From NCBI RefSeq assembly GCF_001447355.1, contig NZ_JXBW01000001.1, positions 248,001 through 312,000 of the forward strand: a stretch of 64,000 bases of DNA, written 5' to 3'. Of this stretch, positions 1 through 64,000 are shown one piece after another; position 1 is the stretch's first letter, and each line of letters begins with the position of its first letter. A model generated the notes under the pieces. That model made no database searches, was not told the DNA's origin, and worked only from the letters and a program-made list of their open reading frames with translations. Origin of the DNA: Alicyclobacillus tolerans (GTDB taxonomy: Bacteria; Bacillota; Bacilli; Alicyclobacillales; Alicyclobacillaceae). A program made the position numbers and the translations under genes.

Positions 1-739
1 CCAAGGCGTCACCGATGCCGTGCACGACAACCGTGGCGGATCGAATGACAGGCAATCGCTGCTGAATGTACGGATCTTCCAGCAATTGTTCCAACGCCTT
101 TTGCGATAAGCTGTCCGGAATGTGCAACATCACCGAGCGACCATCGAGCTTTTCAGCGAGTTCTGCCGCGATTGTGTTCGCCTGGTAGGCCACCGTTTCA
201 CCCACTGTGCCGCGCGCCGGGACGACTTGAATATCGCGCAGCCCGGAACGAACCGGCGCCGATTTTGCCAAGGCTGCAACCGTCGTACCGCCCGTGACGG
301 CGATCACGTCGCCATCGCGAATCGCGTCGATCAGTAGCTCCCCCGCGCTGGAGCCTATGCGCTCCGTCACCCATGGCTCCACATCGCTGTCTCCCTCGAC
401 GACGATCACGTTGGCGACAGCAAGCGCCTGCGAAAGCCGCCAAGCTAAGTCCGACCGACCTGCGAGGGCGGCCGCAACTGGCTCCAACTGACGCAATAGA
501 GTCAGTCCTTCGGTCGACAGTGTGACGCCCGACGTAGACGTAAGCAGCAGCCCTTGTTGCTTAAGCGCATCCAATTCGGAGCGCAGGGTCCGCTCCGACT
601 GACCCATCGCCTGTGCCAAGGCCCGCCGCCCAATGGGTGCAAGGGCGTTGACTCGCTGTAAAATCCGCAAACGATTCTGTAACACACCCATCAGTTCTGG
701 AACGATCCGCTGCACCGCCGCCCAATCCGTCGTCTCCAT
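1..739 (-). CDS. cggR: Central glycolytic genes regulator CggR (3' end off window)
   Basis: This is a SorC-family repressor that in Bacilli controls the gapA-pgk-tpi-pgm-eno operon in response to fructose-1,6-bisphosphate. The first 246 residues are visible. ATG at 739 follows GAGGAGAAGC. Residues about 15-70 form a winged helix-turn-helix (RTLRSELDALKQQGLL), and the SorC sugar-phosphate-binding domain starts near residue 95, with VTGGTTVAALAK and, near the edge, VVVHGIGDA. The family is about 340 aa, so roughly 95 residues lie beyond the left edge, where gapA would be expected. The identification is supported independently by the promoter and CggR-type tandem operator just upstream. A paralogous SorC regulator is the only realistic alternative. 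Confidence 0.9.
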   Translation of the reverse strand, partial: METTDWAAVQRIVPELMGVLQNRLRILQRVNALAPIGRRALAQAMGQSERTLRSELDALKQQGLLLTSTSGVTLSTEGLTLLRQLEPVAAALAGRSDLAWRLSQALAVANVIVVEGDSDVEPWVTERIGSSAGELLIDAIRDGDVIAVTGGTTVAALAKSAPVRSGLRDIQVVPARGTVGETVAYQANTIAAELAEKLDGRSVMLHIPDSLSQKALEQLLEDPYIQQRLPVIRSATVVVHGIGDAL

Positions 740-791
740 AGCGCTTCTCCTCAACATGCCGCCCATGGTTCACGGGTCGGTACGTCACCGG

Positions 792-827
792 GACATCTTC
801 AGTCCCTGCGATCCAAATATCGTCCCA
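792..827 (-). promoter_or_regulatory. CggR operator (tandem GGGAC-N6-TGTC repeats)
   Basis: Read on the minus strand the site is TGGGAC-N6-TGGA-N4-AGGGAC-N6-TGTC. The known CggR operator is CGGGAC-N6-TGTC-N4-CGGGAC-N6-TGTC, so half-sites and spacings agree, with a few mismatches in the distal copy. It lies just downstream of a predicted -10 and upstream of cggR, which fits autoregulation by blocking elongation. Confidence 0.8.
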
Positions 828-835
828 TCACTTGT

Positions 836-864
836 AGTGTAGCGTCTTTGCCAAGGTTGCGCAA
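836..864 (-). promoter_or_regulatory. Predicted SigA promoter of cggR
   Basis: The minus strand has -35 TTGCGC (864-859), a 17-bp spacer and -10 TACACT (841-836). The CggR operator starts about 9 bp downstream of the -10. It sits in the coaA-cggR gap, so cggR has its own start. Confidence 0.55.
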
Positions 865-882
865 TGCCTACCAAATCGCCAT

Positions 883-1848
883 TCATATCTTCCGCAACTG
901 CACCTCTTGTACCTGATGTCCCTCTCCTTTATGTAAGATTAACTGCGCACGAGGTTTGGTGGGCAGTATGTTTTCCCGTAAATTTTTTGCATTGATCTCT
1001 TCCCAGATACGCGAGGCCGTCGCTTCAGCTTCCACATCGGTCAGCGATGCATAACGGTGAAAATACGACTCTGGATTGCGAAACGCAGTTTGTCTTAATG
1101 TGAAAAAGCGCGTGATGTACCATTCGCGGATTAGGTTCTCAGGCGCATCGACATAGATGGAGAAGTCGAAGAAGTCGGACACAAAGATGTTCATTGGCCT
1201 CTGCGCATGGCTGGCGGCCGACGTCTGCAGGACATTGAGCCCCTCTAAAATGACGATATCAGGTTGACGAACTACGATTTTTTCGGTCGGGACGATGTCG
1301 TAGGCAAGATGTGAATACACTGGAGCCTCGACAATTGGTTTTCCAGACTTAACATCCGCCAAAAATTGAATAAGCCGCCGCGTGTTGTAGCTCTCCGGAA
1401 ATCCTTTGCGGTGCATGATACCGCGGCGCTCCAATTCGGCATTTGGAAACAGAAACCCGTCTGTCGTAACGAGATCCACCTTCGGATGATTAGGCCAGCG
1501 CGACAAGAGCGCTTGCACGATGCGAGCAGTGGTGCTTTTGCCGACGGCAACACTTCCCGCAATCCCGATGATATAAGGGACCTTCGTTCCGGTATGGCCG
1601 AGGAACTTGTGGGTCGCTTCGTACAGGCTTTGTGTCGCACCCACGTACAGGTTTAATAGCCTTGATAAAGGAAGATAAATGTCCTCGACTTCAGCGAGTG
1701 ACACGCGTTCGTTGATTCCATGCAGGCGCGCCAAATCTTCCTCCTGCAACAAAAGCGGCGTGGAAGCGCGCAATTGTCGCCACTCCTCACGCGAAAACGA
1801 GATAAAAGGACTAAAGCGATTCGCCTTGGAGACCCGTTCTTGTCCCAT
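883..1848 (-). CDS. coaA: Type I pantothenate kinase
   Basis: CoaA phosphorylates pantothenate with ATP, the first and controlling step of coenzyme A synthesis, in the cytoplasm. The 321-aa length matches the bacterial type I family (about 316 aa). The P-loop [12 protein letters not shown] is near residue 100, followed by the family segments [10 protein letters not shown] and ILEGLNVLQ. The frame is open 34 codons further upstream, but ATG at 1848 follows CGGAGG and begins the conserved N-terminus [12 protein letters not shown]. It lies between the ABC exporter and cggR on the same strand, apparently as a single gene. Confidence 0.95.
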
Positions 1849-1883
1849 GATTCGCCTCCGATATGTGCCGCTTACCATGTTGA

Positions 1884-1905
1884 AGCCCGGCCAAAGAGCC
1901 GGGCT
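1884..1905 (-). terminator. Hairpin between ABC exporter and coaA
   Basis: AGCCCGGC and GCCGGGCT form a perfect 8-bp GC-rich stem with a 6-nt loop, 62 nt after the exporter stop. The U-run is weak, so it may be a poor terminator or part of the coaA leader. A TATACT-like -10 lies at 1918-1913. Confidence 0.4.
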
Positions 1906-1966
1906 AGTGCAAAGTATACATGGTTTGATCGTTAAACAGAAGGGAGACATTCGCCGCTACCTACAC

Positions 1967-3805
1967 TTAGGCGAGAAACTTGTACTGTGCGGCTACCAAG
2001 TCGTAGTAATAACCTCCATGCGCCATGAGTTGCGCATGGGTCCCACGTTCGACGATCCGCCCCCCGTCAAACACCAAAATTTGATGGGCATCGCGAATCG
2101 TCGAGAGCCTGTGCGCGACGACAAACGCCGTCCGCCCTTCCAGCAATACGTTAAGTCCCTTTTGAATCAGGTGTTCGGTATAGGTATCAATACTCGCCGT
2201 CGCCTCATCGAGTATCAAGATGCGCGGATCAGCAAGAATGGCTCGCGCAAACGAAATGAGTTGGCGCTGTCCTTGCGACAAGCGACTGCCCCGTTCGCGC
2301 ACCTCCGTGTGATAACCTTCCGGCAAGTTCTCGATAAACTCATGCGCATAGACGGCACGGGCAGCCGCCTTCACCTCTTCGTCGGAAGCAGCGGGATTGC
2401 CATACCGAATATTGTCCATAATGGTTCCCGAAAAGATGAAGGTATCTTGCAACACGATACCAATCTGACTGCGCAAGCTATCGAGGGACACCTTGGCAAT
2501 ATCTTTGCCATCGACAAGAATGGAACCTTCTGTCGGATCGTAAAAGCGAGCTAGCAGGTTGATGACCGTGCTTTTACCGGCGCCCGTATGGCCAACCAAG
2601 GCCACGGTTTGCCCTGGCAGAGCTTCGAATGATACGTCGCTCAGCGCTCTCCGGCCCTCTTCATAGGAAAAGCCAACAGAACGGAACTCAACTTTCCCTT
2701 TAATAGGAGGCAAAGCGATTGCGTCATCGCGATCGACGACATTCGCTTGGGTGTCGAGATACTGGAAAATACGTTCTGAAGATGCCATGGCGACGAGAAT
2801 TTGGTTGTACACTTGACCAAGTTGGCCGATGGGCGTCCAGAAGTTCCCGAGGTAGTTGGCAAAGGCAACGAGCAACCCGACGGTGACGACGCCATTGTGT
2901 AACAGATGCACGCCATACCAGAAAAGCAAAGCGCTTCCGAGTGCACCGGTCAAGTCGACGAGTGGACCAAACGGAATGGACCAACGCTGCGCACGCAAGA
3001 ACGTCGCCATGTAATCGCGGTTCATCTTTTCAAAGAACATTTGATTCTCGTCCTGGCGCACATACGATTCGGTCACGCGCATGCCTTGAATGCCTTCTGC
3101 TAGGTGCGCGTTGATTCGGCTCAGACGAAGACGCACCTGCTGCCACGCGCGACGGATTTGAATCGTCAAGCGCAACGAGAGCATAAACATGAAGGGAACG
3201 ACGACCAATGTCACAATCGACAACTGCCAGTTCAGTGAAAACATGATGGCAATGATGCCAATCAACGTGAACAAGTTGGTGATCGAATTGATGACGCCGT
3301 TCGTGAACAAATCCTGTAGTGAGTTGACGTCATTTAAAATCCGAACCAAAATCGACCCGGCTGGTCTGGCATCGAAAAAATCGCTCGACAATCCCTGGAC
3401 GTGGACGAACAGCTCCCTGCGCAATCCTTGGATGACGCGCTGACCAAGTTGGTTCGTCAAGTAGATGCGAAATGACGACGCCGCAAAGTTCAGCAAGTAA
3501 AGCCCAATGAGTATTGCTCCATAAGCCAACAGCGCATGCACGCGGTGATGTGCAATCGCCGTATCAATGGTTCGGCCAACCAAGTAGGGGGCGATGAGTG
3601 TGACCGCCAGGTTGCCTAGCGTTGCGCAGAAGGCAGCTGCCATCAGTCCAGGATAAGGTCGCATATATGACGCGAGCCGCTTCATGAGTGTAAATTGAAA
3701 GCTCTTTTCCAAAGCCTCATCATCGCGGTAAATAAAAGGCGCACGTAGCAATTCTTCGCGATTCGACGCTTCGGAGCGCACTTGTTCCTTCGCGTTCACG
3801 CTCAT
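1967..3805 (-). CDS. ABC exporter half-transporter, BmrD/YheH-like (canonical ATP site)
   Basis: This 612-aa half-transporter has an N-terminal six-helix membrane domain (residues about 45-340) and a C-terminal ATPase. The ATPase has Walker A GHTGAGKST, signature LSQGQRQ and Walker B ILILDEATASID with the catalytic glutamate. It overlaps the stop of the upstream ABC gene by 4 bp (ATGA), so the two are translationally coupled. The partner has Asp in place of the glutamate, so the pair should form a heterodimer with one working and one degenerate ATP site, as in BmrC/BmrD multidrug exporters. The substrate cannot be read from the sequence. Confidence 0.9.
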   Translation of the reverse strand: MSVNAKEQVRSEASNREELLRAPFIYRDDEALEKSFQFTLMKRLASYMRPYPGLMAAAFCATLGNLAVTLIAPYLVGRTIDTAIAHHRVHALLAYGAILIGLYLLNFAASSFRIYLTNQLGQRVIQGLRRELFVHVQGLSSDFFDARPAGSILVRILNDVNSLQDLFTNGVINSITNLFTLIGIIAIMFSLNWQLSIVTLVVVPFMFMLSLRLTIQIRRAWQQVRLRLSRINAHLAEGIQGMRVTESYVRQDENQMFFEKMNRDYMATFLRAQRWSIPFGPLVDLTGALGSALLFWYGVHLLHNGVVTVGLLVAFANYLGNFWTPIGQLGQVYNQILVAMASSERIFQYLDTQANVVDRDDAIALPPIKGKVEFRSVGFSYEEGRRALSDVSFEALPGQTVALVGHTGAGKSTVINLLARFYDPTEGSILVDGKDIAKVSLDSLRSQIGIVLQDTFIFSGTIMDNIRYGNPAASDEEVKAAARAVYAHEFIENLPEGYHTEVRERGSRLSQGQRQLISFARAILADPRILILDEATASIDTYTEHLIQKGLNVLLEGRTAFVVAHRLSTIRDAHQILVFDGGRIVERGTHAQLMAHGGYYYDLVAAQYKFLA

Positions 3806-5634
3806 CCGATGTGCCCCTCCGTTCCGGTCTGTGCTGTTTCTCCGCTATCGTTCATCGAAGCGAAATCTTGAAACTGCATGTCGAAGATATGCCGGTATAG
3901 CCCGTGACTGGCGAGCAATTCCTCATGTGTACCACGTTCGACGATCCGCCCGCCGTCGAGGACGAGAATCTGATCCGCGCGCTTGAGTGACGATATGCGA
4001 TGGGCAATGATAAACGTCGTCCGGCCAGCCATGACCTTTTGCAAAGCCTGCTGAATCTCATATTCCGTCTCCATGTCGACCGCGCTCGTCGCATCGTCGA
4101 GAATGAGGATGCTTGGATTCAGCAAGATTGCCCGGGCTAAGGCAACGCGTTGTTTTTGCCCACCGGAAAGTCCCATGCCGCGCTCGCCGACGAGTGTCAT
4201 ATAACCTTCGGGAAGCTCGTCGATGAACTCTGCGGCATCCGCAATAGCAGCGGCCCGGCGGACGTCCTCAACCTTCGCGTGAGGGCGCCCGTATGCAATG
4301 TTGGCGAAAATGGTCGTCGAGAAGAGGAACGGCTCCTGAAACGCGACGCCGACCTGCGAGCGCAACGCGTGGCGGTTCCAGGATCGAATTGGAATTCCGT
4401 CAATTAATACTTCGCCTTCCGTCGCATCCCGAAACCTGGCAATGAGCGACGTCAACGTCGTTTTGCCGGCACCGGTCAAGCCAAGCAAGGCAATGGTCTG
4501 CCCCGGCTCGGCAGTAAAGTTGATGTCCGATAAAACCCACTTGTCGCCCATCTTGACACCGACATTGCGAAACTCTACTTTTCCTTGGACCGATTGCGAG
4601 ATTTGCTCATCTGACGCGTCAAGGTCGTCCGGATACTCGAGAATCTCGAGTAAACGCTCTCCTGCTGCGGTTGCTTGGGTCCAGTTATTGAGGAAAAATC
4701 CGAGTTGCGACATCGGCCAAATCATGTACCAAACCACGGACAAAAAGGCGACCAGATCACCCAAGTTCATGTGCGATGACATGACGAGCCAGCCACCGAC
4801 CATCAAGATGAGTACCACGCCAATATTGCCGACGAGTTCGATAAACGGGAAGAACTTGCGCCAAAGCTTCGTCGCTTGCATGTTTGCACCATAATAGGCG
4901 TCATTGCGCTCGTTGAATTTGTCGATCTCAAACGATTCTTTTGCAAACGATTTCACCGTGCGCATACCCATGAGGTTTTCCTGCACGCCCGAATTCAGAT
5001 TGCCAAGAGTGCGCCGCACAGCCTGGAATACCGGATGCAATTGCCGGTCAAAGCGGATAGCCGTCACCGCCAAAATAGGCATGAGAGCGGTGAGAACCAA
5101 CGCCAATATCCAGTTCATCGTCAACATCATGCTGATCCCAAGCACGACGGTAAGGCCTAGGCTCATCAGGTTGTTGATGCCGAATGCAAAGAACATGCGA
5201 AACGCATCCAAATCCGCTGTCATCCGCGACATCAGATCCCCTGTATGAACGTTGTCATAATAGGAAAACGGTTGATGATTCAGTTTTTTGTACAATGCGT
5301 TGCGCAGATCGAACGCGGTTTTGCTGCCAAACACCTGCGCCAAATACGCTTGCGAGAAATTAAATACGCCTTTGACCATCGACGCAAGCAAAATCGCCGC
5401 AGATAGCGGCAGCAACGCCTGAAAATGATGACCGATGACGACTCGATTGACGATCATTTTCAGTAAGTACGGATAGGCGAGTTGAAGTGCTGTCGTTAAC
5501 ACCAGCAAGCCCAAACTGACATACAGCAAGCGCAAATAAGGACGGTAAAAGCGGCTTAAACGCCGGTACACGCCTTCCACAAAAGTCTCTCCTCTCCCAC
5601 TTTCCGACACCAGGTGGTGCGACACGAGTGTCAT
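3802..5634 (-). CDS. ABC exporter half-transporter, BmrC/YheI-like (degenerate ATP site)
   Basis: This is the first gene of the exporter pair, 610 aa, with six N-terminal transmembrane helices and a C-terminal ATPase. Walker A is GLTGAGKTT, the signature LSGGQKQR is canonical, and Walker B reads ILILDDATSAVD. Asp replaces the catalytic glutamate, the hallmark of the non-hydrolysing half in heterodimeric exporters. It is followed with ATGA overlap by the partner. An AraC regulator lies 140 bp upstream on the same strand and may control the pair. In Bacillus such pairs are induced by ribosome-targeting antibiotics; whether that holds here is inference. Confidence 0.9.
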   Translation of the reverse strand: MTLVSHHLVSESGRGETFVEGVYRRLSRFYRPYLRLLYVSLGLLVLTTALQLAYPYLLKMIVNRVVIGHHFQALLPLSAAILLASMVKGVFNFSQAYLAQVFGSKTAFDLRNALYKKLNHQPFSYYDNVHTGDLMSRMTADLDAFRMFFAFGINNLMSLGLTVVLGISMMLTMNWILALVLTALMPILAVTAIRFDRQLHPVFQAVRRTLGNLNSGVQENLMGMRTVKSFAKESFEIDKFNERNDAYYGANMQATKLWRKFFPFIELVGNIGVVLILMVGGWLVMSSHMNLGDLVAFLSVVWYMIWPMSQLGFFLNNWTQATAAGERLLEILEYPDDLDASDEQISQSVQGKVEFRNVGVKMGDKWVLSDINFTAEPGQTIALLGLTGAGKTTLTSLIARFRDATEGEVLIDGIPIRSWNRHALRSQVGVAFQEPFLFSTTIFANIAYGRPHAKVEDVRRAAAIADAAEFIDELPEGYMTLVGERGMGLSGGQKQRVALARAILLNPSILILDDATSAVDMETEYEIQQALQKVMAGRTTFIIAHRISSLKRADQILVLDGGRIVERGTHEELLASHGLYRHIFDMQFQDFASMNDSGETAQTGTEGHIG

Positions 5635-5774
5635 TTAACCACAAACCAGGAAGGCTGCATATTGTCGATTTGGTCATCTAATGACGAATTTGGCTGGCAA
5701 GAAAACTAAGCCGTTTTGACCTATCTTCTGGGATTATCAGGATGGGAGCGAGGCAGACCGCCGAATGCTGGCGG

Positions 5775-6614
5775 TCACTGTGCCCGCTGTCGAAATTCGC
5801 TTGGGGAGACGCCATACTTGGCCCGAAACACGCGATAAAAGTAAGAATATGAACGAAAACCACAAAGATCGGCAATTTGCTCTAAATTGAGATTGCTAAA
5901 GCGCATTCGATCACATGCCATTTGCAAACGTACGTCCTGCAAGTATTGAACAATCGTTTGCCCATAGGCTTCTTTAAAGACATGCACCGCCCGGGACACG
6001 GAGAGTCCAATGTCTTCAGCGACGTCGCGCAAGGTAAACTCCTCGGCTGCGTGCTTCTCAATATACGAGCGAATGCGCTCCGCCGCTAAAGGAATGGGAG
6101 ATGCGGCAGCGGGATCGTAACCATATTTATCGACGGTCAGACACAAGGCCCGCAACAGATAATCGCACAACTCCAAATCTGGCTGGCCCGGTCGCCGGTA
6201 CTCCTCAATGAGTTGTCGCCAAAGATACACACAGTTCTCATGAAGAGCCAACCGCAGATGTGTCTTACGCGGGCGCCCTTGCCACCATTGATCTAACCAG
6301 GGACCTTCACAAAACAAGTAGAGGTCCGTCGACAACACGTCGTTTGTCGACGTGCGATCAGCATCGTTCCCTTCGATCCGCAGCTCGTACACCTGCCCGG
6401 GTGCAAACATGACAAGATCGCCCGCCTCGGCGACCAACAGACGATCACCAATCAAAACGCGCGCTTGGCCATCGGTTTGCAGGCGGAATAAATACGAGTC
6501 GAGTCCAGAGCGAACACTTTGAACGTATGGCGCCTCGTGTTCGGCAAAGCCAGCACCACGCACCTTCGTCCCAAGCCCTGGTTGGGAATGGACGCATGCG
6601 TTGTCCATCAACAC
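5775..6614 (-). CDS. AraC-family transcriptional regulator
   Basis: A 279-aa AraC/XylS regulator. The N-terminal half is a cupin-like effector domain (residues about 30-110, including AGDLVMFAPGQVYEL). The last 100 residues carry the two helix-turn-helix motifs, the first in FTLRDVAEDIGLSVS and the second in LEQIADLCGFRSYSYFYRVF. GTG at 6614 is 10 nt from GGAG; an ATG two codons later (6608) is the alternative. Its stop lies in a short hairpin (5756-5776) without a T-run, so read-through into the exporter genes 140 bp downstream is possible. The cupin-like domain suggests a sugar effector, but no target is proven. Confidence 0.85.
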   Translation of the reverse strand: MLMDNACVHSQPGLGTKVRGAGFAEHEAPYVQSVRSGLDSYLFRLQTDGQARVLIGDRLLVAEAGDLVMFAPGQVYELRIEGNDADRTSTNDVLSTDLYLFCEGPWLDQWWQGRPRKTHLRLALHENCVYLWRQLIEEYRRPGQPDLELCDYLLRALCLTVDKYGYDPAAASPIPLAAERIRSYIEKHAAEEFTLRDVAEDIGLSVSRAVHVFKEAYGQTIVQYLQDVRLQMACDRMRFSNLNLEQIADLCGFRSYSYFYRVFRAKYGVSPSEFRQRAQ

Positions 6615-6717
6615 GGCACCATCACTCCATCTGCGACAAGTTACACAATTCGTTTTGCTATACAGTTTGAATCATACAGGTGCGCGGGCATGTACGGCAA
6701 TATCGAGGCAACATCTA

Positions 6718-6747
6718 TTAGACATTGTCGCTCGCGTCCACTATACT
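6718..6747 (+). promoter_or_regulatory. Possible promoter of the DUF1641 gene
   Basis: TTAGAC, an 18-bp spacer and TATACT lie 83 bp before the GTG start. The -35 is weak. The intergenic region is shared with the divergent AraC gene. Confidence 0.35.
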
Positions 6748-6829
6748 GGGCAATGGAATGTAACGTCCCAGACAATCCTAGGATCGCACGCGGTTCCATC
6801 GGTGCAACGAAGGCAAGGAGGCACATTCA

Positions 6830-7315
6830 GTGAGTGAGGCAACGCAAACCCACGAAACGGTCGACGTCTCTGACGTCCTGCTCGATCCCGCCGTACAAGC
6901 ATCCCTCAATACCATCTTGGAGAAACTTCCACAAATTGCGCAAGTGATGACGGCCCTGACAAAGGATGAAGAGACGCTCACGAGTTTGACCACCGTGATC
7001 GAAAACCTTCCCCGTCTGTCGAAGATAGTATACTTGCTTGGCCGTGTCTACCAGGCAGCGGAAGATGTCGTCACGGATGGCGATACCCTCGAAGGATTTT
7101 CGAACATGTTCCAAAACTTCACGAAACCGGCTGTCGACGTGGCGAAGAAAGGGCTGCGCGCCTACAACGCCGCGAAAGAACGCGCGGAGCACGACACCAC
7201 GGTGTACAGCGTATTCAGCCTGTTGAAGTTGCTCAAGGATCCCAATGTTCAAAAGGGCATTCGCCTGGTGACCGCCATGCTGGACGAACTCGGCAAGGAG
7301 TCTCATCAAGAGTAA
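6830..7315 (+). CDS. DUF1641 family protein
   Basis: A 161-aa cytoplasmic protein with the DUF1641 pattern: a helical N-terminus, LEKLPQIAQVMTAL, and a C-terminal SLLKLLKDPNVQKGIRL. YrhD of Bacillus belongs to this family. Members often sit next to formate dehydrogenase or sulfide:quinone oxidoreductase genes, but neither is present here. GTG at 6830 is preceded by AAGGAGG. It is a single gene ending in a strong terminator. The molecular function is unknown. Confidence 0.8.
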   Translation: MSEATQTHETVDVSDVLLDPAVQASLNTILEKLPQIAQVMTALTKDEETLTSLTTVIENLPRLSKIVYLLGRVYQAAEDVVTDGDTLEGFSNMFQNFTKPAVDVAKKGLRAYNAAKERAEHDTTVYSVFSLLKLLKDPNVQKGIRLVTAMLDELGKESHQE

Positions 7316-7325
7316 ACAATGTCGC

Positions 7326-7357
7326 AAAAAGCCACGCCGAATTGGCGTGGCTTTTTT
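7326..7357 (+). terminator. Rho-independent terminator
   Basis: GCCACGCC and GGCGTGGC form an 8-bp stem with loop GAATT, followed by TTTTTT and preceded by AAAAA. It ends the DUF1641 transcript. Confidence 0.9.
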
Positions 7358-7406
7358 ATATCCGTGCCCATCGCTACGCCAACCGAATCCTATCCTGTCA
7401 TAGGTT

Positions 7407-7435
7407 TCATACCGTGGCCCAACTGGGACATGCTA
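7407..7435 (+). promoter_or_regulatory. Predicted forespore (SigG/SigF) promoter of sspH
   Basis: TCATA, a 17-bp spacer and CATGCTA resemble the SigG pattern gHATR-N18-CATnHTA; the -10 match is complete. It lies 40 bp before an sspH gene. The second sspH in the window has a similar element sharing GCTACA. Confidence 0.5.
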
Positions 7436-7475
7436 CATCTATGCATGTCAAGAAAACTGGATAGGAGGAGCCAAG

Positions 7476-7661
7476 ATGGACGTTCATCGCGCAAAAGACA
7501 TCATCGCGTCGAAAGAGTTCATACCGGTTGAATACGAAGGGACACCGGTGTATATCAATCGCGTCTTTGAATCGAGCCCATACGCAGAAGTTCGGTACGA
7601 AAATGGCGCCGTTACAGAAGTACCTGTCTCAGAGTTAAAGGAAGTCGGGAAGCCTCACTGA
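7476..7661 (+). CDS. sspH: H-type small acid-soluble spore protein (SspH)
   Basis: A 61-aa SASP-H protein, made in the forespore. The family pattern is clear: RAKDIIASKEFIPVEYEG, then PVYINRV and a C-terminal VPVSELKEV. ATG at 7476 follows TAGGAGGAG. It is a single gene behind a SigG-like promoter. A paralogue at 17199 is closer to the Bacillus consensus. Confidence 0.9.
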   Translation: MDVHRAKDIIASKEFIPVEYEGTPVYINRVFESSPYAEVRYENGAVTEVPVSELKEVGKPH

Positions 7662-7816
7662 TGCAAGCTGCCTGGCCCCAATCTATGACACGGGATGGGC
7701 TGCCATTGATCTTTTACACCACCGCAAAACCTTGCTACATTGAATAGAGAGTTGTCAAAGAGGCACTTTCTCGTGAAACCACTTGGACACATCATCGCGA
7801 AAGGATGAGTTCGGAT

Positions 7817-8245
7817 ATGGATAAGGACGATTTGAAACGCCGCCTGACACCGCTACAGTACGAGGTTACGCAGCACAATGCAACGGAGCCACCGTTCCAA
7901 AACGAGTTTTGGAATCATAACGAGGAAGGCATCTACGTTGACGTCGTCTCTGGCGAGCCACTGTTCTCCTCGCGGGACAAGTACGATGCAGGTTGCGGCT
8001 GGCCCAGTTTTACGAAGCCGATTGAATCCGACGTCGTGATCGAACGGCCGGACTACAGCCACGGCATGGTCCGAACCGAAGTGCGCAGCCAGCAAGCCGA
8101 CTCCCATCTAGGCCATGTCTTTACAGACGGCCCGCGTGCGACCGGCGGCTTGCGCTACTGCATCAACTCCGCCGCCCTGCGCTTCATCCCGAAGAGCGAT
8201 ATGGAAAAGGAAGGCTACGGAGAATATCTGAAACTGTTTGATTAA
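7817..8245 (+). CDS. msrB: Peptide-methionine (R)-S-oxide reductase MsrB
   Basis: MsrB reduces methionine-R-sulfoxide in proteins with thioredoxin. Visible motifs are GCGWPSF, HLGHVF and the active-site segment [11 protein letters not shown] with the catalytic cysteine. The paired CxxC zinc motifs of many MsrBs are absent, as in the zinc-free B. subtilis type. An in-frame ATG at 7805 abuts the AAAGGA ribosome site, so ATG at 7817 (11 nt spacing) is preferred, giving 142 aa. No msrA is adjacent. Confidence 0.92.
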
Positions 8246-8280
8246 ATAGAATAAGGTCCAAGGCATAAAGGAGACACGAG

Positions 8281-9048
8281 ATGTTTGTCGTTATCAAGTT
8301 CATCGAAAGCTTGTTGATCCCGCCCGGCCTGTTCGCTTTGGCTTTCGCCCTCGCCGGGCTCTTTGGCCTTGGCCGATACAGATGGTTGGCGAAGACCAAC
8401 ATCGCAATCGCGCTCGTCATCGCCATCGTCTCGACCCAATGGTTCGCCAACTTACTTTTGGGCCCGCTCGAATCTGCGTATCCCCAGCCCAAAGACCCGC
8501 GAGGCGACGCCATCGTCGTGCTGGGCGGCGGCTTTACGACAGGTACGCCGGATATCACCGGACTTGGCAATCTATACGGCGATTCGTCTGTCCGGCTGCT
8601 CGCGGCGGCCATGTTGTATCGTCGGCTGCACATCCCAATTCTCCTGTCAGGAGGACCAAACACACGCGTGGGCGATCACGCTTACTCGTTTGCCGCCATC
8701 GGCCGTCGCGACCTCATCGCCCTAGGCGTTCCCAACCAGATGATCTGGCAAGAGCCAAATAGTCGCAACACGCAGGAAAACGCCTTTTTCTCGGCCGCCA
8801 TTCTACGGGCGCACCGCGTCCAAACGCCCCTGCTCATCACCTCTGCGTACCATATGCGCCGCGCTGTGCTCGATTTTGCCAAAGCACAGGTGAAAGCCGT
8901 GCCGTATCCTGTCGGCTACTTGGTCAATCGCACAGCCAGCCACGATGCGTTCGGTTGGTTGCCATCTATGCAAGGCCTCGACGATACAACGATTGCCGTG
9001 CGCGAGTACCTCGGCATCGCGGCGACCCAGATTGGCGTGCGCGGCTAA
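8281..9048 (+). CDS. YdcF/ElyC family membrane protein (DUF218)
   Basis: A 255-aa protein with two N-terminal membrane helices (residues about 5-30 and 38-58) and a DUF218 domain with IVVLGGGF, ILLSGGP, SRNTQENA and ITSAYHMRRA. Relatives SanA and ElyC act in envelope integrity or peptidoglycan-precursor metabolism; the reaction is not established. ATG at 8281 follows AAAGGAGA, 35 bp after msrB, so the two may share a transcript. Confidence 0.85.
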   Translation: MFVVIKFIESLLIPPGLFALAFALAGLFGLGRYRWLAKTNIAIALVIAIVSTQWFANLLLGPLESAYPQPKDPRGDAIVVLGGGFTTGTPDITGLGNLYGDSSVRLLAAAMLYRRLHIPILLSGGPNTRVGDHAYSFAAIGRRDLIALGVPNQMIWQEPNSRNTQENAFFSAAILRAHRVQTPLLITSAYHMRRAVLDFAKAQVKAVPYPVGYLVNRTASHDAFGWLPSMQGLDDTTIAVREYLGIAATQIGVRG

Positions 9049-9062
9049 ACCGGTGACAATCG

Positions 9063-9839
9063 TCACTCGGCGTGAAGTTGTGCCAGCAGATCCGTATACG
9101 ACTCTGCCGTCGCTGCCACAATGCCATTGACCAAGGTATTCTGTTGATTAAACACAAAGGGCTTAGCCGCCTTGTCGGTCACGTGGCCGCCGGCAGCTTT
9201 TACGATCGCGACACCTGCCGCGATGTCCCACTCGTTTTTCGGCCCAAGGCTAAATGTAGCGTCGGCTTGTCCTGCCCCGACTAGGGCCAGCTTGTACGCG
9301 ATAGACCCAACGGCTTCGACACGCATCGTCTGCTCAAACCGGGCAAATTCCCCGCGCTTGATTTCTGACCGACTCCCTAGCACCGTCAACTGCTCGCCGC
9401 GCGTGCGTGAAGCACGTATGGGGTTGCCGTTGAGCCATGCCCCACTGCCGACCAAACCGGTGAATAGTTCGCGCCGGGCCGGGTTGCAAATGACCCCGAG
9501 TACGGCTTCACCCCGTTTTGACAGCGCAACCGAGACCGCGTACTGCGGGACGCCTTCCACAAATTCGCGCGTGCCGTCGATCGGATCGACAATCCAAACA
9601 TACTCCACGTCCAACCGCGAAAGATCGTCACGCGTCTCCTCCGATAGCCATCCAGAGCCAGGCAAAAGCGCGAGCAACCGCTCGCGCAAAAACGTATCAC
9701 ATGCCAGATCTGCCGTCGTGACCGGATCCGAAACCCCTTTGAATTGCGTATCAAATCCTTTTTTCGCAATATCCTCCACAATGTTGCCCGCATCCTCGAC
9801 GAACTGTGCGACAGCCTGTAACAGCGATGTATCGATCAC
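9063..9839 (-). CDS. Inositol monophosphatase family protein (CysQ-like possible)
   Basis: A Mg-dependent phosphomonoesterase of the IMPase/CysQ superfamily, 258 aa. Metal-binding motifs are visible: the first glutamate in WLSEETRDD, the second motif WIVDPIDGTREF and the C-terminal WDIAAGVAIVKAAGG. GTG at 9839 is chosen because AGGAAAGG lies 10 nt upstream; an in-frame TTG four codons earlier is too close. The substrate could be inositol phosphate, 3'-phosphoadenosine 5'-phosphate or another sugar phosphate. It lies downstream of uxuA but has a separate TATAAT-like -10 at 9902-9897. Confidence 0.85.
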   Translation of the reverse strand: MIDTSLLQAVAQFVEDAGNIVEDIAKKGFDTQFKGVSDPVTTADLACDTFLRERLLALLPGSGWLSEETRDDLSRLDVEYVWIVDPIDGTREFVEGVPQYAVSVALSKRGEAVLGVICNPARRELFTGLVGSGAWLNGNPIRASRTRGEQLTVLGSRSEIKRGEFARFEQTMRVEAVGSIAYKLALVGAGQADATFSLGPKNEWDIAAGVAIVKAAGGHVTDKAAKPFVFNQQNTLVNGIVAATAESYTDLLAQLHAE

Positions 9840-9938
9840 GATGCACAAACCTTTCCTTAAGCAAGTTGAGCCCCGCAAAAAAGACTCCTCATGCCTATTA
9901 TACCGAGTATGTCCAACTTGCTCGTTTGCCTCACAGAC

Positions 9939-10982
9939 TCACACGAAGGCTCGTGCGGCTTCCCAGAGTCCATTCAGATACGCGAGGCCAAGAGCGCGAT
10001 CGTACAGACCGTAACCGGGGTTTCCTGTCTCCCCCCAGATCATGCGCCCGTGGTCCGGACGGACGGGACCCGCGTATTTCATCTCGGCGAGCACCCGTAC
10101 AAGGCCCAGCATGTCGATGGAGCCATCGGCAGAGAGATGGCCAGATTCGTAAAACGACCGCGGCCCGACTTTGCGCACATTGCGCAAATGCACAAAGTGC
10201 ACCCGCTTTGCTTCTCCTAATTCACGGAGAATGAGTGGCAAGTCGTTGTCCGCTGAGGCACCAAGCGAACCAGAGCAAAAACAGACGCCATTTGCGGGTT
10301 TGTCGCAAAGGCCGATGAGCCGCTGGAAGGCAGCGCGATTGACGATGATACGCGGGATGCCGATGACGGGCCAGGGCGGATCATCAGGATGAATCGCCAT
10401 GTTGATCCCCACTTCGTCCGCGACGGGTATCACGGCCTGCAGAAAATAGGCGAGGTTGTCCCACAGCGCCTCCGTCCCCATCTCGCGATAGGTCACAAGC
10501 ATCTCTTGCAAAAGATGCGAATCCGTCTCTAAGTTCCATGCAGGCAATCGCAAACGGCCGGCAAGCAGCGCCTGTTCATCGACCTCTTCGTCACAGTACG
10601 CGAGCGTGGTCGATCCGTCGGGCAGTTCATAAGCGAGAGAAGTACGCAACCAATCGAACAAAGGCATGAAGTTATAGCACACCGTGCGGACGCCTGCGGC
10701 AGCCAGGCGCCGCAACGTCGTCTGATAATTCGCGATGTACTCGTCGCGCGTTGCCCGTCCCAGCTTGATATCCTCGTGTACGGGTACGCTTTCGATCACG
10801 CTCAGTTGCAATCCCGCGGCTTCTATGGTTTGGACAAGCGCCCGGATCTCATCCTCTGGCCAAGCTTCGCCTGCGGGTATGTGATAAAGCGAGGTGACAA
10901 TGCCAACGACACCCGGAATTTGGCGTATGTTCGCAAGTGTCACCGGATCGCTTGATCCATACCAACGAAAAGACATCTGCAT
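9939..10982 (-). CDS. uxuA: Mannonate dehydratase UxuA
   Basis: UxuA dehydrates D-mannonate to 2-keto-3-deoxygluconate. The 347 residues fit the family (about 350-390). Family features are the N-terminal MSFRWYGSSDPVTLANIRQI, CYNFMPLFDWLRT, the metal-ligand region IHPDDPPWPVIGIPRI and HFVHLRNV. ATG at 10982 follows AGGAGG. It is the last gene of the hexuronate operon, 21 bp after the KDPG aldolase gene, and supplies the substrate of kdgK in the same operon. Confidence 0.95.
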   Translation of the reverse strand: MQMSFRWYGSSDPVTLANIRQIPGVVGIVTSLYHIPAGEAWPEDEIRALVQTIEAAGLQLSVIESVPVHEDIKLGRATRDEYIANYQTTLRRLAAAGVRTVCYNFMPLFDWLRTSLAYELPDGSTTLAYCDEEVDEQALLAGRLRLPAWNLETDSHLLQEMLVTYREMGTEALWDNLAYFLQAVIPVADEVGINMAIHPDDPPWPVIGIPRIIVNRAAFQRLIGLCDKPANGVCFCSGSLGASADNDLPLILRELGEAKRVHFVHLRNVRKVGPRSFYESGHLSADGSIDMLGLVRVLAEMKYAGPVRPDHGRMIWGETGNPGYGLYDRALGLAYLNGLWEAARAFV

Positions 10983-11003
10983 CGTTGTGAACCTCCTGAC
11001 CCG

Positions 11004-11633
11004 TTAACCCAACAATGTTCGCAGGCGCTCTGCACGTCGCGCGATGCTCATAAAGTCGCGAGCGGCAATCTCCGCCTTCGGAAACAGCGAACTGCCCATG
11101 CCCACGGCGATGGCCCCTGCCTCGATAAACTGGCGCGCGTTGGTCTCGTCGATGCCGCCTGTGACCATGGCCTGTAAATCGCCAAAGGGCCCGCGCAAGT
11201 CGCGAACGTAGCCAGGTCCCATGGCCGCCGCCGGGAAAATCTTGACCGCTTCGGCGCCTGCCTGACGGGCTGCATGCACCTCTGTTGGTGAAAGCACACC
11301 TGGCACCATGGGCTTGGCCAGGCTCTCAGCCAGGCTTAGGAGCGCCGGATCGAAATGCGGCGAAACAAAAAACTCGGCCCCGCTTGCATGCGCATCCAAC
11401 AGTTGCTGTTCCGTCAATACGGTGCCCGCACCAATGCGCGCCCTATCTCCATAGCGCTCGCGCGTCTGGGCGATGAGGCGCGAACCTCCCGCCGAGTCCA
11501 TGGTCACTTCAATGGTTGTGATGCCACCCTCAATTAAGGCACCGACAACGTCATGAAATACATCTTCCGGCAGCCTGCGTACCACTGCAACGACGCGCGC
11601 CGCTTGCAACCACGCCACGATCTCTGATTTCAT
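11004..11633 (-). CDS. kdgA: KDPG aldolase (bifunctional KDPG/KHG aldolase)
   Basis: It cleaves 2-keto-3-deoxy-6-phosphogluconate to pyruvate and glyceraldehyde-3-phosphate, the last step of hexuronate breakdown. The protein has 209 aa. Visible are the catalytic glutamate region GGITTIEVTM, GAGTVLT, the Schiff-base lysine in AVKIFPAAAMG and VTGGIDETNA. ATG at 11633 overlaps the kdgK stop (ATGA) and is preceded by AAAGGGAG inside kdgK; upstream in-frame codons have no ribosome site. Coupling to kdgK ensures joint production. Confidence 0.95.
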   Translation of the reverse strand: MKSEIVAWLQAARVVAVVRRLPEDVFHDVVGALIEGGITTIEVTMDSAGGSRLIAQTRERYGDRARIGAGTVLTEQQLLDAHASGAEFFVSPHFDPALLSLAESLAKPMVPGVLSPTEVHAARQAGAEAVKIFPAAAMGPGYVRDLRGPFGDLQAMVTGGIDETNARQFIEAGAIAVGMGSSLFPKAEIAARDFMSIARRAERLRTLLG

Positions 11634-12619
11634 CGCTCCACAACTCCCTTTCCGTCCAGATGCGCCGCCACTTCTGTCCACGTCGGATACTGGCTAAAGT
11701 CTCCGCTCCCCGTCACTGCGTAAGCACCGACGAGCGATCCGAGCCTCAAACATTGGTCAAGCGGAAATCCACGCAGCATGCCGGCGATGAAACCCGCGTT
11801 GAATCCGTCACCTGCGCCGACGGTATCGACGACGGTTTCAACAGGCCAGGGATCGACGTGCAGCCGTTTGGCGGTCGTCGCCAGGTCGGCGCCTTTGTCG
11901 CCGCATTTGACGACGACGCCCGTGCCGCTAAACCCGTTCTCACAAAGCCGTGTCAACACCTCGCGAGCATCGCAGGTGCCATACAACTGTTCCGCCTCAC
12001 CATCTCCCATGAACACCCATGTCACGTGGGGCAAGACTTGGCGCACGAACGCCCGCCACTCTTCAATAGGCGCCAATTTCAGCCGAATGTTCACATCGAA
12101 CGACACAGGTACACCCGCCAACTTCGCGGACTTGACCAGTTCAAAGCTCGACTGTTTGGCATGACTGCCAATCATCCACGTGATGCCCGTCGCGTGCACC
12201 CATGCAAAGGCCGCTTCCTGAAGGCGCGAGATTGCACGGTCAATCGCAAATCCCTCGCCGGCCATCGCCGAAAGCGCACGGTAATAAAACACTTGCGTCT
12301 GTTTTTTGAGGCCGTGCCACTGTTTGAAGTACACTCCTGTGGGCCGCTCGGCCGACACGTCGACCAGCGTATCATCGACGCCTTCTGCTCGCAGTTGTCT
12401 GCGGATCAACTCGCCAAACGGGTCACCGCCAACGCGCGCCAAGTATGAAGTAGGCACCTGGAGTCGCGCCAGACCAATGGCAGTATTCATCTCCGCACCT
12501 GCACAGTCGGTACGAAAATCTCGAACTTCGGTCAACTTCCCAGCTTCTTTGGGAACGCACACGACCATCGGCTCCCCAAACGTGAGCACGCGACCGAGTG
12601 GTTGCATGACGTTTGACAA
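11630..12619 (-). CDS. kdgK: 2-keto-3-deoxygluconate kinase KdgK
   Basis: A PfkB-family sugar kinase that phosphorylates 2-keto-3-deoxygluconate with ATP. It has 329 aa, with N-terminal VLTFGEPMVV, the Gly-rich sugar-binding part, and the ATP/anion-hole motif DTVGAGDGFNAGF with the catalytic Asp. TTG at 12619 is taken as start because AGGGGG lies 7 nt upstream; an ATG four codons later is too far. It lies between uxaC (25 bp) and the aldolase gene (ATGA overlap). Confidence 0.93.
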   Translation of the reverse strand: MSNVMQPLGRVLTFGEPMVVCVPKEAGKLTEVRDFRTDCAGAEMNTAIGLARLQVPTSYLARVGGDPFGELIRRQLRAEGVDDTLVDVSAERPTGVYFKQWHGLKKQTQVFYYRALSAMAGEGFAIDRAISRLQEAAFAWVHATGITWMIGSHAKQSSFELVKSAKLAGVPVSFDVNIRLKLAPIEEWRAFVRQVLPHVTWVFMGDGEAEQLYGTCDAREVLTRLCENGFSGTGVVVKCGDKGADLATTAKRLHVDPWPVETVVDTVGAGDGFNAGFIAGMLRGFPLDQCLRLGSLVGAYAVTGSGDFSQYPTWTEVAAHLDGKGVVER

Positions 12620-12644
12620 TCTGATGCCCCCTGTTCAAAACCGA

Positions 12645-13883
12645 TCAACGCTTTACAAAATCCCAGAAGTTTTGTGAGAATAACTGCTTCACGTCGCGCT
12701 CGACATCTTCGCGCGTCAAATCCCATCCTGCGTCTTGTAACTGCTGATACTTATGGGTCAAGACGTCGGTTGCGACTTTGCGCGCCCGACGCCACTTATA
12801 AATGACGTGTTCCAGCACGCGCGCGTCGGAATGTTGAATGACGAACGTGGGCCCGATTAACTCAAGGCGCAGATTGGAGATTTCTGAAACCAGCGTTTCC
12901 GTGTTCAAAAACCACCAACATCCAAATGGCATGATGTTTCCAAATTTGCGCGCCGTGACGGCCAATTCGTGCTGATCCTCGCGCGATAAAAACGTCACGA
13001 GAAACTTGTTGTCCGGGTAGCGCCGAGCCAATGCTTCAATCGGCAGCATCGAGGCCTTTGCCGTGCTATCGCCGGCGGATCGCAAACTTGGGTTGACCTG
13101 TCTGCGCACACCTATCATCAGCGCAAGCGACAGTCGTTGTTCCCGGCAGATTGGCAAAATTGCCTCGGCGAGCAGGCGTCCCCGCACGCTATCCTCTGGG
13201 AACGCAAACGTGTCAGGTGCAGAAAACGCAAAGTAGACAGGCTTGATTTTCGCAACCCAGTCTTTCAGAAACCTGCGCACCTCCGCCATATCGACCTCGC
13301 CAAGTTCTGGCCCCACATGGTAGCCGCTATGCGACAGCTGCGCTTGTGCCCGCGGCCAGTCGTTCAGGAGAACGTCGAGGCGCAAAGCGGCGTGAAAGCG
13401 CGGGTTGCGCGGCGTGCCCTGTTCCCAATAGCGCCGCTCAATCTCGTCAAACGGATCGTTGGTCATGACTACGCTGTCAACCCCGGCGAGATCGAGCACA
13501 TGGTTGGCGTATACGTCGGTGGCGGTCGCTTCGAGTTTTGCTCGCAGGCCGGCCAACTTTTCTCTCCGCAAATCGACGGCAAACGCCTGTGCTATTTGAA
13601 CCACACCCAAGGCGGCTTCACTCAGCGGTGTCATCTTTTCAAATAGCTGTTCCCAGATCCAATCCGCCTGTAAAGGCGTCGGCAAGTCCCAAAACTCTGT
13701 CGGCGGCATCTGCCCAACGCGCATCGCCTCGGCAATCAGATAGTGATATGTGAGTACATTGTCTGCGCCGCTCACCTGAAGCGCCGAGAACGAGGGTGGA
13801 AACAAATGTGTGTGCATATCGGTGACGCGTACCGCTGCCACGGCTTCGCGCACCCACGTAGCGAGTTCACCTTGCGCTGCCAC
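12645..13883 (-). CDS. uxaC: Glucuronate isomerase (UxaC family, short divergent form)
   Basis: It should convert D-glucuronate to D-fructuronate. The 412-aa protein is an amidohydrolase-fold enzyme with the metal motif VRVTDMHTHLFPP near residue 20, VMTNDPFDE, and the C-terminal FGNIMPFGCWWFLN typical of the uronate isomerase superfamily. It is shorter than the common UxaC (about 470 aa), so it belongs to a divergent subgroup. GTG at 13883 follows AGGTGGGG. Position between the SDR and kdgK genes supports the role; another isomerase substrate cannot be excluded. Confidence 0.8.
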   Translation of the reverse strand: MAAQGELATWVREAVAAVRVTDMHTHLFPPSFSALQVSGADNVLTYHYLIAEAMRVGQMPPTEFWDLPTPLQADWIWEQLFEKMTPLSEAALGVVQIAQAFAVDLRREKLAGLRAKLEATATDVYANHVLDLAGVDSVVMTNDPFDEIERRYWEQGTPRNPRFHAALRLDVLLNDWPRAQAQLSHSGYHVGPELGEVDMAEVRRFLKDWVAKIKPVYFAFSAPDTFAFPEDSVRGRLLAEAILPICREQRLSLALMIGVRRQVNPSLRSAGDSTAKASMLPIEALARRYPDNKFLVTFLSREDQHELAVTARKFGNIMPFGCWWFLNTETLVSEISNLRLELIGPTFVIQHSDARVLEHVIYKWRRARKVATDVLTHKYQQLQDAGWDLTREDVERDVKQLFSQNFWDFVKR

Positions 13884-13931
13884 GAAAGAATCCCCACCTT
13901 TTGGTACAATCTGCGGAAGCGTAATACTTCT

Positions 13932-14693
13932 TCAAATCGTCATCGCCGTGAACCCACCGTCGACTGGAATCAATGCCCCAGTGACAAAACTGGAGGCCCG
14001 CTCAGACGCCAACCACACAGCTATCCCTTGAAGTTCCTCCGGCTCCCCCAACCTGCCCATTGGCGTGTGTCGAATGATGTTGTCGATCCGCTCTTTGGTT
14101 AGGATTTTTCGATTTTGTTCCGCCGGGAAAAAGCCCGGAATAATGGCATTGACGCGCACATGAGGAGCCAACTCGCGCGCTAAGTACTGCGTCATATTGT
14201 TGACAGCCGCCTTCGATGCGGCATACGCAAAGACACCGGAGAGTGGAGGATGTGAGGAAACGGATGAGATGTTGATGATAGAGCCGCCGCCATGCTCCAC
14301 CATGTGTCTGCCCACAGCCTGGCAGGCAAAAAAGACGGCCTTGGCGTTTGTGGCCATGATGTGATCCCATTCGGCCTCCTCGATGTCGAAAAACGGTGTT
14401 TTGCTATTGACACCTGCACAGTTAACCAAGACGTCGATCCGCCCGGCCCACGCTACGACATCATGCACGAGGTTCACAATGGACGACTGATTTTGGACAT
14501 CGACGGCAAACACCTGTGCCTCACCGCCGAGATCCTGCAGATGCTTGGCGACTTGTGCACCTTTCGTTTGATCCCGTCCGGCAATGGCGACCTTTGCCCC
14601 GTGATCGGCGAGCCCCTTTGCAATGTAACTGCCTAGCACGCCGGTACCACCAATGACCAAAGCAGTACGACCATGCAAGTCAAACAGGTGCAA
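13932..14693 (-). CDS. SDR oxidoreductase, probable fructuronate reductase (UxuB-like)
   Basis: A 253-aa classical short-chain dehydrogenase with the NAD(P) motif VIGGTGVLGSYIA, NCAGVN, catalytic Ser in INISSVSS, YAASK with catalytic Tyr and Lys, and a C-terminal VDGGFTAM. The frame is open far upstream, but TTG at 14693 is the best start: GAAAGGGG lies 8 nt before it and the protein then begins MHLFDLHGRTALV, as usual for the family. In B. subtilis the D-mannonate oxidoreductase (YjmF/UxuB) is an SDR, and no other fructuronate reductase is in this operon. Gluconate-5-dehydrogenase activity is the alternative. Confidence 0.82.
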   Translation of the reverse strand: MHLFDLHGRTALVIGGTGVLGSYIAKGLADHGAKVAIAGRDQTKGAQVAKHLQDLGGEAQVFAVDVQNQSSIVNLVHDVVAWAGRIDVLVNCAGVNSKTPFFDIEEAEWDHIMATNAKAVFFACQAVGRHMVEHGGGSIINISSVSSHPPLSGVFAYAASKAAVNNMTQYLARELAPHVRVNAIIPGFFPAEQNRKILTKERIDNIIRHTPMGRLGEPEELQGIAVWLASERASSFVTGALIPVDGGFTAMTI

Positions 14694-14780
14694 GGCGGAC
14701 ACCCCTTTCTTCGCCCACACTTCGGAAGCGGTTACAGGAGAGCCAGAACCCAGGCTTTCCTCGTCGTCTCCCAGAGAGAT

Positions 14781-14795
14781 TTGGTATACTAGTGG
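14781..14795. promoter_or_regulatory. Putative GntR-type (UxuR/ExuR-like) operator over the uxuB promoter
   Basis: TTGGTATACTAGTGG keeps one half of the ATTGGTATACCAAT palindrome known for UxuR/ExuR regulators. It overlaps a possible minus-strand promoter (TTGTGC at 14815-14810, 18 bp, TAGTAT at 14791-14786), so the five uronate genes could be transcribed from here, apart from the glycerate kinase gene. No GntR gene lies in the window. Confidence 0.4.
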
Positions 14796-14815
14796 ACACG
14801 TCAATTGTAGCACAA

Positions 14816-15982
14816 TTAGGAATTCATGGTGTCCCGCATCGTGCCCTGCGTCCGCTGGTAGCCTGCCAGAAACGCACGAACGGCCATTTCTGCAGCGTTG
14901 GCCGTCAAGGGGAATGCTTGCTCCATGGCATCCTGTGCCGAGATGGGGCCATTGACGATTGAAAACATGGCACTGACACCGAGATCGTATAAGCCTTTTG
15001 CACCCTCTAGAACCGCGCCAGAAATACAGATCACAGGCACACCCGCTGCCTTTGCGCGTTCCGCCACTCCTGCTACCGCCTTGCCAAAGCATGTTTGCTC
15101 GTCTGTGCATCCCTCGCCCGTTAAAACAAGGTCTGCCGTTTGGAGGTGTAGGTCAAAGTCGATCGCGTCGAGAACGAGATCGACACCACGGGCAAATTGC
15201 GCACCCAGGACCAACAGTGCAAAGCCAACCCCCCCTGCCGCACCTGCGCCAGGAAGTGTTTGGCAAGATCGCGCAAACGCTTGTTCTACCGTGCTGGCGA
15301 TGTGACTCAGCACGGCGTCAAGGCGAGGCAGATCCGCAGCGGTAGCGCCCTTTTGCGGGCCGTAGACAAATGTTGCCCCGAGCGTGCCGCAGAGTGGATT
15401 CGCGACGTCGCAAGCCGCCCAGATGTCGGCGCCTTGTAAAGCCGGGTGCAGGTTTGCGAGATCGACCCGCGCCACAGCTTGACAAGCGGCAGGCGTCGGT
15501 TCCAACGAGCGGCCAGCAGCGTCGTAAAAACGGGCACCCAACGCGTAAAGCAATCCGATGCCCGCGTCGTTTATACCACTGCCACCGAGGCCGACGATGA
15601 TTCGGCGATGACCTCGTTCGAGCGCATGGAGCAGCAACTCGCCAAGGCCGAGGCTATTTGCCTGCCAGAGATTGCGATCCGCAGGTTGAACCAAGTTTAG
15701 ACCCACCGCCGACGCCGCCTCTAACACCGCTGTACCGTCTGGGAGGACGACATAGCCTGCCCGGATGGGCCGCGAAAGCGAATCGTGAACATGGACGTTG
15801 ACCATTTCGCCTCCCGTTGCCTGAAGCAGGCTTGCCACCGTGCCCTCGCCCCCATCGGCGATGGGGAGTTGCAGGATGTTGGCTTTTGGGCAAGCACGTT
15901 GCACGCCAAGTGCGAAGGCCTGTGCCGCGCGAGCCGAGGTCAGTGAACCTTTGAATGAATCCGGAGCTACAAGAAAGTGCAT
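14816..15982 (-). CDS. Glycerate 2-kinase (GarK/GlxK family)
   Basis: A 388-aa glycerate kinase of the GarK type, forming 2-phosphoglycerate from D-glycerate and ATP. Motifs: MHFLVAPDSFKGSLTS at the N-terminus, PIADGGEGT, GLGGSGINDAGIG, GAGAAGGVGFAL and LTGEGCTDEQT. ATG at 15982 follows AAAGGG. It heads the gene row running into the hexuronate genes, with a 122-bp gap containing another possible promoter. Glycerate is not an intermediate of the isomerase branch, so its presence hints at glucarate/galactarate use or hydroxypyruvate salvage feeding the same regulon. Confidence 0.92.
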   Translation of the reverse strand: MHFLVAPDSFKGSLTSARAAQAFALGVQRACPKANILQLPIADGGEGTVASLLQATGGEMVNVHVHDSLSRPIRAGYVVLPDGTAVLEAASAVGLNLVQPADRNLWQANSLGLGELLLHALERGHRRIIVGLGGSGINDAGIGLLYALGARFYDAAGRSLEPTPAACQAVARVDLANLHPALQGADIWAACDVANPLCGTLGATFVYGPQKGATAADLPRLDAVLSHIASTVEQAFARSCQTLPGAGAAGGVGFALLVLGAQFARGVDLVLDAIDFDLHLQTADLVLTGEGCTDEQTCFGKAVAGVAERAKAAGVPVICISGAVLEGAKGLYDLGVSAMFSIVNGPISAQDAMEQAFPLTANAAEMAVRAFLAGYQRTQGTMRDTMNS

Positions 15983-16007
15983 ACGGACACCCTTTCACTC
16001 ACTATAA

Positions 16008-16039
16008 ACCTGTAACCTGGCATATCTCACAGGTATAAT
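16008..16039. promoter_or_regulatory. Divergent control region between glycerate kinase and thuA genes
   Basis: An inverted repeat ACCTGT...ACAGGT (16008-16034) adjoins a perfect TATAAT (16034-16039) reading toward the ThuA gene. A TATAGT on the minus strand (16006-16001) reads toward the glycerate kinase. Neither has a convincing -35, so an activator or operator is plausible. Confidence 0.35.
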
Positions 16040-16105
16040 CATAACAGTCTTAGCGCAGAGAGGCCTGCATCATCGCAGAACTGCGCCAAAAGAGGGAGGA
16101 CCTAC

Positions 16106-16759
16106 ATGAACAAGCTGATCTACGCAGTCTTCGGGGACTACTATCACCCAAGTGCGCCCATTTCGGAAGCGTTTGCAGCCATGTTTGAACCACTTGCCAA
16201 CCAAGGATACACGTATACCGAAATTCAGGAATCTGAACTGGCGGATCGCCTCGCGGAACAGCCTGCTGCTGTCGTCATCTATAAAGAAGACCGCGTCGAT
16301 CCCACCCTGAACCCGCCGACGCGTTGGCAGGATGAGCGAACTGCAGACATCATCGTGCAATACGTCGAGGCAGGAGGAGGCTGGCTCGCATGGCATGCCG
16401 GCATGTCGTGTTACCCGGTCCCCGGCCCGTATACATCTATGCTGCGTGGCCACTTTGTATCGCACCCAAAAGTGAACGCACCCGTTACATATACGCCAGC
16501 GAGCCACCCAATCACGGACGGCATCGCTCAGTTTACCATTGTGGATGAACACTATTTTGTCGAACTGCATTCTGGACCGACTGACATTCTCGTGTCATCG
16601 ACGTCGATCGACGGTGCGTCCACAGCTGGTTGGGCACACTCGTATGGCAGTGGACGCGTCTGTTGTATCACGCCCGCACATAAACCGGAGGGACTCGCAC
16701 ACCCTGGCGTGCGGCAACTTTTGACGAACGCGATGCTCTGGGTAACGAAACAACTGTGA
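16106..16759 (+). CDS. ThuA-like domain protein
   Basis: A 217-aa protein of the ThuA (trehalose utilisation) family, which has a class-I glutamine-amidotransferase-like fold. Visible: MNKLIYAVFGDYYHPS, VEAGGGWLAWHAGMSCY at the nucleophile-elbow position, and a late GSGRVCCITPAHKPEG. ATG at 16106 follows AGAGGGAGGA. In Sinorhizobium thuA/thuB act on trehalose and related sugars, but many homologues sit in other sugar loci; here it is divergent from the glycerate kinase gene. The substrate is unknown. Confidence 0.85.
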   Translation: MNKLIYAVFGDYYHPSAPISEAFAAMFEPLANQGYTYTEIQESELADRLAEQPAAVVIYKEDRVDPTLNPPTRWQDERTADIIVQYVEAGGGWLAWHAGMSCYPVPGPYTSMLRGHFVSHPKVNAPVTYTPASHPITDGIAQFTIVDEHYFVELHSGPTDILVSSTSIDGASTAGWAHSYGSGRVCCITPAHKPEGLAHPGVRQLLTNAMLWVTKQL

Positions 16760-16772
16760 TACCATAGACTTG

Positions 16773-16931
16773 GTGATTGCATTGAGTCCAAAGCGTTGGC
16801 TTTCGGCACTTTCCATTGCCATCCCTGTCGCGAGCCTCGTCGTATCGGCGGTGACCTCGCACTGGGGACTTCTGTTCCTTTGCATCACGCCCGCGTTTTT
16901 AAACTGGGGCTTTGGCCGAGGGGATAAGTGA
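16773..16931 (+). CDS. Small membrane protein, unknown
   Basis: A 52-codon frame begins GTG at 16773, 13 bp after the ThuA stop (a TTG at 16782 is possible). It encodes a protein with two hydrophobic stretches, SIAIPVASLVVSAVTS and LLFLCITPAFLNW, separated by HWG, and a charged C-terminus GRGDK. The ribosome site is weak, and reinitiation after thuA is plausible. No family is recognised. The stop codon lies in a perfect hairpin shared with a convergent small frame. Confidence 0.45.
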   Translation: MIALSPKRWLSALSIAIPVASLVVSAVTSHWGLLFLCITPAFLNWGFGRGDK

Positions 16932-16938
16932 TCCCCTC
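16918..16938. terminator. Perfect 8-bp hairpin between convergent small ORFs
   Basis: GAGGGGAT-AAGTG-ATCCCCTC contains the stop codon of the plus-strand small ORF and abuts that of the minus-strand one. There is no T-run on either side, so efficiency as a terminator is uncertain. Confidence 0.45.
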
Positions 16939-17014
16939 AGCCTCCATGTCGTCGGTAGCGCAAGACAAACCATATAAGTAGAGCCAAGCCGGCAACTTCA
17001 AAGAACCCTTGCAC
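16937..17014 (-). CDS. Possible 25-aa single-helix membrane peptide
   Basis: GTG at 17014, preceded by AGGCGG at 7 nt, opens a 25-aa frame: MQGFFEVAGLALLIWFVLRY followed by a basic end (RRHGG). One membrane helix with positive-inside residues at the C-terminus is a common layout for short membrane peptides. No homologue is known to me and such frames occur by chance, so confidence is low. Confidence 0.3.
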   Translation of the reverse strand: MQGFFEVAGLALLIWFVLRYRRHGG

Positions 17015-17126
17015 CGTGACACCGCCTGTCGAAGATTGTCACTTTTGATCATAGCGCAAAATGGGAGAGCGGCGCTCTGTACGGTGTGGCAAATTCATGA
17101 GGATTTTGCGCAATGGTCGCAAGTGC

Positions 17127-17154
17127 GTATGGCACTCCGTATCTGGACACGCTA
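17127..17154 (+). promoter_or_regulatory. Predicted forespore (SigG/SigF) promoter of the second sspH
   Basis: GTATG (a full gHATR match), 16 bp, then CACGCTA (one mismatch to CATnHTA). It shares CTGGACACGCTACA-like sequence with the promoter of the first sspH at 7407-7435. Confidence 0.45.
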
Positions 17155-17198
17155 CAGTTGCACCTTTACACATTTGCAATGAAAGGAGTGACCAGCGG

Positions 17199-17381
17199 AT
17201 GCTGAACGCGCGTCGCGCCAAGGAAATTTCTGAATCGCCGGTCATGGCCAACGTAACCCACAACGGCCAGCGTATCTACATTCAACAGGTCGATCTCGCG
17301 AGCGAGACCGCCCGCGTCTACGCCTTGGAGCGGCCAGAACAAGAATACGACGTACATGTGTCTAACCTCGTCGAGCATTAA
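17199..17381 (+). CDS. sspH: H-type small acid-soluble spore protein (SspH), second copy
   Basis: A 60-aa SASP-H protein close to the Bacillus consensus: RAKEISESPVMANVTHNG, RIYIQQVD, TARVYALERPEQEYDVHVSNL. ATG at 17199 lies 8 nt after AAAGGAGTG; the frame is open further upstream, but without a ribosome site or homology. It is a single gene behind a SigG-like element. It is clearly divergent from the copy at 7476, so the duplication is not recent. Confidence 0.93.
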   Translation: MLNARRAKEISESPVMANVTHNGQRIYIQQVDLASETARVYALERPEQEYDVHVSNLVEH

Positions 17382-17506
17382 CGGCCAGTGTCGGCGGATC
17401 GGCACGGCAAACGACGCCTACCGATTCGCCGCTTTGTGCGTTAGGATGATGCTCGAGCCCATATGGGCGTTGGCCCGGGCACCTTGACGAAAAGAAGGCA
17501 TCTTCT

Positions 17507-18292
17507 ATGTATCCAGAACGAATTGTCTGCCTCGCCGCAGAAATCCCAGCAATCCTGTATGAGCTCGGCGCACTCGACCGCGTGGTCGGCATCTCTGCCT
17601 ACACGACGCGCCCGCCAGAAGCCTTAAACATTCCGAAAGTTTCTGGGTTTCAAAACGGCAGTATCAAAAGGATTCTCGACACAAAGCCGGATCTCGCCAT
17701 TCTCACTTCCGCGGTTCAAAACGGTTTGGCGGCCGAGCTCGAAAAAGCCGGAGTCACCGTCATTCACCTTTACCCCCAACGATTGCAGGACCTGTTTTCG
17801 ACCATCACGCTCCTTGGCAACATCGTGGGCGCGCCTGACAGGGCATCTGCGCTCAGCGAACGGTTAGAAACGGTGATCGACGCAGTGCGCGGAGAAGCCA
17901 AACGCCTGCCGCGCAGGCCACGCGTGTATTTCGAAGAGTGGATGGATCCACTGATCACCGGCATTGGCTGGGTCAGCGATGTCATCGAACTGGCAGGTGG
18001 CGAAGATGTCTTTCGGACGAAGGCGACCGGTGGACTTTCGGCGTCGGAGCGCGTGATCCAGCCGGAAGAGGTGATCGCGGCGGACCCGGAAATTGTGTTT
18101 GCATCATGGTGTGGCAAGCCGTTCCGACAGGAAGAATTCTGTGCTCGTCCAGGATTTTCGCAAATTTCGGCCGTACACAACCACCGCGTCTACGAGTGGT
18201 CGGGGGAAATTTTGCAATGTGGGCCGATGCTCGTCGATACACTCGAATCCCTGCATCAGGTGATCGCTAAGGTTGCACGCTCTGAACATTGA
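17507..18292 (+). CDS. BtuF-like substrate-binding protein without signal peptide
   Basis: A 261-aa protein with the cluster A-II (vitamin B12/siderophore) binding fold: PERIVCLAAEIPAILYELGA, VVGISAYT, LDTKPDLAILTSA, VYFEEWMDPLIT, and a C-terminal VHNHRVYEWSGE. The mature fold starts right at ATG 17507, which is preceded by AAAGAAGG. No signal peptide or lipobox precedes it, and no BtuC/BtuD genes are near. It may be a cytoplasmic binder of cobalamin or a similar ligand; such soluble homologues exist in other Bacilli. No cobalamin riboswitch was seen in the 125-bp upstream gap. Confidence 0.78.
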   Translation: MYPERIVCLAAEIPAILYELGALDRVVGISAYTTRPPEALNIPKVSGFQNGSIKRILDTKPDLAILTSAVQNGLAAELEKAGVTVIHLYPQRLQDLFSTITLLGNIVGAPDRASALSERLETVIDAVRGEAKRLPRRPRVYFEEWMDPLITGIGWVSDVIELAGGEDVFRTKATGGLSASERVIQPEEVIAADPEIVFASWCGKPFRQEEFCARPGFSQISAVHNHRVYEWSGEILQCGPMLVDTLESLHQVIAKVARSEH

Positions 18293-18336
18293 ATCACGCC
18301 TTTGCGGTTCACGGCTTCGACAAAGGGGGCAACCGC

Positions 18337-19524
18337 ATGTCCAAACGACTCTGGTTATTCTATTGTGTCACGATGTTATACTGGTTTTCTACGTATACAT
18401 ACGTGCCCCTTTTATCTCCCTATGTACTCGCGATTGGCGGCACGTTGAGCATGGCGGGCGTGATCGTCGGATCGTATGGCTTTTCGCAGATGTTGATACG
18501 GATTCCACTGGGTATCTGGTCGGATCGCATAGGTCGGCGCAAGCCGTTTGTCATCGGCGGCGTGGCGATGGGTGCCGCAAGTAGTTTGGGATTGGCACTC
18601 ACCCACACGGTCGCCGCAACGTTAATGTTCCGCTTGCTTGCCGGCGTCGCAGCCGCAAGCTGGGTCGTGTTCACCGTCCTTTATGCCAGCTATCACACGC
18701 CGGATGAGGCACCGAAGGCCATGGGCGTGATTAGCTTCTACACTTCCCTCGGCCAACTTGCCGCTTCGACGCTTGGGGGGATTGTGGCAGAACGCTTTGG
18801 CTGGCACGCGCCGTTTTGGCTTGGCGCCTTGGGCGGCGCCATCGGGATCGCGTTGGCGTTTGGCATCCCGGACAAACCACCAGCCGCCGACAACGTCGGC
18901 ATTCAGCCGCGCGAAATGCTCGCCGTCGGGCGGGATCGGATCGTCCTTGGCGTTTCGACGCTCGCGGTACTCGCGCAGATCGTCACGTTTACGACGATGT
19001 TTGGCTTCACCACCACAGCGGCGACACTGCTGCATGCCAATAAGATGGACTTGAGTTGGTTGACACTGGCGTCAACCCTGCCAAACGCCATCGCGTCACT
19101 GTACAGCGGCGGCGCGTTCTCCCGCTGGTTGGGACCGCGCAATGTTGTCGCGTCTGGCTTCGTGATCGCAATGGTGTTTACAGCGGCCATTCCGTTTGTG
19201 CATCATTTGGGCTGGTTGTATATCACACAGGCATGCAACGGGTTCGGGCAGGGGCTGTGTATGCCTGTTCTTATGGGACTCGCGATCCGCCATGTCGAGG
19301 CGCGCAAACGTGCCACGGCGATGGGCTTTTATCAGGCTATCTACGCACTTGGCATGTTTGGCGGTCCAGCCATTGTCGGTTGGCTCGACGACGCCATCGG
19401 GATTGGGCGCGGTTTTCTTTGCGTGGCTGGCGTAAGTGCACTTGCAGCGCTGCTGACCTATGGGTTGGCACCAGCGATCCATCGAGAGCGGCCTGTACAT
19501 GACATGAAACAAAGGCAGGCCTAA
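18337..19524 (+). CDS. MFS transporter
   Basis: A 395-aa, 12-helix major facilitator protein. It has motif A-like sequence GIWSDRIGRRKPFVIGG after helix 2, and the central loop around residue 195. ATG at 18337 is preceded by AAAGGGGG; in-frame codons overlapping the upstream stop lack a ribosome site. It starts 44 bp after the BtuF-like gene, probably in the same transcript. General fold resembles drug/sugar efflux MFS, so the substrate is undetermined. A strong terminator covers its stop. Confidence 0.85.
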   Translation: MSKRLWLFYCVTMLYWFSTYTYVPLLSPYVLAIGGTLSMAGVIVGSYGFSQMLIRIPLGIWSDRIGRRKPFVIGGVAMGAASSLGLALTHTVAATLMFRLLAGVAAASWVVFTVLYASYHTPDEAPKAMGVISFYTSLGQLAASTLGGIVAERFGWHAPFWLGALGGAIGIALAFGIPDKPPAADNVGIQPREMLAVGRDRIVLGVSTLAVLAQIVTFTTMFGFTTTAATLLHANKMDLSWLTLASTLPNAIASLYSGGAFSRWLGPRNVVASGFVIAMVFTAAIPFVHHLGWLYITQACNGFGQGLCMPVLMGLAIRHVEARKRATAMGFYQAIYALGMFGGPAIVGWLDDAIGIGRGFLCVAGVSALAALLTYGLAPAIHRERPVHDMKQRQA

Positions 19525-19542
19525 CTGGCCTGCCCTTTTTTC
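19511..19542 (+). terminator. Rho-independent terminator (may act both ways)
   Basis: GGCAGGCC-TAACT-GGCCTGCC followed by TTTTTT; AAA precedes the stem. It ends the MFS gene and lies just beyond the stop of the convergent NYN gene. Confidence 0.85.
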
Positions 19543-19556
19543 CGTACATGCAGCTC

Positions 19557-20060
19557 TCACGTGATTCGTTCCAACTCGTCGCGCAAGTTTGCGACATCGA
19601 CAAAGTGCATACCAGCAACCATGCGGATTTCGGAGGCGACAAACCCGGCCGTCGATAGGACGATAAATTTTTTGCCCCGTGCACGCAGCAACTGTAACGG
19701 CCGTTCAAAGTCTCCATCGCCGCTGACCAGAATCGCCATATCATAATTGTCAATGGTATTGAACATATCGAGGACGATCTCGATGTCAAGATTCGCTTTA
19801 CGCGTGATTGAGCCATCATCTTGTAGGATTTCTTTAATCTCTTTCGTTACAAGCGAATAACCACTATAGGCGAGCATATCCAGATATTTTTGTTCGCGCA
19901 GATCAGACGGGGCGCTCTTCCCAATATAGTAGAACGCATCGACCAACTCGCCCTTGGAGGCCGCCCAATCTCTCAACTTTTGAGCATCGATATTCCATTT
20001 CAGCTTATCTCTTTGCATGTAGTAGTAGTTTGCACCATCCACAAATAGTGAAACTCTCAT
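19557..20060 (-). CDS. NYN domain protein (LabA/DUF88 family)
   Basis: A 167-aa PIN-like NYN protein, predicted to be a metal-dependent ribonuclease. Acidic residues of the active site are present in VSLFVDGANYYY, ANLDIEIVLDMF and ILVSGDGDFERPLQLLRARG. ATG at 20060 is chosen with AAAAGGAGA 9 nt upstream, giving the usual N-terminus MRVSLFVDG. It is a stand-alone NYN domain without an added RNA-binding domain. Function in Bacilli is not known; LabA in cyanobacteria affects clock output. Confidence 0.88.
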   Translation of the reverse strand: MRVSLFVDGANYYYMQRDKLKWNIDAQKLRDWAASKGELVDAFYYIGKSAPSDLREQKYLDMLAYSGYSLVTKEIKEILQDDGSITRKANLDIEIVLDMFNTIDNYDMAILVSGDGDFERPLQLLRARGKKFIVLSTAGFVASEIRMVAGMHFVDVANLRDELERIT

Positions 20061-20192
20061 CGTTGGTATCTCCTTTTCCAAAATTCAGTTTTTCGCATTC
20101 ATTACACATCCATTAGAGCCATGTGAATAAGAAAACAAGTTTTGATAATTCGATCATACCATGCCGTGCAACGAGTTGCGATCGCGCTGCCG

Positions 20193-21389
20193 CTATGGGG
20201 CAGCCGGTTCTGCGGAAGCAAAGAGAATCTCGTGCATCACGAGGGATGACGCACCCACGGCAACCGCGTGCACATTGCCCATGCGCACAGGTACTTGCTT
20301 GTTTGTCAGCAAGGCGCGGTGCTTAATCGCACGCTCCACTTCCGGCAAGACAAACGTGGCGGCCTTGACGACACTTCCCCCTAAGATGACTTCGTCAGGG
20401 TTTAATACGTTCAGGATATTTGCAATCCCGATGCCTAATTGCTGACCAAGCGCATGAAATGCCCGAATGAAGGCCCGATTATCGTTTTGCGCCTGCGTAA
20501 TAGCCTGCTCCAACAGCGATTCACCCACGCCGCCCCCAGAAACACCGGCACCGGCTTCTCGCAGATAGCGAAGCAGCCCTCGCTCAGATGCGTACTCTTC
20601 CCAGCATCCATAACTGCCACACATGCAAGCGGAACCCATCGGATTGACGGTCATATGGCCAAGCTCGCCCGCAATCCCATCCCTGCCCCGATACAATCTA
20701 CCGTCGATCACGATGCCCGCGCCAATCCCGATCCCCATATTGACGAAGACGAGATTCTTCAGCCGCATCGCCTGCCCCATATACTCGTTCCACGCACCGC
20801 AGTTCGCGTCGTTATCAAAAAATAGCGGGATCGACACGCGTTCGGCAAGCTGTGAGCGAATATCCCACTCGCCTGCAAACAAACTCGGCAAATAATAGAC
20901 AAGACCGCGATGAAAATTGACCATTCCAGGCAATGCAATACATGCCCCCACTAAGCCGTATGGACTGGAGGGAGCGGCCGCAACCGCTTTCGAAACCTCG
21001 TCCGCAATATGATCCAGCAGTTGTTCACGCGGATCCCCTGAATTTGCTAAAGGCGTCTGGCGGACCTGCCGATAGACAGGCTCTCCCCGAATATTACAAA
21101 CAACGGTCGTCATATGGGAAATTTGAACGTCCACACCGACAGCATATGCCGCATTGGCGTTGAAGCGCAGTAAAATGGGCTTGCGCCCGCCGCTCGAAGA
21201 GCCGTAGCCCACTTCCAATACGAGTTGTTCAGAAATCAGTTCATCTACGATGTTCGACACGGTCGCCTTGTTCAATCCCGTCATCTGCGAGATGTCGATG
21301 CGAGATGTCGTCCGCAGGTCGCGAATCAGTTTGAGAACCGTGGCGCGATTCATCCGGCGCATCGCCGATGCGTCGATATTCGCATGCAT
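20193..21389 (-). CDS. ROK family transcriptional regulator (XylR/NagC type)
   Basis: A 398-aa ROK repressor: N-terminal winged helix (residues about 12-70, SRIDISQMTGLNKATVSNIV) and a sugar-kinase-like domain with GVDVQ, DNDANCGAWNE, GIGIGAGIVIDG and the zinc motif CMCGSYGCWE. ATG at 21389. It is divergent from the receptor gene at 21548 and lies near a glucose-type ABC importer, so it probably represses sugar uptake genes. XylR-type xylose control is the other possibility, since a xylanase gene is in the window. Confidence 0.9.
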   Translation of the reverse strand: MHANIDASAMRRMNRATVLKLIRDLRTTSRIDISQMTGLNKATVSNIVDELISEQLVLEVGYGSSSGGRKPILLRFNANAAYAVGVDVQISHMTTVVCNIRGEPVYRQVRQTPLANSGDPREQLLDHIADEVSKAVAAAPSSPYGLVGACIALPGMVNFHRGLVYYLPSLFAGEWDIRSQLAERVSIPLFFDNDANCGAWNEYMGQAMRLKNLVFVNMGIGIGAGIVIDGRLYRGRDGIAGELGHMTVNPMGSACMCGSYGCWEEYASERGLLRYLREAGAGVSGGGVGESLLEQAITQAQNDNRAFIRAFHALGQQLGIGIANILNVLNPDEVILGGSVVKAATFVLPEVERAIKHRALLTNKQVPVRMGNVHAVAVGASSLVMHEILFASAEPAAP

Positions 21390-21409
21390 GAACGCCGGTC
21401 ACCCCTTAG

Positions 21410-21497
21410 CTGGTACGAATCTATTGCAAAGCTTTCGCGAATGCCCTAGCATTGTGCTCATAGACTTGCCTCTTGGGCAAAGCATGTTACGTACCAG
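21410..21497. promoter_or_regulatory. Widely spaced inverted repeat, possible ROK operators
   Basis: CTGGTACG (21410-21417) and its exact reverse complement CGTACCAG (21490-21497) flank the divergent promoter region of the ROK and receptor genes, with centres 80 bp apart. Paired sites at such spacing suit DNA looping by a tetrameric ROK protein. Confidence 0.35.
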
Positions 21498-21547
21498 TAT
21501 ACGCTGTCCGACGGCCGAACAGAAGTGGCCATTAAGGGGGGGCTTGC

Positions 21548-22681
21548 TTGTCACTGTTTCGAAAATTGGTGATTCTCTTCAGTGTAGTCATCTTAGTCAT
21601 TCTCTCTGCAACACTGACGATTGTCTATGTGGAAAGTCGTCGGACCATTGTTCAACTCTCTAAAGAGAAAGCGGTTTCAATGATCCAAACCATCGATTCT
21701 GCTCTTCTGAGCGATGTTCCAGATTATCAGTTTGAGTCTGTGTTGCTCAATTTAAAAAAACAAGAACCTGACCTGATATCATTCGACATTTACAAACTCA
21801 ACGACTTTTTGTACGATATCGCGTCGACCAATCCGCACCGCATCGGTACACAAGCATCTCCTTCAAGCACCATCGCGTTGGGTGAACACAAGGTACTAAC
21901 CATGCTCGATGGGACTACCATAAATCTGATCGTACCACTTACAGGGTATGGTGGCATGCCCTATAGTGCCGACGTCAAGCTGTCCATTGCAGGTGACTTG
22001 CGTTCCAACCATATATTGCTCAGCGAGATCTTATACATTGGTCTTTGTGCACTTGCACTCGCATTGCTATCTGCTTGGTTGTTCACCCGCGAAGTCCTGT
22101 CCAAGCCTTTGCAGGCGATGATGTCGGCCGTCAACGAGGTTGCTACGGGGAATTTTGTGGTCAATTTGCGAAAGTCCTCGCGCCGCAGTGATGAGCTCGG
22201 CAGCCTTGCCCGCAGTTTCGAACGAATGACCAGCGGACTGCAACAGTTGATTACACGGATGGCGCAAACGGCTGAAGAATTGCACACTGATTTTGAACAA
22301 CTGGTGGAGAGTGGGGACTTTACGGCCCACGGCGCCCTGCACATGGCAGACGTCATTCAACATCTAAACGAGTCCATTTCATCCCAGTTCTCAAAGCTGC
22401 AGAAACTTGGCGGAAAAATGTCGTGGCACCTGCAAGCCACTGCCGAAATCGCCAGCTTCGCGCAGACGGCTGACGCAGATGACGAGTCCGACCTTCGCCA
22501 GTGGTTGGTTACCATCGAGGAGCTGATGGATGAAGCAGCTCAAGTCCATCGTCACTTACAGGGGCTGGCCTCGACCGCCAACGGCCAACTGGGAGCCATT
22601 CGCCATATTAACCGCACGGCAGGTCGCCTCAGTGAAATGGCAAGTGAACTGCGCACGTTACTATTGACACTCGAAGTTTGA
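21548..22681 (+). CDS. HAMP-domain membrane receptor lacking an output domain
   Basis: A 377-aa protein with a membrane helix (5-27), an extracellular domain of about 125 residues, a second helix (about 158-178, YIGLCALALALLSAWLF), a HAMP domain (about 180-235, KPLQAMMSAVNEVATGNF and ELGSLARSFERM), and a helical, coiled-coil-like C-terminus of about 140 residues. No histidine kinase, GGDEF or chemoreceptor signalling hairpin is visible. TTG at 21548 follows AAGGGGGGG. It lies between the ROK gene and the ABC importer, suggesting a sugar-sensing or scaffolding role. The C-terminus may be a divergent signalling tip. Confidence 0.7.
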   Translation: MSLFRKLVILFSVVILVILSATLTIVYVESRRTIVQLSKEKAVSMIQTIDSALLSDVPDYQFESVLLNLKKQEPDLISFDIYKLNDFLYDIASTNPHRIGTQASPSSTIALGEHKVLTMLDGTTINLIVPLTGYGGMPYSADVKLSIAGDLRSNHILLSEILYIGLCALALALLSAWLFTREVLSKPLQAMMSAVNEVATGNFVVNLRKSSRRSDELGSLARSFERMTSGLQQLITRMAQTAEELHTDFEQLVESGDFTAHGALHMADVIQHLNESISSQFSKLQKLGGKMSWHLQATAEIASFAQTADADDESDLRQWLVTIEELMDEAAQVHRHLQGLASTANGQLGAIRHINRTAGRLSEMASELRTLLLTLEV

Positions 22682-22872
22682 TGTAGTCATCTGTCACCCA
22701 GCAAGTCGAAATAACTGTGGGGTTGCATGTCAGCGACCGATGCGCAGCTATCGTGTCGAATGAATGCTCCCCTTTTAGAAAGTTGTCTAAACCATCAAAG
22801 AAAATCCCATCCGTATTTCCGCCCGTCGTCGAGCTATTCCGGCATCATCAACCGCTAAAAATGAAAAACAGG

Positions 22873-22901
22873 TTGCAACTTTCGACATCTTAGTTTATGA
22901 T
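22873..22901 (+). promoter_or_regulatory. SigA promoter of the sugar ABC operon
   Basis: TTGCAA (22873-22878), exactly 17 bp, TATGAT (22896-22901), 90 bp before the binding-protein start. The rest of the 309-bp gap from 22682 shows no gene and no clear terminator. Confidence 0.65.
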
Positions 22902-22990
22902 CACGACGAAGAAGAGATATCGGAACCGATGTAAGCGTTCACCGTCGATTCCATCTCTCATCACTCGCTCTATTTTCAGGGGGGTTTAAG

Positions 22991-24292
22991 ATGAAGAAAA
23001 AGTACTTTTCCATCGCCGGCGGCGCCGTTTTAGCGCTCGGTGTTGTAACCGCTTGCGGTGCACCTAGCAACAACGCAGGATCGAATGGCTCCGCATCCGG
23101 GTCCGCGAGCACAACCAGCAACCAGGTGCAAATCTTTAGCTGGTGGACGGCGGGCGGCGAAGCCAATGGCTTGAATGCCTTGATTAAAACGTTCAACAAA
23201 GAGTATCCACATGAAAAGATCGTCAACGAAGCAGTTGCTGGCGGCGGCGGATCGAATGCGAAGGCCGTCTTGGCGAGCCGCATGCAAGCGGGGGATCCAC
23301 CGGAAACGTTCCAAGTTCACGCTGGACAGGAACTGATGGCATGGGTCAACGCCGGCAAGATGCAACCCCTTGACAGTCTGTACAAGAGCATGGGCTTGAA
23401 TAAGGTCATTCCGGCAGCCATCATCAACGACCTGTCTAAGAATGGACATGTCTATGCGGTTCCCGTCGACGTCGGCCGTGGAAACGTGTTGTGGTATAAC
23501 CCGGCCGTTTTGAAAAAGTACCACCTGACACCGCCGAAGACCATGAGCCAGTTCGTCTCCGAGTTGAAAACGCTCAAGGCAAAGGGCGTAACGCCGCTGG
23601 CTTACGGAGACAAAGATCAGCTTGGTTCTGTCATGCTCTGGGAAAACGTTTTGTTGGCGACGATGGGTCCGCAAAATTACGATAAGCTCTGGCAAGGCAA
23701 ACTTTCGTTCAACAACCCGCAGGTCAAGCAGGCCACCAACACGTTCCTGGAACTGTTGCAGTATACCAACTCGAACCACTCTGCACTCACATGGGACGAA
23801 GCGGATCAAATGGTGGCAGACGGCTCGGCAGCTTTCAACCTGATGGGCGACTGGGCAAAAGCGTACTTCCAGTCCAAAGGCTTAAAAGAAGGCAGCCAGT
23901 TCGGATGGACTGCATTCCCAGGCACGAACAACGACTTTGAATACGTCATTGACTCGTTCGGCTTGCCAAAGGGTGCAAAGAATCCGACGGGCGCGATGGA
24001 TTTCTTGAAACTTGTAGCTTCGAAGCAAGGACAGGACGAATTCAACCCGCTCAAGGGCTCTATCCCGCCGCGTACCGATGCAAATGTCAACCTGTTTGAC
24101 ACGTACAGCAAGGAAGCGATGAGCGACTTTAAGAAGGACAGCCTCGTACCGAGCTTGGCAAACGGTGAAGCTGCAAATCCAGCCTTTGAAACGGCGGCTA
24201 CCCAAGCAGTCACGATGCTCATCAGCACCAAGAACGTCAACGAATTTGTCAGCGCTTTGAACACGGCGGCTGAGGAAAATCCGCTTTCGTAA
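22991..24292 (+). CDS. ABC sugar-binding lipoprotein, glucose/galactose type
   Basis: A 433-aa extracellular solute-binding lipoprotein: a lysine-rich signal peptide ends in the lipobox VTAC (Cys22), followed by a Ser/Asn/Gly linker. The mature part resembles the Thermus glucose/galactose-binding protein class, with FSWWTAGGEANGLNAL, GDPPETFQVHAGQELM, GDWAKAY, DSFGLPKGAKNP and FNPLKGSIPPR. That similarity is from memory of the family. ATG at 22991 follows AGGGGGG. It starts the ABC operon, and the two permeases follow. Confidence 0.9.
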   Translation: MKKKYFSIAGGAVLALGVVTACGAPSNNAGSNGSASGSASTTSNQVQIFSWWTAGGEANGLNALIKTFNKEYPHEKIVNEAVAGGGGSNAKAVLASRMQAGDPPETFQVHAGQELMAWVNAGKMQPLDSLYKSMGLNKVIPAAIINDLSKNGHVYAVPVDVGRGNVLWYNPAVLKKYHLTPPKTMSQFVSELKTLKAKGVTPLAYGDKDQLGSVMLWENVLLATMGPQNYDKLWQGKLSFNNPQVKQATNTFLELLQYTNSNHSALTWDEADQMVADGSAAFNLMGDWAKAYFQSKGLKEGSQFGWTAFPGTNNDFEYVIDSFGLPKGAKNPTGAMDFLKLVASKQGQDEFNPLKGSIPPRTDANVNLFDTYSKEAMSDFKKDSLVPSLANGEAANPAFETAATQAVTMLISTKNVNEFVSALNTAAEENPLS

Positions 24293-24365
24293 TCAGGCGT
24301 ATGGGGCTTCTACTGTGGTCAAGTACGGTATGTACTTGACCACTGCCCTAAAGGGGGATCAAGGA

Positions 24366-25355
24366 ATGGAGAAAACACCCGTGCTTACATCACAGTCGGC
24401 GGCCATTGCACGGTCATCGGTCGCACATCACAAAAAGAGACGATTCAGCTGGGATAAGATGTGGTCGTTTTTAACGCTCGTACCGTCTCTCGCGGCGGTG
24501 CTCATCTTTGTCTATGGCTTTTTAGGCTGGACAGGATATGTATCCTTTACAAAATGGAACTCAATCCTCCCAGACTATCAACTGTGGGGCTTTAAAAATT
24601 ATCAAATCTTGTTCCAGGATTATCGCTTTCAATCTGACCTTCGCAACTTGCTGTTCTTTACCGTGTTTTTCATTCTGGCATGCATGGTCGTTGGTCTATT
24701 TCTCGCCGTCTTGGTTGATCAAAAAATCAAAGGCGAAAACATATTCCGGAACATCTTCTTGTTCCCCATGGCCCTGTCGTTCATCGTCACGGGTGTTGTA
24801 TGGCAATGGCTGTTAAACCCGAAAACAGGTGTCAATTTAATTTTCGAGGCGTTGGGCGCAAGCCATCCGCCGGCTTGGTATACCAGCACGCGCATCGTAC
24901 CAAGTTTCCACGTTGGACAAATTCAATTTGGACTTCCCATCGCTATGATTGCCGTTCTCATCGCAAGCGTTTGGCAGATGTCAGGTTTTGCAATGGCTTT
25001 ATACCTCTCAGGCCTGCGCGCTGTCCCGGAGGAAATTAAGGAAGCAGCGCATGTCGACGGAGCAAATGGATGGAAGACGTTCTGGCGAATTGTGTTTCCC
25101 CAGTTGCGTCCGGTCACCGTGACCGTCGTCATCATCCTTGTGCAAAGCTCAATGAAAACGTTCGATCTGGTCTATGCCATGACAGGCCCCGGCAACGGAT
25201 ATGTCACAGATCTACCGTCCCTAGACATGTTCACCACGACATTCCAGGCCAACCAGTATGCACAGGGTTCTGCGATCGCGATTGTCATGTTTGTCCTCAT
25301 GATGATTTTTGTGATTCCGTACCTCTGGAACAGCCTGCGGAAGGAAGGGCAATAA
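24366..25355 (+). CDS. Sugar ABC transporter permease 1 (MalF/GtsB type)
   Basis: A 329-aa membrane permease with six helices and the binding-protein-dependent EAA loop EEIKEAAHVDGANGWKTFWR for contact with the ATPase. The frame is open earlier, but ATG at 24366 follows AAAGGGGG by 8 nt. It lies between the binding protein and the second permease, only 2 bp before the latter. The expected ATPase is not in this operon, so a shared MsiK-type ATPase elsewhere is likely. Confidence 0.92.
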   Translation: MEKTPVLTSQSAAIARSSVAHHKKRRFSWDKMWSFLTLVPSLAAVLIFVYGFLGWTGYVSFTKWNSILPDYQLWGFKNYQILFQDYRFQSDLRNLLFFTVFFILACMVVGLFLAVLVDQKIKGENIFRNIFLFPMALSFIVTGVVWQWLLNPKTGVNLIFEALGASHPPAWYTSTRIVPSFHVGQIQFGLPIAMIAVLIASVWQMSGFAMALYLSGLRAVPEEIKEAAHVDGANGWKTFWRIVFPQLRPVTVTVVIILVQSSMKTFDLVYAMTGPGNGYVTDLPSLDMFTTTFQANQYAQGSAIAIVMFVLMMIFVIPYLWNSLRKEGQ

Positions 25356-25357
25356 CT

Positions 25358-26179
25358 ATGGTAATGCGCCGGGTTGGACAAAGTGCAACATACACATTGT
25401 TAGTTTTCTTTTCTCTGATCTTCCTGGTCCCTATTTACGTCTTATTGACAACCAGCTTTAAGCCAAATAACGAAGTCGATATCGCGCATATGTGGGCATT
25501 ACCCCACCATTTCTCGTTAGCCAGTTACTCGGCGGCATGGGCACAGTTAGGCCCGAACCTCGGTAACAGCTTTTATCTGGCCATCGTGGCCACGATTCTA
25601 TCATCTGTCATCGGAGCGTTTAATGGCTACGCACTTTCAAAATGGAAGTTTCCGGGTTCCAATATTGTTTTTCCAATCATATTGTTTGGTATGTTTATCC
25701 CGTACCAAAGTATCTTGATTCCGTTGCTCAAGTTCATTCAGGCTATCCATTTGTACAACACGATTCCGGGTCTTATTTTGACCAATACAATTTACGGATT
25801 GCCAATCACGACACTCATTTTTCGCAACTTTTACGCCGGTATTCCAGACGACCTGATCGAGTCTGCCCAAATCGATGGAAACGGCTACTGGGGCGTCTTC
25901 ATGCGTATCATGTTACCACTTGCCATTCCAGGCTTTGTGGTCACAGGGATCTGGCAGTTCACAAGCATATGGAACGAATTCTTGTTCGCTGTATCCCTAA
26001 CTTCGCCACCGCATCAACCTGTGACGGTTGCCTTGCAAAACTTATCCGGCAGCGATGTCGTTCAGTGGAACGTGCAGATGGCAGGTGCCGTACTCACAGC
26101 ACTTCCCACCTTGATTGTCTACATCCTGCTGGGACGCTATTTCATTCGCGGGCTACTCGCAGGTTCCGTGAAAGGTTAA
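25358..26179 (+). CDS. Sugar ABC transporter permease 2 (MalG/GtsC type)
   Basis: A 273-aa permease with six helices, N-terminal TSFKPNNEVDI and the EAA-type loop DDLIESAQIDGNGYWGVFMR. ATG at 25358 starts 2 bp after the first permease stop, with AAGGAAGGG upstream; longer frames extending into the first permease are not credible. A strong terminator follows at 26200. Confidence 0.93.
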   Translation: MVMRRVGQSATYTLLVFFSLIFLVPIYVLLTTSFKPNNEVDIAHMWALPHHFSLASYSAAWAQLGPNLGNSFYLAIVATILSSVIGAFNGYALSKWKFPGSNIVFPIILFGMFIPYQSILIPLLKFIQAIHLYNTIPGLILTNTIYGLPITTLIFRNFYAGIPDDLIESAQIDGNGYWGVFMRIMLPLAIPGFVVTGIWQFTSIWNEFLFAVSLTSPPHQPVTVALQNLSGSDVVQWNVQMAGAVLTALPTLIVYILLGRYFIRGLLAGSVKG

Positions 26180-26199
26180 ATTTGACTCGCTCCCACTGC

Positions 26200-26227
26200 G
26201 GCATGGCTCCGAGCCATGCCTTTTCAT
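26200..26227 (+). terminator. Rho-independent terminator of the sugar ABC operon
   Basis: GGCATGGCT-CCG-AGCCATGCC followed by TTTT. Confidence 0.88.
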
Positions 26228-26320
26228 TTGTCTCCTACTTTATGCAACTTTTTGTCCGAAACCGGAAGGACTATTCACGATTTTATCGAAATAATCACTT
26301 TGTCGTTGGATGTAGAAAAA

Positions 26321-26412
26321 GCACGAAAAAGGCAACCCTTCGGAAACGGAGAGGACGCAAAGCTATAGGGGCTAACACTGTCAGGTGTAGACAGTCATGC
26401 CAGCCAGCTGCC
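26321..26412 (+). promoter_or_regulatory. Cyclic di-GMP-I (GEMM-I) riboswitch aptamer
   Basis: The RNA shows the GEMM-I conserved core: AAGGCAACCC, a helix closed by a GAAA tetraloop (TTCGGAAACGG), then GGACGCAAAGC and GGGGCTAA, and a second helix CTGTC-AGGTGTA-GACAG. A terminator follows 13 nt later, then a gene for a c-di-GMP turnover protein. This architecture indicates transcriptional control by c-di-GMP. Boundaries are approximate to within about 5 nt. Confidence 0.9.
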
Positions 26413-26424
26413 GTGGTTCGGTTT

Positions 26425-26456
26425 GGGACAAACGCCGTCACGGTTGTCCCTTTTTT
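26425..26456 (+). terminator. Riboswitch expression-platform terminator
   Basis: GGGACAA...TTGTCCC with an inner CCG-TCA-CGG stem, followed by TTTTTT, ends 28 nt before the coding start. The upstream CCGTGGTTCGG region could compete with it as antiterminator. Confidence 0.8.
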
Positions 26457-26483
26457 CATTTGTGGACACAGGGTGGGACAAAC

Positions 26484-29372
26484 ATGATGAAGTTCTCGCG
26501 GTTCAGAGGCAAAGCGGAGCGAAATGGAGGTGAATGGGATGTCCCTATGCTCGGCCGATGGCGATATAAATTAAAAGAAAATAACGTTTACTGCTCACTC
26601 GAGATGGATCAAATCTATGGCCTTCAAACTCATGGGAAACCCACGCGTCCGGATCGATTCATTGAAGCAATCGTGCCGGAAGATCGCGATCTAGTTTTGC
26701 ACTGTTGGCGCATGCTGTGTTCCGGTAAGCGCATCGGACGCAGTTTCACCTACCGAATCCAAGTTGGTGAGCAAATTAAATTTGTACAATACACCGCAAG
26801 TTGCACGTATGACGACCATGGCCGGATGTCCGGACTGGAAGGCACCATCCGCGACGTGACGACGTTCCTTGATACCCCAGTGACAAGCCTGTTTTTGGCG
26901 CATGACCGCCGGTTGCTCAATCAGCCACAGGCCGCTGTTGCTCTCGATCACGAGTTGGGAATCGTCCACATCAACCAGTGGACGGAACAGCTCTTTGGAT
27001 GGTCTGAAGACGAGTTTCTCTTTCAACACGTTCCATACCTACCCACGAGCCTGGAATCCGCGACACATGATCTTTATCAAACCATCGTGAAAACGGGCGG
27101 TACCATCTGGCTCGACACAATCCGTTTGCATAAAGACGGATCGCTTAGGAAAGTATCCGTTGCCTTAGGACCACTCTATGACGAGAATGGCCTCATCAAA
27201 GGTTTGCTGGCCATGTATACGCCCGTGTCTGGTGTAGCCGATAGCATGGAACGTTCGCTGGCATGCGAAGCGCGCCTGCGACCGTTCATCGAACACGCTA
27301 CCGATGTTTTTATGTTATTGGATCGACAATATCAGGTATTATACGCGAACGCGGCAGTTCAAGAGGTCCTGGGCATGGATCCATCTGAAACGCGTCAGTT
27401 ATCCGTGCCCATGCTTGTGCATCCTGCGGATCGCAAGGAGTTTGAGATGGCATGTCAGCGAGTTGGCGACTCCCTTACAGAACTATTGAACATGGAACTT
27501 CGTTTCCAACACCGTTCCGGAGAATATAGGCACTGTCTCGCATCTCTATTTACGTGGGTAAGCCCAGGTGGTCAATCGCACGTTGTCGTTCGCTTTCGCG
27601 ACGTCACGGAAACGCGATCGGTGCGACAACAGATCGAGTTTCTTGAGCGACATGACGAACTGACGGGGTTGCTGAATCGGAAGGCATTCTTCCATGAGTC
27701 AACTGTATGGATCAGCCAATCTGATCCGAATCACCCGCTTACTGTGATGGTTCTGCGCATACAGCAATTCGACCGCATCATCGAGAATCTAGGCCATGCG
27801 GTGGGTGATGTCGTCATTCGTCTCGCGGCGGAGCGCATTCGCTTCCGGTTGCCCAAAGACAACATCTGCGCGCGCATCGGGGATCATGAATTCGCTATCA
27901 TGGTCCGGCAACAAGAGCGCGGCACGCAGACGATGTTCGCTTTGGCGAACGAACTGCTCCGCGCGTTTGAAGAGCCGTTTGCGTCTGCAGGACACACCAT
28001 CTACCTTGACGCAGACATCGGTATGAGCTTCTGCCCGAACGACGGAGATGACATTGCGACCTTGGTGCAACGTGCCGGTGTGGCTTTACGCCGTGCAAAC
28101 GATGCAAGTGAGAATAGCGTGCAGACCTACTCAACTCAACTTCACACCGATACATACAAACAGTTTGTTCTCGCGAACGACTTGCGTGATGCCCTGGCAA
28201 ATGACGCATTTCTTCTATATTATCAGCCCCGGGTGGACGCACAAAGCGGACGCATTGTTGCTGCCGAAGCACTAATCCGTTGGGAACACCCTGTCTGGGG
28301 ATTGGTATCACCTGTAGAGTTTATCCCCATCGCGGAGGAAACAGGGTATATTGTCGATCTCGGCTATTGGGTGATCCGTACAGCATGCCAACAGCTTCGC
28401 GCATGGCAAAACAAGGGTTATCCGCCCATCAAAATTTCGGTCAATGTTGCAGTGAAACAGTTTCAAGCAATAGATGTTGTACAAACCGTCTTATCCATCC
28501 TGGATGAGTGGAGCGTTCCTACGTCGGCCATCGAATTCGAAATCACCGAGACGTCTGTGATGCCTAACGATCCGAGCGTGATCGACACCATTCAAGCGTT
28601 TCGCAAAGCTGGAGTCGCCATCTATTTTGATGACTTTGGCACGGGCTACTCGTCACTGAGTTGGTTGAACCAATTTCAATTGGATGGATTAAAACTAGAC
28701 AAGTCGTTCATCGATCACCTGCCAAACGCTTGGGCACCTTCACAGATTGTCAAGTCCGTCATTCAACTCGCGCATCAACTGGGACTCACGGTGGTGGCAG
28801 AAGGCGTCGAAAACGTGGATCAACTTACGTTTTTGCAAAGCGAACGTTGCGATCAAGTGCAAGGCTACTTATATAGTAAGCCTGTTCCGGCAACCGCATT
28901 TGAGTACCTGCTCGCGCAGCCATCGATTAGACCCGCATCAGCAGATACGGCGGAGCGAGCGGCAAAGAATCGGCGCCGGTATGTCAGAGTTTCGTTTGAC
29001 GAGCCGCTGGTTGGCGAAGTGACGCTTGCGTCCATTGCAGGCAAACCGCTGTCTCTGGGTTACACACAGGTTTCTATTGTCGACGCTGGCGCGGGCGGCA
29101 TCAGTTTTTTGTCCAAGCTTCGGTTTCCACCTGATCGACGTGAACTTCGTCTGCGCTTCCGTTACTCGTTAGCAGAAGTGAACATCGAAGTGGAAGGCTA
29201 TGTGGTCTGGGCACATGAACTTCAAAATGGCGTATTTCAGTATGGTGCGGAATTCGATATCGATGCATCGACTAGAACGCGGCTGCAAGAGCTGTTACAC
29301 CGACATCAGACACTAACCCATACCACGAGCGAAAGAAAACTGGAAGCCGGTATGCCATCATTCTTTGGATAA
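26484..29372 (+). CDS. PAS-PAS-PAS-GGDEF-EAL-PilZ c-di-GMP phosphodiesterase
   Basis: A 962-aa cytoplasmic protein without membrane helices. Order: three PAS domains (about 20-130, 145-250, 265-380), GGDEF (about 385-545), EAL (about 560-800), PilZ (about 815-940). The GGDEF signature is ARIGDHEFAIM (GDHEF), so cyclase activity is unlikely. The EAL domain keeps EALIRWEHP, FEITETSV, DDFGTGYSSLSW, LKLDKSFI and VAEGVEN, so it should hydrolyse c-di-GMP. PilZ has RRRYVRV and DAGAGG, the usual ligand motifs. ATG at 26484 follows GGGTGGGA; a GGAGGTG further in could serve a shorter form starting at MLGRWRY. Expression is under a c-di-GMP-I riboswitch. Confidence 0.92.
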   Translation: MMKFSRFRGKAERNGGEWDVPMLGRWRYKLKENNVYCSLEMDQIYGLQTHGKPTRPDRFIEAIVPEDRDLVLHCWRMLCSGKRIGRSFTYRIQVGEQIKFVQYTASCTYDDHGRMSGLEGTIRDVTTFLDTPVTSLFLAHDRRLLNQPQAAVALDHELGIVHINQWTEQLFGWSEDEFLFQHVPYLPTSLESATHDLYQTIVKTGGTIWLDTIRLHKDGSLRKVSVALGPLYDENGLIKGLLAMYTPVSGVADSMERSLACEARLRPFIEHATDVFMLLDRQYQVLYANAAVQEVLGMDPSETRQLSVPMLVHPADRKEFEMACQRVGDSLTELLNMELRFQHRSGEYRHCLASLFTWVSPGGQSHVVVRFRDVTETRSVRQQIEFLERHDELTGLLNRKAFFHESTVWISQSDPNHPLTVMVLRIQQFDRIIENLGHAVGDVVIRLAAERIRFRLPKDNICARIGDHEFAIMVRQQERGTQTMFALANELLRAFEEPFASAGHTIYLDADIGMSFCPNDGDDIATLVQRAGVALRRANDASENSVQTYSTQLHTDTYKQFVLANDLRDALANDAFLLYYQPRVDAQSGRIVAAEALIRWEHPVWGLVSPVEFIPIAEETGYIVDLGYWVIRTACQQLRAWQNKGYPPIKISVNVAVKQFQAIDVVQTVLSILDEWSVPTSAIEFEITETSVMPNDPSVIDTIQAFRKAGVAIYFDDFGTGYSSLSWLNQFQLDGLKLDKSFIDHLPNAWAPSQIVKSVIQLAHQLGLTVVAEGVENVDQLTFLQSERCDQVQGYLYSKPVPATAFEYLLAQPSIRPASADTAERAAKNRRRYVRVSFDEPLVGEVTLASIAGKPLSLGYTQVSIVDAGAGGISFLSKLRFPPDRRELRLRFRYSLAEVNIEVEGYVVWAHELQNGVFQYGAEFDIDASTRTRLQELLHRHQTLTHTTSERKLEAGMPSFFG

Positions 29373-29684
29373 GGTAGAACGAGGACGGGTGCCCCGCTGG
29401 TGAACAACGGGGCATCTCGTTGCCGATGGAATTCGCCGCGAATCAAGTACATCTTGCAAATAGGCTTGTATCGTTTGACCAACGTCCCCAATACTATCGA
29501 TTGTCATGGCAAGCGCCGTTTCATCATCCTTACCTTCTGCTTTAAACTCACGGTATTGTTCCTGTAGATCGAAAAGCACGTCCGCCTTACGCTCATTGAT
29601 GCATTTAATCCCATCATAGGGTGTAAATGCCTCAAGGCAAGATGACAGAGCTCGACTCAAACATTCGTACGCGAATATCGTCAA
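29358..29684 (-). pseudogene. HAAS/permease-prefix (DUF1700-like) domain fragment
   Basis: Within this frame, residues about 28-75 resemble the helical HAAS/permease-prefix domain found at the N-terminus of DUF1700-type membrane proteins: LFDLQEQYREFKAEGKDDET and MTIDSIGDVGQTIQAYLQD. The first 20 residues and the tail RSTLSKE do not fit, no good ribosome site is seen, and the usual membrane part is missing. It overlaps the end of the convergent EAL gene by 15 bp. It is probably a decayed gene; a short functional adaptor is the alternative. Confidence 0.4.
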
Positions 29685-29786
29685 ATGGATGGTATCAACC
29701 TTTTCACGCGGTCACTTGCAATGCATCCGACAGGGCCTGTCCTATCCACTCTGTTGTCCCACGCAAAGTCTACGAGAGCAAATTGG

Positions 29787-29817
29787 TTGTCTTTACAGGC
29801 GGGAATGTGGCTATAAT
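29787..29817 (+). promoter_or_regulatory. Possible promoter of the small membrane protein gene
   Basis: TATAAT at 29812-29817, with TTGTCT 19 bp upstream, 54 bp before the start codon. The spacer is long. The gap from 29685 to here shows no other feature. Confidence 0.35.
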
Positions 29818-29870
29818 TACGTGTAGAATAAGCAAATGCTATTGACAAACTGCACTACGGAGGGATTGTC

Positions 29871-30209
29871 ATGAAAAGGCCGGTATCTATCGGTACATTC
29901 GGAGTTGTTTATCTCATGCTTGCCGCCGTAATCCTAACAGCTCTGATGGCCGGTTTCGCGACGCATCCCGGCGTGGTGTTAAGCATCATGACGCTTCTCA
30001 CGGCACTCGTCATGGTTCATCGATTGCGGTCTTCCCGTGGTTCATCTTTTCATGTGCACCTAGCCTTGCTCGTGCTCACCGTTCTCGTCGGCCTTCTGGT
30101 TGTAAGTTTTGGCAATGACAGAACGGAACTTTGGTTCGCAAACTGCTATGGGCTTTTCAACGTCCTATATCTATTGGAACTCATGTTTTTGGCGAAGGCA
30201 TATCGCTGA
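29871..30209 (+). CDS. Small four-helix membrane protein, unknown
   Basis: A 112-aa hydrophobic protein with about four membrane helices: VVYLMLAAVILTALMAGF, VVLSIMTLLTALVMV, LALLVLTVLVGLLVVSF and a last one near LFNVLYLLELMFL. A short basic loop (HRLRSSRGSS) lies after helix 2. ATG at 29871 is preceded by GGAGGG. No family is recognised. It lies between two c-di-GMP turnover genes, but its promoter appears separate. Confidence 0.7.
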   Translation: MKRPVSIGTFGVVYLMLAAVILTALMAGFATHPGVVLSIMTLLTALVMVHRLRSSRGSSFHVHLALLVLTVLVGLLVVSFGNDRTELWFANCYGLFNVLYLLELMFLAKAYR

Positions 30210-30260
30210 GACACATCCACCCCGCTCTATGTGACAATAACATATTCTCTTTTTTCTCTA

Positions 30261-30289
30261 TTGACTGCGCTGGTGACTGTCTTTACTGT
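30261..30289 (+). promoter_or_regulatory. Promoter of the HD-GYP gene
   Basis: TTGACT (30261-30266), exactly 17 bp, TACTGT (30284-30289), 74 bp before the predicted start. Confidence 0.5.
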
Positions 30290-30362
30290 TGTTGATGTTG
30301 CAACGTGTCTACAAATGTCGCTTTCGCCTAGATGACGAAGAATACCATCCACCCAAAAGCAG

Positions 30363-31310
30363 GTGCTGAGCTTGTACGATTCATCGACGACACCGAAATG
30401 GATAAGCATCTTGTCTCGCGAAGAGGGACTTGAAACGGCATATACGCAAAACATGACAGCTACGCTAATCGCCAGCAAGAACGGTACTGAGATTATTCAC
30501 CATCGTCTCGCCCGTATGGGTACAATGGCTATAATGCCAGCAGCAGGTTGGAATGAGCTTGAGTCACTTTGTCTATTAACTGGCTCACTCCGGGTGACAT
30601 ACGGCAGCGAGACATCGATTCTGCATCCTGGTGACAAGCTTGTGGCCGCCCCTGTACATGAACATGTGTGCATCGTTGCTATCGAAGATAGTGAGTTTTT
30701 ATACGTGTCATCAGCTCCAGTCTTTCAATCTTATCAAGGTCTAGTAAATGGTTTTCATGAACTTGCCGTAAAAATTTCTCTTAAGGATGGATACACGGCG
30801 TCGCACTGTGAGCGCATACGGCGATATTCGCTAATGATTGGGTGCGAACTAAACCTTAACGCGACTGACCTTCTTTCGCTTAGCTGTGGTGCGTTATTTC
30901 ACGATATCGGGAAAATTCGCATTCCTGATGAAATTCTTATGAAACCTGGTAAGCTAACGCCAGAAGAATTTGATATAATCAAACAGCACACCATTTTTGG
31001 AAGGGACATTATGGACTCTCCAGAGAACCCCTTTCTGAACATTGGCAGTAAAGTGGCGGAACAACACCACGAACGCTACGATGGAAGCGGATATCCATAC
31101 GGCCTGAAGAGGGATGACATCTATCTTCCGGCGGCTATCGTCGCAGTGGTGGACAGCTACGACGCAATGATATCCAATCGGCCTTATCAACCGGCTCGGA
31201 AGAAAGCCGATGCGGTTCGGGAGATTGCGTCGCTTAGCGGAAAGTTGTACGACCCGTGCGTCGTTGACGCATTTCTTAAGGTCGTAGATACATTTGCAGG
31301 CGAAGACTAA
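30363..31310 (+). CDS. Cupin-HD-GYP domain protein (probable c-di-GMP phosphodiesterase)
   Basis: A 315-aa protein. Residues about 40-120 form a cupin-like sensor fold (LTGSLRVTYGSETSILHPGD). Residues about 130-310 are an HD-GYP domain with FHDIGKIRIPDEI, KQHTIFGRDI and HHERYDGSGYPYGLKRDD, so the HD and GYP metal and substrate motifs are intact. It should hydrolyse c-di-GMP to pGpG or GMP. GTG at 30363 is the first possible start after an in-frame stop, but its ribosome site is poor; a later ATG at 30453 is possible. A secreted-peptide gene starts 12 bp after its stop. Confidence 0.87.
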   Translation: MLSLYDSSTTPKWISILSREEGLETAYTQNMTATLIASKNGTEIIHHRLARMGTMAIMPAAGWNELESLCLLTGSLRVTYGSETSILHPGDKLVAAPVHEHVCIVAIEDSEFLYVSSAPVFQSYQGLVNGFHELAVKISLKDGYTASHCERIRRYSLMIGCELNLNATDLLSLSCGALFHDIGKIRIPDEILMKPGKLTPEEFDIIKQHTIFGRDIMDSPENPFLNIGSKVAEQHHERYDGSGYPYGLKRDDIYLPAAIVAVVDSYDAMISNRPYQPARKKADAVREIASLSGKLYDPCVVDAFLKVVDTFAGED

Positions 31311-31322
31311 GGAGGAATGGCG

Positions 31323-31490
31323 ATGAAACACGTAAAGAAGGTTCTCGTATTTGGCTCGCTCGTTGCGGCTACGCTATTGAGCGTTGCTCCGGCGGCCGTT
31401 GAGGCGGCAACAACCACGCAGACATTCAGCACTGTCGGCGGCTATCAACCGATGCAACCGCCGTGCCCCACTTCTTCTCCGACACTGTGA
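31323..31490 (+). CDS. 55-aa secreted peptide precursor, unknown
   Basis: ATG at 31323 stands 6 nt after GGAGGA, which abuts the HD-GYP stop. The product has a textbook signal peptide: MKHVKKV, a hydrophobic core LVFGSLVAATLLSVAPA and a cleavage region VEA-A. A short mature part of about 28 residues follows, rich in Thr/Ser/Pro/Gln, with one cysteine (YQPMQPPCPTSSPTL). A terminator lies 15 bp after the stop. The arrangement of signalling enzyme followed directly by an exported small peptide resembles Rap-Phr cassettes, but no sequence relation to Phr is seen. It could equally be a small cell-wall or spore-related peptide. Confidence 0.7.
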   Translation: MKHVKKVLVFGSLVAATLLSVAPAAVEAATTTQTFSTVGGYQPMQPPCPTSSPTL

Positions 31491-31505
31491 GTTAAACTTC
31501 TATGG

Positions 31506-31530
31506 CATGGCCCTTCGGGGCCATGTTTTT
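31506..31530 (+). terminator. Rho-independent terminator after the peptide gene
   Basis: CATGGCCC-TTCG-GGGCCATG followed by TTTTT: a perfect stem with a TTCG tetraloop. Confidence 0.92.
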
Positions 31531-31936
31531 ATTCCACACTTCTTCTCTCTCTGCTCCCCCACCTCTGAAGCCCGTACGATAGCGCGACGCCAAGTCCGTC
31601 TATCACCATGTCATACAATCGCCCATCGCGACCAAAGTACAGTTGGAACAGTTCAGTACAAATGCCAAACACAAGTGCGATCGCGGCAGACAATCGAGGG
31701 CGCCGAAGAAGTAGAGTCAATAAAGCTTCAAATATCATAAAGCCAAACAGGTGACAAAGCTTCGCGACGGTATATTTCCACGAACCAAAGTGAAAGTCGA
31801 GCTGTAACAGATCCCGAAAGTTCGCATTGGGGTGGAAGTGAAACGCACTTAAATAAAAGTGGAATGGATCAATACTGCAGGTGCCGTAGGCGAGAACACA
31901 CGTCCAAAGCAACACGGCGAGTATTCGCCAGCACAT
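31529..31936 (-). CDS. VanZ-like membrane protein
   Basis: A 135-aa protein with about four membrane helices and the VanZ-family pattern KLCHLFGFMIFEALLTLLL, then GICTELFQLYFGRDGRLYDM and DGLGVALSY. VanZ gives low-level teicoplanin resistance in enterococci; chromosomal homologues have unknown roles. ATG at 31936 follows GGAGGAGGGC at 9 nt and is preferred over upstream TTG codons. It is divergent from the DUF2935 gene. Confidence 0.82.
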   Translation of the reverse strand: MCWRILAVLLWTCVLAYGTCSIDPFHFYLSAFHFHPNANFRDLLQLDFHFGSWKYTVAKLCHLFGFMIFEALLTLLLRRPRLSAAIALVFGICTELFQLYFGRDGRLYDMVIDGLGVALSYGLQRWGSRERRSVE

Positions 31937-32076
31937 GCTCCTTGCCCTCCTCCCCAACAACAAATCCGTATTACTCTACCACAACATATTTGCGCATACA
32001 AACGCCACCTTTCACAATCACCACGCCTTATTTGGGCGCATACGCTACCACATCGTGTGCAAGAGGAGGAAAACAG

Positions 32077-32883
32077 ATGAGTTTCGTCCAGGCGGCCCAA
32101 TTTGAGCAGCGCTTCTGGCTGCAAGTATTGGGCGATCACGCTCGCTTCATCCGCGACAGCCTATCGGTCGATGAAGAAAAAGAACTGACAACGTCGCAAT
32201 ACTTCATTCAGGAATACGATGCGCTCCTGCATACCGTAAATACCATGGTCCCCGATCCGGCAGCACACATCGAGCTTGGCAAGGAAAGCCTCGCGCTGTC
32301 GCGAAAATTGCGCGCCTTCAAGCTTCATCTTCTGCGTCGACATCTAACCGGTGGCATCAAGACATATCTGCCACCAACATTTATCAACCACATGCTGAAC
32401 GAGCTCGACGAATACCTGCGCATTTTGCACCATCTGTGCAGAGGGGAGGTTCCCGAAACGCAGCACCCTCTCCACCACCACGTCCTGTGGCTACAAGATG
32501 CCATGGGTCATGCGGCAACGTTGCAGGACGATGTCGATCCGGCAGAATATCAGCTGGCAAAGCGTAGTTACGCGTTCCGTAAGCAGTTTGAGGCATACTA
32601 TCTGAAGGCCATCGAACTCGCTGGCTACCTACGTACCAAATTACGAGAATTCCCTGCCCTCAACCGCTTCAACTTGGAAGTTGGCATGGAACTTACATTG
32701 TTTCAGGAATTTCTCAACGAACTTGAGGAACTGCGTTTATCCGATCAAGCACTCGGCGTCCTTGCGCCCCTTTTGCCTGACCACATGGCGCGCGAGGAAC
32801 TATATTACCTGACCAAGCTCGCTGAGGTTACAGAACTCGCTGCACCAGTGGGGGACCCCACAAAACCGCGCGTGAACAGTTAA
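32077..32883 (+). CDS. DUF2935 family protein
   Basis: A 268-aa helical protein typical of DUF2935, common in spore-forming Firmicutes. The first half contains EQRFWLQVLGDHARFIRDSL and the second half a repeat-like AMGHAATLQDDVDPAE, so the protein consists of two related four-helix bundles with conserved His/Glu that may bind metal. ATG at 32077 follows AGAGGAGGA; the longer open frame upstream overlaps the divergent promoter region and is not credible. Function unknown. Confidence 0.87.
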   Translation: MSFVQAAQFEQRFWLQVLGDHARFIRDSLSVDEEKELTTSQYFIQEYDALLHTVNTMVPDPAAHIELGKESLALSRKLRAFKLHLLRRHLTGGIKTYLPPTFINHMLNELDEYLRILHHLCRGEVPETQHPLHHHVLWLQDAMGHAATLQDDVDPAEYQLAKRSYAFRKQFEAYYLKAIELAGYLRTKLREFPALNRFNLEVGMELTLFQEFLNELEELRLSDQALGVLAPLLPDHMAREELYYLTKLAEVTELAAPVGDPTKPRVNS

Positions 32884-32904
32884 TTCCCGCACACCACCAG
32901 CTAC

Positions 32905-32952
32905 AGGAGGCAAGCTACCCGATTCAGACGAACCGCAACAGACTTGCCTCCT
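32905..32952. repeat. Perfect 10-bp inverted repeat between DUF2935 and ppk1
   Basis: AGGAGGCAAG (32905-32914) and CTTGCCTCCT (32943-32952) with a 28-nt loop and no T-run. It may be a weak terminator or RNA element. The rest of the 180-bp gap shows nothing clear. Confidence 0.5.
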
Positions 32953-33063
32953 ATTGCCGAATGACAGTTTCCCATTGCTTTCCCACATCATTGCGGCGAC
33001 AATGCATATACGAATATCATCGGCACAGCCGAACGACTACTGTGATAAAGGTATGAACTCATC

Positions 33064-35193
33064 ATGCAACCCTTGGACCATAAATCGCACTTTATCAATC
33101 GCGAATTAAGCTGGTTGGCATTTAATGAACGCGTAGCTTCCGAAGCCATCAACACCGCTAATCCTTTGTTCGAAAGGCTAAAGTTTATGGCCATCTGCGC
33201 ATCCAACTTGGACGAATTCTTCATGGTTCGTGTGGCTGGACTCAAAGATCAGTTAAAACTTGGGATGGATCGCAGGGACGATAAAACGCAAATGTCTGCC
33301 GGACAGCAGTTGCTCGAAATTTCAAAGCGCGTCCACACCGACGTCGAGCGCTTGTATGGCACATGGTCTCGCACCTTGTTACCTGCTTTGCGCCGAGAGG
33401 GCATCCATTTCTTAACGTCCAAACAGTTGAACTCCCAGCAGCAGGCGTATTTGGAAGGCTATTATCATGAACACATCTTTCCCGTGCTCACGCCACTTGC
33501 CATCGACGCAAGTCACCCATTTCCTATGCTTGCAAATCGAACGCTAAACGTCGCCGTTCTCCTGCAACCCTTTGAAAGCCATTCCGAGGTCGATCCGCCT
33601 TTGTTTGCCGTCGTTCAAGTGCCGTCGGTGTTGCCGCGATACATCGAAATCGCCGGCACCCATCACAAACGAGCGTTCGTACTGCTCGAAACGGTGATTC
33701 AACTGTTTATCCACGCTTTGTTCCCCGGCCATGCCGTTGTCGAACAAGCCTGCTTTCGTATCACGCGCAACGCGGACATCAACGTGGACGAAGAAGGTGC
33801 AGAGGATCTCCTTGAGGAGATCGAAAAGGAGCTCAAAAAGCGAAACCGAGGGGCCGCAGTGCGCCTAGAAGTGGAGCAATCCATGTCTCCGGAACTCGTT
33901 GAAACACTGCGCGACTGGCTCGAACTTGAGCACGAAGATGTATACTCGATTCTCGGGCCACTTGACCTGACGTTTCTTATGCGCTTTGCCGCCGAGCCGG
34001 AGTATGCACATCTGCGCTTCCCACCCATTTCGCCGCAGATTCCGCGCGACTTTATCGGTGAAAGCAACCTGTTTGATACCATTGCCAAGAAGGACATCCT
34101 GCTCTTTCACCCGTACGAATCATTCGATCCGGTTGTCCACTTCGTCAACCTCGCGGCCAACGATCCGCAGGTGCTTGCTATCAAACAAACTCTGTACCGC
34201 GTCAGTGGCAATTCGCCAATCGTCTTGGCTTTGGCGAGAGCGGCGGAAAACGGCAAACAGGTCACGGTACTCGTGGAACTCAAAGCCCGCTTTGACGAGG
34301 AAAACAATATTGTTTGGGCAAAGAAGCTAGAAGAGGCCGGGTGTCACGTCATCTACGGGCTGGTCGGCCTCAAAACGCACAGTAAAATCACGCTGGTTGT
34401 CCGCCGGGAAGGCGACAACATCGTGCGCTATGTGCACTTAAGCACCGGCAACTACAACGACAACACAGCCAAATTGTATACCGACATCGGCATGTTCACG
34501 GCCCGTGAGGACTTCGGTGAGGATGCATCGTTATTTTTCAACCATCTTACGGGTTTTGCCGATCCGCCCGCGTGGAACCAATTTGCCACGGCTCCACTCG
34601 GGTTAAAGCAAAAGTTTTTAGATTTGATCGATCGCGAAATTGAACACTGCAACGCAGGCCGTCAGGGGCGCATCATCGCCAAGATGAATGCGCTAACCGA
34701 CAAAGACCTCATTCTTGCGTTGTATCGGGCATCGAACGCGGGTGTCGAGATCGACCTACTGGTGCGTGGCATTTGCTGCTTGCGACCAGGCCTTGCGAAT
34801 GTGAGCGAAAATATCCGCGTGTCGAGTATTGTTGGGCGGTTTCTCGAGCACAGCCGCATCTACTACTTTTACAACGGCGGCAACGAGGAACTCTTTTTAG
34901 CCAGCGCGGACTGGATGACGCGCAACATGGTAAGCCGCGTAGAAATCCTCTTTCCAGTGCTGCAGGAGAATTTGAAGGAGCGTCTGCAACATATGCTCCA
35001 CCTGCAGCTCGCAGACAACGTCAATCGCTGGCTCCTACTGCCCTCGGGTCGATATCAAAAGGTTGCCCAAGGCACAGGCGATACAGCCTGTGCATCGCAA
35101 ATGCGGTTCTACGCAGAAGCGCGAGGTGCCGCGGACAAAACGGCTCGAGCCGTCGCCGAATCCATGATTCCCCGCACACCCCCGCGCCTCTGA
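33064..35193 (+). CDS. ppk1: Polyphosphate kinase 1
   Basis: PPK1 makes inorganic polyphosphate from ATP by way of a phosphohistidine. The 709 residues match the family (about 690-720). Motifs: FINRELSWLAFNERV and CASNLDEFFMVRVAGL at the N-terminus, FHPYESFDPVVHF, the autophosphorylated histidine in GLKTHSKITLVVRRE, HLSTGNYND and the second catalytic region IVGRFLEHSRIYYF. ATG at 33064 follows AAAGG. No exopolyphosphatase gene (ppx) is adjacent, unlike in many Gram-negatives. Confidence 0.97.
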   Translation: MQPLDHKSHFINRELSWLAFNERVASEAINTANPLFERLKFMAICASNLDEFFMVRVAGLKDQLKLGMDRRDDKTQMSAGQQLLEISKRVHTDVERLYGTWSRTLLPALRREGIHFLTSKQLNSQQQAYLEGYYHEHIFPVLTPLAIDASHPFPMLANRTLNVAVLLQPFESHSEVDPPLFAVVQVPSVLPRYIEIAGTHHKRAFVLLETVIQLFIHALFPGHAVVEQACFRITRNADINVDEEGAEDLLEEIEKELKKRNRGAAVRLEVEQSMSPELVETLRDWLELEHEDVYSILGPLDLTFLMRFAAEPEYAHLRFPPISPQIPRDFIGESNLFDTIAKKDILLFHPYESFDPVVHFVNLAANDPQVLAIKQTLYRVSGNSPIVLALARAAENGKQVTVLVELKARFDEENNIVWAKKLEEAGCHVIYGLVGLKTHSKITLVVRREGDNIVRYVHLSTGNYNDNTAKLYTDIGMFTAREDFGEDASLFFNHLTGFADPPAWNQFATAPLGLKQKFLDLIDREIEHCNAGRQGRIIAKMNALTDKDLILALYRASNAGVEIDLLVRGICCLRPGLANVSENIRVSSIVGRFLEHSRIYYFYNGGNEELFLASADWMTRNMVSRVEILFPVLQENLKERLQHMLHLQLADNVNRWLLLPSGRYQKVAQGTGDTACASQMRFYAEARGAADKTARAVAESMIPRTPPRL

Positions 35194-35232
35194 CGATGCT
35201 CCTCGTTGCAAGGCGATGAACCAGCGCTCCGA

Positions 35233-35748
35233 TTACGGTGCGGTGCACTGTTGCAACAGCGCGTTGCGGCGAACGAGGATCGCTTCAATTTGATCGATTG
35301 TGGTCTCATCCATCGACTGCATGGCTGTGGCGATCTCGCCGTCCACCGCGAGCAGATCGTAGAGCATTTGTTCGTTTTCCGCCGTGCCATGAAACACGTA
35401 CTCGTCTGGTGGAATGGGAGCAGATAAGGCAATAGTCCGGACGTGCTCCACACGGCGAATGTATTGCTCCATCTCTTTCACCGCCGCCAGACCCTCCAAG
35501 GGCGGGTATGGATGTTCGCGCGTTGGTTCAGGCAACGCCTGGCGAAGTTTTTTCAGATCCTGGCGTAGCTGGGCCAAATACTGGCCTAGGGCATTGTCGA
35601 TCGCGTTATGGAGCGCACGGCTGCGCTCACGCAAGCGATACTTCGGGTCTTTGACATTGATAAACCACGCGTTCATCCAACCTGTCAGCAGTTCGTTGAC
35701 CACGCCGCGCGGCGCGAGGGCGATGCCGTACTTCATCAGATCGCTCAT
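35233..35748 (-). CDS. Conserved hypothetical protein (partner of SPFH gene)
   Basis: A 171-aa soluble protein of unknown family, start ATG at 35748 behind AAAGGGG. It begins MSDLMKYGIALAPRGVVNEL, has a predicted helical middle (LGQYLAQLRQDLKKLRQALP) and ends in VRRNALLQQCTAP. It begins 21 bp after the SPFH gene stop and is surely cotranscribed with it, so it probably acts with that protein. No catalytic motif is seen. Confidence 0.7.
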   Translation of the reverse strand: MSDLMKYGIALAPRGVVNELLTGWMNAWFINVKDPKYRLRERSRALHNAIDNALGQYLAQLRQDLKKLRQALPEPTREHPYPPLEGLAAVKEMEQYIRRVEHVRTIALSAPIPPDEYVFHGTAENEQMLYDLLAVDGEIATAMQSMDETTIDQIEAILVRRNALLQQCTAP

Positions 35749-35769
35749 TCTTCCATCCCCTTTGTGGCC

Positions 35770-36600
35770 TTACGACTCGTTGCCCAGTTTTGTCATGCGT
35801 TCCGCAGCCACCTGCGGGTTGCCGACAAAGAACGGCTCGCCAATGGCCATGTTCGGTGCCGACACGACGCCTTTGCTTGCCATGATCATCGCCGTATAGT
35901 AACGCACCGCATCGAGTTCAGAGAGGCCAAACGCTCGTAGGGCAATGAGTTCCTTCATGCGCTCGTCCTTCGGATACACGAGCGCCTTCACATCGTTCAA
36001 GGTCAACCCGTAAACCGACAGAAACTCCTGCAGGTGGTCTTTCACGAGTTCCAGAATTTCAGGCATCTTTTCGTTCACCCGCTCCAACTCGGTGAGTTGA
36101 ACGATTTTATTAATGGACTGTTCGATCACTGGACCCGCGTACCAATTGACTTCTTTCATGCTGACGTAATGACCCGCCATCGGCATGTGTTGCACCAACT
36201 TCAAGGCGTCATCCTTGGTGTCAACATGCACATAACAGCTTACGTGATAGCCCATTTCCGCCATTTCGCGCGAGTATGCAATCCCAGATACTTCGAGAAT
36301 CAGTTTCGCGCGATTGACATAGATGACCTCGTATTGCCAAGGACTGTTACCGCCAAAGAACGCCTGTTGAAAGGCTCCGATAATGGGGCGATCCGGCGTT
36401 TGAATCACATATTGACCCGTGTCGTACACGTTCAAAATGGCACCGCGCGACTTTAACACGGCGAAGTGATTCGATTCCACGGTGAGCAAGGAACCATTCA
36501 AGATGTTGTTGTCGGGATAGTGGTACGCCAGAACGTCAGGGCCCATCAATTCCTTTCCGTCCTGCGTAAGGGTGCTGATCACTTGGCGAATGGCTGGCAT
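35770..36600 (-). CDS. SPFH/band-7 domain protein (YdjI type)
   Basis: A 276-aa protein with an SPFH-like domain: LLTVESNHFAVLKSRGAI at the start of the fold, then TPDRPIIGAFQQAFFGG and YEVIYVNRAKL. It resembles Bacillus YdjI, which has an SPFH core and acts with PspA/YdjGH in membrane stress. Here no pspA is next door and YdjI's zinc-ribbon tail is not seen. ATG at 36600 follows CGAGGAGG; the earlier frame has no ribosome site. It is the first gene of a two-gene operon. Confidence 0.8.
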   Translation of the reverse strand: MPAIRQVISTLTQDGKELMGPDVLAYHYPDNNILNGSLLTVESNHFAVLKSRGAILNVYDTGQYVIQTPDRPIIGAFQQAFFGGNSPWQYEVIYVNRAKLILEVSGIAYSREMAEMGYHVSCYVHVDTKDDALKLVQHMPMAGHYVSMKEVNWYAGPVIEQSINKIVQLTELERVNEKMPEILELVKDHLQEFLSVYGLTLNDVKALVYPKDERMKELIALRAFGLSELDAVRYYTAMIMASKGVVSAPNMAIGEPFFVGNPQVAAERMTKLGNES

Positions 36601-36763
36601 CACATGTCCTCCTCGTTCCTTTGCATGCAAGAAACTCGTGTTTTTGGATGTCACAACCTTTGGAGTGTCTCTTTGGCCATCATATACCCATTGCGTAGCA
36701 ACTGTCTGCCAATTTTACGAGATCTGAAATTTTTTCGCTCCGATACACAGAAAGAGGAGTAAG

Positions 36764-36784
36764 ATGAAAGAAAAACGTTGGTGA
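36764..36784 (+). CDS. Six-codon leader ORF before the MFS pump
   Basis: ATG at 36764, preceded by AGAGGAGTAAG, encodes MKEKRW and stops at TGA 36784. It has a far better ribosome site than the MFS gene, whose ATG lies 5 nt after this stop. Short leaders of this kind control some antibiotic-resistance genes by ribosome stalling or reinitiation; here that role is inference. Confidence 0.5.
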   Translation: MKEKRW

Positions 36785-36789
36785 TCAGT

Positions 36790-38001
36790 ATGGAAGCCTG
36801 GCAGCGAAATCTTGTCGTCCTGTGGATTGGCACACTTCTGACATCCGCTAGTTACTCGATGGTCGTCCCCTTCTTGCCCTTGTTCCTTCTGAAAATTGGC
36901 GTGCACTCGCACACCGAACTTTGGTCAGGCGCTTTATACAGCGCTGCATTCCTCGCCGGCGCCATTGCGGCGCCATATTGGGGGTCTGTGGGTGACAGAT
37001 TCGGCCAAAAGCCGATGATCATCCGGGCAGGCATCGCGTTATTCATTACATACGGCTTAACCGCCTTCGTCCAAAATCCGTACGAACTCCTTGGCCTGCG
37101 CATCCTGCAAGGACTGCTATCCGGATACATTCCTGGTTCTATTGCACTCATCGGCAGCAACACGCCGGAAGACAAGGTCGGGTACGCCCTCTCGATGATC
37201 TCCGCAGCAAGTTCGGGCGGCGGCATCGTAGGTCCACTCTTGGGAGGAACGATTGCAAGACTTGCGGGCAATCGCGTTGCGTTTGGCAGCGCTGCCATCC
37301 TCGTCTTGATATCGGCACTACTCGCCATCTTTTGGGTCAAAGAAGCGCAAATTCGTCGAGCCACTACGCGGCCATCCGTGGTGCGCGCTATCGGCGATGC
37401 CCTGCACAACCGCCAACTGGTCACCGCGCTTTTGTTAAATATGGTCGTCTCCTTTTCCATCATGACCATCGAACCAGTGCTCACCTTGTACGTGACACAG
37501 CTCGATCCGTCGACCCAAAATGCCTCATTTATCGCCGGACTCGTCTTCTCCCTCGCTGGCATTGCCAGCGTGTTATTCGCGCCGATTTGGGGCAAGTGGG
37601 CGGACAAAGTTGGCTTTCCAAAGGTGATGATTGTCGGCCTTGTGGGCGGCGCAGTCTGGACACTGATGCAGATTCCGTTTCACAGCGTGATCGCCTTCGC
37701 GGCGATTCGGTTCATATACGGTATGTTTTTCTGTGCCGTATATCCGGCCATCAATGGTCTCATTGTGCGCTCGACTTCCCAATCGTTTCGCGGGCGCGCA
37801 TTTGGCTTGAATCAAACGGCGAATCAGATTGGCAATACACTAGGGCCGCTTGTCGGTGGCGCAATCGCAGATGTCACGTCGATTCACGGCGTATTCTGGG
37901 TAACCGGAGCGCTCCTTGCGAGTGTGACATGCACAGCGATCACGTTGGTGTGCAAACCTGGCATGCTGCCCGTAAACGAAACACATCACACAGCCCAATA
38001 A
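36790..38001 (+). CDS. MFS multidrug efflux transporter (MdtG/YitG-like)
   Basis: A 403-aa, 12-helix drug:H+ antiporter of the DHA1 type. It has motif A GSVGDRFGQKPMII after helix 2, the helix-4 arginine motif LRILQGLLSGYIPG, and motif C-like sequence SGGGIVGPLLGGTIARL in helix 5. In-frame TTG (36778) and GTG (36781) codons precede, but ATG at 36790 is preferred, just after the leader stop and with GGTGA overlapping that stop. Nothing in the flanks identifies the drug. Confidence 0.87.
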   Translation: MEAWQRNLVVLWIGTLLTSASYSMVVPFLPLFLLKIGVHSHTELWSGALYSAAFLAGAIAAPYWGSVGDRFGQKPMIIRAGIALFITYGLTAFVQNPYELLGLRILQGLLSGYIPGSIALIGSNTPEDKVGYALSMISAASSGGGIVGPLLGGTIARLAGNRVAFGSAAILVLISALLAIFWVKEAQIRRATTRPSVVRAIGDALHNRQLVTALLLNMVVSFSIMTIEPVLTLYVTQLDPSTQNASFIAGLVFSLAGIASVLFAPIWGKWADKVGFPKVMIVGLVGGAVWTLMQIPFHSVIAFAAIRFIYGMFFCAVYPAINGLIVRSTSQSFRGRAFGLNQTANQIGNTLGPLVGGAIADVTSIHGVFWVTGALLASVTCTAITLVCKPGMLPVNETHHTAQ

Positions 38002-38007
38002 AGAGCG

Positions 38008-38037
38008 AAGACCGCCGGTGCTATCGCAGGCGGTCTT
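38008..38037. terminator. Bidirectional hairpin terminator
   Basis: AAGACCGCC and GGCGGTCTT with a 12-nt loop lie between the convergent MFS gene and the coiled-coil gene. T-runs are short on both sides. Confidence 0.6.
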
Positions 38038-38043
38038 CTGTGT

Positions 38044-39264
38044 TTATGAAAGCGAACCGTCTCGATCTGGCGAGGCATGCTTACGAGCGATTTGCATCGC
38101 TTGCAAAACCGTATCCATATCTTTCTGCAAGTCGTCATACTTTGCCTTCCATTGTTCGCATTCACTGCGCAAGCGGTCATACCGCGTGTTCGCCGACTCT
38201 AAAAGCGCCTCGAGTTCAATACACCGTTGCTTCAAATCGGCGAGTTGACGCATCTGGTCACCAGATTCATCGACAATTTCGATCCGCTGCAAATACGCAA
38301 TGAGTTCCTTTTTCGAAATGCGTTCGCGCTGATTTACAGCGAAATCTGCCGTTTCTGACACACTGTCAGCAACTTCCTCCAGCGGTGCTGACGAAACGGC
38401 GTCCACCACCGGCTCCTGGCTCCACGACGTACTTGATGGAGCGTTGCTTACCGTTTCTTCGCGGCGCTGTTCAGCGCGTGCCGCCAACCGCGTCTGCTGC
38501 AGATCCTCCAGCGTTCGGTGCGGAACGGACAGTGTCGGCCAATCCGGATCCGACTCTATGGCACTGCGTTTGTCCCGATGTTTTTCCGCCTTGGTCACGA
38601 CGGCTTTACGTCTTGCCTTCCAGGCCTTTTGCAACTTCGACTTCGTCTCCGACACGCGCCGAGACCATTGCCCAAGATTCCCCTGAAACAATCGACTGAG
38701 TGGAGTCGCCCCTTCACCCAGCCGTTCTTCCGCAATGTCCTCAAACGTGAACTGACCGCGACGAATGGCGTCGATCAAGGCATGCAGGCAGGTTTCATGA
38801 AACGGCCCCGTCAGATCCATATGTCTGCACTCGTCACATACGAACTCGGAGAGCTTACTTAAAAACTCCTGTGTTAAATAAGTCGTTTGTGGTACATGGT
38901 AATGGACTCCATCGTCTTTATCCTCGACCTCAAGAATCCTTCGATCCGCCAGTCGAAGCGCAGCAAGCTCGGCAGCGGCAAGGTTGATTCGCGGCCCCGG
39001 TCCGCCTTCAAGCAACAAGTCGACGCGGCCACTGTGTATCTGACCTTCCTTGAGCACCCGATAAATGTGCATTAGGAGGACATCTTCGGCTTCACCCTCC
39101 GTGTCCGGCCAATCCTTCAGGATGAATGTCGATGGATCTCGCCTGCTTTCAATAAACTGGCGAGCTTCCGCAACGGTCACCTCATTTCCATAATATGTAT
39201 CATACAACGTAATCCCGTAGCGCGTCGCTACATCGAGTGCCTGCATTCCTTCTAACGTCTTCAC
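38044..39264 (-). CDS. Large coiled-coil protein, unknown
   Basis: A 406-aa soluble protein. The first 170 residues are probably folded, with a cysteine-rich stretch VCDECRHMDLTGPFHETCLH that may bind zinc. A basic helical part follows (SKLQKAWKARRKAVVTKAEK), then a disordered Ser/Glu-rich linker and a C-terminal coiled coil (LADLKQRCIELEALLESANT onward). GTG at 39264 follows GAGGGGA. It is a single gene with no recognised family. Layout suggests a scaffold or DNA/RNA-associated adaptor, without direct evidence. Confidence 0.65.
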   Translation of the reverse strand: MKTLEGMQALDVATRYGITLYDTYYGNEVTVAEARQFIESRRDPSTFILKDWPDTEGEAEDVLLMHIYRVLKEGQIHSGRVDLLLEGGPGPRINLAAAELAALRLADRRILEVEDKDDGVHYHVPQTTYLTQEFLSKLSEFVCDECRHMDLTGPFHETCLHALIDAIRRGQFTFEDIAEERLGEGATPLSRLFQGNLGQWSRRVSETKSKLQKAWKARRKAVVTKAEKHRDKRSAIESDPDWPTLSVPHRTLEDLQQTRLAARAEQRREETVSNAPSSTSWSQEPVVDAVSSAPLEEVADSVSETADFAVNQRERISKKELIAYLQRIEIVDESGDQMRQLADLKQRCIELEALLESANTRYDRLRSECEQWKAKYDDLQKDMDTVLQAMQIARKHASPDRDGSLS

Positions 39265-39383
39265 AAGCGTCCCCTCACGATCTTTGTGCTACATGACGTT
39301 TCTCTCTACAAGATTCGATGCTATCCGATTGTATTCGTCATGCATAGTTGAAGACCTTGTGACATTTTCGGGCAAATACAAAT

Positions 39384-39410
39384 GGTGCCCCAACCTTTGC
39401 TTGGGGCACC
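39384..39410 (-). terminator. Terminator hairpin after the stalk-protein gene
   Basis: GGTGCCCC and GGGGCACC with an 11-nt loop, followed on the minus strand by ATTTGTATTTG. It lies 45 bp past the stop. Confidence 0.65.
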
Positions 39411-39454
39411 TGACCAACCCGTTCTATTCCGCGCGTTACATCCGTGTAATTTTC

Positions 39455-40837
39455 TTAGTTCGAACTGTTGCTCGAATTGGTCGTCGTGTTATCGGAACTC
39501 GTAGAGCTATTCGCTGCAACGGTAGTCGATACAGCAGTGTGATCAAGGAACGATACACTGTATTGCGGCGCCGCACTGGATGTCGATGAACTTGAACTCG
39601 AGGAAGTCGACGAGTTCGAGGAAGAGCTGGAACTACTCGGTGCCGGCAAAGTTAGCGTCACGGCCTTGCCATCGCTGCTGAGCGACACATCCGACACGAC
39701 AACAGGGGTCGAGGTCGAGCCATCCGTCTCAGTCACAATGAACTCGTCAGCCGTTGGTGCGGCGGTAAACGCTTGATCAAACGTGACAACGAGGCTGTTG
39801 GAGTTTGCCGTCACAGACTGAATGGTCGGATCGTTCGCGCCTTGCACATAGACCGTAAACGGTACCTTTGCTTGAAAACCTTGTCCGTCTGTCGCTTGAA
39901 TATGTGCGACGCCTGGGGCAACTGCGGTCACGGTACCGTCGCTGGCCACCGTGGCCACGGACGTATTATCCGAGGTGAATGTCAAGCTTGGCATCGGCTT
40001 GCATTGGTCGCTCACGCCGCTCACCGTAAGGGTCTTGCCGACCTGCAAGGCACCCGATGTCACACCCGGTGTTCCATCATTGACCGCCACAACGGGCTCA
40101 TAACCAAGCACGGCCTTGCCACCCATATAGGACACACTATAGTGCGGCACCGGACCTGGTGGTGTGATCTCAGGAATGGTGTACGTTACGGTCTTGCCAT
40201 CCGAGCTCAATTGTGCTGCGCTTGGGGTTACGGTCGAACCGTCGCTGCCGGTGATGCTAATCTCACTGCCTGTTGGAGCAACCGTGAACGAATTCGCAAA
40301 TTGGACGACAATCTGTCCGTTGTACGCGTCGACAGCCGTGATTGAATTTGGCGTGTTGATATCAAAAACACGTTGATTCGCGTTCCAACTGCCCGCATTC
40401 ACTGCGCCGATGATCGATTGTAGTACGGTAATAGGGATATACGTGGTTTTATTGTTGGTTGCCGGATCCGCTTCAACTGTGGTTGCCGTTTTCCCCACGA
40501 CCTGGCCGTTGATGGAGATGGACGTGTTGCCTGAATCACTCCACTTAGCCGAGGCAACTGCGGATGCGAGATTCCCTGGAAGTTCCAGATCCCATACGTG
40601 TTTCGCACCATTCCAGGTGGCCTTGTAACCAAGCTTTGTGAACGCATTGTCAACGTAGAAAACGGGCAAGTAGGTTTGGTTGTTGAACGAGAAGGTTTCC
40701 GGCTGACTGAGCGTTTGTCCACCGACAGACACGGTGGCCTGAAACCACGATGGCAACGTCATTGCCATTATCATGGGGACACCCGTACCAAGAACGACAG
40801 ATGTTGCCGCCAATCCTGCTAAAACTCGCTTGACCAT
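39455..40837 (-). CDS. Secreted stalk/Ig-like repeat protein with poly-Ser tail
   Basis: A 460-aa exported protein. Signal peptide (1-25) is followed by a copper-amine-oxidase-N-like (stalk) domain (TYLPVFYVDNAFTKLGYKAT). Two homologous repeats follow, one near 165-225 (VQFANSFTVAPTGSEI) and one near 345-400 (VTFDQAFTAAPTADEF), with a Big_2 Ig-like domain between them (NTSVATVASDGTVTAVAPG). The C-terminus is Ser/Asn/Thr-rich, interrupted by QYSVSFLDH, which copies a motif in the first repeat. No LPXTG or SLH anchor is visible. ATG at 40837 follows GAGGGGA. Confidence 0.8.
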   Translation of the reverse strand: MVKRVLAGLAATSVVLGTGVPMIMAMTLPSWFQATVSVGGQTLSQPETFSFNNQTYLPVFYVDNAFTKLGYKATWNGAKHVWDLELPGNLASAVASAKWSDSGNTSISINGQVVGKTATTVEADPATNNKTTYIPITVLQSIIGAVNAGSWNANQRVFDINTPNSITAVDAYNGQIVVQFANSFTVAPTGSEISITGSDGSTVTPSAAQLSSDGKTVTYTIPEITPPGPVPHYSVSYMGGKAVLGYEPVVAVNDGTPGVTSGALQVGKTLTVSGVSDQCKPMPSLTFTSDNTSVATVASDGTVTAVAPGVAHIQATDGQGFQAKVPFTVYVQGANDPTIQSVTANSNSLVVTFDQAFTAAPTADEFIVTETDGSTSTPVVVSDVSLSSDGKAVTLTLPAPSSSSSSSNSSTSSSSSSSTSSAAPQYSVSFLDHTAVSTTVAANSSTSSDNTTTNSSNSSN

Positions 40838-41042
40838 TTGACTTCCCCTCTCTGCCTAAAATCCGGGATCTTACTTGGCGCTACGGTTAAGCTGCGTGGT
40901 GTAAAAGCGCTATCATACCCGCCTTGGAACAGTACGAATATACCAAATTCAACACTAGGCAGAAATGATACGGGAACAACTAAATCGTTTTGGGCAATGG
41001 ATAGCCTATCCGTACAATCGTTCATGCCAATGCGCATTGAGC

Positions 41043-42554
41043 TTACGATTGGACGTCGATGACGAGGTGAAACGCAGGCTGTGCTTCCCCTGGATGATCC
41101 AGCTTATAGGTCAACAAGGGCAGCACGTAGAGATTAGGAACCTTCTGGTTACCTTGCTGAATCGTTGGGTAGAGATCAATGTAGTGGACGCCTGGCCCGC
41201 CAGTCGCGCGAATTTGAATTTGCATATCACCGTTTGTGTTGAAGCCGCAGGCATAGCCAATTGAACTGTTGTCGTAGAGTACGCTGTAGCAGTTGTCATA
41301 GGTGTCCGGGCCGCCGCCCTGCAAGTGAATCGTGAAAACTTGCCCTGCCTTTACAACATTCGGTGCAGACACGAGACTCGGATAGATTTGATACGTCGTT
41401 GTACCGACGATAGTTCCCGCCGGATCGACCGCCTGTATGGTGTGCGGCGGCCCGCCCACATTAACGGGCACGGGAATCTTAACGGTAAACGTGCCAGTGC
41501 TACTCGTGGTCACATGTCCCAGCACCGTCTGTGCAGAATGGTAGCCAGCTGCTGTTACATGATTCCCAACCGTATTCGACCATTCAAGCGTCAATGATTC
41601 ATTTGCGGGAAGTCCTTGGCCCGTGAGTGTAAAGGTACTGCCGACAATACCATGTCCGGGCGACGCAATGAGGTGGTTCCCTGTGCTAATTGAAGAAGCA
41701 GGAATCGAATCCTTGACATCGACTGGATGTCCCTTTGTAACCGTCACAGGAATCGAAAATGTCGGCTTCCAGTTATAAGGAGATTGCTGTTCATTGAGGT
41801 ATGGCGAACCAATAGAGCAGGGAGCAATTTCAATCAGATGGGATCCGATGCCCTCCGCTCGCACCTGGAAAACCGCTGTACCGTTGGTTGTCACAGCTGC
41901 GATGTTGCCCATCAAATGATTGTCATACAAGACTTCGTATGCACTTGAATAGGCGCCATAACCAATGCCTTGTACGCGGATGGTAAAAAAGCTTCCCTCC
42001 GACTCCCGCGTGCGACTAATTGTGAAAGACGGTTTAACCGTAACACTGCCTTGCGCCGCGACAATCCCGCTTGCATCCGCCAGTCCGATTTGATGAATGT
42101 CGCCGTAGCCAGTAGGTACTCGTAGCACACCATGCACTTCGCCGTTTGCGTCCGCTGTCACTGTCCCCAATACCTTGACAAAAGGCGTATAGGACTCGCC
42201 TACAAAGGTGTTCCCGTCAACGTCCCATGTACCTTGGAATGCCTCCCACAGCACCCGATAGGTTTGCTTAGGCACGAGCCCAGATGCACTGTACGTCACG
42301 CGTTCACCGATGGTTGGATATGTATTGCTGACGTCGATCACAGAAGGCGTTGCGACAGTTTGTCCCAACACATCACTGCCCATCGGGCTCTGCCCACCTG
42401 CTTCACTTCCCGCGCCGGACGAGCTAATTCCGTTTGTATCCGCCGTACTGGAACCCGTCGTATCGGCCGATGCCATACCTGCGCCAGCGGCCAAAATCGT
42501 TGCGATGATAGCGCAGCCAATGGCCCAAGATCCAAATCTCCGCGTTCGTTTCAC
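41043..42554 (-). CDS. Large secreted repeat protein (VLYDN repeats)
   Basis: A 503-aa exported protein. GTG at 42554 has GGAGG at 7 nt and gives a signal peptide beginning MKRTRRFGSWAIG and ending in GMASA; the longer frame upstream has no support. A Ser/Gly linker is followed by Ig/IPT-like beta domains. Two segments share a striking pattern: EVLYDNHLMGNI...TNGTAVFQVRAEG and SVLYDNSSIGYA...TNGDMQIQIRATG, each followed by a GxHxI motif. No wall anchor is seen. It neighbours another secreted repeat protein, 205 bp away on the same strand. Confidence 0.75.
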   Translation of the reverse strand: MKRTRRFGSWAIGCAIIATILAAGAGMASADTTGSSTADTNGISSSGAGSEAGGQSPMGSDVLGQTVATPSVIDVSNTYPTIGERVTYSASGLVPKQTYRVLWEAFQGTWDVDGNTFVGESYTPFVKVLGTVTADANGEVHGVLRVPTGYGDIHQIGLADASGIVAAQGSVTVKPSFTISRTRESEGSFFTIRVQGIGYGAYSSAYEVLYDNHLMGNIAAVTTNGTAVFQVRAEGIGSHLIEIAPCSIGSPYLNEQQSPYNWKPTFSIPVTVTKGHPVDVKDSIPASSISTGNHLIASPGHGIVGSTFTLTGQGLPANESLTLEWSNTVGNHVTAAGYHSAQTVLGHVTTSSTGTFTVKIPVPVNVGGPPHTIQAVDPAGTIVGTTTYQIYPSLVSAPNVVKAGQVFTIHLQGGGPDTYDNCYSVLYDNSSIGYACGFNTNGDMQIQIRATGGPGVHYIDLYPTIQQGNQKVPNLYVLPLLTYKLDHPGEAQPAFHLVIDVQS

Positions 42555-42680
42555 GCACGTTCCTCCACATCGTCGATGATCTGAGCCAACTACAATCAAA
42601 CGGTGATTGCACTCGCCCATACCAGACTATTTAGAGAAAAGTGCTGCGATTTCCTGCTGAACACTCCAAGCTAGGAGGCG

Positions 42681-43028
42681 TTATGCGCCCCTTCGCTTGG
42701 CCAACAACGCTCGCAATAAGCGCATCCGGCAATCGGCGTCGAGCCATGGCAACTCTTCACCGACCTGAGCCAAAATGGCGCTCTCATCTTGCAATTCGTA
42801 GACCTTGCCCTCCATGCGTCCATCTTCGTGTGCATGCTTAAACCACAGGTACCAACGTTCTCCCCTTAATACAAGTCCAGCACTCTCGGATACTGTCCAG
42901 AGCAATTCGCCATCATGTAACAGCTCGTCTACAGTCTGCTCAAAGTGATTAAACGTGTTTGACAAATCTTCGGGTCGACCAAAGCAATACGCAACCATCG
43001 TCTGCTCAACATTTGCATAGTACTGCAT
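42681..43028 (-). CDS. Hypothetical protein, 115 aa
   Basis: ATG at 43028 follows AAGGAG by 8 nt. The soluble protein starts MQYYANVEQTMVAYCFGRPE and ends in a basic helix MRLLRALLAKRRGA. The middle, GLVLRGERWYLWFKHAHEDG, looks like alternating beta strands. No family is recognised. It is a single gene between the secreted protein and the coat protein. Confidence 0.6.
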   Translation of the reverse strand: MQYYANVEQTMVAYCFGRPEDLSNTFNHFEQTVDELLHDGELLWTVSESAGLVLRGERWYLWFKHAHEDGRMEGKVYELQDESAILAQVGEELPWLDADCRMRLLRALLAKRRGA

Positions 43029-43147
43029 AAACCAGACTCCTTGCCTCATCTGCTTTGGGTTGGATACACGTGGTGACCTTGCTAAATAGGATAACCATTC
43101 TGTCTCGAAGTTATCTTGAATCTCGTTTTAGTCCCATATAACGCAAA

Positions 43148-43177
43148 GGGCGATCCGCCATAGGTTGCGGATCGCCC
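43148..43177 (-). terminator. Terminator of the spore coat gene
   Basis: GGGCGATCCGC and GCGGATCGCCC form a perfect 11-bp stem with an 8-nt loop; TTTGC follows on the minus strand. It lies 21 bp past the coat gene stop. Confidence 0.8.
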
Positions 43178-43198
43178 GTGGCTTTCATCAACCGATCC

Positions 43199-43792
43199 TC
43201 ACTGTATTTGTGATTGTTGCATGGTTGGCTGTTGTGGCAGTTGATACGACTGAATCATCGTCTGCGTGGTGTTCTGTTGCAATGTAGGCACCTGATAATC
43301 GCCTTTCTGGTTCATGAATGAGAAAATGTCGTATGCCATGCGATCACACATGTTCGCGCCCGCCATCAGATAAGCCCGGAACTGTGGATTCACACACTCT
43401 AGCGCAAAGCTTGTCCAAGCAGTTGCACCGAATTTATGAAGGTTCAGTGCGACCGTACAAATTGTGCGATCCGACAACGACTGTGCGTTCATATTCGGCG
43501 CCGGATGGCTTGGATTGCGCAGGCCGAGCTTAGGCTGAACATGCATCGTCGGTTGGTAAGCCAGTTGATTGTTTGCGTTTGCAGATCCCTGCATGATCTG
43601 TACGCCCTGCACGTAGTGTTGTTCAATCATGTGCGCCTGTTGCTGAAGCAGATTGCGCAACTGCATATCTTGGGCTTGTTGGCTTAGAAACGAGAACATT
43701 TCAACGTTGGCTGACTTCGTGCTGAGGGCCTCGTGCATGCCGATGATTTCATGTGCACCGTATGGAGCGTTGGGCTGTTGTTGCTGTTGCAT
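43199..43792 (-). CDS. Spore coat protein, CotF domain
   Basis: A 197-aa protein with a ferritin-like CotF domain: YGAHEIIGMHEALSTKSAN near the N-terminus, LQQQAHMIEQHYVQGVQIMQ, and a second bundle ICTVALNLHKFGATAWTSFA and YLMAGANMCDRMAYDIFSFM. Gln-rich ends are usual for coat proteins. ATG at 43792 follows GGAGG by 9 nt. It is expected in the mother cell during sporulation. Confidence 0.88.
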   Translation of the reverse strand: MQQQQQPNAPYGAHEIIGMHEALSTKSANVEMFSFLSQQAQDMQLRNLLQQQAHMIEQHYVQGVQIMQGSANANNQLAYQPTMHVQPKLGLRNPSHPAPNMNAQSLSDRTICTVALNLHKFGATAWTSFALECVNPQFRAYLMAGANMCDRMAYDIFSFMNQKGDYQVPTLQQNTTQTMIQSYQLPQQPTMQQSQIQ

Positions 43793-43941
43793 CAATGAAA
43801 ACCTCCACGCGAAATGTAAATTGCAATTTTCGTTTTGCGACAATAGATTCCCCCTCTCTCACAAACTCCATTCACGCTGCCATGCAGGAATGCACTTGCC
43901 AACTCACACGCAGTTCCATTTGAAGTACATTTATTATCACA

Positions 43942-43970
43942 TGTTGATCATGATTCGATTATGGTATGAT
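43942..43970 (+). promoter_or_regulatory. Promoter of the gal operon
   Basis: TGTTGA (43942-43947), 17 bp, TATGAT (43965-43970), 45 bp before the DeoR gene. The AT-rich sequence includes the palindrome TTGATCATGATTCGA-like region, a possible DeoR site. Confidence 0.45.
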
Positions 43971-44015
43971 AATTAATGAACACCGCAGACTGGTGTCTGA
44001 TATGGAGGCGTTTGC

Positions 44016-44804
44016 GTGTATCCGAAACAACGGCAGGAGCTGTTGCTGCAGTTGCTCGCCCAACATGGCTTCGCGTCCTACCGACAACTGGCTGAACGCC
44101 TAGGAGTTTCTGAAATCACCGTGCGGCGCGATATGAAAGCGCTGCAGGCTCAAGGCTTAGTCGAAAAGTCGTTTGGTGGCGGACAAGTGGCGAAAGTCTC
44201 CAGTGAACTGCCCTATATGCATAAGCGCATTATGCAGATTGGAGAAAAGTCGGCTATTGCAAGGGCGGCATTACAATACATTGAGCCCGGAATGACCATC
44301 GGGATCGGGGCGGGAACCACCACCTGGATGCTGGCACAGGCCATCGTGGGGTTTCGCGACTTGACCCTGTTGACCAACTCGGTGAACGTCGCTGGCGAAT
44401 TGTGCCGTAACGGATACGACGATATTCTGCTCACGGGCGGACTTTACCGAACGCCCTCGGACGCTTTAGTTGGCCCTGTTGCAGAGCGCATGGTTCGCCA
44501 ATTCCGAACCGATGTCTTATTTTTGGGCACTAACGGCATGCACATCGATTACGGTTTATCGACACCCAATTTGCAGGAGGCTTCTATCAACAGGGCGCTG
44601 ATGGAACGTGCCGCCAAGGTCGTTGTATTGGCGGATCACACCAAATGGGGTATCGAGGCGATGTGCAGCTTCGCCCGTATGGATGAAGTGGATGTGCTGA
44701 TTACCGATAGACTTCCAGGAGATGCGGAGCATCGGGCGCTGCAGGACATGGACGTAAATGTTGTCGAGACGCCGGTGCCTGTTGCATCGGATAGCTTATC
44801 CTGA
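44016..44804 (+). CDS. DeoR-family transcriptional regulator of the gal operon
   Basis: A 262-aa DeoR/GlpR regulator: N-terminal helix-turn-helix (YRQLAERLGVSEITVRRDMK), then a sugar-phosphate-binding domain with GIGAGTTTWMLA, LLTNSVNVAGEL, LTGGLYR, LFLGTNGMHIDYGL and VVVLADHTKWG. GTG at 44016 follows GGAGGCG. It is 13 bp ahead of galT, so it is autoregulated with galactose genes; galactose-1-phosphate or a similar ligand is a likely inducer. Confidence 0.92.
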   Translation: MYPKQRQELLLQLLAQHGFASYRQLAERLGVSEITVRRDMKALQAQGLVEKSFGGGQVAKVSSELPYMHKRIMQIGEKSAIARAALQYIEPGMTIGIGAGTTTWMLAQAIVGFRDLTLLTNSVNVAGELCRNGYDDILLTGGLYRTPSDALVGPVAERMVRQFRTDVLFLGTNGMHIDYGLSTPNLQEASINRALMERAAKVVVLADHTKWGIEAMCSFARMDEVDVLITDRLPGDAEHRALQDMDVNVVETPVPVASDSLS

Positions 44805-44817
44805 AGAGGTGACAACC

Positions 44818-45810
44818 ATGACTGAAATTCGCTATAACCCGTTGTTGCGCGACTGGACGATGGTCGCGTCCAACCGCCATAAACGTCCCAATCTCCCCAA
44901 GACCAATTGCCCATTTTGCCCTGGCTCAGGTAAAGTTCCTGACAACTATGAAGTGCTGGCGTACGACAATGATTTTCCGGCGTTGTCGCAAGATCCACCA
45001 ACACCGGACGACGTGGCGACTGGTTTGTATCACGTGCAACCCGCATACGGAAAGTGCGAAGTGATCTTATATTCGAAAGAGCATACCACAAGTTTGCCAC
45101 AACTTCCCGTCGCACACATTCGCAAGTTGGTGGATCTATGGGCGGATCGTTTTCAAGCGCTGTCCGCAAACCCACGCCACAAATACGTGTTTATCTTCGA
45201 GAACCGCGGGCCGGAGGTCGGCGTGACGATGCCGCATCCGCATGGCCAGATTTACGCGTATCCGTACGTGCCACAAAAGCTGCGTGTCGAATTGGAATCT
45301 TTTCACTTGCACCGGGAGCAAACCGGGCACTGCTTGATGTGTGACATCAATGCGGAAGAGCAGCGCGTCGGCGTGCGCATGTTGGATGAAACAGAGCACT
45401 TTCTCGCGTATATTCCGTTTTTCACCGACTATCCATACGGCGCGTTCATCTCAGCGAAGCGACACGTCGGAACGATCGCAGAATTTACGGGTGAAGAGCG
45501 GACAGATCTCGCACGCATACTGAAACGTGTCACGAGTGGCATGGACGAACTGTTTCACCGCGAATTCCCATATATGATGGCGATCCATCAAAGTCCCGTG
45601 AACCAGGAGGCAGGCGTGCCCGACTTCCACTTCCATATTGAGTTTTATCCGCCACTGCAAACGGAAACGCGGTTGAAATACCTCGCTTCCTCAGAAACCG
45701 GTGCCTGGGCGCCATGTAATCCCATGGCCGTGGAACAGACGGCCCCTGTACTCAAAGCCGCCATCCAAACACGAAAGGAAGCGAATAAACATGTCGATCC
45801 GCTGGTCTGA
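44818..45810 (+). CDS. galT: Galactose-1-phosphate uridylyltransferase
   Basis: GalT exchanges UMP between UDP-glucose and galactose-1-phosphate in the Leloir pathway. The 330-aa protein has the zinc-site motif CPFCPGSGKVP near residue 30, the active-site HPHGQIYAYPYVP, and a late DFHFHIEFYPP. ATG at 44818 follows GAAGAGGTGA. It overlaps galK by 20 bp. Confidence 0.95.
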   Translation: MTEIRYNPLLRDWTMVASNRHKRPNLPKTNCPFCPGSGKVPDNYEVLAYDNDFPALSQDPPTPDDVATGLYHVQPAYGKCEVILYSKEHTTSLPQLPVAHIRKLVDLWADRFQALSANPRHKYVFIFENRGPEVGVTMPHPHGQIYAYPYVPQKLRVELESFHLHREQTGHCLMCDINAEEQRVGVRMLDETEHFLAYIPFFTDYPYGAFISAKRHVGTIAEFTGEERTDLARILKRVTSGMDELFHREFPYMMAIHQSPVNQEAGVPDFHFHIEFYPPLQTETRLKYLASSETGAWAPCNPMAVEQTAPVLKAAIQTRKEANKHVDPLV

Positions 45811-47020
45811 CATCCTTGAACAAGCTTTAACATTTTCACCAGGTTCGCAGGCTCACTTGCGCGCGTTTTTCGCGCCCGGTCGGGTGAACTTGATCGGTGA
45901 GCACACCGATTACAATGGCGGATATGTCCTGCCAGCGGCGCTTGGCATCGGCACATGGGTTCTGGTACGTCCACGTACCGACAGACGTTTCCGCTTCGCA
46001 TCGACGTTTTCCGATCTCGTCGTCGATGTCGACGCCACCCATATCATCTACGATCCCGCGTATGAATACGCCAATTATCCGCTTGGCGTGATCGACATCC
46101 TGCGCAAAGAAGGCGTGGAAGTTGAAGGAGCCGACTTCTTTTTTCACGGCAATCTGCCGATTGGAGCCGGCCTTTCATCGAGTGCGTCTGTGGAGGTTGC
46201 GACTGCGGCGGCCATCGACGCGCTCGCAGGCGCACGTCTAAGCAAAGACAAGATGGCACTCTTATCACAACGGGCGGAAAATGAATTTGTGGGTGTCAAC
46301 TGCGGTGTGATGGACCAGTTTGCCGTCGCGATGGGTCAGGCTGACGCGGCACTTTCGCTCAACTGCCAGACGCTCGCGTACCAGTTGGTACCAATGCACG
46401 CAAGCGGCTACCAACTTGTCATTGCCAACACGAACGTGCCGCGCAAGCTCGCCGGATCGAAATACAACGAGCGGCGTGCTGAATGCGAAGCAGCACTCGC
46501 CATTCTCCGTCAAGAGTGGCCGCAGCTACAGGCATTGGCGGATCTTTCGCCGGCACAATGGCCACAGGCTGCCACGCTGTTGGAAAACGCGCACTCTACA
46601 GGACATGATGCGGAGATTTTGCTACGCCGGGCGCGTCACGTCGTCTTTGAAAGCGATCGCGCGTATCATGCGGCAGACTTGCTACGAAGGGGCGACTTGA
46701 AAGCATTCGGCGAATCGATGAACGAGTCACACCGATCTCTGCGGGATGATTACGAAGTGACAGGCGAGGCGTTGGATGCACTGGTCGAGGCCGCTTGGAA
46801 TGCCGAAGGATGTATTGGGTCTCGCATGACAGGCGCGGGATTTGGCGGCTGTACGGTAAGCCTTGTGGCGCGGGACAGCGTGTCGACATTTACAACATCC
46901 GTCGCAGAACAATACAAACAACGTACGGGCAGGGAGCCTTCATTTTACATTACGGACATTGGCGAAGGCGTGCACGAGGTCAGCGTCGCTAACCTTTGGG
47001 ACAATGTGATTACATCTTGA
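45791..47020 (+). CDS. galK: Galactokinase
   Basis: GalK, a GHMP kinase, phosphorylates galactose at C1. It has 409 aa with the signature GRVNLIGEHTDYNGG, the ATP loop PIGAGLSSSASVEVA, NCGVMDQF with catalytic Asp, and GAGFGGCTVSLV. ATG at 45791 lies inside the end of galT, after AAAGGAAG, so translation is coupled. No galE or galM is here, so the epimerase must be encoded elsewhere. Confidence 0.96.
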   Translation: MSIRWSDILEQALTFSPGSQAHLRAFFAPGRVNLIGEHTDYNGGYVLPAALGIGTWVLVRPRTDRRFRFASTFSDLVVDVDATHIIYDPAYEYANYPLGVIDILRKEGVEVEGADFFFHGNLPIGAGLSSSASVEVATAAAIDALAGARLSKDKMALLSQRAENEFVGVNCGVMDQFAVAMGQADAALSLNCQTLAYQLVPMHASGYQLVIANTNVPRKLAGSKYNERRAECEAALAILRQEWPQLQALADLSPAQWPQAATLLENAHSTGHDAEILLRRARHVVFESDRAYHAADLLRRGDLKAFGESMNESHRSLRDDYEVTGEALDALVEAAWNAEGCIGSRMTGAGFGGCTVSLVARDSVSTFTTSVAEQYKQRTGREPSFYITDIGEGVHEVSVANLWDNVITS

Positions 47021-47036
47021 TACAACCACGAACATA

Positions 47037-47083
47037 CGCAAGCCGGTCGGCGCGGATATCCGCACGGCGACCGGCTTGCGTTT
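47037..47083 (+). terminator. Long terminator hairpin after galK
   Basis: CGCAAGCCGGTCG pairs with CGACCGGCTTGCG, an inner GCGGATATCCGC palindrome extends it, and TTTAA follows. It lies between convergent galK and the GNAT gene and may serve both. Confidence 0.8.
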
Positions 47084-47105
47084 AACTCGGAAACGCTTTT
47101 GCGTT

Positions 47106-47384
47106 TCAACTCGAACGCAACACGTCTACATAGTCTGGATGGCGCTCGAACTGCACCTTGGCATAGGAGCACACCGGCCGAAGCTTTAGGCCTTCGTCGC
47201 GAGCCATGTTGACCAGTTCGCGAATCAACATCGCGGCCACCCCTTGGCCTTGGTAATCAGGTGAAACAACGGTATGGTCGATGGACCAGGCGTGTTCGCC
47301 AAGCGGCGAACAGGAGACGTACCCGATGCGCACCCCGTCTTCACGCAACGCATGAACACCATCTTCTACTCGTTTTAGTTCCAT
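47106..47384 (-). CDS. Small GNAT-like acetyltransferase (YjdJ type)
   Basis: A 92-aa single-domain protein of the short N-acetyltransferase group found next to many metabolic genes. The acetyl-CoA loop PDYQGQGVAAMLIRELVNMA is clear, followed by LRPVCSYAKVQFERHPDY. ATG at 47384 follows AAGGGGGAAGG; longer frames run into a tandem repeat. The C-terminal cysteine in PVCSYA is typical of the YjdJ/GTLF3B class. The substrate is unknown. Confidence 0.85.
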   Translation of the reverse strand: MELKRVEDGVHALREDGVRIGYVSCSPLGEHAWSIDHTVVSPDYQGQGVAAMLIRELVNMARDEGLKLRPVCSYAKVQFERHPDYVDVLRSS

Positions 47385-47386
47385 CC

Positions 47387-47462
47387 GCCTTCCCCCTTGT
47401 AGCCGCAAAAAGGCAGTTATTCCCGCCTCCCCCCTTGTAGCCGCAAAAAGGCAGTTATTGTC
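47387..47462. repeat. Tandem 38-bp direct duplication
   Basis: Copy 1 (47387-47424) and copy 2 (47425-47462) match except for one change near the start and a few bases at the last end. Each carries CCCCCTTGTAGCCGC and AAAAAGGCAGTTATT. On the minus strand each copy contains an AAGGGGG ribosome site, and only copy 1 is placed to serve the GNAT gene. Confidence 0.9.
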
Positions 47463-47464
47463 GA

Positions 47465-48982
47465 TCACGACGCTGAATTACTGATGCCAGACACGTTTTC
47501 AGGCTGACCGCCAGAAAGGCTCGTTCCGTTGGCCGTAGAGGTGCCAATCGCATTGGTTGCTGTACTATTCCCCGTTCCTGTGCCTGATACCCCATTGCCT
47601 GTCGAATTGGTAGTCGAATTGCCAGAACTGCTGGTTGAATTGCCGGTGCCGTTGCCCGCGCTGTTGGGCCAACCTGGTATAGACAATCCAGACGGCAATA
47701 CCAAAGGTAGATTTTGGTATGCGATGGTCGCATGTGCGGACATGACAACATCCATGGACTGAATGACTTCTGAGACGCGTTTGGCCGAAGCGCCGTTTCC
47801 ACCCAAACGGCTGATCACGCTTTTCGGCAAGCGCATGAGCGTATGAACATCTTCAGCCGTCAACACGGGGTTCCCATTCTGCAGCGAGATATGAAGCGTA
47901 ACACTCGCCACTACTTGTTCCCCTATTTGATGGACAAGTGACTGCGATACGGTTGACGTATTCAATGCTGTGGACAAAAATCCTTGGATAAACGGTGCGT
48001 AGTAATAAGCCGCAACCTGCGATTTTAGTTGCCCGGTGAATACGTCTTCACCAACGCCCTTCTGATATTTTACGTCCTGAAGTGCACCGGTCGTAAACAC
48101 AGGAATTTGTACACTTTCGGGAGCCATCCAACCAAAGTTTGACTGTTTCGACCAGCCTCCGGAGCCATCGTTAAAATACACGTCATCATGATAGTTGACG
48201 TACGTCCACGTTCCGTCGCTCTTCGCCGAGTTGCTCCCCTGCTCACCCTCAACCAAAGTGGACTGTGCGATAGCGGCACTCTGTCCGTTTGCCGTACCGA
48301 CAGCGTACGTGCTTGTGTAGCGCTCATAGTGATTCGCTTCTGATTGTAAAGCCGAGACAAGGGACGCATCGGAGCGCCACTTTGGAGCAATTTGAATTTG
48401 CAGACGATCAGTCTCGACACAAGTGGTCTGACTGTACAGAGCATTGTCATAATTGGCCAACGCACTCGAGAATTCCTTGCGCTTCGTGCTCGAGAGCGTC
48501 CACGAGCCAGGAATCGATGCGATGGAAGAAGCAAAAACCTTTAACTTCGCAATGAACTGCTTTCCTTCCGCCAACGTCAAATTCCCTGTGCTACTTGCTA
48601 TCAACCCTTGTTTCGCTGCCCATGTCAGAGGTGGCTGACCCGCGAGATCCATGTGGTAATACTTCGCCGCGACGCTCGTTGCAAACGCCGCAGAAACTGC
48701 ATCGGATACACCAAATCTCGTCTTATTGTCCGGGGTCGCCAACCCCAACTCCAAGGATTTATGCACATACCCCCACAGTGCGGTTTTCGATGACACGTCC
48801 TGAAAGGTTGACTTTCCAGATAAATCTGGCTTTATGTTGACCGATTCTAAAAACATGCTTAGAAATTGGCCCTTTGTTAAGGTGGTTTGCGCCGACACCG
48901 GCTCGGCCATAGCGGCCATCGGCATCGCCGCTATGGCGGCCAAGGCCAGCGACGAGTAAAACTTTTTCGTTGTCTTCGACAT
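47465..48982 (-). CDS. Secreted SLH-like protein with low-complexity tail
   Basis: A 505-aa exported protein. Signal peptide MSKTTKKFYSSLALAAIAA ends near AEPVSA. The region about 30-115 resembles divergent S-layer-homology motifs (FQDVSSKTALWGYVHKSLEL), the middle part includes WTYVNYHDDVYFNDG, and the last 80 residues are Gly/Asn/Ser/Thr repeats. ATG at 48982 follows AGGGGGA; the upstream frame lacks support. It may be an envelope or spore-surface protein. No enzymatic motif is seen. Confidence 0.72.
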   Translation of the reverse strand: MSKTTKKFYSSLALAAIAAMPMAAMAEPVSAQTTLTKGQFLSMFLESVNIKPDLSGKSTFQDVSSKTALWGYVHKSLELGLATPDNKTRFGVSDAVSAAFATSVAAKYYHMDLAGQPPLTWAAKQGLIASSTGNLTLAEGKQFIAKLKVFASSIASIPGSWTLSSTKRKEFSSALANYDNALYSQTTCVETDRLQIQIAPKWRSDASLVSALQSEANHYERYTSTYAVGTANGQSAAIAQSTLVEGEQGSNSAKSDGTWTYVNYHDDVYFNDGSGGWSKQSNFGWMAPESVQIPVFTTGALQDVKYQKGVGEDVFTGQLKSQVAAYYYAPFIQGFLSTALNTSTVSQSLVHQIGEQVVASVTLHISLQNGNPVLTAEDVHTLMRLPKSVISRLGGNGASAKRVSEVIQSMDVVMSAHATIAYQNLPLVLPSGLSIPGWPNSAGNGTGNSTSSSGNSTTNSTGNGVSGTGTGNSTATNAIGTSTANGTSLSGGQPENVSGISNSAS

Positions 48983-49044
48983 TTGTGGTCCCCCTGGATA
49001 GACTTCTGGCTTCTCACAGCTGTTTCGCCTACCCAATCTTACCA

Positions 49045-49062
49045 CAACTTCCAGCGAAGTTG
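49045..49062. repeat. Short perfect hairpin between xylanase and secreted-protein genes
   Basis: CAACTTC-CAGC-GAAGTTG, without T-run, 22 bp past the xylanase stop and 62 bp before the next start. A TTGACA lies close by on the minus strand (49085-49080) without a good -10. Confidence 0.4.
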
Positions 49063-49083
49063 GAAGAAGTCATAAGATTCTTG

Positions 49084-50100
49084 TCAAAATTCGACCACGC
49101 TCCAAAACGCCTGTTTCGGCTCGTGGTTCACGTCAAACAGAAGTGGCCAGTCTTTGCGTCCGCGAACAGGGAAATTGTCCCGCCAGGTATCATCATCGGC
49201 AACCCCCCAGAACGTGACGCTTTCGATGACATCCTTGCGAGCGCGCAACAATGAAAACAGGGAACGATAACGCTCAGCCAAACGTTCGGCAAGTTCATCG
49301 TCGTAGGGCAGAACTTCTTGCGATTGGCCGCCCGTGCCGTGGACATTGCCATAAACACTCACGTCGAGTTCTGTGATGTGAAGGCGCACACCGAGTGACG
49401 CGTAGCGGTCGATGGCTCGTTCGATTTCGTCCAGTGCCGGATCGTCCAACATCCAATGCCCCTGCATACCGATTCCGTGGATGGGAACACCTTGATCGAG
49501 CAGACCTGCAACAAGTTTGTAAATACGCTCCGACTTATCGGGCTTGGTTTCATTGTAGTCGTTGTAGAAGAGCAGTGCGTCTGGTGCCGCTTGATGTGCG
49601 ATGCGGAAAGCCTTCGCAATGTAATCATCGCCGAGGGCTTGCAGCCAGCGGCTGTCCCGTAAAAATCCTGTACCCGCATCGACGACTGCCTCATTGACCA
49701 CGTCCCAACAGCCGATGTCGTTGTGGTATCGACCAAGCACTGTTGCCACATGCTCTTCGAGTCGACGCTCGACAACGGCCGCTGTCGCTGTTTGACCGAG
49801 ATCGTCCAGAAACACTGCGGCTGGCGTTTGATTGTGCCAGACCAACGTGTGGCCGCGGACAAACATACCGTGCTCGCGGGCAAAATTCACGAGTGCATCC
49901 GCCTTTGCGAACTCGTATCGATCCTGTTCTGGATGAATCTCTTCCCACTTCATTTCGTTCTCTGCGGTCACGCTGTTAAAATGCGTGACCAACAAGTCGC
50001 GGTGGGTATTCAGGGACTTGGCATTGACGGCAGCACCAATGCGAAAGTACGGGCGATAGCGCTCACTCAAGGAAGAAATATTCCGATAACCATCAGTCAT
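49084..50100 (-). CDS. Intracellular endo-1,4-beta-xylanase, GH10
   Basis: A 338-aa GH10 enzyme that cuts xylan chains or xylo-oligosaccharides. The acid/base glutamate is in WDVVNEAVVDAG, the nucleophile in LHITELDVSVYG, and further family motifs are TAENEMKWEEI, VRGHTLVWHNQTP and FWGVADDDTWRDNF. There is no signal peptide, so it is cytoplasmic and should act on imported (methylglucuronosyl-)xylo-oligosaccharides, which fits the hexuronate operon. ATG at 50100 follows GGAGG. No xylosidase or alpha-glucuronidase gene is in the window. Confidence 0.95.
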   Translation of the reverse strand: MTDGYRNISSLSERYRPYFRIGAAVNAKSLNTHRDLLVTHFNSVTAENEMKWEEIHPEQDRYEFAKADALVNFAREHGMFVRGHTLVWHNQTPAAVFLDDLGQTATAAVVERRLEEHVATVLGRYHNDIGCWDVVNEAVVDAGTGFLRDSRWLQALGDDYIAKAFRIAHQAAPDALLFYNDYNETKPDKSERIYKLVAGLLDQGVPIHGIGMQGHWMLDDPALDEIERAIDRYASLGVRLHITELDVSVYGNVHGTGGQSQEVLPYDDELAERLAERYRSLFSLLRARKDVIESVTFWGVADDDTWRDNFPVRGRKDWPLLFDVNHEPKQAFWSVVEF

Positions 50101-50161
50101 AGTGTGTCCTCCATTCGCACGTCAAAGTGTAAGAAATCGTTTTCCGCTAAACATTCACAAA

Positions 50162-50206
50162 GCAAACGCTTCACATGAAACATTGTTCACATTGGAAGCG
50201 TTTCAA
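50162..50206. promoter_or_regulatory. Pair of LacI/CcpA-type half-palindromic sites
   Basis: TTGGAAGCGTTTCAA (50192-50206) and, on the opposite strand, GAAGCGTTTGC (50172-50162) share GAAGCGTTT in inverted orientation about 30 bp apart. They resemble cre/LacI-family operators but are one base off the CcpA consensus. They lie between the divergent xylanase gene and a small ORF. Confidence 0.45.
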
Positions 50207-50209
50207 TGA

Positions 50210-50239
50210 TGATCCAACTGCAGAAAGTCGCCATATAAT
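50210..50239 (+). promoter_or_regulatory. Promoter reading into the 48-aa ORF
   Basis: A perfect TATAAT (50234-50239) with a weak TGATCC 18 bp upstream, just after the LacI-type sites. Confidence 0.4.
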
Positions 50240-50269
50240 CGAGGCAGAAAAGGAAAGAGGTGCATTTGA

Positions 50270-50416
50270 ATGGAACAATCGAGCTACATCGCCACTCGTT
50301 GTGTGTATGAAGCTGTGCTCCAGACATATAGCCAACGTCGCGTGTCGTTTGGCGGACGTTTTGCGACAAGCGAGTTCACCCGCAAGCTATGGAACAAGAT
50401 CGCGCTACGCAAATGA
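50270..50416 (+). CDS. Small basic protein, 48 aa, unknown
   Basis: ATG at 50270 lies 7 nt after AGAGGTG and 30 bp after a TATAAT. The product starts MEQSSYIATRCVYEAVLQTY and ends in a basic part RKLWNKIALRK. No homologue is recognised, but the promoter and ribosome site support a real gene. The 264 bp after it contain no larger gene, only a structured repeat. Confidence 0.5.
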   Translation: MEQSSYIATRCVYEAVLQTYSQRRVSFGGRFATSEFTRKLWNKIALRK

Positions 50417-50532
50417 CCACGATTGTGCCGAACTCTTGTCTGACAAACATCTCGCGTGGTAGTTGCAGCGACGAGCGCTGATAAACTGCCACGTTTTTCA
50501 TTACGCAATCAAACCCGCAAAAGCCGAGCGTG

Positions 50533-50573
50533 GAGTAACGGCTTTCCCCCTACCTGCCGCAGTAAGGTTACTC
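50533..50573 (+). repeat. Inverted repeat in the leader region of the VIT transporter gene
   Basis: GAGTAAC (50533-50539) and GTTACTC (50567-50573) enclose a 27-nt loop that includes CGGC and GCCG, so a branched stem is possible. It lies 110 bp before the transporter start, followed by TTGACT. Confidence 0.4.
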
Positions 50574-50680
50574 AAATCCCCTCGTTTAGGATTGACTTAT
50601 ATTGCCATATCGCGTTACTGTGTTGATGCGCAGAACTCGCGCATGATGACACTTCATATAGAATAGATAGGAAGATTACA

Positions 50681-51409
50681 TTGAGTACCATGTCGCCATC
50701 TGCACGACTCGATGAGCTGTTAGGACACGAACAAAAACGCAAAGCCCCTGGTTGGATAGGAGATGCCATTTACGGCGTCAACGATGGCTTGGGTGCTATC
50801 TTCGGCATTATCGCCGGCGTCGCCGGTTACACCCCAAACAGTCACACCATTCTCGTCTCCGGTTTCTTCGGCGCGCTTGCCAGCACATTATCCATGGGTG
50901 CAGGTGCTTGGCTGGCCACCAAGTCGGAAAATGAGTTGATGGAAAAGGCGATTCACGAAGCCGAGCAGAGCATCCTCCAGCACCGCGACAAGGAAATCGA
51001 GATTCTTTCGTTAATTTACGAAACAAAAGGCTTTACGGCAACCGAAGCAAACGAGATAGCACACCGCATTGCGGAGGACGACGAGTTGTTCGTAAAAACC
51101 ATGGCACAAGAGAAGCATGGTATTCATGAAGCGAGCCGTGGAAACGTCTGGGGATCAGCGATTTCTGGAGCCATCTCGACGTTTATCGGCGGCATCGTTC
51201 CTCTGATCCCTTTCTTTTTCATGCGCGGCATTGGAGCAGTCATTGCCGCCGCCATCGTCAGCTTGCTCGCACACTTTGTCGTCGGCGCACTCAAAAGCCT
51301 GGTCACCGTGCGTTCCTGGTGGTCCAGCGGCATCGAAATGACGTTGGCCGGCGTGATCGTAGGCGTCATCTCGTACTTGCTCGGTGTATTCGGCAGTCAC
51401 ATCTTATAG
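50681..51409 (+). CDS. VIT1/CCC1 family Fe/Mn transporter
   Basis: A 242-aa membrane protein of the vacuolar-iron-transporter family: DAIYGVNDGLGAIFGIIAGV in helix 1, SMGAGAWLATKSENEL with the conserved metal-site residues, a cytoplasmic helical metal-binding domain rich in Glu (residues about 75-150), then three helices. TTG at 50681 has AGGA 8 nt upstream; ATG at 50690 is the alternative. It should export Fe2+ or Mn2+ from the cytoplasm. An inverted repeat upstream may be a regulatory leader. Confidence 0.88.
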   Translation: MSTMSPSARLDELLGHEQKRKAPGWIGDAIYGVNDGLGAIFGIIAGVAGYTPNSHTILVSGFFGALASTLSMGAGAWLATKSENELMEKAIHEAEQSILQHRDKEIEILSLIYETKGFTATEANEIAHRIAEDDELFVKTMAQEKHGIHEASRGNVWGSAISGAISTFIGGIVPLIPFFFMRGIGAVIAAAIVSLLAHFVVGALKSLVTVRSWWSSGIEMTLAGVIVGVISYLLGVFGSHIL

Positions 51410-51428
51410 AACTCCGGCTATACCGCAT

Positions 51429-52499
51429 TCAACGCTGCGGGTAGACCATCACCTTGATGCTGCCCGCTTTGTTGGTTCGGGCGCGCTCTAGCGCCTCGCC
51501 CACTTTCGACAGCGGATACGCGTCCGTGATGAGCGACGACGTATCGATCCGGCGCAGCAAGGAGATGCCTGCAGGATACGTGTTGGCATATCGAAAGACG
51601 CCACACATTTCGATCTCGTCGTCCACAAACTGCGTCACGTTGATGGTGTTTTCGGCAATCGGAGGCATCCCGACAAGTCCCATCCTGCCACCTCGGCGAA
51701 CGATAGCAAACAGACTGGTCAGCGCAGCCGGATTGCCCGCCGTCTCGACGCCAACATCAACGCCTTCTCCGCCAAAGAGATCCTGTACGACCTCACCAAC
51801 ATCCTGGGTGCCTACATGAACGGCGTGCGTAGCCCCCATTTGCAGTGCCACGTCCAATCGTCGCGGCTCGACGTCGCCGACGACAATCTCACTAGCCCCC
51901 TTCATCTTGGCTGCGATCACGCACATCAACCCGACCGGGCCCATGCCCATGATGGCCACGCGTTCGCCGGCCTGCAGTCGCACTCTATTCAATGCGTGCA
52001 AACCAACCGAGAACGGCTCGACGAGAGCTGCCTGCTCAAACGACATATCGTCCGGAATGCGATACACGAAGTCCGCACGATGCGCCAGATATTGCGCAAA
52101 GGCCCCGTCAACTGGCGGTGTGGCGAGGAATTGAACATCTGGACACAAGTTGTACCGACCTGATTTACACGCCGGGCAGCGTCCGCATGTGACGCCTGGC
52201 TCTACCGCAACTCGATCCCCAACCCGCAGATGGTGAACACCATCGCCAACGCGAACGACCGTCCCTGCACATTCGTGTCCGAGAATCAACGGGCGCTCGA
52301 CGACATAGCGACCAATCCGCCCATGCTCGTAATAATGTACATCGGATCCGCAAACGCCCACAGACTCCACGCGTATTAGCACTTCGTCGTCCCGAATCTG
52401 GGGAACTGGTTTTTCTTGCAGTTCGATGTGCATCGGATCCGTTAGATAGGCTGCCAACATCCGCTCTGGAATCGAACACTCATCCTTAAGCGTTTTCAT
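51429..52499 (-). CDS. Zn-dependent polyol dehydrogenase (sorbitol/xylitol type)
   Basis: A 356-aa medium-chain dehydrogenase. Motifs: catalytic zinc in VGVCGSDVHYYEHG and LGHECAGTV, structural zinc cysteines in CGRCPACKSGRYNLCPD, and Rossmann motif IMGMGPVGLM. The pattern CGSDVHYYEHGRIG is typical of sorbitol/xylitol/L-iditol dehydrogenases. ATG at 52499 follows AGGAGG. A longer frame upstream lacks a ribosome site. It is alone on its strand and could feed xylitol or sorbitol to the pentose pathway; the exact polyol is uncertain. Confidence 0.9.
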   Translation of the reverse strand: MKTLKDECSIPERMLAAYLTDPMHIELQEKPVPQIRDDEVLIRVESVGVCGSDVHYYEHGRIGRYVVERPLILGHECAGTVVRVGDGVHHLRVGDRVAVEPGVTCGRCPACKSGRYNLCPDVQFLATPPVDGAFAQYLAHRADFVYRIPDDMSFEQAALVEPFSVGLHALNRVRLQAGERVAIMGMGPVGLMCVIAAKMKGASEIVVGDVEPRRLDVALQMGATHAVHVGTQDVGEVVQDLFGGEGVDVGVETAGNPAALTSLFAIVRRGGRMGLVGMPPIAENTINVTQFVDDEIEMCGVFRYANTYPAGISLLRRIDTSSLITDAYPLSKVGEALERARTNKAGSIKVMVYPQR

Positions 52500-52528
52500 G
52501 CGCATCCTCCTTCCCCTAAATCGATTTG

Positions 52529-52557
52529 AATCATACATGATTAGTATACCGTATGAA
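52529..52557 (-). promoter_or_regulatory. Promoter with overlapping palindrome before the polyol dehydrogenase
   Basis: On the minus strand TTCATA (52557-52552), 16 bp, TATGAT (52535-52530). The palindrome AATCAT-AC-ATGATT (52529-52542) overlaps the -10 and may be an operator. Confidence 0.45.
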
Positions 52558-52710
52558 TTCATTGAAAAGATAGAAGCACACACGTCAGCGACCAATCTAC
52601 ACTCCACAACGCGATCGCGCTGACAATGGCCATCCACCTTTAAACTGATGAACTTTTCTGGCGCGAACCTAGTCTTTAGCTTTGACACTCAAAATCAGGG
52701 GGAAAATACC

Positions 52711-53313
52711 GTGTCACATGCCATCATGTCCTTTTTGCAAGCGTCAGGATACCTTGGCGTATTGATTACCATGGCGTTGGAGAGTGCATGTGTTCCATTG
52801 CCTAGCGAGTTGATTATGCCGTTTGCGGGGTATCTGGCAGGATTGGGGCACCTTCAGTTCTGGGGCGTGGTGGCCTGTGGCACGCTCGGCAATGTACTTG
52901 GTGCGTCTATCGCGTACTCCATTGGTCGCTACGGCAGCATGCTCGCCATTATGCGTTACGCCCGCCTCACACGGCTTTCCGAAAGCCATCTTCAACTCGC
53001 GCACCGTTGGTTTGCCGGGCGCGGACAATCGGCCATCTTAGTCGCTCGTATGTTGCCCATCGTGCGCACCTTCATTTCGCTCCCCGCCGGCGTCTCCCGC
53101 ATGCCTGCACGCCCCTTCGTCGCCTATACCTTGATTGGCTCCTTCCCATGGGTGTACATGCTCACGTACGCTGGTAGTTTTCTCGGACGCCGATGGTTTG
53201 CGATCACGCACGAAATTCACGCTTTTACGTTCGGATTACTTGCCTTCGCCGCACTGTGGGCCATCCTCTCCTTGAGCAGACGGTTTGTGAAAAGCTTGCC
53301 TCCCAATTCGTAA
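52711..53313 (+). CDS. DedA family membrane protein
   Basis: A 200-aa DedA/VTT protein with about five membrane helices. Visible: ALESACVPLPSELIMPFAGYLA with the conserved acidic residue, SIAYSIGRYGS, and the amphipathic re-entrant part ARMLPIVRTFISLPAGVSRM with the family's arginines. DedA proteins translocate polyprenyl or phospholipid carriers and support membrane potential. GTG at 52711 follows AGGGGG; an earlier in-frame start gives a non-homologous extension. The MscS gene converges 5 bp after its stop. Confidence 0.9.
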   Translation: MSHAIMSFLQASGYLGVLITMALESACVPLPSELIMPFAGYLAGLGHLQFWGVVACGTLGNVLGASIAYSIGRYGSMLAIMRYARLTRLSESHLQLAHRWFAGRGQSAILVARMLPIVRTFISLPAGVSRMPARPFVAYTLIGSFPWVYMLTYAGSFLGRRWFAITHEIHAFTFGLLAFAALWAILSLSRRFVKSLPPNS

Positions 53314-53318
53314 TCCCC

Positions 53319-54155
53319 TTAGCGTTCATCTTCCCGGCGAAAATCGGCGATTGCTTCGCGAATCAATTCCAGGTCGAAGCGCGCCGGGAGTTGTACTTGG
53401 ACTACGTAGGTATCACTCCCAAATTCCTTAATTGAGACGCTCGCTTGCCCCCCTGTCACCTCCGCAACCCGTTCTTCAAAAGCGCGAAACGGTGTGGTAT
53501 AGGGCAAAGGTACGACACAAAGTTTGTTGCCAACATTGGCACCGACCGTAATGGCGGAGCCGATAACGGATGAATTGGGTAAAATTCGACGAACATCGCC
53601 TTCCTGTAAGATCGTGTGGTACCAATTGATATCGACGACGGTTCCGCTATATTCGACGCCACCGAACACGTATGTACGCACACTCACGTACTGACCAATT
53701 TGAAATGGGCGGAGCGTAAACAGCACCATGCTCGCAATGAGATTGGCGAGCGTCGATTGCGCACCAACGCCGACGATCACGCCGGTCACCGCGCCACCTA
53801 CAAGGATGCTTCCGATCTTCACCTGCACCAAGTGCAATCCGACCACCAGGACAAAGGCGTAACCAACACCAGAGATGGCGCGATCGACAAGGCTTTGCAC
53901 CCGCGCGTCTGCATTTGTGTGAACGCGTGTGACATAGGAGATCGTACGGCGCAACTGGCGAATCAACAAAACGCCCACGACAAACCAGACGATGGCCAAG
54001 CCCCATTGGATAGACTCGCGCTCCACCTCGGGTAAAAGCCGCATTCTGGCTGAATCGCGTGCCACCGAAAAGACGACGGCGACAACCACCAACAGTCCAA
54101 ATAACACGATTAAGCGCCGCCAAGTTGCAGCTTGTCTTCGTTCTTGTTGCACCAT
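53319..54155 (-). CDS. MscS-type mechanosensitive channel
   Basis: A 278-aa channel of the small-conductance family. Two or three N-terminal helices are followed by the pore helix and its Gly/Ala-rich motif GVIVGVGAQSTLANLIASMV, then the beta-domain start LRPFQIGQYV and ILPNSSVIGSAI. ATG at 54155 follows AGAGGTG. It releases solutes at hypo-osmotic shock. It lies downstream of the PBP2 gene and is separated from it by a terminator. Confidence 0.93.
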   Translation of the reverse strand: MVQQERRQAATWRRLIVLFGLLVVVAVVFSVARDSARMRLLPEVERESIQWGLAIVWFVVGVLLIRQLRRTISYVTRVHTNADARVQSLVDRAISGVGYAFVLVVGLHLVQVKIGSILVGGAVTGVIVGVGAQSTLANLIASMVLFTLRPFQIGQYVSVRTYVFGGVEYSGTVVDINWYHTILQEGDVRRILPNSSVIGSAITVGANVGNKLCVVPLPYTTPFRAFEERVAEVTGGQASVSIKEFGSDTYVVQVQLPARFDLELIREAIADFRREDER

Positions 54156-54184
54156 CTCAGCACCTCTTCACTCGGGCAAGAAAT

Positions 54185-54220
54185 GGGCGAGCCTGCCGCG
54201 CCCGCGGCTCTTGCTCGCCC
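54185..54220 (-). terminator. Terminator of the PBP2 gene
   Basis: GGGCGAGC and GCTCGCCC with GC-rich inner pairing, followed on the minus strand by ATTTCTT. Confidence 0.7.
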
Positions 54221-54260
54221 ACTTGATCATAATCCTTACAAATAAGCTTCACAATGAGCA

Positions 54261-56375
54261 TCAGTGACTCTGTTCCGGCACGAGATAGGCTGCAGATGTC
54301 TTCCAATTCGCAGGAATTGCTGTACTTGTCCAGCCACTTTTCGGCATCCACGGCTCGTGATGCTCGTTAAAATAGGCATCGATCATTTGACGCGCGATGA
54401 CAGCCGAGAACTGTGCTCCATAGCCGCCGCCAGGCGCCATGACGGCCACCGCCACCAAAGGGTGATTCAGTGGTGCATAACAGATAAATACGGAGTTGTC
54501 GGTCGGCTTACCGTTGATATAAATCTGCGCAGTCCCGGTCTTGCCAGCTGCCTGATAGTGAGCACCCATAAATGCATAGTATGCGGTACCACTTGGGTTG
54601 GACGTCACACCATACATGCCCTGCTGAATAAGATGCCACTGCCAAGGAGCCCCCTTGACCTGCCCCACCACTTGTGTTTTGAACGACCGTAATGGCTTTG
54701 CCCCGGAACTCGGGGTGGCGTCAGGGCCAAAGACGTTCTCCAATAAATGTGGCTTGAGGCGCAGCCCCTCGTCTGCCAACGTCATCGCGTACTCCGCCAA
54801 TTCCATTGGCGTAAACATCTGCGATTGGCCGATGGCCGCATCCGCCAGACTCGCTGGAGAGCCATAGTTCACATACTTTCCAGTCTTCGCAATCGATTGC
54901 TCGCTTGCCTTCAAATTATAAGGAACCTGGATGTTGCCTTTGCGATAGTTTTCAATATAGAACTTTCCTGACGATTCATAAGGTAAATCGATACCTGTCG
55001 GAAGCCCGAGACCGAAATTCTCTTCGCCCTGAAACAGCGCGTTGATACCCTTTGCAAAATCGGTATCCAGATAGTTTTGGTAACTGCCATCCGAACTCGG
55101 GTAACCACCACCGCTTGTCGTGGTACTGCCAAACCACTTGCCCAAATGAAGACCTACTTCGTACAAAAACACGTCACTTGATACGGTCAAAGCCTCAATC
55201 GGATTGACAAGGCCAAACACGAAGCCCTCGTCTTCATTCTTGCGCTGCGTCCCAATGTAAATATACCCGTCGTCTTCAATCAATGTCTTCGGCGTTACGA
55301 CGCCTGCCTTGAGCGCCGTCAGCATATTGGCAGGTTTGACCGTCGACCCCGGATAATTGTAGGTGTCAATCGCATTGTTCAACTGCGCGCCAGAAGTCTC
55401 TAGGTAATGAACGTGGTGAATATACGATCCGTTCGTATACCAGTTGGGATCTAGATAGGGATAGCTGACCATCGCGATGACGCCGCCTGTCTTTACATTG
55501 AGCATGACCGCCGCAGCGTCGGTGATATTATTTTTATTCGCACTGTTACTATCGATCATGTTTTGCATAATCATCTGCGCTTCGGCCTGCTCGCGCCCAT
55601 CGAGGGTCAATTGAATATTGTCGCCGTCGACAGGTGCAATATCGCCGACGCTTCCCACCGCATTGCCTGCACTGTCGATGGTGACCAGGTCATATCCAGG
55701 CTTACCCTGCAAAATGTGTTCGTATTCATATTCGATGCCGGTTTCGCCAACCTTTTGGCTGTATAGATAAACCTTGTACTGGTTTACGTTCTGCGCTGTG
55801 ATTGCGCCGACGTAGCCAAGTACCTGGCCAGCGAGATCGCCATACGGATATTGCCGTTCATAATCTTGTACAACCTGGACACCAGGCAATTCGGTCTGAT
55901 GTTCTACGACAAACGCAACCTGCGCGTCGGTCACATTCGATGCTAAGGTCACCTGCAAAGCACCAGGTTGACTTTGCATGGTTTGATACAGCGAGCTTGC
56001 TGTCGTCTCCAATACTGGCGCCAGAATCGCAGCCAATTGGTGCAACTGGGCGTCGGTCATCGGCGTATAGCGATCCAATTCAATGGCGAGAACCGGCTTG
56101 TCCCACGCCAGCACCTGACCATTCGCATCGTAAATCCATCCGCGTTGCGGAAGAATGGGGACGCGGGCGTACTGAGTGGTCATCTCCGACTGGCGGAATG
56201 TCTTTCCTTGTGCGACCTGAACATAGGCCATACGCAAAATAAGCGATGAAAACGAAAGAAATACAAGACCATACACAACACGTACACGAAATGCCCGACG
56301 CTTTCTCGCTTTTTGCTTGTCAGGCGCCACATTTTTGGGGCGGCTTTTTCTCTTCCGCAGTTTCACGCGCCTCAT
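54261..56375 (-). CDS. Penicillin-binding protein 2 (class B transpeptidase)
   Basis: A 704-aa membrane-anchored peptidoglycan DD-transpeptidase. A basic start and one membrane helix (about residues 30-50) precede the dimerisation domain with RVPILPQRGWIYDANGQVLA. The transpeptidase domain has SxxK in YPGSTVKPANML, the SxD motif in TVSSDVFLYEVG and KTG in AAGKTGTAQIYI. ATG at 56375 follows GGAGTAGGG. It belongs to the PBP2/PbpA elongation group, but no mreBCD or rodA is adjacent. A single gene, divergent from the ligase-like gene. Confidence 0.93.
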   Translation of the reverse strand: MRRVKLRKRKSRPKNVAPDKQKARKRRAFRVRVVYGLVFLSFSSLILRMAYVQVAQGKTFRQSEMTTQYARVPILPQRGWIYDANGQVLAWDKPVLAIELDRYTPMTDAQLHQLAAILAPVLETTASSLYQTMQSQPGALQVTLASNVTDAQVAFVVEHQTELPGVQVVQDYERQYPYGDLAGQVLGYVGAITAQNVNQYKVYLYSQKVGETGIEYEYEHILQGKPGYDLVTIDSAGNAVGSVGDIAPVDGDNIQLTLDGREQAEAQMIMQNMIDSNSANKNNITDAAAVMLNVKTGGVIAMVSYPYLDPNWYTNGSYIHHVHYLETSGAQLNNAIDTYNYPGSTVKPANMLTALKAGVVTPKTLIEDDGYIYIGTQRKNEDEGFVFGLVNPIEALTVSSDVFLYEVGLHLGKWFGSTTTSGGGYPSSDGSYQNYLDTDFAKGINALFQGEENFGLGLPTGIDLPYESSGKFYIENYRKGNIQVPYNLKASEQSIAKTGKYVNYGSPASLADAAIGQSQMFTPMELAEYAMTLADEGLRLKPHLLENVFGPDATPSSGAKPLRSFKTQVVGQVKGAPWQWHLIQQGMYGVTSNPSGTAYYAFMGAHYQAAGKTGTAQIYINGKPTDNSVFICYAPLNHPLVAVAVMAPGGGYGAQFSAVIARQMIDAYFNEHHEPWMPKSGWTSTAIPANWKTSAAYLVPEQSH

Positions 56376-56604
56376 CCCTACTCCATGATTTTTGCACACT
56401 TGAAACGACTCGTCATTTCCACCGTAGGTTCAACCTCTTTGTCGACTGTCACAATTTCAACAAATGTGCGAGGCGGGTCGAAAAATTCGACAACGTGTCG
56501 GAAACCTGTAGTATGGTATCCGGGGAATTTCGGGTAGAATTGATATAGTGAAGTGGGACGAGCCTGCTTGTAAAAGGCTCGATCGAACTTATAGGAGTTT
56601 TGCC

Positions 56605-57900
56605 ATGGTGCAGACGTCTGTGCCGACAGCGGAAGACCACTCGTCCAGTGCGCAATCGAACTATGGCGACGCACTTGCCCGATGGTGTGTCTACGCTCTC
56701 GGCGCATTTGCAATTGTCAACCAAGGGCTTGACATATCTGTCTTGTCCGGGTTAGGAAACCTATGGGGAACCATCGCGATCGCGTGCTTGGCGGTCATCG
56801 CCTTGGTTCGAGTCGCATATGGATTGCGTCGCCAAGGTTTTCGCTGGAGTCGCTACGCAGGTTGGTATATCCTGTACTGTGCAACGCTTATTCTGTATGG
56901 CTTGAAACATCCGCTCCTCGCGTTCAACGGTTTCAGTGTCGATGTCGAGTACATCGTTATCGCCCTATTGCTGCCTTGGGTCGTGAAATCGAGAGATGTA
57001 CCACGACTATTGTATGGCGTGATCGCAGCATCGATGCTACTTGGGGTGGACGGAGTGTTTCAGTACGCCATCAAAGTGCCGATTCCGAATACGTGGTTGG
57101 ATGTCGGCGAAGTTGTCCGGACCCGGGTCTTTTCCGTCATGAAGTCGCCAGCCGAATTTGGCGCTAATTTGGAAATGACCATTCCCATGATGTTTGGACT
57201 GTTTGCCGTCGACCGCCACCCGGCTAGACGGCTTGTCTACATCGCCGGCGGGATATGCTCACTTGCTGCTTTATTTTTCACGTATGACCGCGGCTCTTGG
57301 CTCGGCCTGGGTGCAGCCGTGCTCATCGTGGCAGTTGTTTACGAGCGGCGCCTCTTGCCGATCCTGTTAGTGCTAGGGGTTATCGCCTTTTTCATTCCGT
57401 CGATCCACATGCGGGTGATGGACTTGTTCAACCCGGTGTACGCAGTCAAGTCGTCTGCCGGTGGACGGATGCTGCTCTGGCAACAGGCGTTCGATACGAT
57501 GGCCAAAAACCCTCTGTTCGGAGCAGGACTGGGTCAGTATGGCGGATACGTGGCAACTTCGCACAGTCTGTCGTCGTTTTCGGATAACTACTATGCGAAA
57601 GTTCTCGGCGAGACGGGACTGGTCGGGCTTGTCCTGTTCATGGCAATGCACGTCGCGATTCTCCGCGAGATCGCAACCAGCGTCGTGCGGCGAGCGAAGG
57701 GGCGCAATCGTTGGCTGGCCTTAGCGGGATTGACCAGCGTCCTTGCTATCTTGATTCACAGCTTTGTCGAAAATCTGTTTGAGTACAATTACACCGCAAG
57801 CCTTTATTTCGTGATTGTCGGACTTATCTTGCTCTGGGGACGCACCTTGCCGGAATCATCCGCAGAGATGCCCGGCAGAAAGCGAGGAACTTTGAAATGA
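56605..57900 (+). CDS. O-antigen ligase/polymerase-like membrane protein (Wzy/WaaL type)
   Basis: A 431-aa protein with about 10-12 membrane helices and the Wzy_C/WaaL domain: EFGANLEMTIPMMFG, FTYDRGSWLGLGAA (the family's R-G-S/A-W-L pattern) and FGAGLGQYGGYVATSHS before a large loop. ATG at 56605 follows AGGAG. Such proteins link or polymerise lipid-carried sugars outside the membrane. ATGA coupling to a GT2 gene suggests surface glycan synthesis. Confidence 0.85.
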   Translation: MVQTSVPTAEDHSSSAQSNYGDALARWCVYALGAFAIVNQGLDISVLSGLGNLWGTIAIACLAVIALVRVAYGLRRQGFRWSRYAGWYILYCATLILYGLKHPLLAFNGFSVDVEYIVIALLLPWVVKSRDVPRLLYGVIAASMLLGVDGVFQYAIKVPIPNTWLDVGEVVRTRVFSVMKSPAEFGANLEMTIPMMFGLFAVDRHPARRLVYIAGGICSLAALFFTYDRGSWLGLGAAVLIVAVVYERRLLPILLVLGVIAFFIPSIHMRVMDLFNPVYAVKSSAGGRMLLWQQAFDTMAKNPLFGAGLGQYGGYVATSHSLSSFSDNYYAKVLGETGLVGLVLFMAMHVAILREIATSVVRRAKGRNRWLALAGLTSVLAILIHSFVENLFEYNYTASLYFVIVGLILLWGRTLPESSAEMPGRKRGTLK

Positions 57901-59147
57901 CGCTGATGTATGCGTTGTTTAATACATTCTATGGGGCGCTCAAACTGATCACGGGTATCGTGGCCGTGTATCAGCTTGTGTTGTCACTGTATGGGCTGTG
58001 GCACCGCAAACAGGCCATTAGCCATGCGCCGAAGAAACGGTTTGCCGTCATTATTCCGGCGCATAACGAAGAACGCGTGGTTGGTCCGCTGATCGACAGC
58101 ATCAAGCAACAGACATATCCGGACCATTTATTCGACATACACTTAATTGCCGACAACTGCACCGACCACACCGCAGATGTCGCAAGGATGCACGGCGCGA
58201 CCGTCCACCTGCGCGAGAATGCATCCGACCAAGGCAAGGGATACGCGATCGAATGGATGCTCAACCGCCTGAAAAAGATGAAGGCCGAGTACGACGCGAT
58301 TGTTATGTTCGATGCCGACAACCTGGTCGATCCAGAATTTCTGGCGATGATGAACGACCACCTGTGTCGCGGCGACCGCGTCATCCAGGGATACTTGGAC
58401 ACAAAGAATCCTTTCGACACCTGGATCAGTGTTTCACTCGCCCTTTCATATTGGTTTGATAATCGCCTGTGGCAATATGCTCGGCGCAAACTCGGGCTTT
58501 CCTGCACGCTCGGGGGCACTGGGCTGTGTATCGATTACACACTGCTTCAGGAGATGGGCTGGAAAGCGACAGGACTGACAGAGGATCTGGAGTTTGGAAT
58601 TCGTTGCGTGCGTCGCGGCATTATTCCGGTGTGGGCTCACGATGCGAAGGTGTATGACGAAAAACCAACCGGTTTTCACGCTTCATTCCGGCAGCGCCTG
58701 CGCTGGCAACAAGGTCATTTTCAGTGTGCCAAAGAGCACATGATACCCATGTTCATTCAGGGAATCCGCGAGCGAAATCTAGCCAAGATCGATATGGCGG
58801 TATATCTCTTTCAACCGATGCGGTCCATGCTTTTGTTTGTTGGTGCGATGCTGATGTTCGCCTTGCAATATGCAGCGCCAGAACAGACGGGTACGGTCAG
58901 TGCAGCCGCAACGTTTGCCACAGATTTGTGGGTCGCCGTCAACTTGCTTTTGTTCTTGGAAATCCCACTCGCGCTTATCCTGGAACGCGTGAATTGGCGA
59001 GCCTATTTTGGGTTAGCACTCCTGCCGTTCTTCCTTTGGACATGGGGACCGGTTACACTGCAAGCGTACTTCACGCGGAGCAATCGCAAATGGTACCATA
59101 CGGTGCATAAGCGGGCGATCCGACTGGATCAATTGCGGGAGCGGTGA
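57897..59147 (+). CDS. Membrane glycosyltransferase family 2 (processive type)
   Basis: A 416-aa enzyme: N-terminal helix, GT2 domain with VIIPAHNEERVVGPLIDSI, MFDADNLVDPEF (the DxD), the acceptor motif LTEDLEFGIR and QRLRWQQGHFQ (QxxRW), then C-terminal helices. This order matches PgaC, hyaluronan and NDP-sugar polymerising synthases, so a beta-linked polysaccharide is a fair guess. It overlaps the upstream gene by ATGA. No PgaB- or PgaD-like gene is present. Confidence 0.88.
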   Translation: MTLMYALFNTFYGALKLITGIVAVYQLVLSLYGLWHRKQAISHAPKKRFAVIIPAHNEERVVGPLIDSIKQQTYPDHLFDIHLIADNCTDHTADVARMHGATVHLRENASDQGKGYAIEWMLNRLKKMKAEYDAIVMFDADNLVDPEFLAMMNDHLCRGDRVIQGYLDTKNPFDTWISVSLALSYWFDNRLWQYARRKLGLSCTLGGTGLCIDYTLLQEMGWKATGLTEDLEFGIRCVRRGIIPVWAHDAKVYDEKPTGFHASFRQRLRWQQGHFQCAKEHMIPMFIQGIRERNLAKIDMAVYLFQPMRSMLLFVGAMLMFALQYAAPEQTGTVSAAATFATDLWVAVNLLLFLEIPLALILERVNWRAYFGLALLPFFLWTWGPVTLQAYFTRSNRKWYHTVHKRAIRLDQLRER

Positions 59148-59175
59148 GCCGCTCTGACGCCATAAGGGGTTCACG

Positions 59176-59880
59176 ATGGACGAACATCGTCAAAAAAATG
59201 GGTCCCATCATTCTCAGCTCGAATCGTTGGTAGAAACAGAAGTTGAACAACTGGCGCGGTACGCCATGCGGGTGCCGCGCACGTCATTTTTCCTCGTCAT
59301 CATTGTCATCGGCGCGCTGCTGACCACGCTGTCCCTCACCTTGCACATCCTCCCGTGGTGGGCAGTTGTCAGCGCGATTGCAACACTCCTGATCCCCCTC
59401 TTATCGTCTGTATTGCGCAAGCGCCATATATGGACACGCAGGATAGCACTGACCACCATCACTGTATTAACTGCTGGCCTTTTGATCAGCGTCTTTTACC
59501 TAGTCGATGCACTATTTCACCATACGGAATCGGCGCTTTCGCTGTTTCGGGACGCTATACTTCTGTGGACGACAAACATTCTTGTCTTTGCAGTATGGTA
59601 CTGGGAAGTCGATCAAGGTGGCCCATTAAAACGCCATGCTCAGGTACCAGAGGCACCAGACCTGCTGTTTCCGCAGATGGTATCGAGCATCCCTGAGTGG
59701 GAAACGTGGCATCCGGCATTTGTGGATTATTTGTTCCTTGCCTTCAACACAAGCACAGCCTTCAGTCCAACCGACACCGCAGCTTTATCCAGACGGATTA
59801 AAGTGTTGATGATGACACAATCGTCGATCTCGCTGGTTGTTGTCGCCGTGATCGCAGCAAGAGCGATTAATATTGCGTAA
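59176..59880 (+). CDS. DUF1345 membrane protein
   Basis: A 234-aa protein with five or six membrane helices. The C-terminal signature FLAFNTSTAFSPTDTAALSR followed by KVLMMTQSSISLVVVAVIAARAIN-type helix is that of DUF1345. A middle segment has WYWEVDQGGPLKRH. ATG at 59176 follows AAGGGG, 28 bp after the glycosyltransferase stop, so it is probably cotranscribed with the glycan genes. Function unknown; the family is often predicted to be a channel-like protein. Confidence 0.85.
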   Translation: MDEHRQKNGSHHSQLESLVETEVEQLARYAMRVPRTSFFLVIIVIGALLTTLSLTLHILPWWAVVSAIATLLIPLLSSVLRKRHIWTRRIALTTITVLTAGLLISVFYLVDALFHHTESALSLFRDAILLWTTNILVFAVWYWEVDQGGPLKRHAQVPEAPDLLFPQMVSSIPEWETWHPAFVDYLFLAFNTSTAFSPTDTAALSRRIKVLMMTQSSISLVVVAVIAARAINIA

Positions 59881-59912
59881 AACGGACGCACGGGCCGAGA
59901 CTGCCCGCGACG

Positions 59913-60794
59913 TCACGACACTGTAACGAATCGCTCGGTTCCCGCCGGAACCCTGCCCGACCCAGGTGTGAAATCGAGGGAAAGGGTGACTGGAGGTAGC
60001 ACTTCAAGAGCCGTCTCTTTACCCTTTTCCAGCCGGAGAGCTGGCTGAAATACGAGTCCACGCTGAATACTTTCTGGCCGCATGGACAGCTTGTACAACA
60101 AGCTTATTGCTTTCCCTGGCTGCACAACGACCGGTGCCTTAAAGACACGCGTATCATCCGGACGCGGCGACGAAAGAGCCTTAAGCGAATAATGAATATC
60201 TCCTATCCAATCGTCGCCGGCTTGTTCAAGTCCCAATATGGAAACCGGATCAGGTGAATGGTTTGTCAGCGTCATCGTCAACCATTGACTTGATAAAATG
60301 ATAGGTCCAGAAGCGCCTCCAGCATACGCATCCACGTCTAACCAAGTTGCAGCATGCGAAATGACGCGGCATGTCAGTGAGCCATATGGGAGTACCTTCT
60401 GCCAAAGATTCGTGGACAAATACAAATTCAACGGTTGATTATACAAGCTGTGTGCCGGCATGACGTCGAACACAAAGTGATAGGCGCCGTAAGAAGTCCG
60501 TCCGTCCTGTGAGCCGATGTGTGTAGCCCAATAGTTGCGCAGCGTAACGCTCCTGGTGTGATTCAACAGCCGAGCGCTCGTCAGCGAAGCCGAATCTGTC
60601 GTCCAGACGTCGTATCTGAGCGTTAAAGGATGAGCGCGATCCACGATGGCATTCACTCGCCAACCGCCGCCTGCCCACCAGCGCGAGCTTTTGCTCACGG
60701 CATGCTGCATGATCGGTTGCCGCGACCATATGGCACCGATGCCGAACAGTATAACAATGGCTACTATGGCGGAGATCCCCCATATCCGACGCAT
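59913..60794 (-). CDS. Membrane-anchored extracellular protein, unknown
   Basis: A 293-aa protein with one N-terminal membrane helix (IWGISAIVAIVILFGIGAIW) and an otherwise extracellular, beta-rich body. The body contains two probable Ig-like parts, ending with VLPPVTLSLDFTPGSG. No motif or family is recognised. ATG at 60794 follows GGGTGAGTGG. It converges on the DUF1345 gene and is followed upstream by a GNAT gene on the same strand. Confidence 0.65.
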   Translation of the reverse strand: MRRIWGISAIVAIVILFGIGAIWSRQPIMQHAVSKSSRWWAGGGWRVNAIVDRAHPLTLRYDVWTTDSASLTSARLLNHTRSVTLRNYWATHIGSQDGRTSYGAYHFVFDVMPAHSLYNQPLNLYLSTNLWQKVLPYGSLTCRVISHAATWLDVDAYAGGASGPIILSSQWLTMTLTNHSPDPVSILGLEQAGDDWIGDIHYSLKALSSPRPDDTRVFKAPVVVQPGKAISLLYKLSMRPESIQRGLVFQPALRLEKGKETALEVLPPVTLSLDFTPGSGRVPAGTERFVTVS

Positions 60795-60836
60795 CCACTC
60801 ACCCGTTCTGTTGAATGTTATTCTGTTACAAGGAGT

Positions 60837-61328
60837 CTACAGTCGCTTGATCAGTTCAATTTCATCATGAATCGGTATGTCATCGTATCCGATGAGTGGG
60901 ATTGACGGTTTCTTCGCTCGTGCCTCGTCGATTGCCCCTGGGTAAACTGCGTTGATGCGGTACCCTCGACGTTGGTAAAAGCGAAGTGCGTGCAGATTGT
61001 CATTGGACGTAATCATCTCCACCGCTTCGCAGCCTAGTGCTTTCGCCTTATCTTCGACGGCTCGAAGCAGTGCACCGCCCACACCCGTTCCTTCCAAGGT
61101 GGCGTTGATGCTTAACAACTCACACCTGTTCCCATGTTGCACGTAGGTGGCAGCACCCACACGCTGTCCGTTTTGAATGGCGATGAACGCAAAGGCGTCT
61201 TGCAGACAATAGACCCTGCCTTTGGAGACCATCGTATCTCCGCCCCATTCGCGGGTCCACAACGCGCGTAACCACGACCAATCTTCAAGCGAGATAGGTT
61301 CTTTGACCAACGTACGATTTGTCACCAT
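60837..61328 (-). CDS. GNAT family N-acetyltransferase
   Basis: A 163-aa acetyl-CoA-dependent acetyltransferase. The CoA-binding motif is INATLEGTGVGGALLRAVED, followed by EMITSNDNLHALRFYQRRGY, which is typical of the YhbS/RimI-like class. ATG at 61328 lies 8 nt after AGGA; an ATG two codons earlier is too close. The substrate is unknown. Confidence 0.88.
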   Translation of the reverse strand: MVTNRTLVKEPISLEDWSWLRALWTREWGGDTMVSKGRVYCLQDAFAFIAIQNGQRVGAATYVQHGNRCELLSINATLEGTGVGGALLRAVEDKAKALGCEAVEMITSNDNLHALRFYQRRGYRINAVYPGAIDEARAKKPSIPLIGYDDIPIHDEIELIKRL

Positions 61329-61375
61329 GCTCATACTTCCTCACTCAATTAGGGTCATACCCATGAAAACATACG

Positions 61376-61423
61376 AAACAAAAAAGAACTCGTCAACAGA
61401 TTCATCTCTGCTAACGAGTTCTT
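61376..61423 (-). terminator. Terminator of tRNA-Leu
   Basis: AAGAACTCGT and ACGAGTTCTT with a 20-nt loop, then a T-run on the minus strand, 11 bp past the tRNA end. Confidence 0.88.
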
Positions 61424-61433
61424 GTGAATGATT

Positions 61434-61518
61434 TGGTGTCGAGAGCGGGACTTGAACCCGCACGGGTTTCCCCACACGCCCCTCAAACGTGCGCGTCTGC
61501 CAATTCCGCCATCCCGAC
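61434..61518 (-). tRNA. tRNA-Leu (anticodon GAG)
   Basis: An 85-nt class II tRNA. Acceptor stem GTCGGGA/TCTCGAC pairs with one wobble, the D-arm region GGCGGAATTGGCAGACGC is Leu-like, the anticodon stem is CACGT/GCGTG with loop TTGAGGG, and there is a variable arm. The T-arm GCGGGTTCAAGTCCCGC is standard and CCA is encoded. Anticodon GAG reads CUC/CUU. Confidence 0.97.
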
Positions 61519-61638
61519 ATGCGGTGTAAACCGAATCAACGCTTTTGATTATACTGGGCAAAACTCTGTATGTCAAGGACAATACGCCATTTTATTTCGT
61601 CTGCAAATTGCAAAGACGCAGCCGGGAATTCAGGAAGG

Positions 61639-62904
61639 CTATGCACTCTTTTGCGATCTTGCTGTATCAAATTGCCGAAACATATAGCCGTACAACAATG
61701 ACGAAACCAATTGCAACCCACCAGCAAAGACGAAAGGTAAAGCGAAGCTGCCACTGTCCAAAAGCGTTCCAGATAGGGACGGCCCGATGGCCGACGCCAG
61801 ACGCGTGAAGAACGAGTTCATGCTGAGTGAGAAACCGCGCCGCTGATCCCTGGTCAAACTGCTTCCAAGCGCGGAGCGGGCACCTTGTGTACCGCGACTG
61901 AGGGCTGAGCGAACCGCATACACCACGGACGCCAGCGAAAATGTGGGCATAAAGGGCAGTATAAGCATTAAGGCGACGCCCACCAACCGCAGCCAAACTA
62001 CAGACCGCACCATGCCAAACCGCTCGGCAAGTACTCCTGATAATACTGCCGCAAGCCCTGTTACAACAAAGGAAACCGCAAGTGTGGCACCAATTTGCGC
62101 GGAATTCGCACCAAAGCGAGCGGCAAACCAATATGTCATCATCGGTCCGACGAAGCCCACACCAAGTCCGTTCAGTAGATTGACGAAGGCCAATTTGGCC
62201 ATATTGCGATTTTCTTGCCGGCGAATGGTGCGTTCCGCGAACTGTGCCGCGCCTTTAGCATCTACCGGCTCAACATCCGGACGGCCTTTTGTATCTACTC
62301 GTTCTGGAGCCTTTCCGCCAGGAGCCCGCCAAATCACGATAGCACATCCAAGTGAAATCACGCACAAGCCGTAAAACAGTGGTCGATAGGCGGCAGCTCC
62401 CGGCAAAGAATTTATCCACAGGCGCGGCAATCCACCGAGAACAGCTCCCAAAGCCATGCCGAAAAAGCCCAACGCAGTATTGATACTAAATACTCGGCTT
62501 CGCCGTTCGCGCGATACCGCACTTGCCAACCAGGCTTGCTCTGCTGGTGTAAATGGCCCTGCAGCTCCATTCTGACCTCTTCCAAATCCGGTGAGAATTA
62601 CAGCCAGAGCGAGAACATATGGATTTCTACACAGTCCTACGACCAATGCCGCACAGGCGGTCATGCACTCATACGTGAGCAAAAACGGTTTACGGCCGAT
62701 CCGGTCGCTCAAGACGCCGACCAGCAGGATAAGCGCCGCCCCGCAAACACCCGCGGCCGACATGACGCCTCCAATTTCCGTTGCACTCCAGTGAAGGTCG
62801 CGCAAATACAACGTCATGTCAACAATCGCAACACCTTGTGACACGCTTCGGAGTGCGCGAGCTGTCTGCAAATAACGCACTGCATGCAACCTATTGACAG
62901 TCAA
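61639..62904 (-). CDS. MFS transporter
   Basis: A 421-aa major facilitator with 12 predicted helices and motif A GVLSDRIGRKPFLLTYE after helix 2. A long basic central loop (about residues 205-240) separates the halves. TTG at 62904 has AGGTGA 6 nt upstream. It lies 21 bp after the lytic transglycosylase gene and may be cotranscribed with coaE. The substrate is not evident; DHA-type efflux is likely. Confidence 0.85.
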   Translation of the reverse strand: MTVNRLHAVRYLQTARALRSVSQGVAIVDMTLYLRDLHWSATEIGGVMSAAGVCGAALILLVGVLSDRIGRKPFLLTYECMTACAALVVGLCRNPYVLALAVILTGFGRGQNGAAGPFTPAEQAWLASAVSRERRSRVFSINTALGFFGMALGAVLGGLPRLWINSLPGAAAYRPLFYGLCVISLGCAIVIWRAPGGKAPERVDTKGRPDVEPVDAKGAAQFAERTIRRQENRNMAKLAFVNLLNGLGVGFVGPMMTYWFAARFGANSAQIGATLAVSFVVTGLAAVLSGVLAERFGMVRSVVWLRLVGVALMLILPFMPTFSLASVVYAVRSALSRGTQGARSALGSSLTRDQRRGFSLSMNSFFTRLASAIGPSLSGTLLDSGSFALPFVFAGGLQLVSSLLYGYMFRQFDTARSQKSA

Positions 62905-62925
62905 TCCTCTTCACCTGGTTTCTCG

Positions 62926-63594
62926 TCATGACGTTGTCGAATTTGCGGTTGAGACAGGCTTCCATGCGGGATCGCGCCCATAAATCTTGCGATACAACTC
63001 GTAATTGTAGAAGACGCGATCGACAAAGTGCCGCGTTTCACCAACTGGGATTTCGTCGATGTCGTCGAGCTTACCGTTCCATACACCACCCTTTAGCCAC
63101 GTGGAAACGCGGCGCGGACCTGCGTTATAGGCGGCTATGGCGGCCACCTCATTGCCTTGAAACTGCTGAATCAAGCTCTTCACGTACCAGCTGCCAATCA
63201 GAATATTATACTCGGGGCTGGCCAATTTCTTCGCGTCCTTGGGCAAGCGGTTCACAGCGGCTCCCGGCCCAGTCTTTTGATTGCGGATCATTTCTGCGAT
63301 CCACTCCGCCGTCTGCGGCATCAACTGCATAAGTCCCACAGCTCCGGCGTGGGAAACGTCCTGCGTATGAAATTTACTCTCGACTCGGATGACACTTGCG
63401 ATCAGCAGTGGATCGACATTTGCAGATGCGGCCGCCTGCTGAATGTTCTTTTGATAGTGGATTGGGTACATCATCCGCCAAAACGCGTTCGTAGAAATCA
63501 CGATAAGCACTGCGATGAGCAGTACCGCCGCGATCATCGAACGCCGGTTCAGGACGATGAAGCGGGGCCGTCGCCCTTGCGAATCTCGCTCCAT
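62926..63594 (-). CDS. Membrane-anchored lytic transglycosylase (SLT domain)
   Basis: A 222-aa protein with one N-terminal membrane helix (MIAAVLLIAVLIVIST) and a Slt70-type domain. Motifs: catalytic glutamate in LLIASVIRVESKF, AGAVGLMQLMPQTA and AIAAYNAGPRRVSTWL. It cleaves peptidoglycan glycan strands with 1,6-anhydro ends. ATG at 63594 lies inside coaE, which it overlaps by 46 bp. The coaE neighbourhood is common in this lineage. Confidence 0.93.
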   Translation of the reverse strand: MERDSQGRRPRFIVLNRRSMIAAVLLIAVLIVISTNAFWRMMYPIHYQKNIQQAAASANVDPLLIASVIRVESKFHTQDVSHAGAVGLMQLMPQTAEWIAEMIRNQKTGPGAAVNRLPKDAKKLASPEYNILIGSWYVKSLIQQFQGNEVAAIAAYNAGPRRVSTWLKGGVWNGKLDDIDEIPVGETRHFVDRVFYNYELYRKIYGRDPAWKPVSTANSTTS

Positions 63595-64000
63595 ACCTGC
63601 AACACCTGCTCCCGAGTGTTTTCGATGGATCCGTCGTTATCAATCACGTAAGTCGCCAACTTGCACTTTTCTTCGAGGGGCATCTGTGCATGTATACGTG
63701 CGAGCGCCGAGTCCCTGTCTAACCCATCGCGGACCATAACGCGTTGGATTTGTGTTTCAACGCTGGCGTAGACCACAATCGTCGCATCGACGAAGCGCTT
63801 CGCCGTTCCTTCAAACAGCAGCGGCACATCCCAGATCACCGTTTCACCAGGGCGTTGACGCCAGTATGCATTCGTTTCCTCGACCATGCCCTGCTGAACG
63901 CGCGGGTGTGTAATGGCGTTGAGTCGCATGCGTTTTGCCGCGTCTTGAAAGACAATTGCACCAAGTTGCTTGCGATTGAGTGAACCATCTGGCAACAAAA
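63549..64000 (-). CDS. coaE: Dephospho-CoA kinase (5' end off window)
   Basis: CoaE phosphorylates dephospho-CoA, the last step of CoA synthesis. The last 150 residues are visible: NRKQLGAIVFQD, the family signature VIWDVPLLFEGT, VYASVETQIQRVMVRDG and YVIDNDGSIENT. The P-loop and start codon lie beyond the right edge, about 50 residues away. It overlaps the transglycosylase gene downstream. Confidence 0.94.
   Translation of the reverse strand, partial: LLPDGSLNRKQLGAIVFQDAAKRMRLNAITHPRVQQGMVEETNAYWRQRPGETVIWDVPLLFEGTAKRFVDATIVVYASVETQIQRVMVRDGLDRDSALARIHAQMPLEEKCKLATYVIDNDGSIENTREQVLQVWSEIRKGDGPASSS

Follow-up and report, generated by a model that had tools for sequence, protein, structure and literature searches.

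A c-di-GMP-I riboswitch with the predicted topology of an OFF switch precedes a GGDEF-EAL-PilZ gene in Alicyclobacillus tolerans

In Alicyclobacillus tolerans, the gene for a protein with PAS, GGDEF, EAL and PilZ domains is preceded by a c-di-GMP-I riboswitch aptamer and an intrinsic terminator, with a third pairing that competes with both (Table 1). We consider it likely that, taken as a whole, this is a transcription-terminating OFF riboswitch before a c-di-GMP phosphodiesterase, which would place the signal in a positive loop with its own hydrolase. Homologues were gathered by protein search, without the riboswitch as a criterion, and comprise eight full-length proteins within the family (from seven Alicyclobacillus species, including A. 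tolerans, and from one other genus) and three shorter proteins from a second family of the same order. A c-di-GMP-I aptamer lies directly upstream of the gene in 8/8 full-length orthologues and in 3/3 shorter homologues, 11/11 in all, the orthologues representing about four independent lineages.

The leader and its promoter

The original prediction had placed a c-di-GMP-I riboswitch and a terminator before this gene and had proposed a covariance search as a check. The Rfam model RF01051 was matched well above its threshold and over its full length (model positions 1-87, E 3.6e-10, best of its clan) at exactly the coordinates first given, and a terminator hairpin was likewise located between aptamer and gene. 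The class I ligand is contacted by the G of a GGC, the A of GCAAAG and the C of CCG, the first of these being an A in cGAMP variants; the corresponding nucleotides are present here in GGC (26331-26333), GACGCAAAGC and GCUGCCG. The Rfam search identified this aptamer as the single riboswitch of the window (the whole 64-kb stretch of DNA that was analyzed), and the 2.8-Mb genome contains four c-di-GMP-I aptamers. The other three (L005, L006 and L007; genome G000) precede genes for a chemotaxis receptor, a PAS-PAS-GGDEF protein and a secreted protein, a close relative of which gave no Pfam match.

The upstream ABC-transporter operon ends at a terminator of its own (hairpin at 26200-26220), so that the riboswitch is probably transcribed separately. 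A putative SigH-like promoter, on which the original prediction had not remarked, is located upstream of the aptamer, and a gene for SigH is present in the genome, above the curated cut-off. The SigH consensus is RNAGGAWWW, followed after 11-12 nt by RNNGAAT; the sequence found approximates this without matching it in full, and the -10 element ends in A rather than T in 5/7 orthologues. The pattern AGGANNN-N11-RNNGAAW occurs in 7/7 Alicyclobacillus orthologues, always with a spacer of 11 nt, compared to 0/53 other aptamer leaders and 0.001 matches per shuffled leader of 110 nt. The related pattern AGGA-N14-RTCGAAW has one match in the 64-kb window, at this promoter, where 0.16 are expected. 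A generic scan for SigA promoters found none, and the leader of genome G040 carries an extended -10 SigA-like site in place of the SigH-like promoter. A promoter of the SigH type suggests that the gene would be expressed at the transition to stationary phase.

Table 1. Features of the locus, in positions of the window
Feature	Position	Strand	Remarks
Intrinsic terminator of the upstream ABC-transporter operon	26200..26229	+	9-bp stem, loop of 3, T-rich tail
SigH-like promoter (putative)	26267..26291	+	AGGACTA-11 nt-ATCGAAA, 29 nt 5' of the aptamer
c-di-GMP-I riboswitch aptamer (RF01051)	26321..26415	+	63.8 bits (gathering score 35); also in every orthologue
P1 5' strand	26322..26325	+	CACG
P1 3' strand (switching strand)	26411..26415	+	CCGUG, common to P1 and antiterminator
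Intrinsic terminator hairpin	26425..26456	+	GGGACAA 26425-26431, UUGUCCC 26444-26450, U6 26451-26456
Antiterminator 3' strand	26439..26443	+	CACGG, inside the terminator hairpin; compensatory CCGUUU/AAACGG in G040
Gene, PAS-PAS-PAS-GGDEF(GDHEF)-EAL-PilZ protein	26484..29372	+	ATG at 26484 or 26487; 961 aa from 26487
PAS domain 1 (PAS_3)	26586..26849	+	marginal, 26.1 bits against a cut-off of 25.6
PAS domain 2	26919..27230	+	PAS_4, 37.1 bits
PAS domain 3	27273..27605	+	Pfam
GGDEF domain, degenerate	27651..28115	+	Pfam, 103 bits; GDHEF at 27879-27893; without RxxD I-site
EAL phosphodiesterase domain	28176..28883	+	Pfam, 245.8 bits; all catalytic residues
PilZ domain	28968..29297	+	Pfam, 34-38 bits; RxxxR kept, DxSxxG as DAGAGG

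The gene product

The domain content agrees with the original prediction of three PAS domains, an intact EAL domain and a PilZ domain; the three PAS segments appear when the N-terminal part is scanned against Pfam in pieces. The EAL catalytic residues (the EAL motif, R-W, N, E, DDFGTG, K, EGVE and Q) are present in 11/11 homologues, with EGIE in one of them, and align to those of MucR and MorA in a sequence comparison with solved structures. The GGDEF motif, on the other hand, takes six forms among the same 11 homologues (GDHEF, GGDEF, GADEF, GENEF, SGDEF and SGNEF). Diguanylate cyclases are recognized by GG[DE]EF together with a metal-binding Asp; the A. tolerans protein has GDHEF, and the DLDRFKHIND of MucR corresponds to RIQQFDRIIE, by which the metal Asp becomes Arg, the next Asp Gln, the lysine of FK Asp, and the Asn that contacts guanine Ile. 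Cyclase activity of the GGDEF domain is therefore unlikely, and the combination of invariant EAL catalytic residues with a degraded cyclase site makes a c-di-GMP phosphodiesterase the most likely function of the product.

It had also been proposed that the GDHEF segment reads c-di-GMP allosterically. This is not supported: an RxxD I-site was looked for before the GGDEF motif and was absent in 11/11 homologues (PKDN in the A. tolerans protein), and the metal and guanine residues are replaced. In the PilZ domain, the putative sensor, the motifs are mixed. The criterion for a c-di-GMP receptor is RxxxR and [DN]xSxxG; RxxxR is kept and the second motif reads DxGxxG in 11/11 homologues, D/NxGxxG being the common PilZ form also among homologues from other Bacilli. 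A sequence search of the PDB with the PilZ domain alone gave no useful match. The AlphaFold model of the GGDEF-EAL-PilZ part has a mean pLDDT of 80 and a pTM of 0.50, too low for a claim on domain packing.

The genome contains four EAL genes including this one, and about eleven GGDEF proteins. Approximately 1 kb downstream, a gene for an HD-GYP-type protein (30363-31310, plus strand; HD_5 112.6 bits, HHExxDGxGYP motif, N-terminus possibly cupin-like) encodes a second probable c-di-GMP phosphodiesterase; it adjoins the hydrolase gene also in A. sacchari, and not in the distant orthologues. With three other EAL proteins and the HD-GYP gene, the enzyme described here may not dominate the c-di-GMP pool. 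It is conceivable, though unlikely, that the protein is mainly an effector under c-di-GMP control, a trigger phosphodiesterase or a PilZ output, whose hydrolysis barely changes the cellular pool. Trigger phosphodiesterases are a described class (PMC5052742), and the PilZ domain, the three PAS domains and the other EAL proteins of the genome would all fit such a role. However, the catalytic residues of the EAL domain are invariant in the 11 homologues and the ligand motif of the PilZ domain is atypical (DxGxxG), which speaks against the effector.

The sign of the switch

The CCGUG strand that closes P1 can pair with a CACGG in the loop region of the terminator, just 5' of its 3' arm. P1 and this antiterminator exclude each other, as do antiterminator and terminator, whereas the aptamer and the terminator are compatible. 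In a series of truncated RNAs the antiterminator is predicted with a probability of 0.87-0.97 at RNA 3' ends from 26443 to 26448, and is replaced by the terminator when the whole hairpin is available. Taken one sequence at a time, the duplex is unremarkable, as 2-20% of shuffles reach it (mildly better than chance, and not significant alone), so that the case rests on conservation, on a compensatory change in G040 and on the second family. In G040, CCGUGA/UCACGG has become CCGUUU/AAACGG, and P1 can still form. In the second family, GGGUUGCC of the aptamer pairs with GGCGACCC, the 5' arm of the terminator, over 7-8 bp; as read from these sequences, the antiterminator differs from that of the Alicyclobacillus leader and the switching logic is shared.

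Two switches of solved mechanism serve for comparison. Cd1 is an OFF switch, in which aptamer and terminator coexist and the antiterminator competes with both, and pilM is an ON switch, in which aptamer and terminator are mutually exclusive (PMC9262584); most class I switches of C. difficile are of the OFF type (PMC6200980). By the criterion taken from the former study, the A. tolerans leader sorts with Cd1, since its aptamer and terminator are compatible and its antiterminator uses the 3' strand of P1. The leader is thus very probably an OFF switch, in which high c-di-GMP would stop transcription, and the truncation series together with the topology points to a co-transcriptional decision of the Cd1 kind. 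At low c-di-GMP, the nascent CCGUG strand would pair with CACGG, break the terminator and allow the gene to be transcribed. At high c-di-GMP, the ligand-bound aptamer would hold P1, the terminator would form and transcription would stop.

The opposite sign would give a more familiar design, in which c-di-GMP raises the transcription of the phosphodiesterase that removes it, a homeostatic negative feedback modelled on the ordinary metabolite riboswitches that precede a degrading enzyme. Homeostasis is the intuitive design, and ON switches of class I exist, both at CD630_19900 of C. difficile (PMC6200980) and at pilM (PMC9262584). We judge an ON switch unlikely from the topology, however: aptamer and terminator are free of overlap, the switching strand of P1 finds its partner within the terminator, with 7 nt then left before the U-tract, so that this pairing cannot itself act as a terminator, and the second family repeats the OFF logic through another antiterminator. 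Given the OFF topology of the expression platform, we predict a positive and not a homeostatic loop; the original prediction had assigned it no sign.

Feedback, conservation and comparison with known systems

The original prediction held that c-di-GMP sets the transcription of its own hydrolase in a closed loop, and the combination of aptamer, terminator and EAL gene supports such control over a probable hydrolase. Hydrolysis of c-di-GMP would be the work of the EAL domain, the GGDEF domain is probably a cyclase no longer, and the PAS and PilZ domains probably set the activity of the product. As the signal would repress its own hydrolase, the loop would be positive (double negative), with possibly switch-like states of c-di-GMP; control through PAS or PilZ could mask the transcriptional feedback. 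Metabolite riboswitches are mostly homeostats. A double-negative loop, if true, could sharpen or lock states instead of buffering them, and a conserved OFF switch that governs a hydrolase would give a second messenger a natural and simple positive-feedback element made of RNA; c-di-GMP turnover in Alicyclobacillus would also be tied to the transition-state programme of SigH. Across this order of spore-formers, we tentatively suggest that an OFF switch and a PilZ-bearing hydrolase may form a conserved latch module between a high-signal (sessile) and a low-signal (motile) state, a choice that the SigH promoter would open as cells pass into stationary phase. As the host is a cultivable thermoacidophile and not a pathogen, the idea can be tested there.

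The combination had been called uncommon, which is half right. Many genes linked to GEMM riboswitches are related to c-di-GMP, whether to its synthesis, its breakdown or its signalling (PMC7266159), and riboswitches on turnover enzymes are thus already known as a kind; c-di-GMP riboswitches are also said to control c-di-GMP enzymes only rarely (PMC6366702). Our literature search found no report of this locus, and a full-text search found no dedicated paper on c-di-GMP in Alicyclobacillus. The novelty lies in the wiring, which is conserved, and in the sign predicted for it; the parts are of known kinds.

Of the 61 aptamers that come from 15 Alicyclobacillus genomes, 17 lie before a GGDEF or EAL gene, one decayed copy included, and the remainder precede, for example, genes for methyl-accepting chemotaxis proteins, STAS proteins, SinR-like regulators and secreted proteins. 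The decayed copy (L093; G006:C1:4176022-4176118 and downstream) is a second riboswitch and EAL-PilZ gene, in which the start of the N-terminus joins the C-terminal EAL half, with aptamer and terminator kept. In other Alicyclobacillus, probably of the A. acidocaldarius group, a gene for an EAL-Spo0E fusion lies behind a c-di-GMP riboswitch (L061:1-2246 in G003, L066 in G014, L071 in G002, L063 in G010 and L065 in G008). Its 5' end contains a run of 20, 12 and 21 G in three genomes, in 3/3 of these the EAL frame does not match that of the likely start, and two more contigs are interrupted at the G run or close to it; from its sequence this looks like a phase-variable (contingency) locus that joins c-di-GMP and sporulation control. 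In several species, c-di-GMP riboswitches are located about 280-320 nt 5' of SinR-like regulators (L077, L079, L082, L091 and L095) with a small conserved ORF (around DDEWIRLM) in between, and one scanned regulator has a SinI-type segment; a direct link from c-di-GMP to biofilm regulation is possible. In three species (L048, L058 and L072) a c-di-GMP riboswitch and terminator precede a STAS-domain gene of the anti-sigma-antagonist type.

The best sequence matches among solved structures are MucR (5m3c) and MorA (4rnh) of Pseudomonas, which likewise have a tandem GGDEF-EAL with all EAL catalytic residues, but have a canonical GGDEF and, in the matched chains, no PilZ domain; to our knowledge, no riboswitch is known for either. 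A further known system is Caulobacter CC3396/PdeA, in which, as Christen reportedly found in 2005, a degenerate GGDEF domain controls the EAL domain through GTP. The A. tolerans protein likewise has a non-canonical GGDEF beside an intact EAL domain, and could by analogy bind GTP and activate its EAL. We regard this as quite unlikely, as the GTP residues are largely lost through the four replacements described above; the residues of the GDHEF domain lend no support to a reader of either c-di-GMP or GTP.

The encoded protein is 94% identical in Alicyclobacillus hesperidum and 80% in A. sacchari. The genes that flank the locus are found in these two as well, and the flanks differ in more distant orthologues; switch and gene thus stay together without synteny. 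Some class I riboswitches of C. difficile lack a working downstream gene (PMC6200980), but a chance or relic aptamer that does not control the gene is highly implausible here and was rejected on the score and on retention in 11/11 homologues, with terminator and competing pairing. The pairing of switch and gene does not extend to every protein of this architecture: among GGDEF-EAL-PilZ homologues of other Bacilli, a class-wide sample (L142-L152), 0/11 have a directly upstream c-di-GMP-I aptamer, and the one nearby aptamer, at L142, lies in front of another small gene at a distance of 1.3 kb. These proteins have the same C-terminal domain order, and mostly RxxxR and D/NxGxxG in PilZ, while their GGDEF is mostly intact. 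A universal coupling is thereby rejected, and the pairing is thus a trait of the order, not of the domain combination.

For the leader itself, the nearest known system is Cd1 (Cdi-1-3) of the C. difficile flgB operon (PMC9262584, PMC6200980). Its targets are flagellar genes and not a c-di-GMP hydrolase, so that it exerts no feedback on the signal, but it likewise combines a c-di-GMP-I aptamer and a coexisting intrinsic terminator with an antiterminator built from the strand that stabilizes the aptamer.
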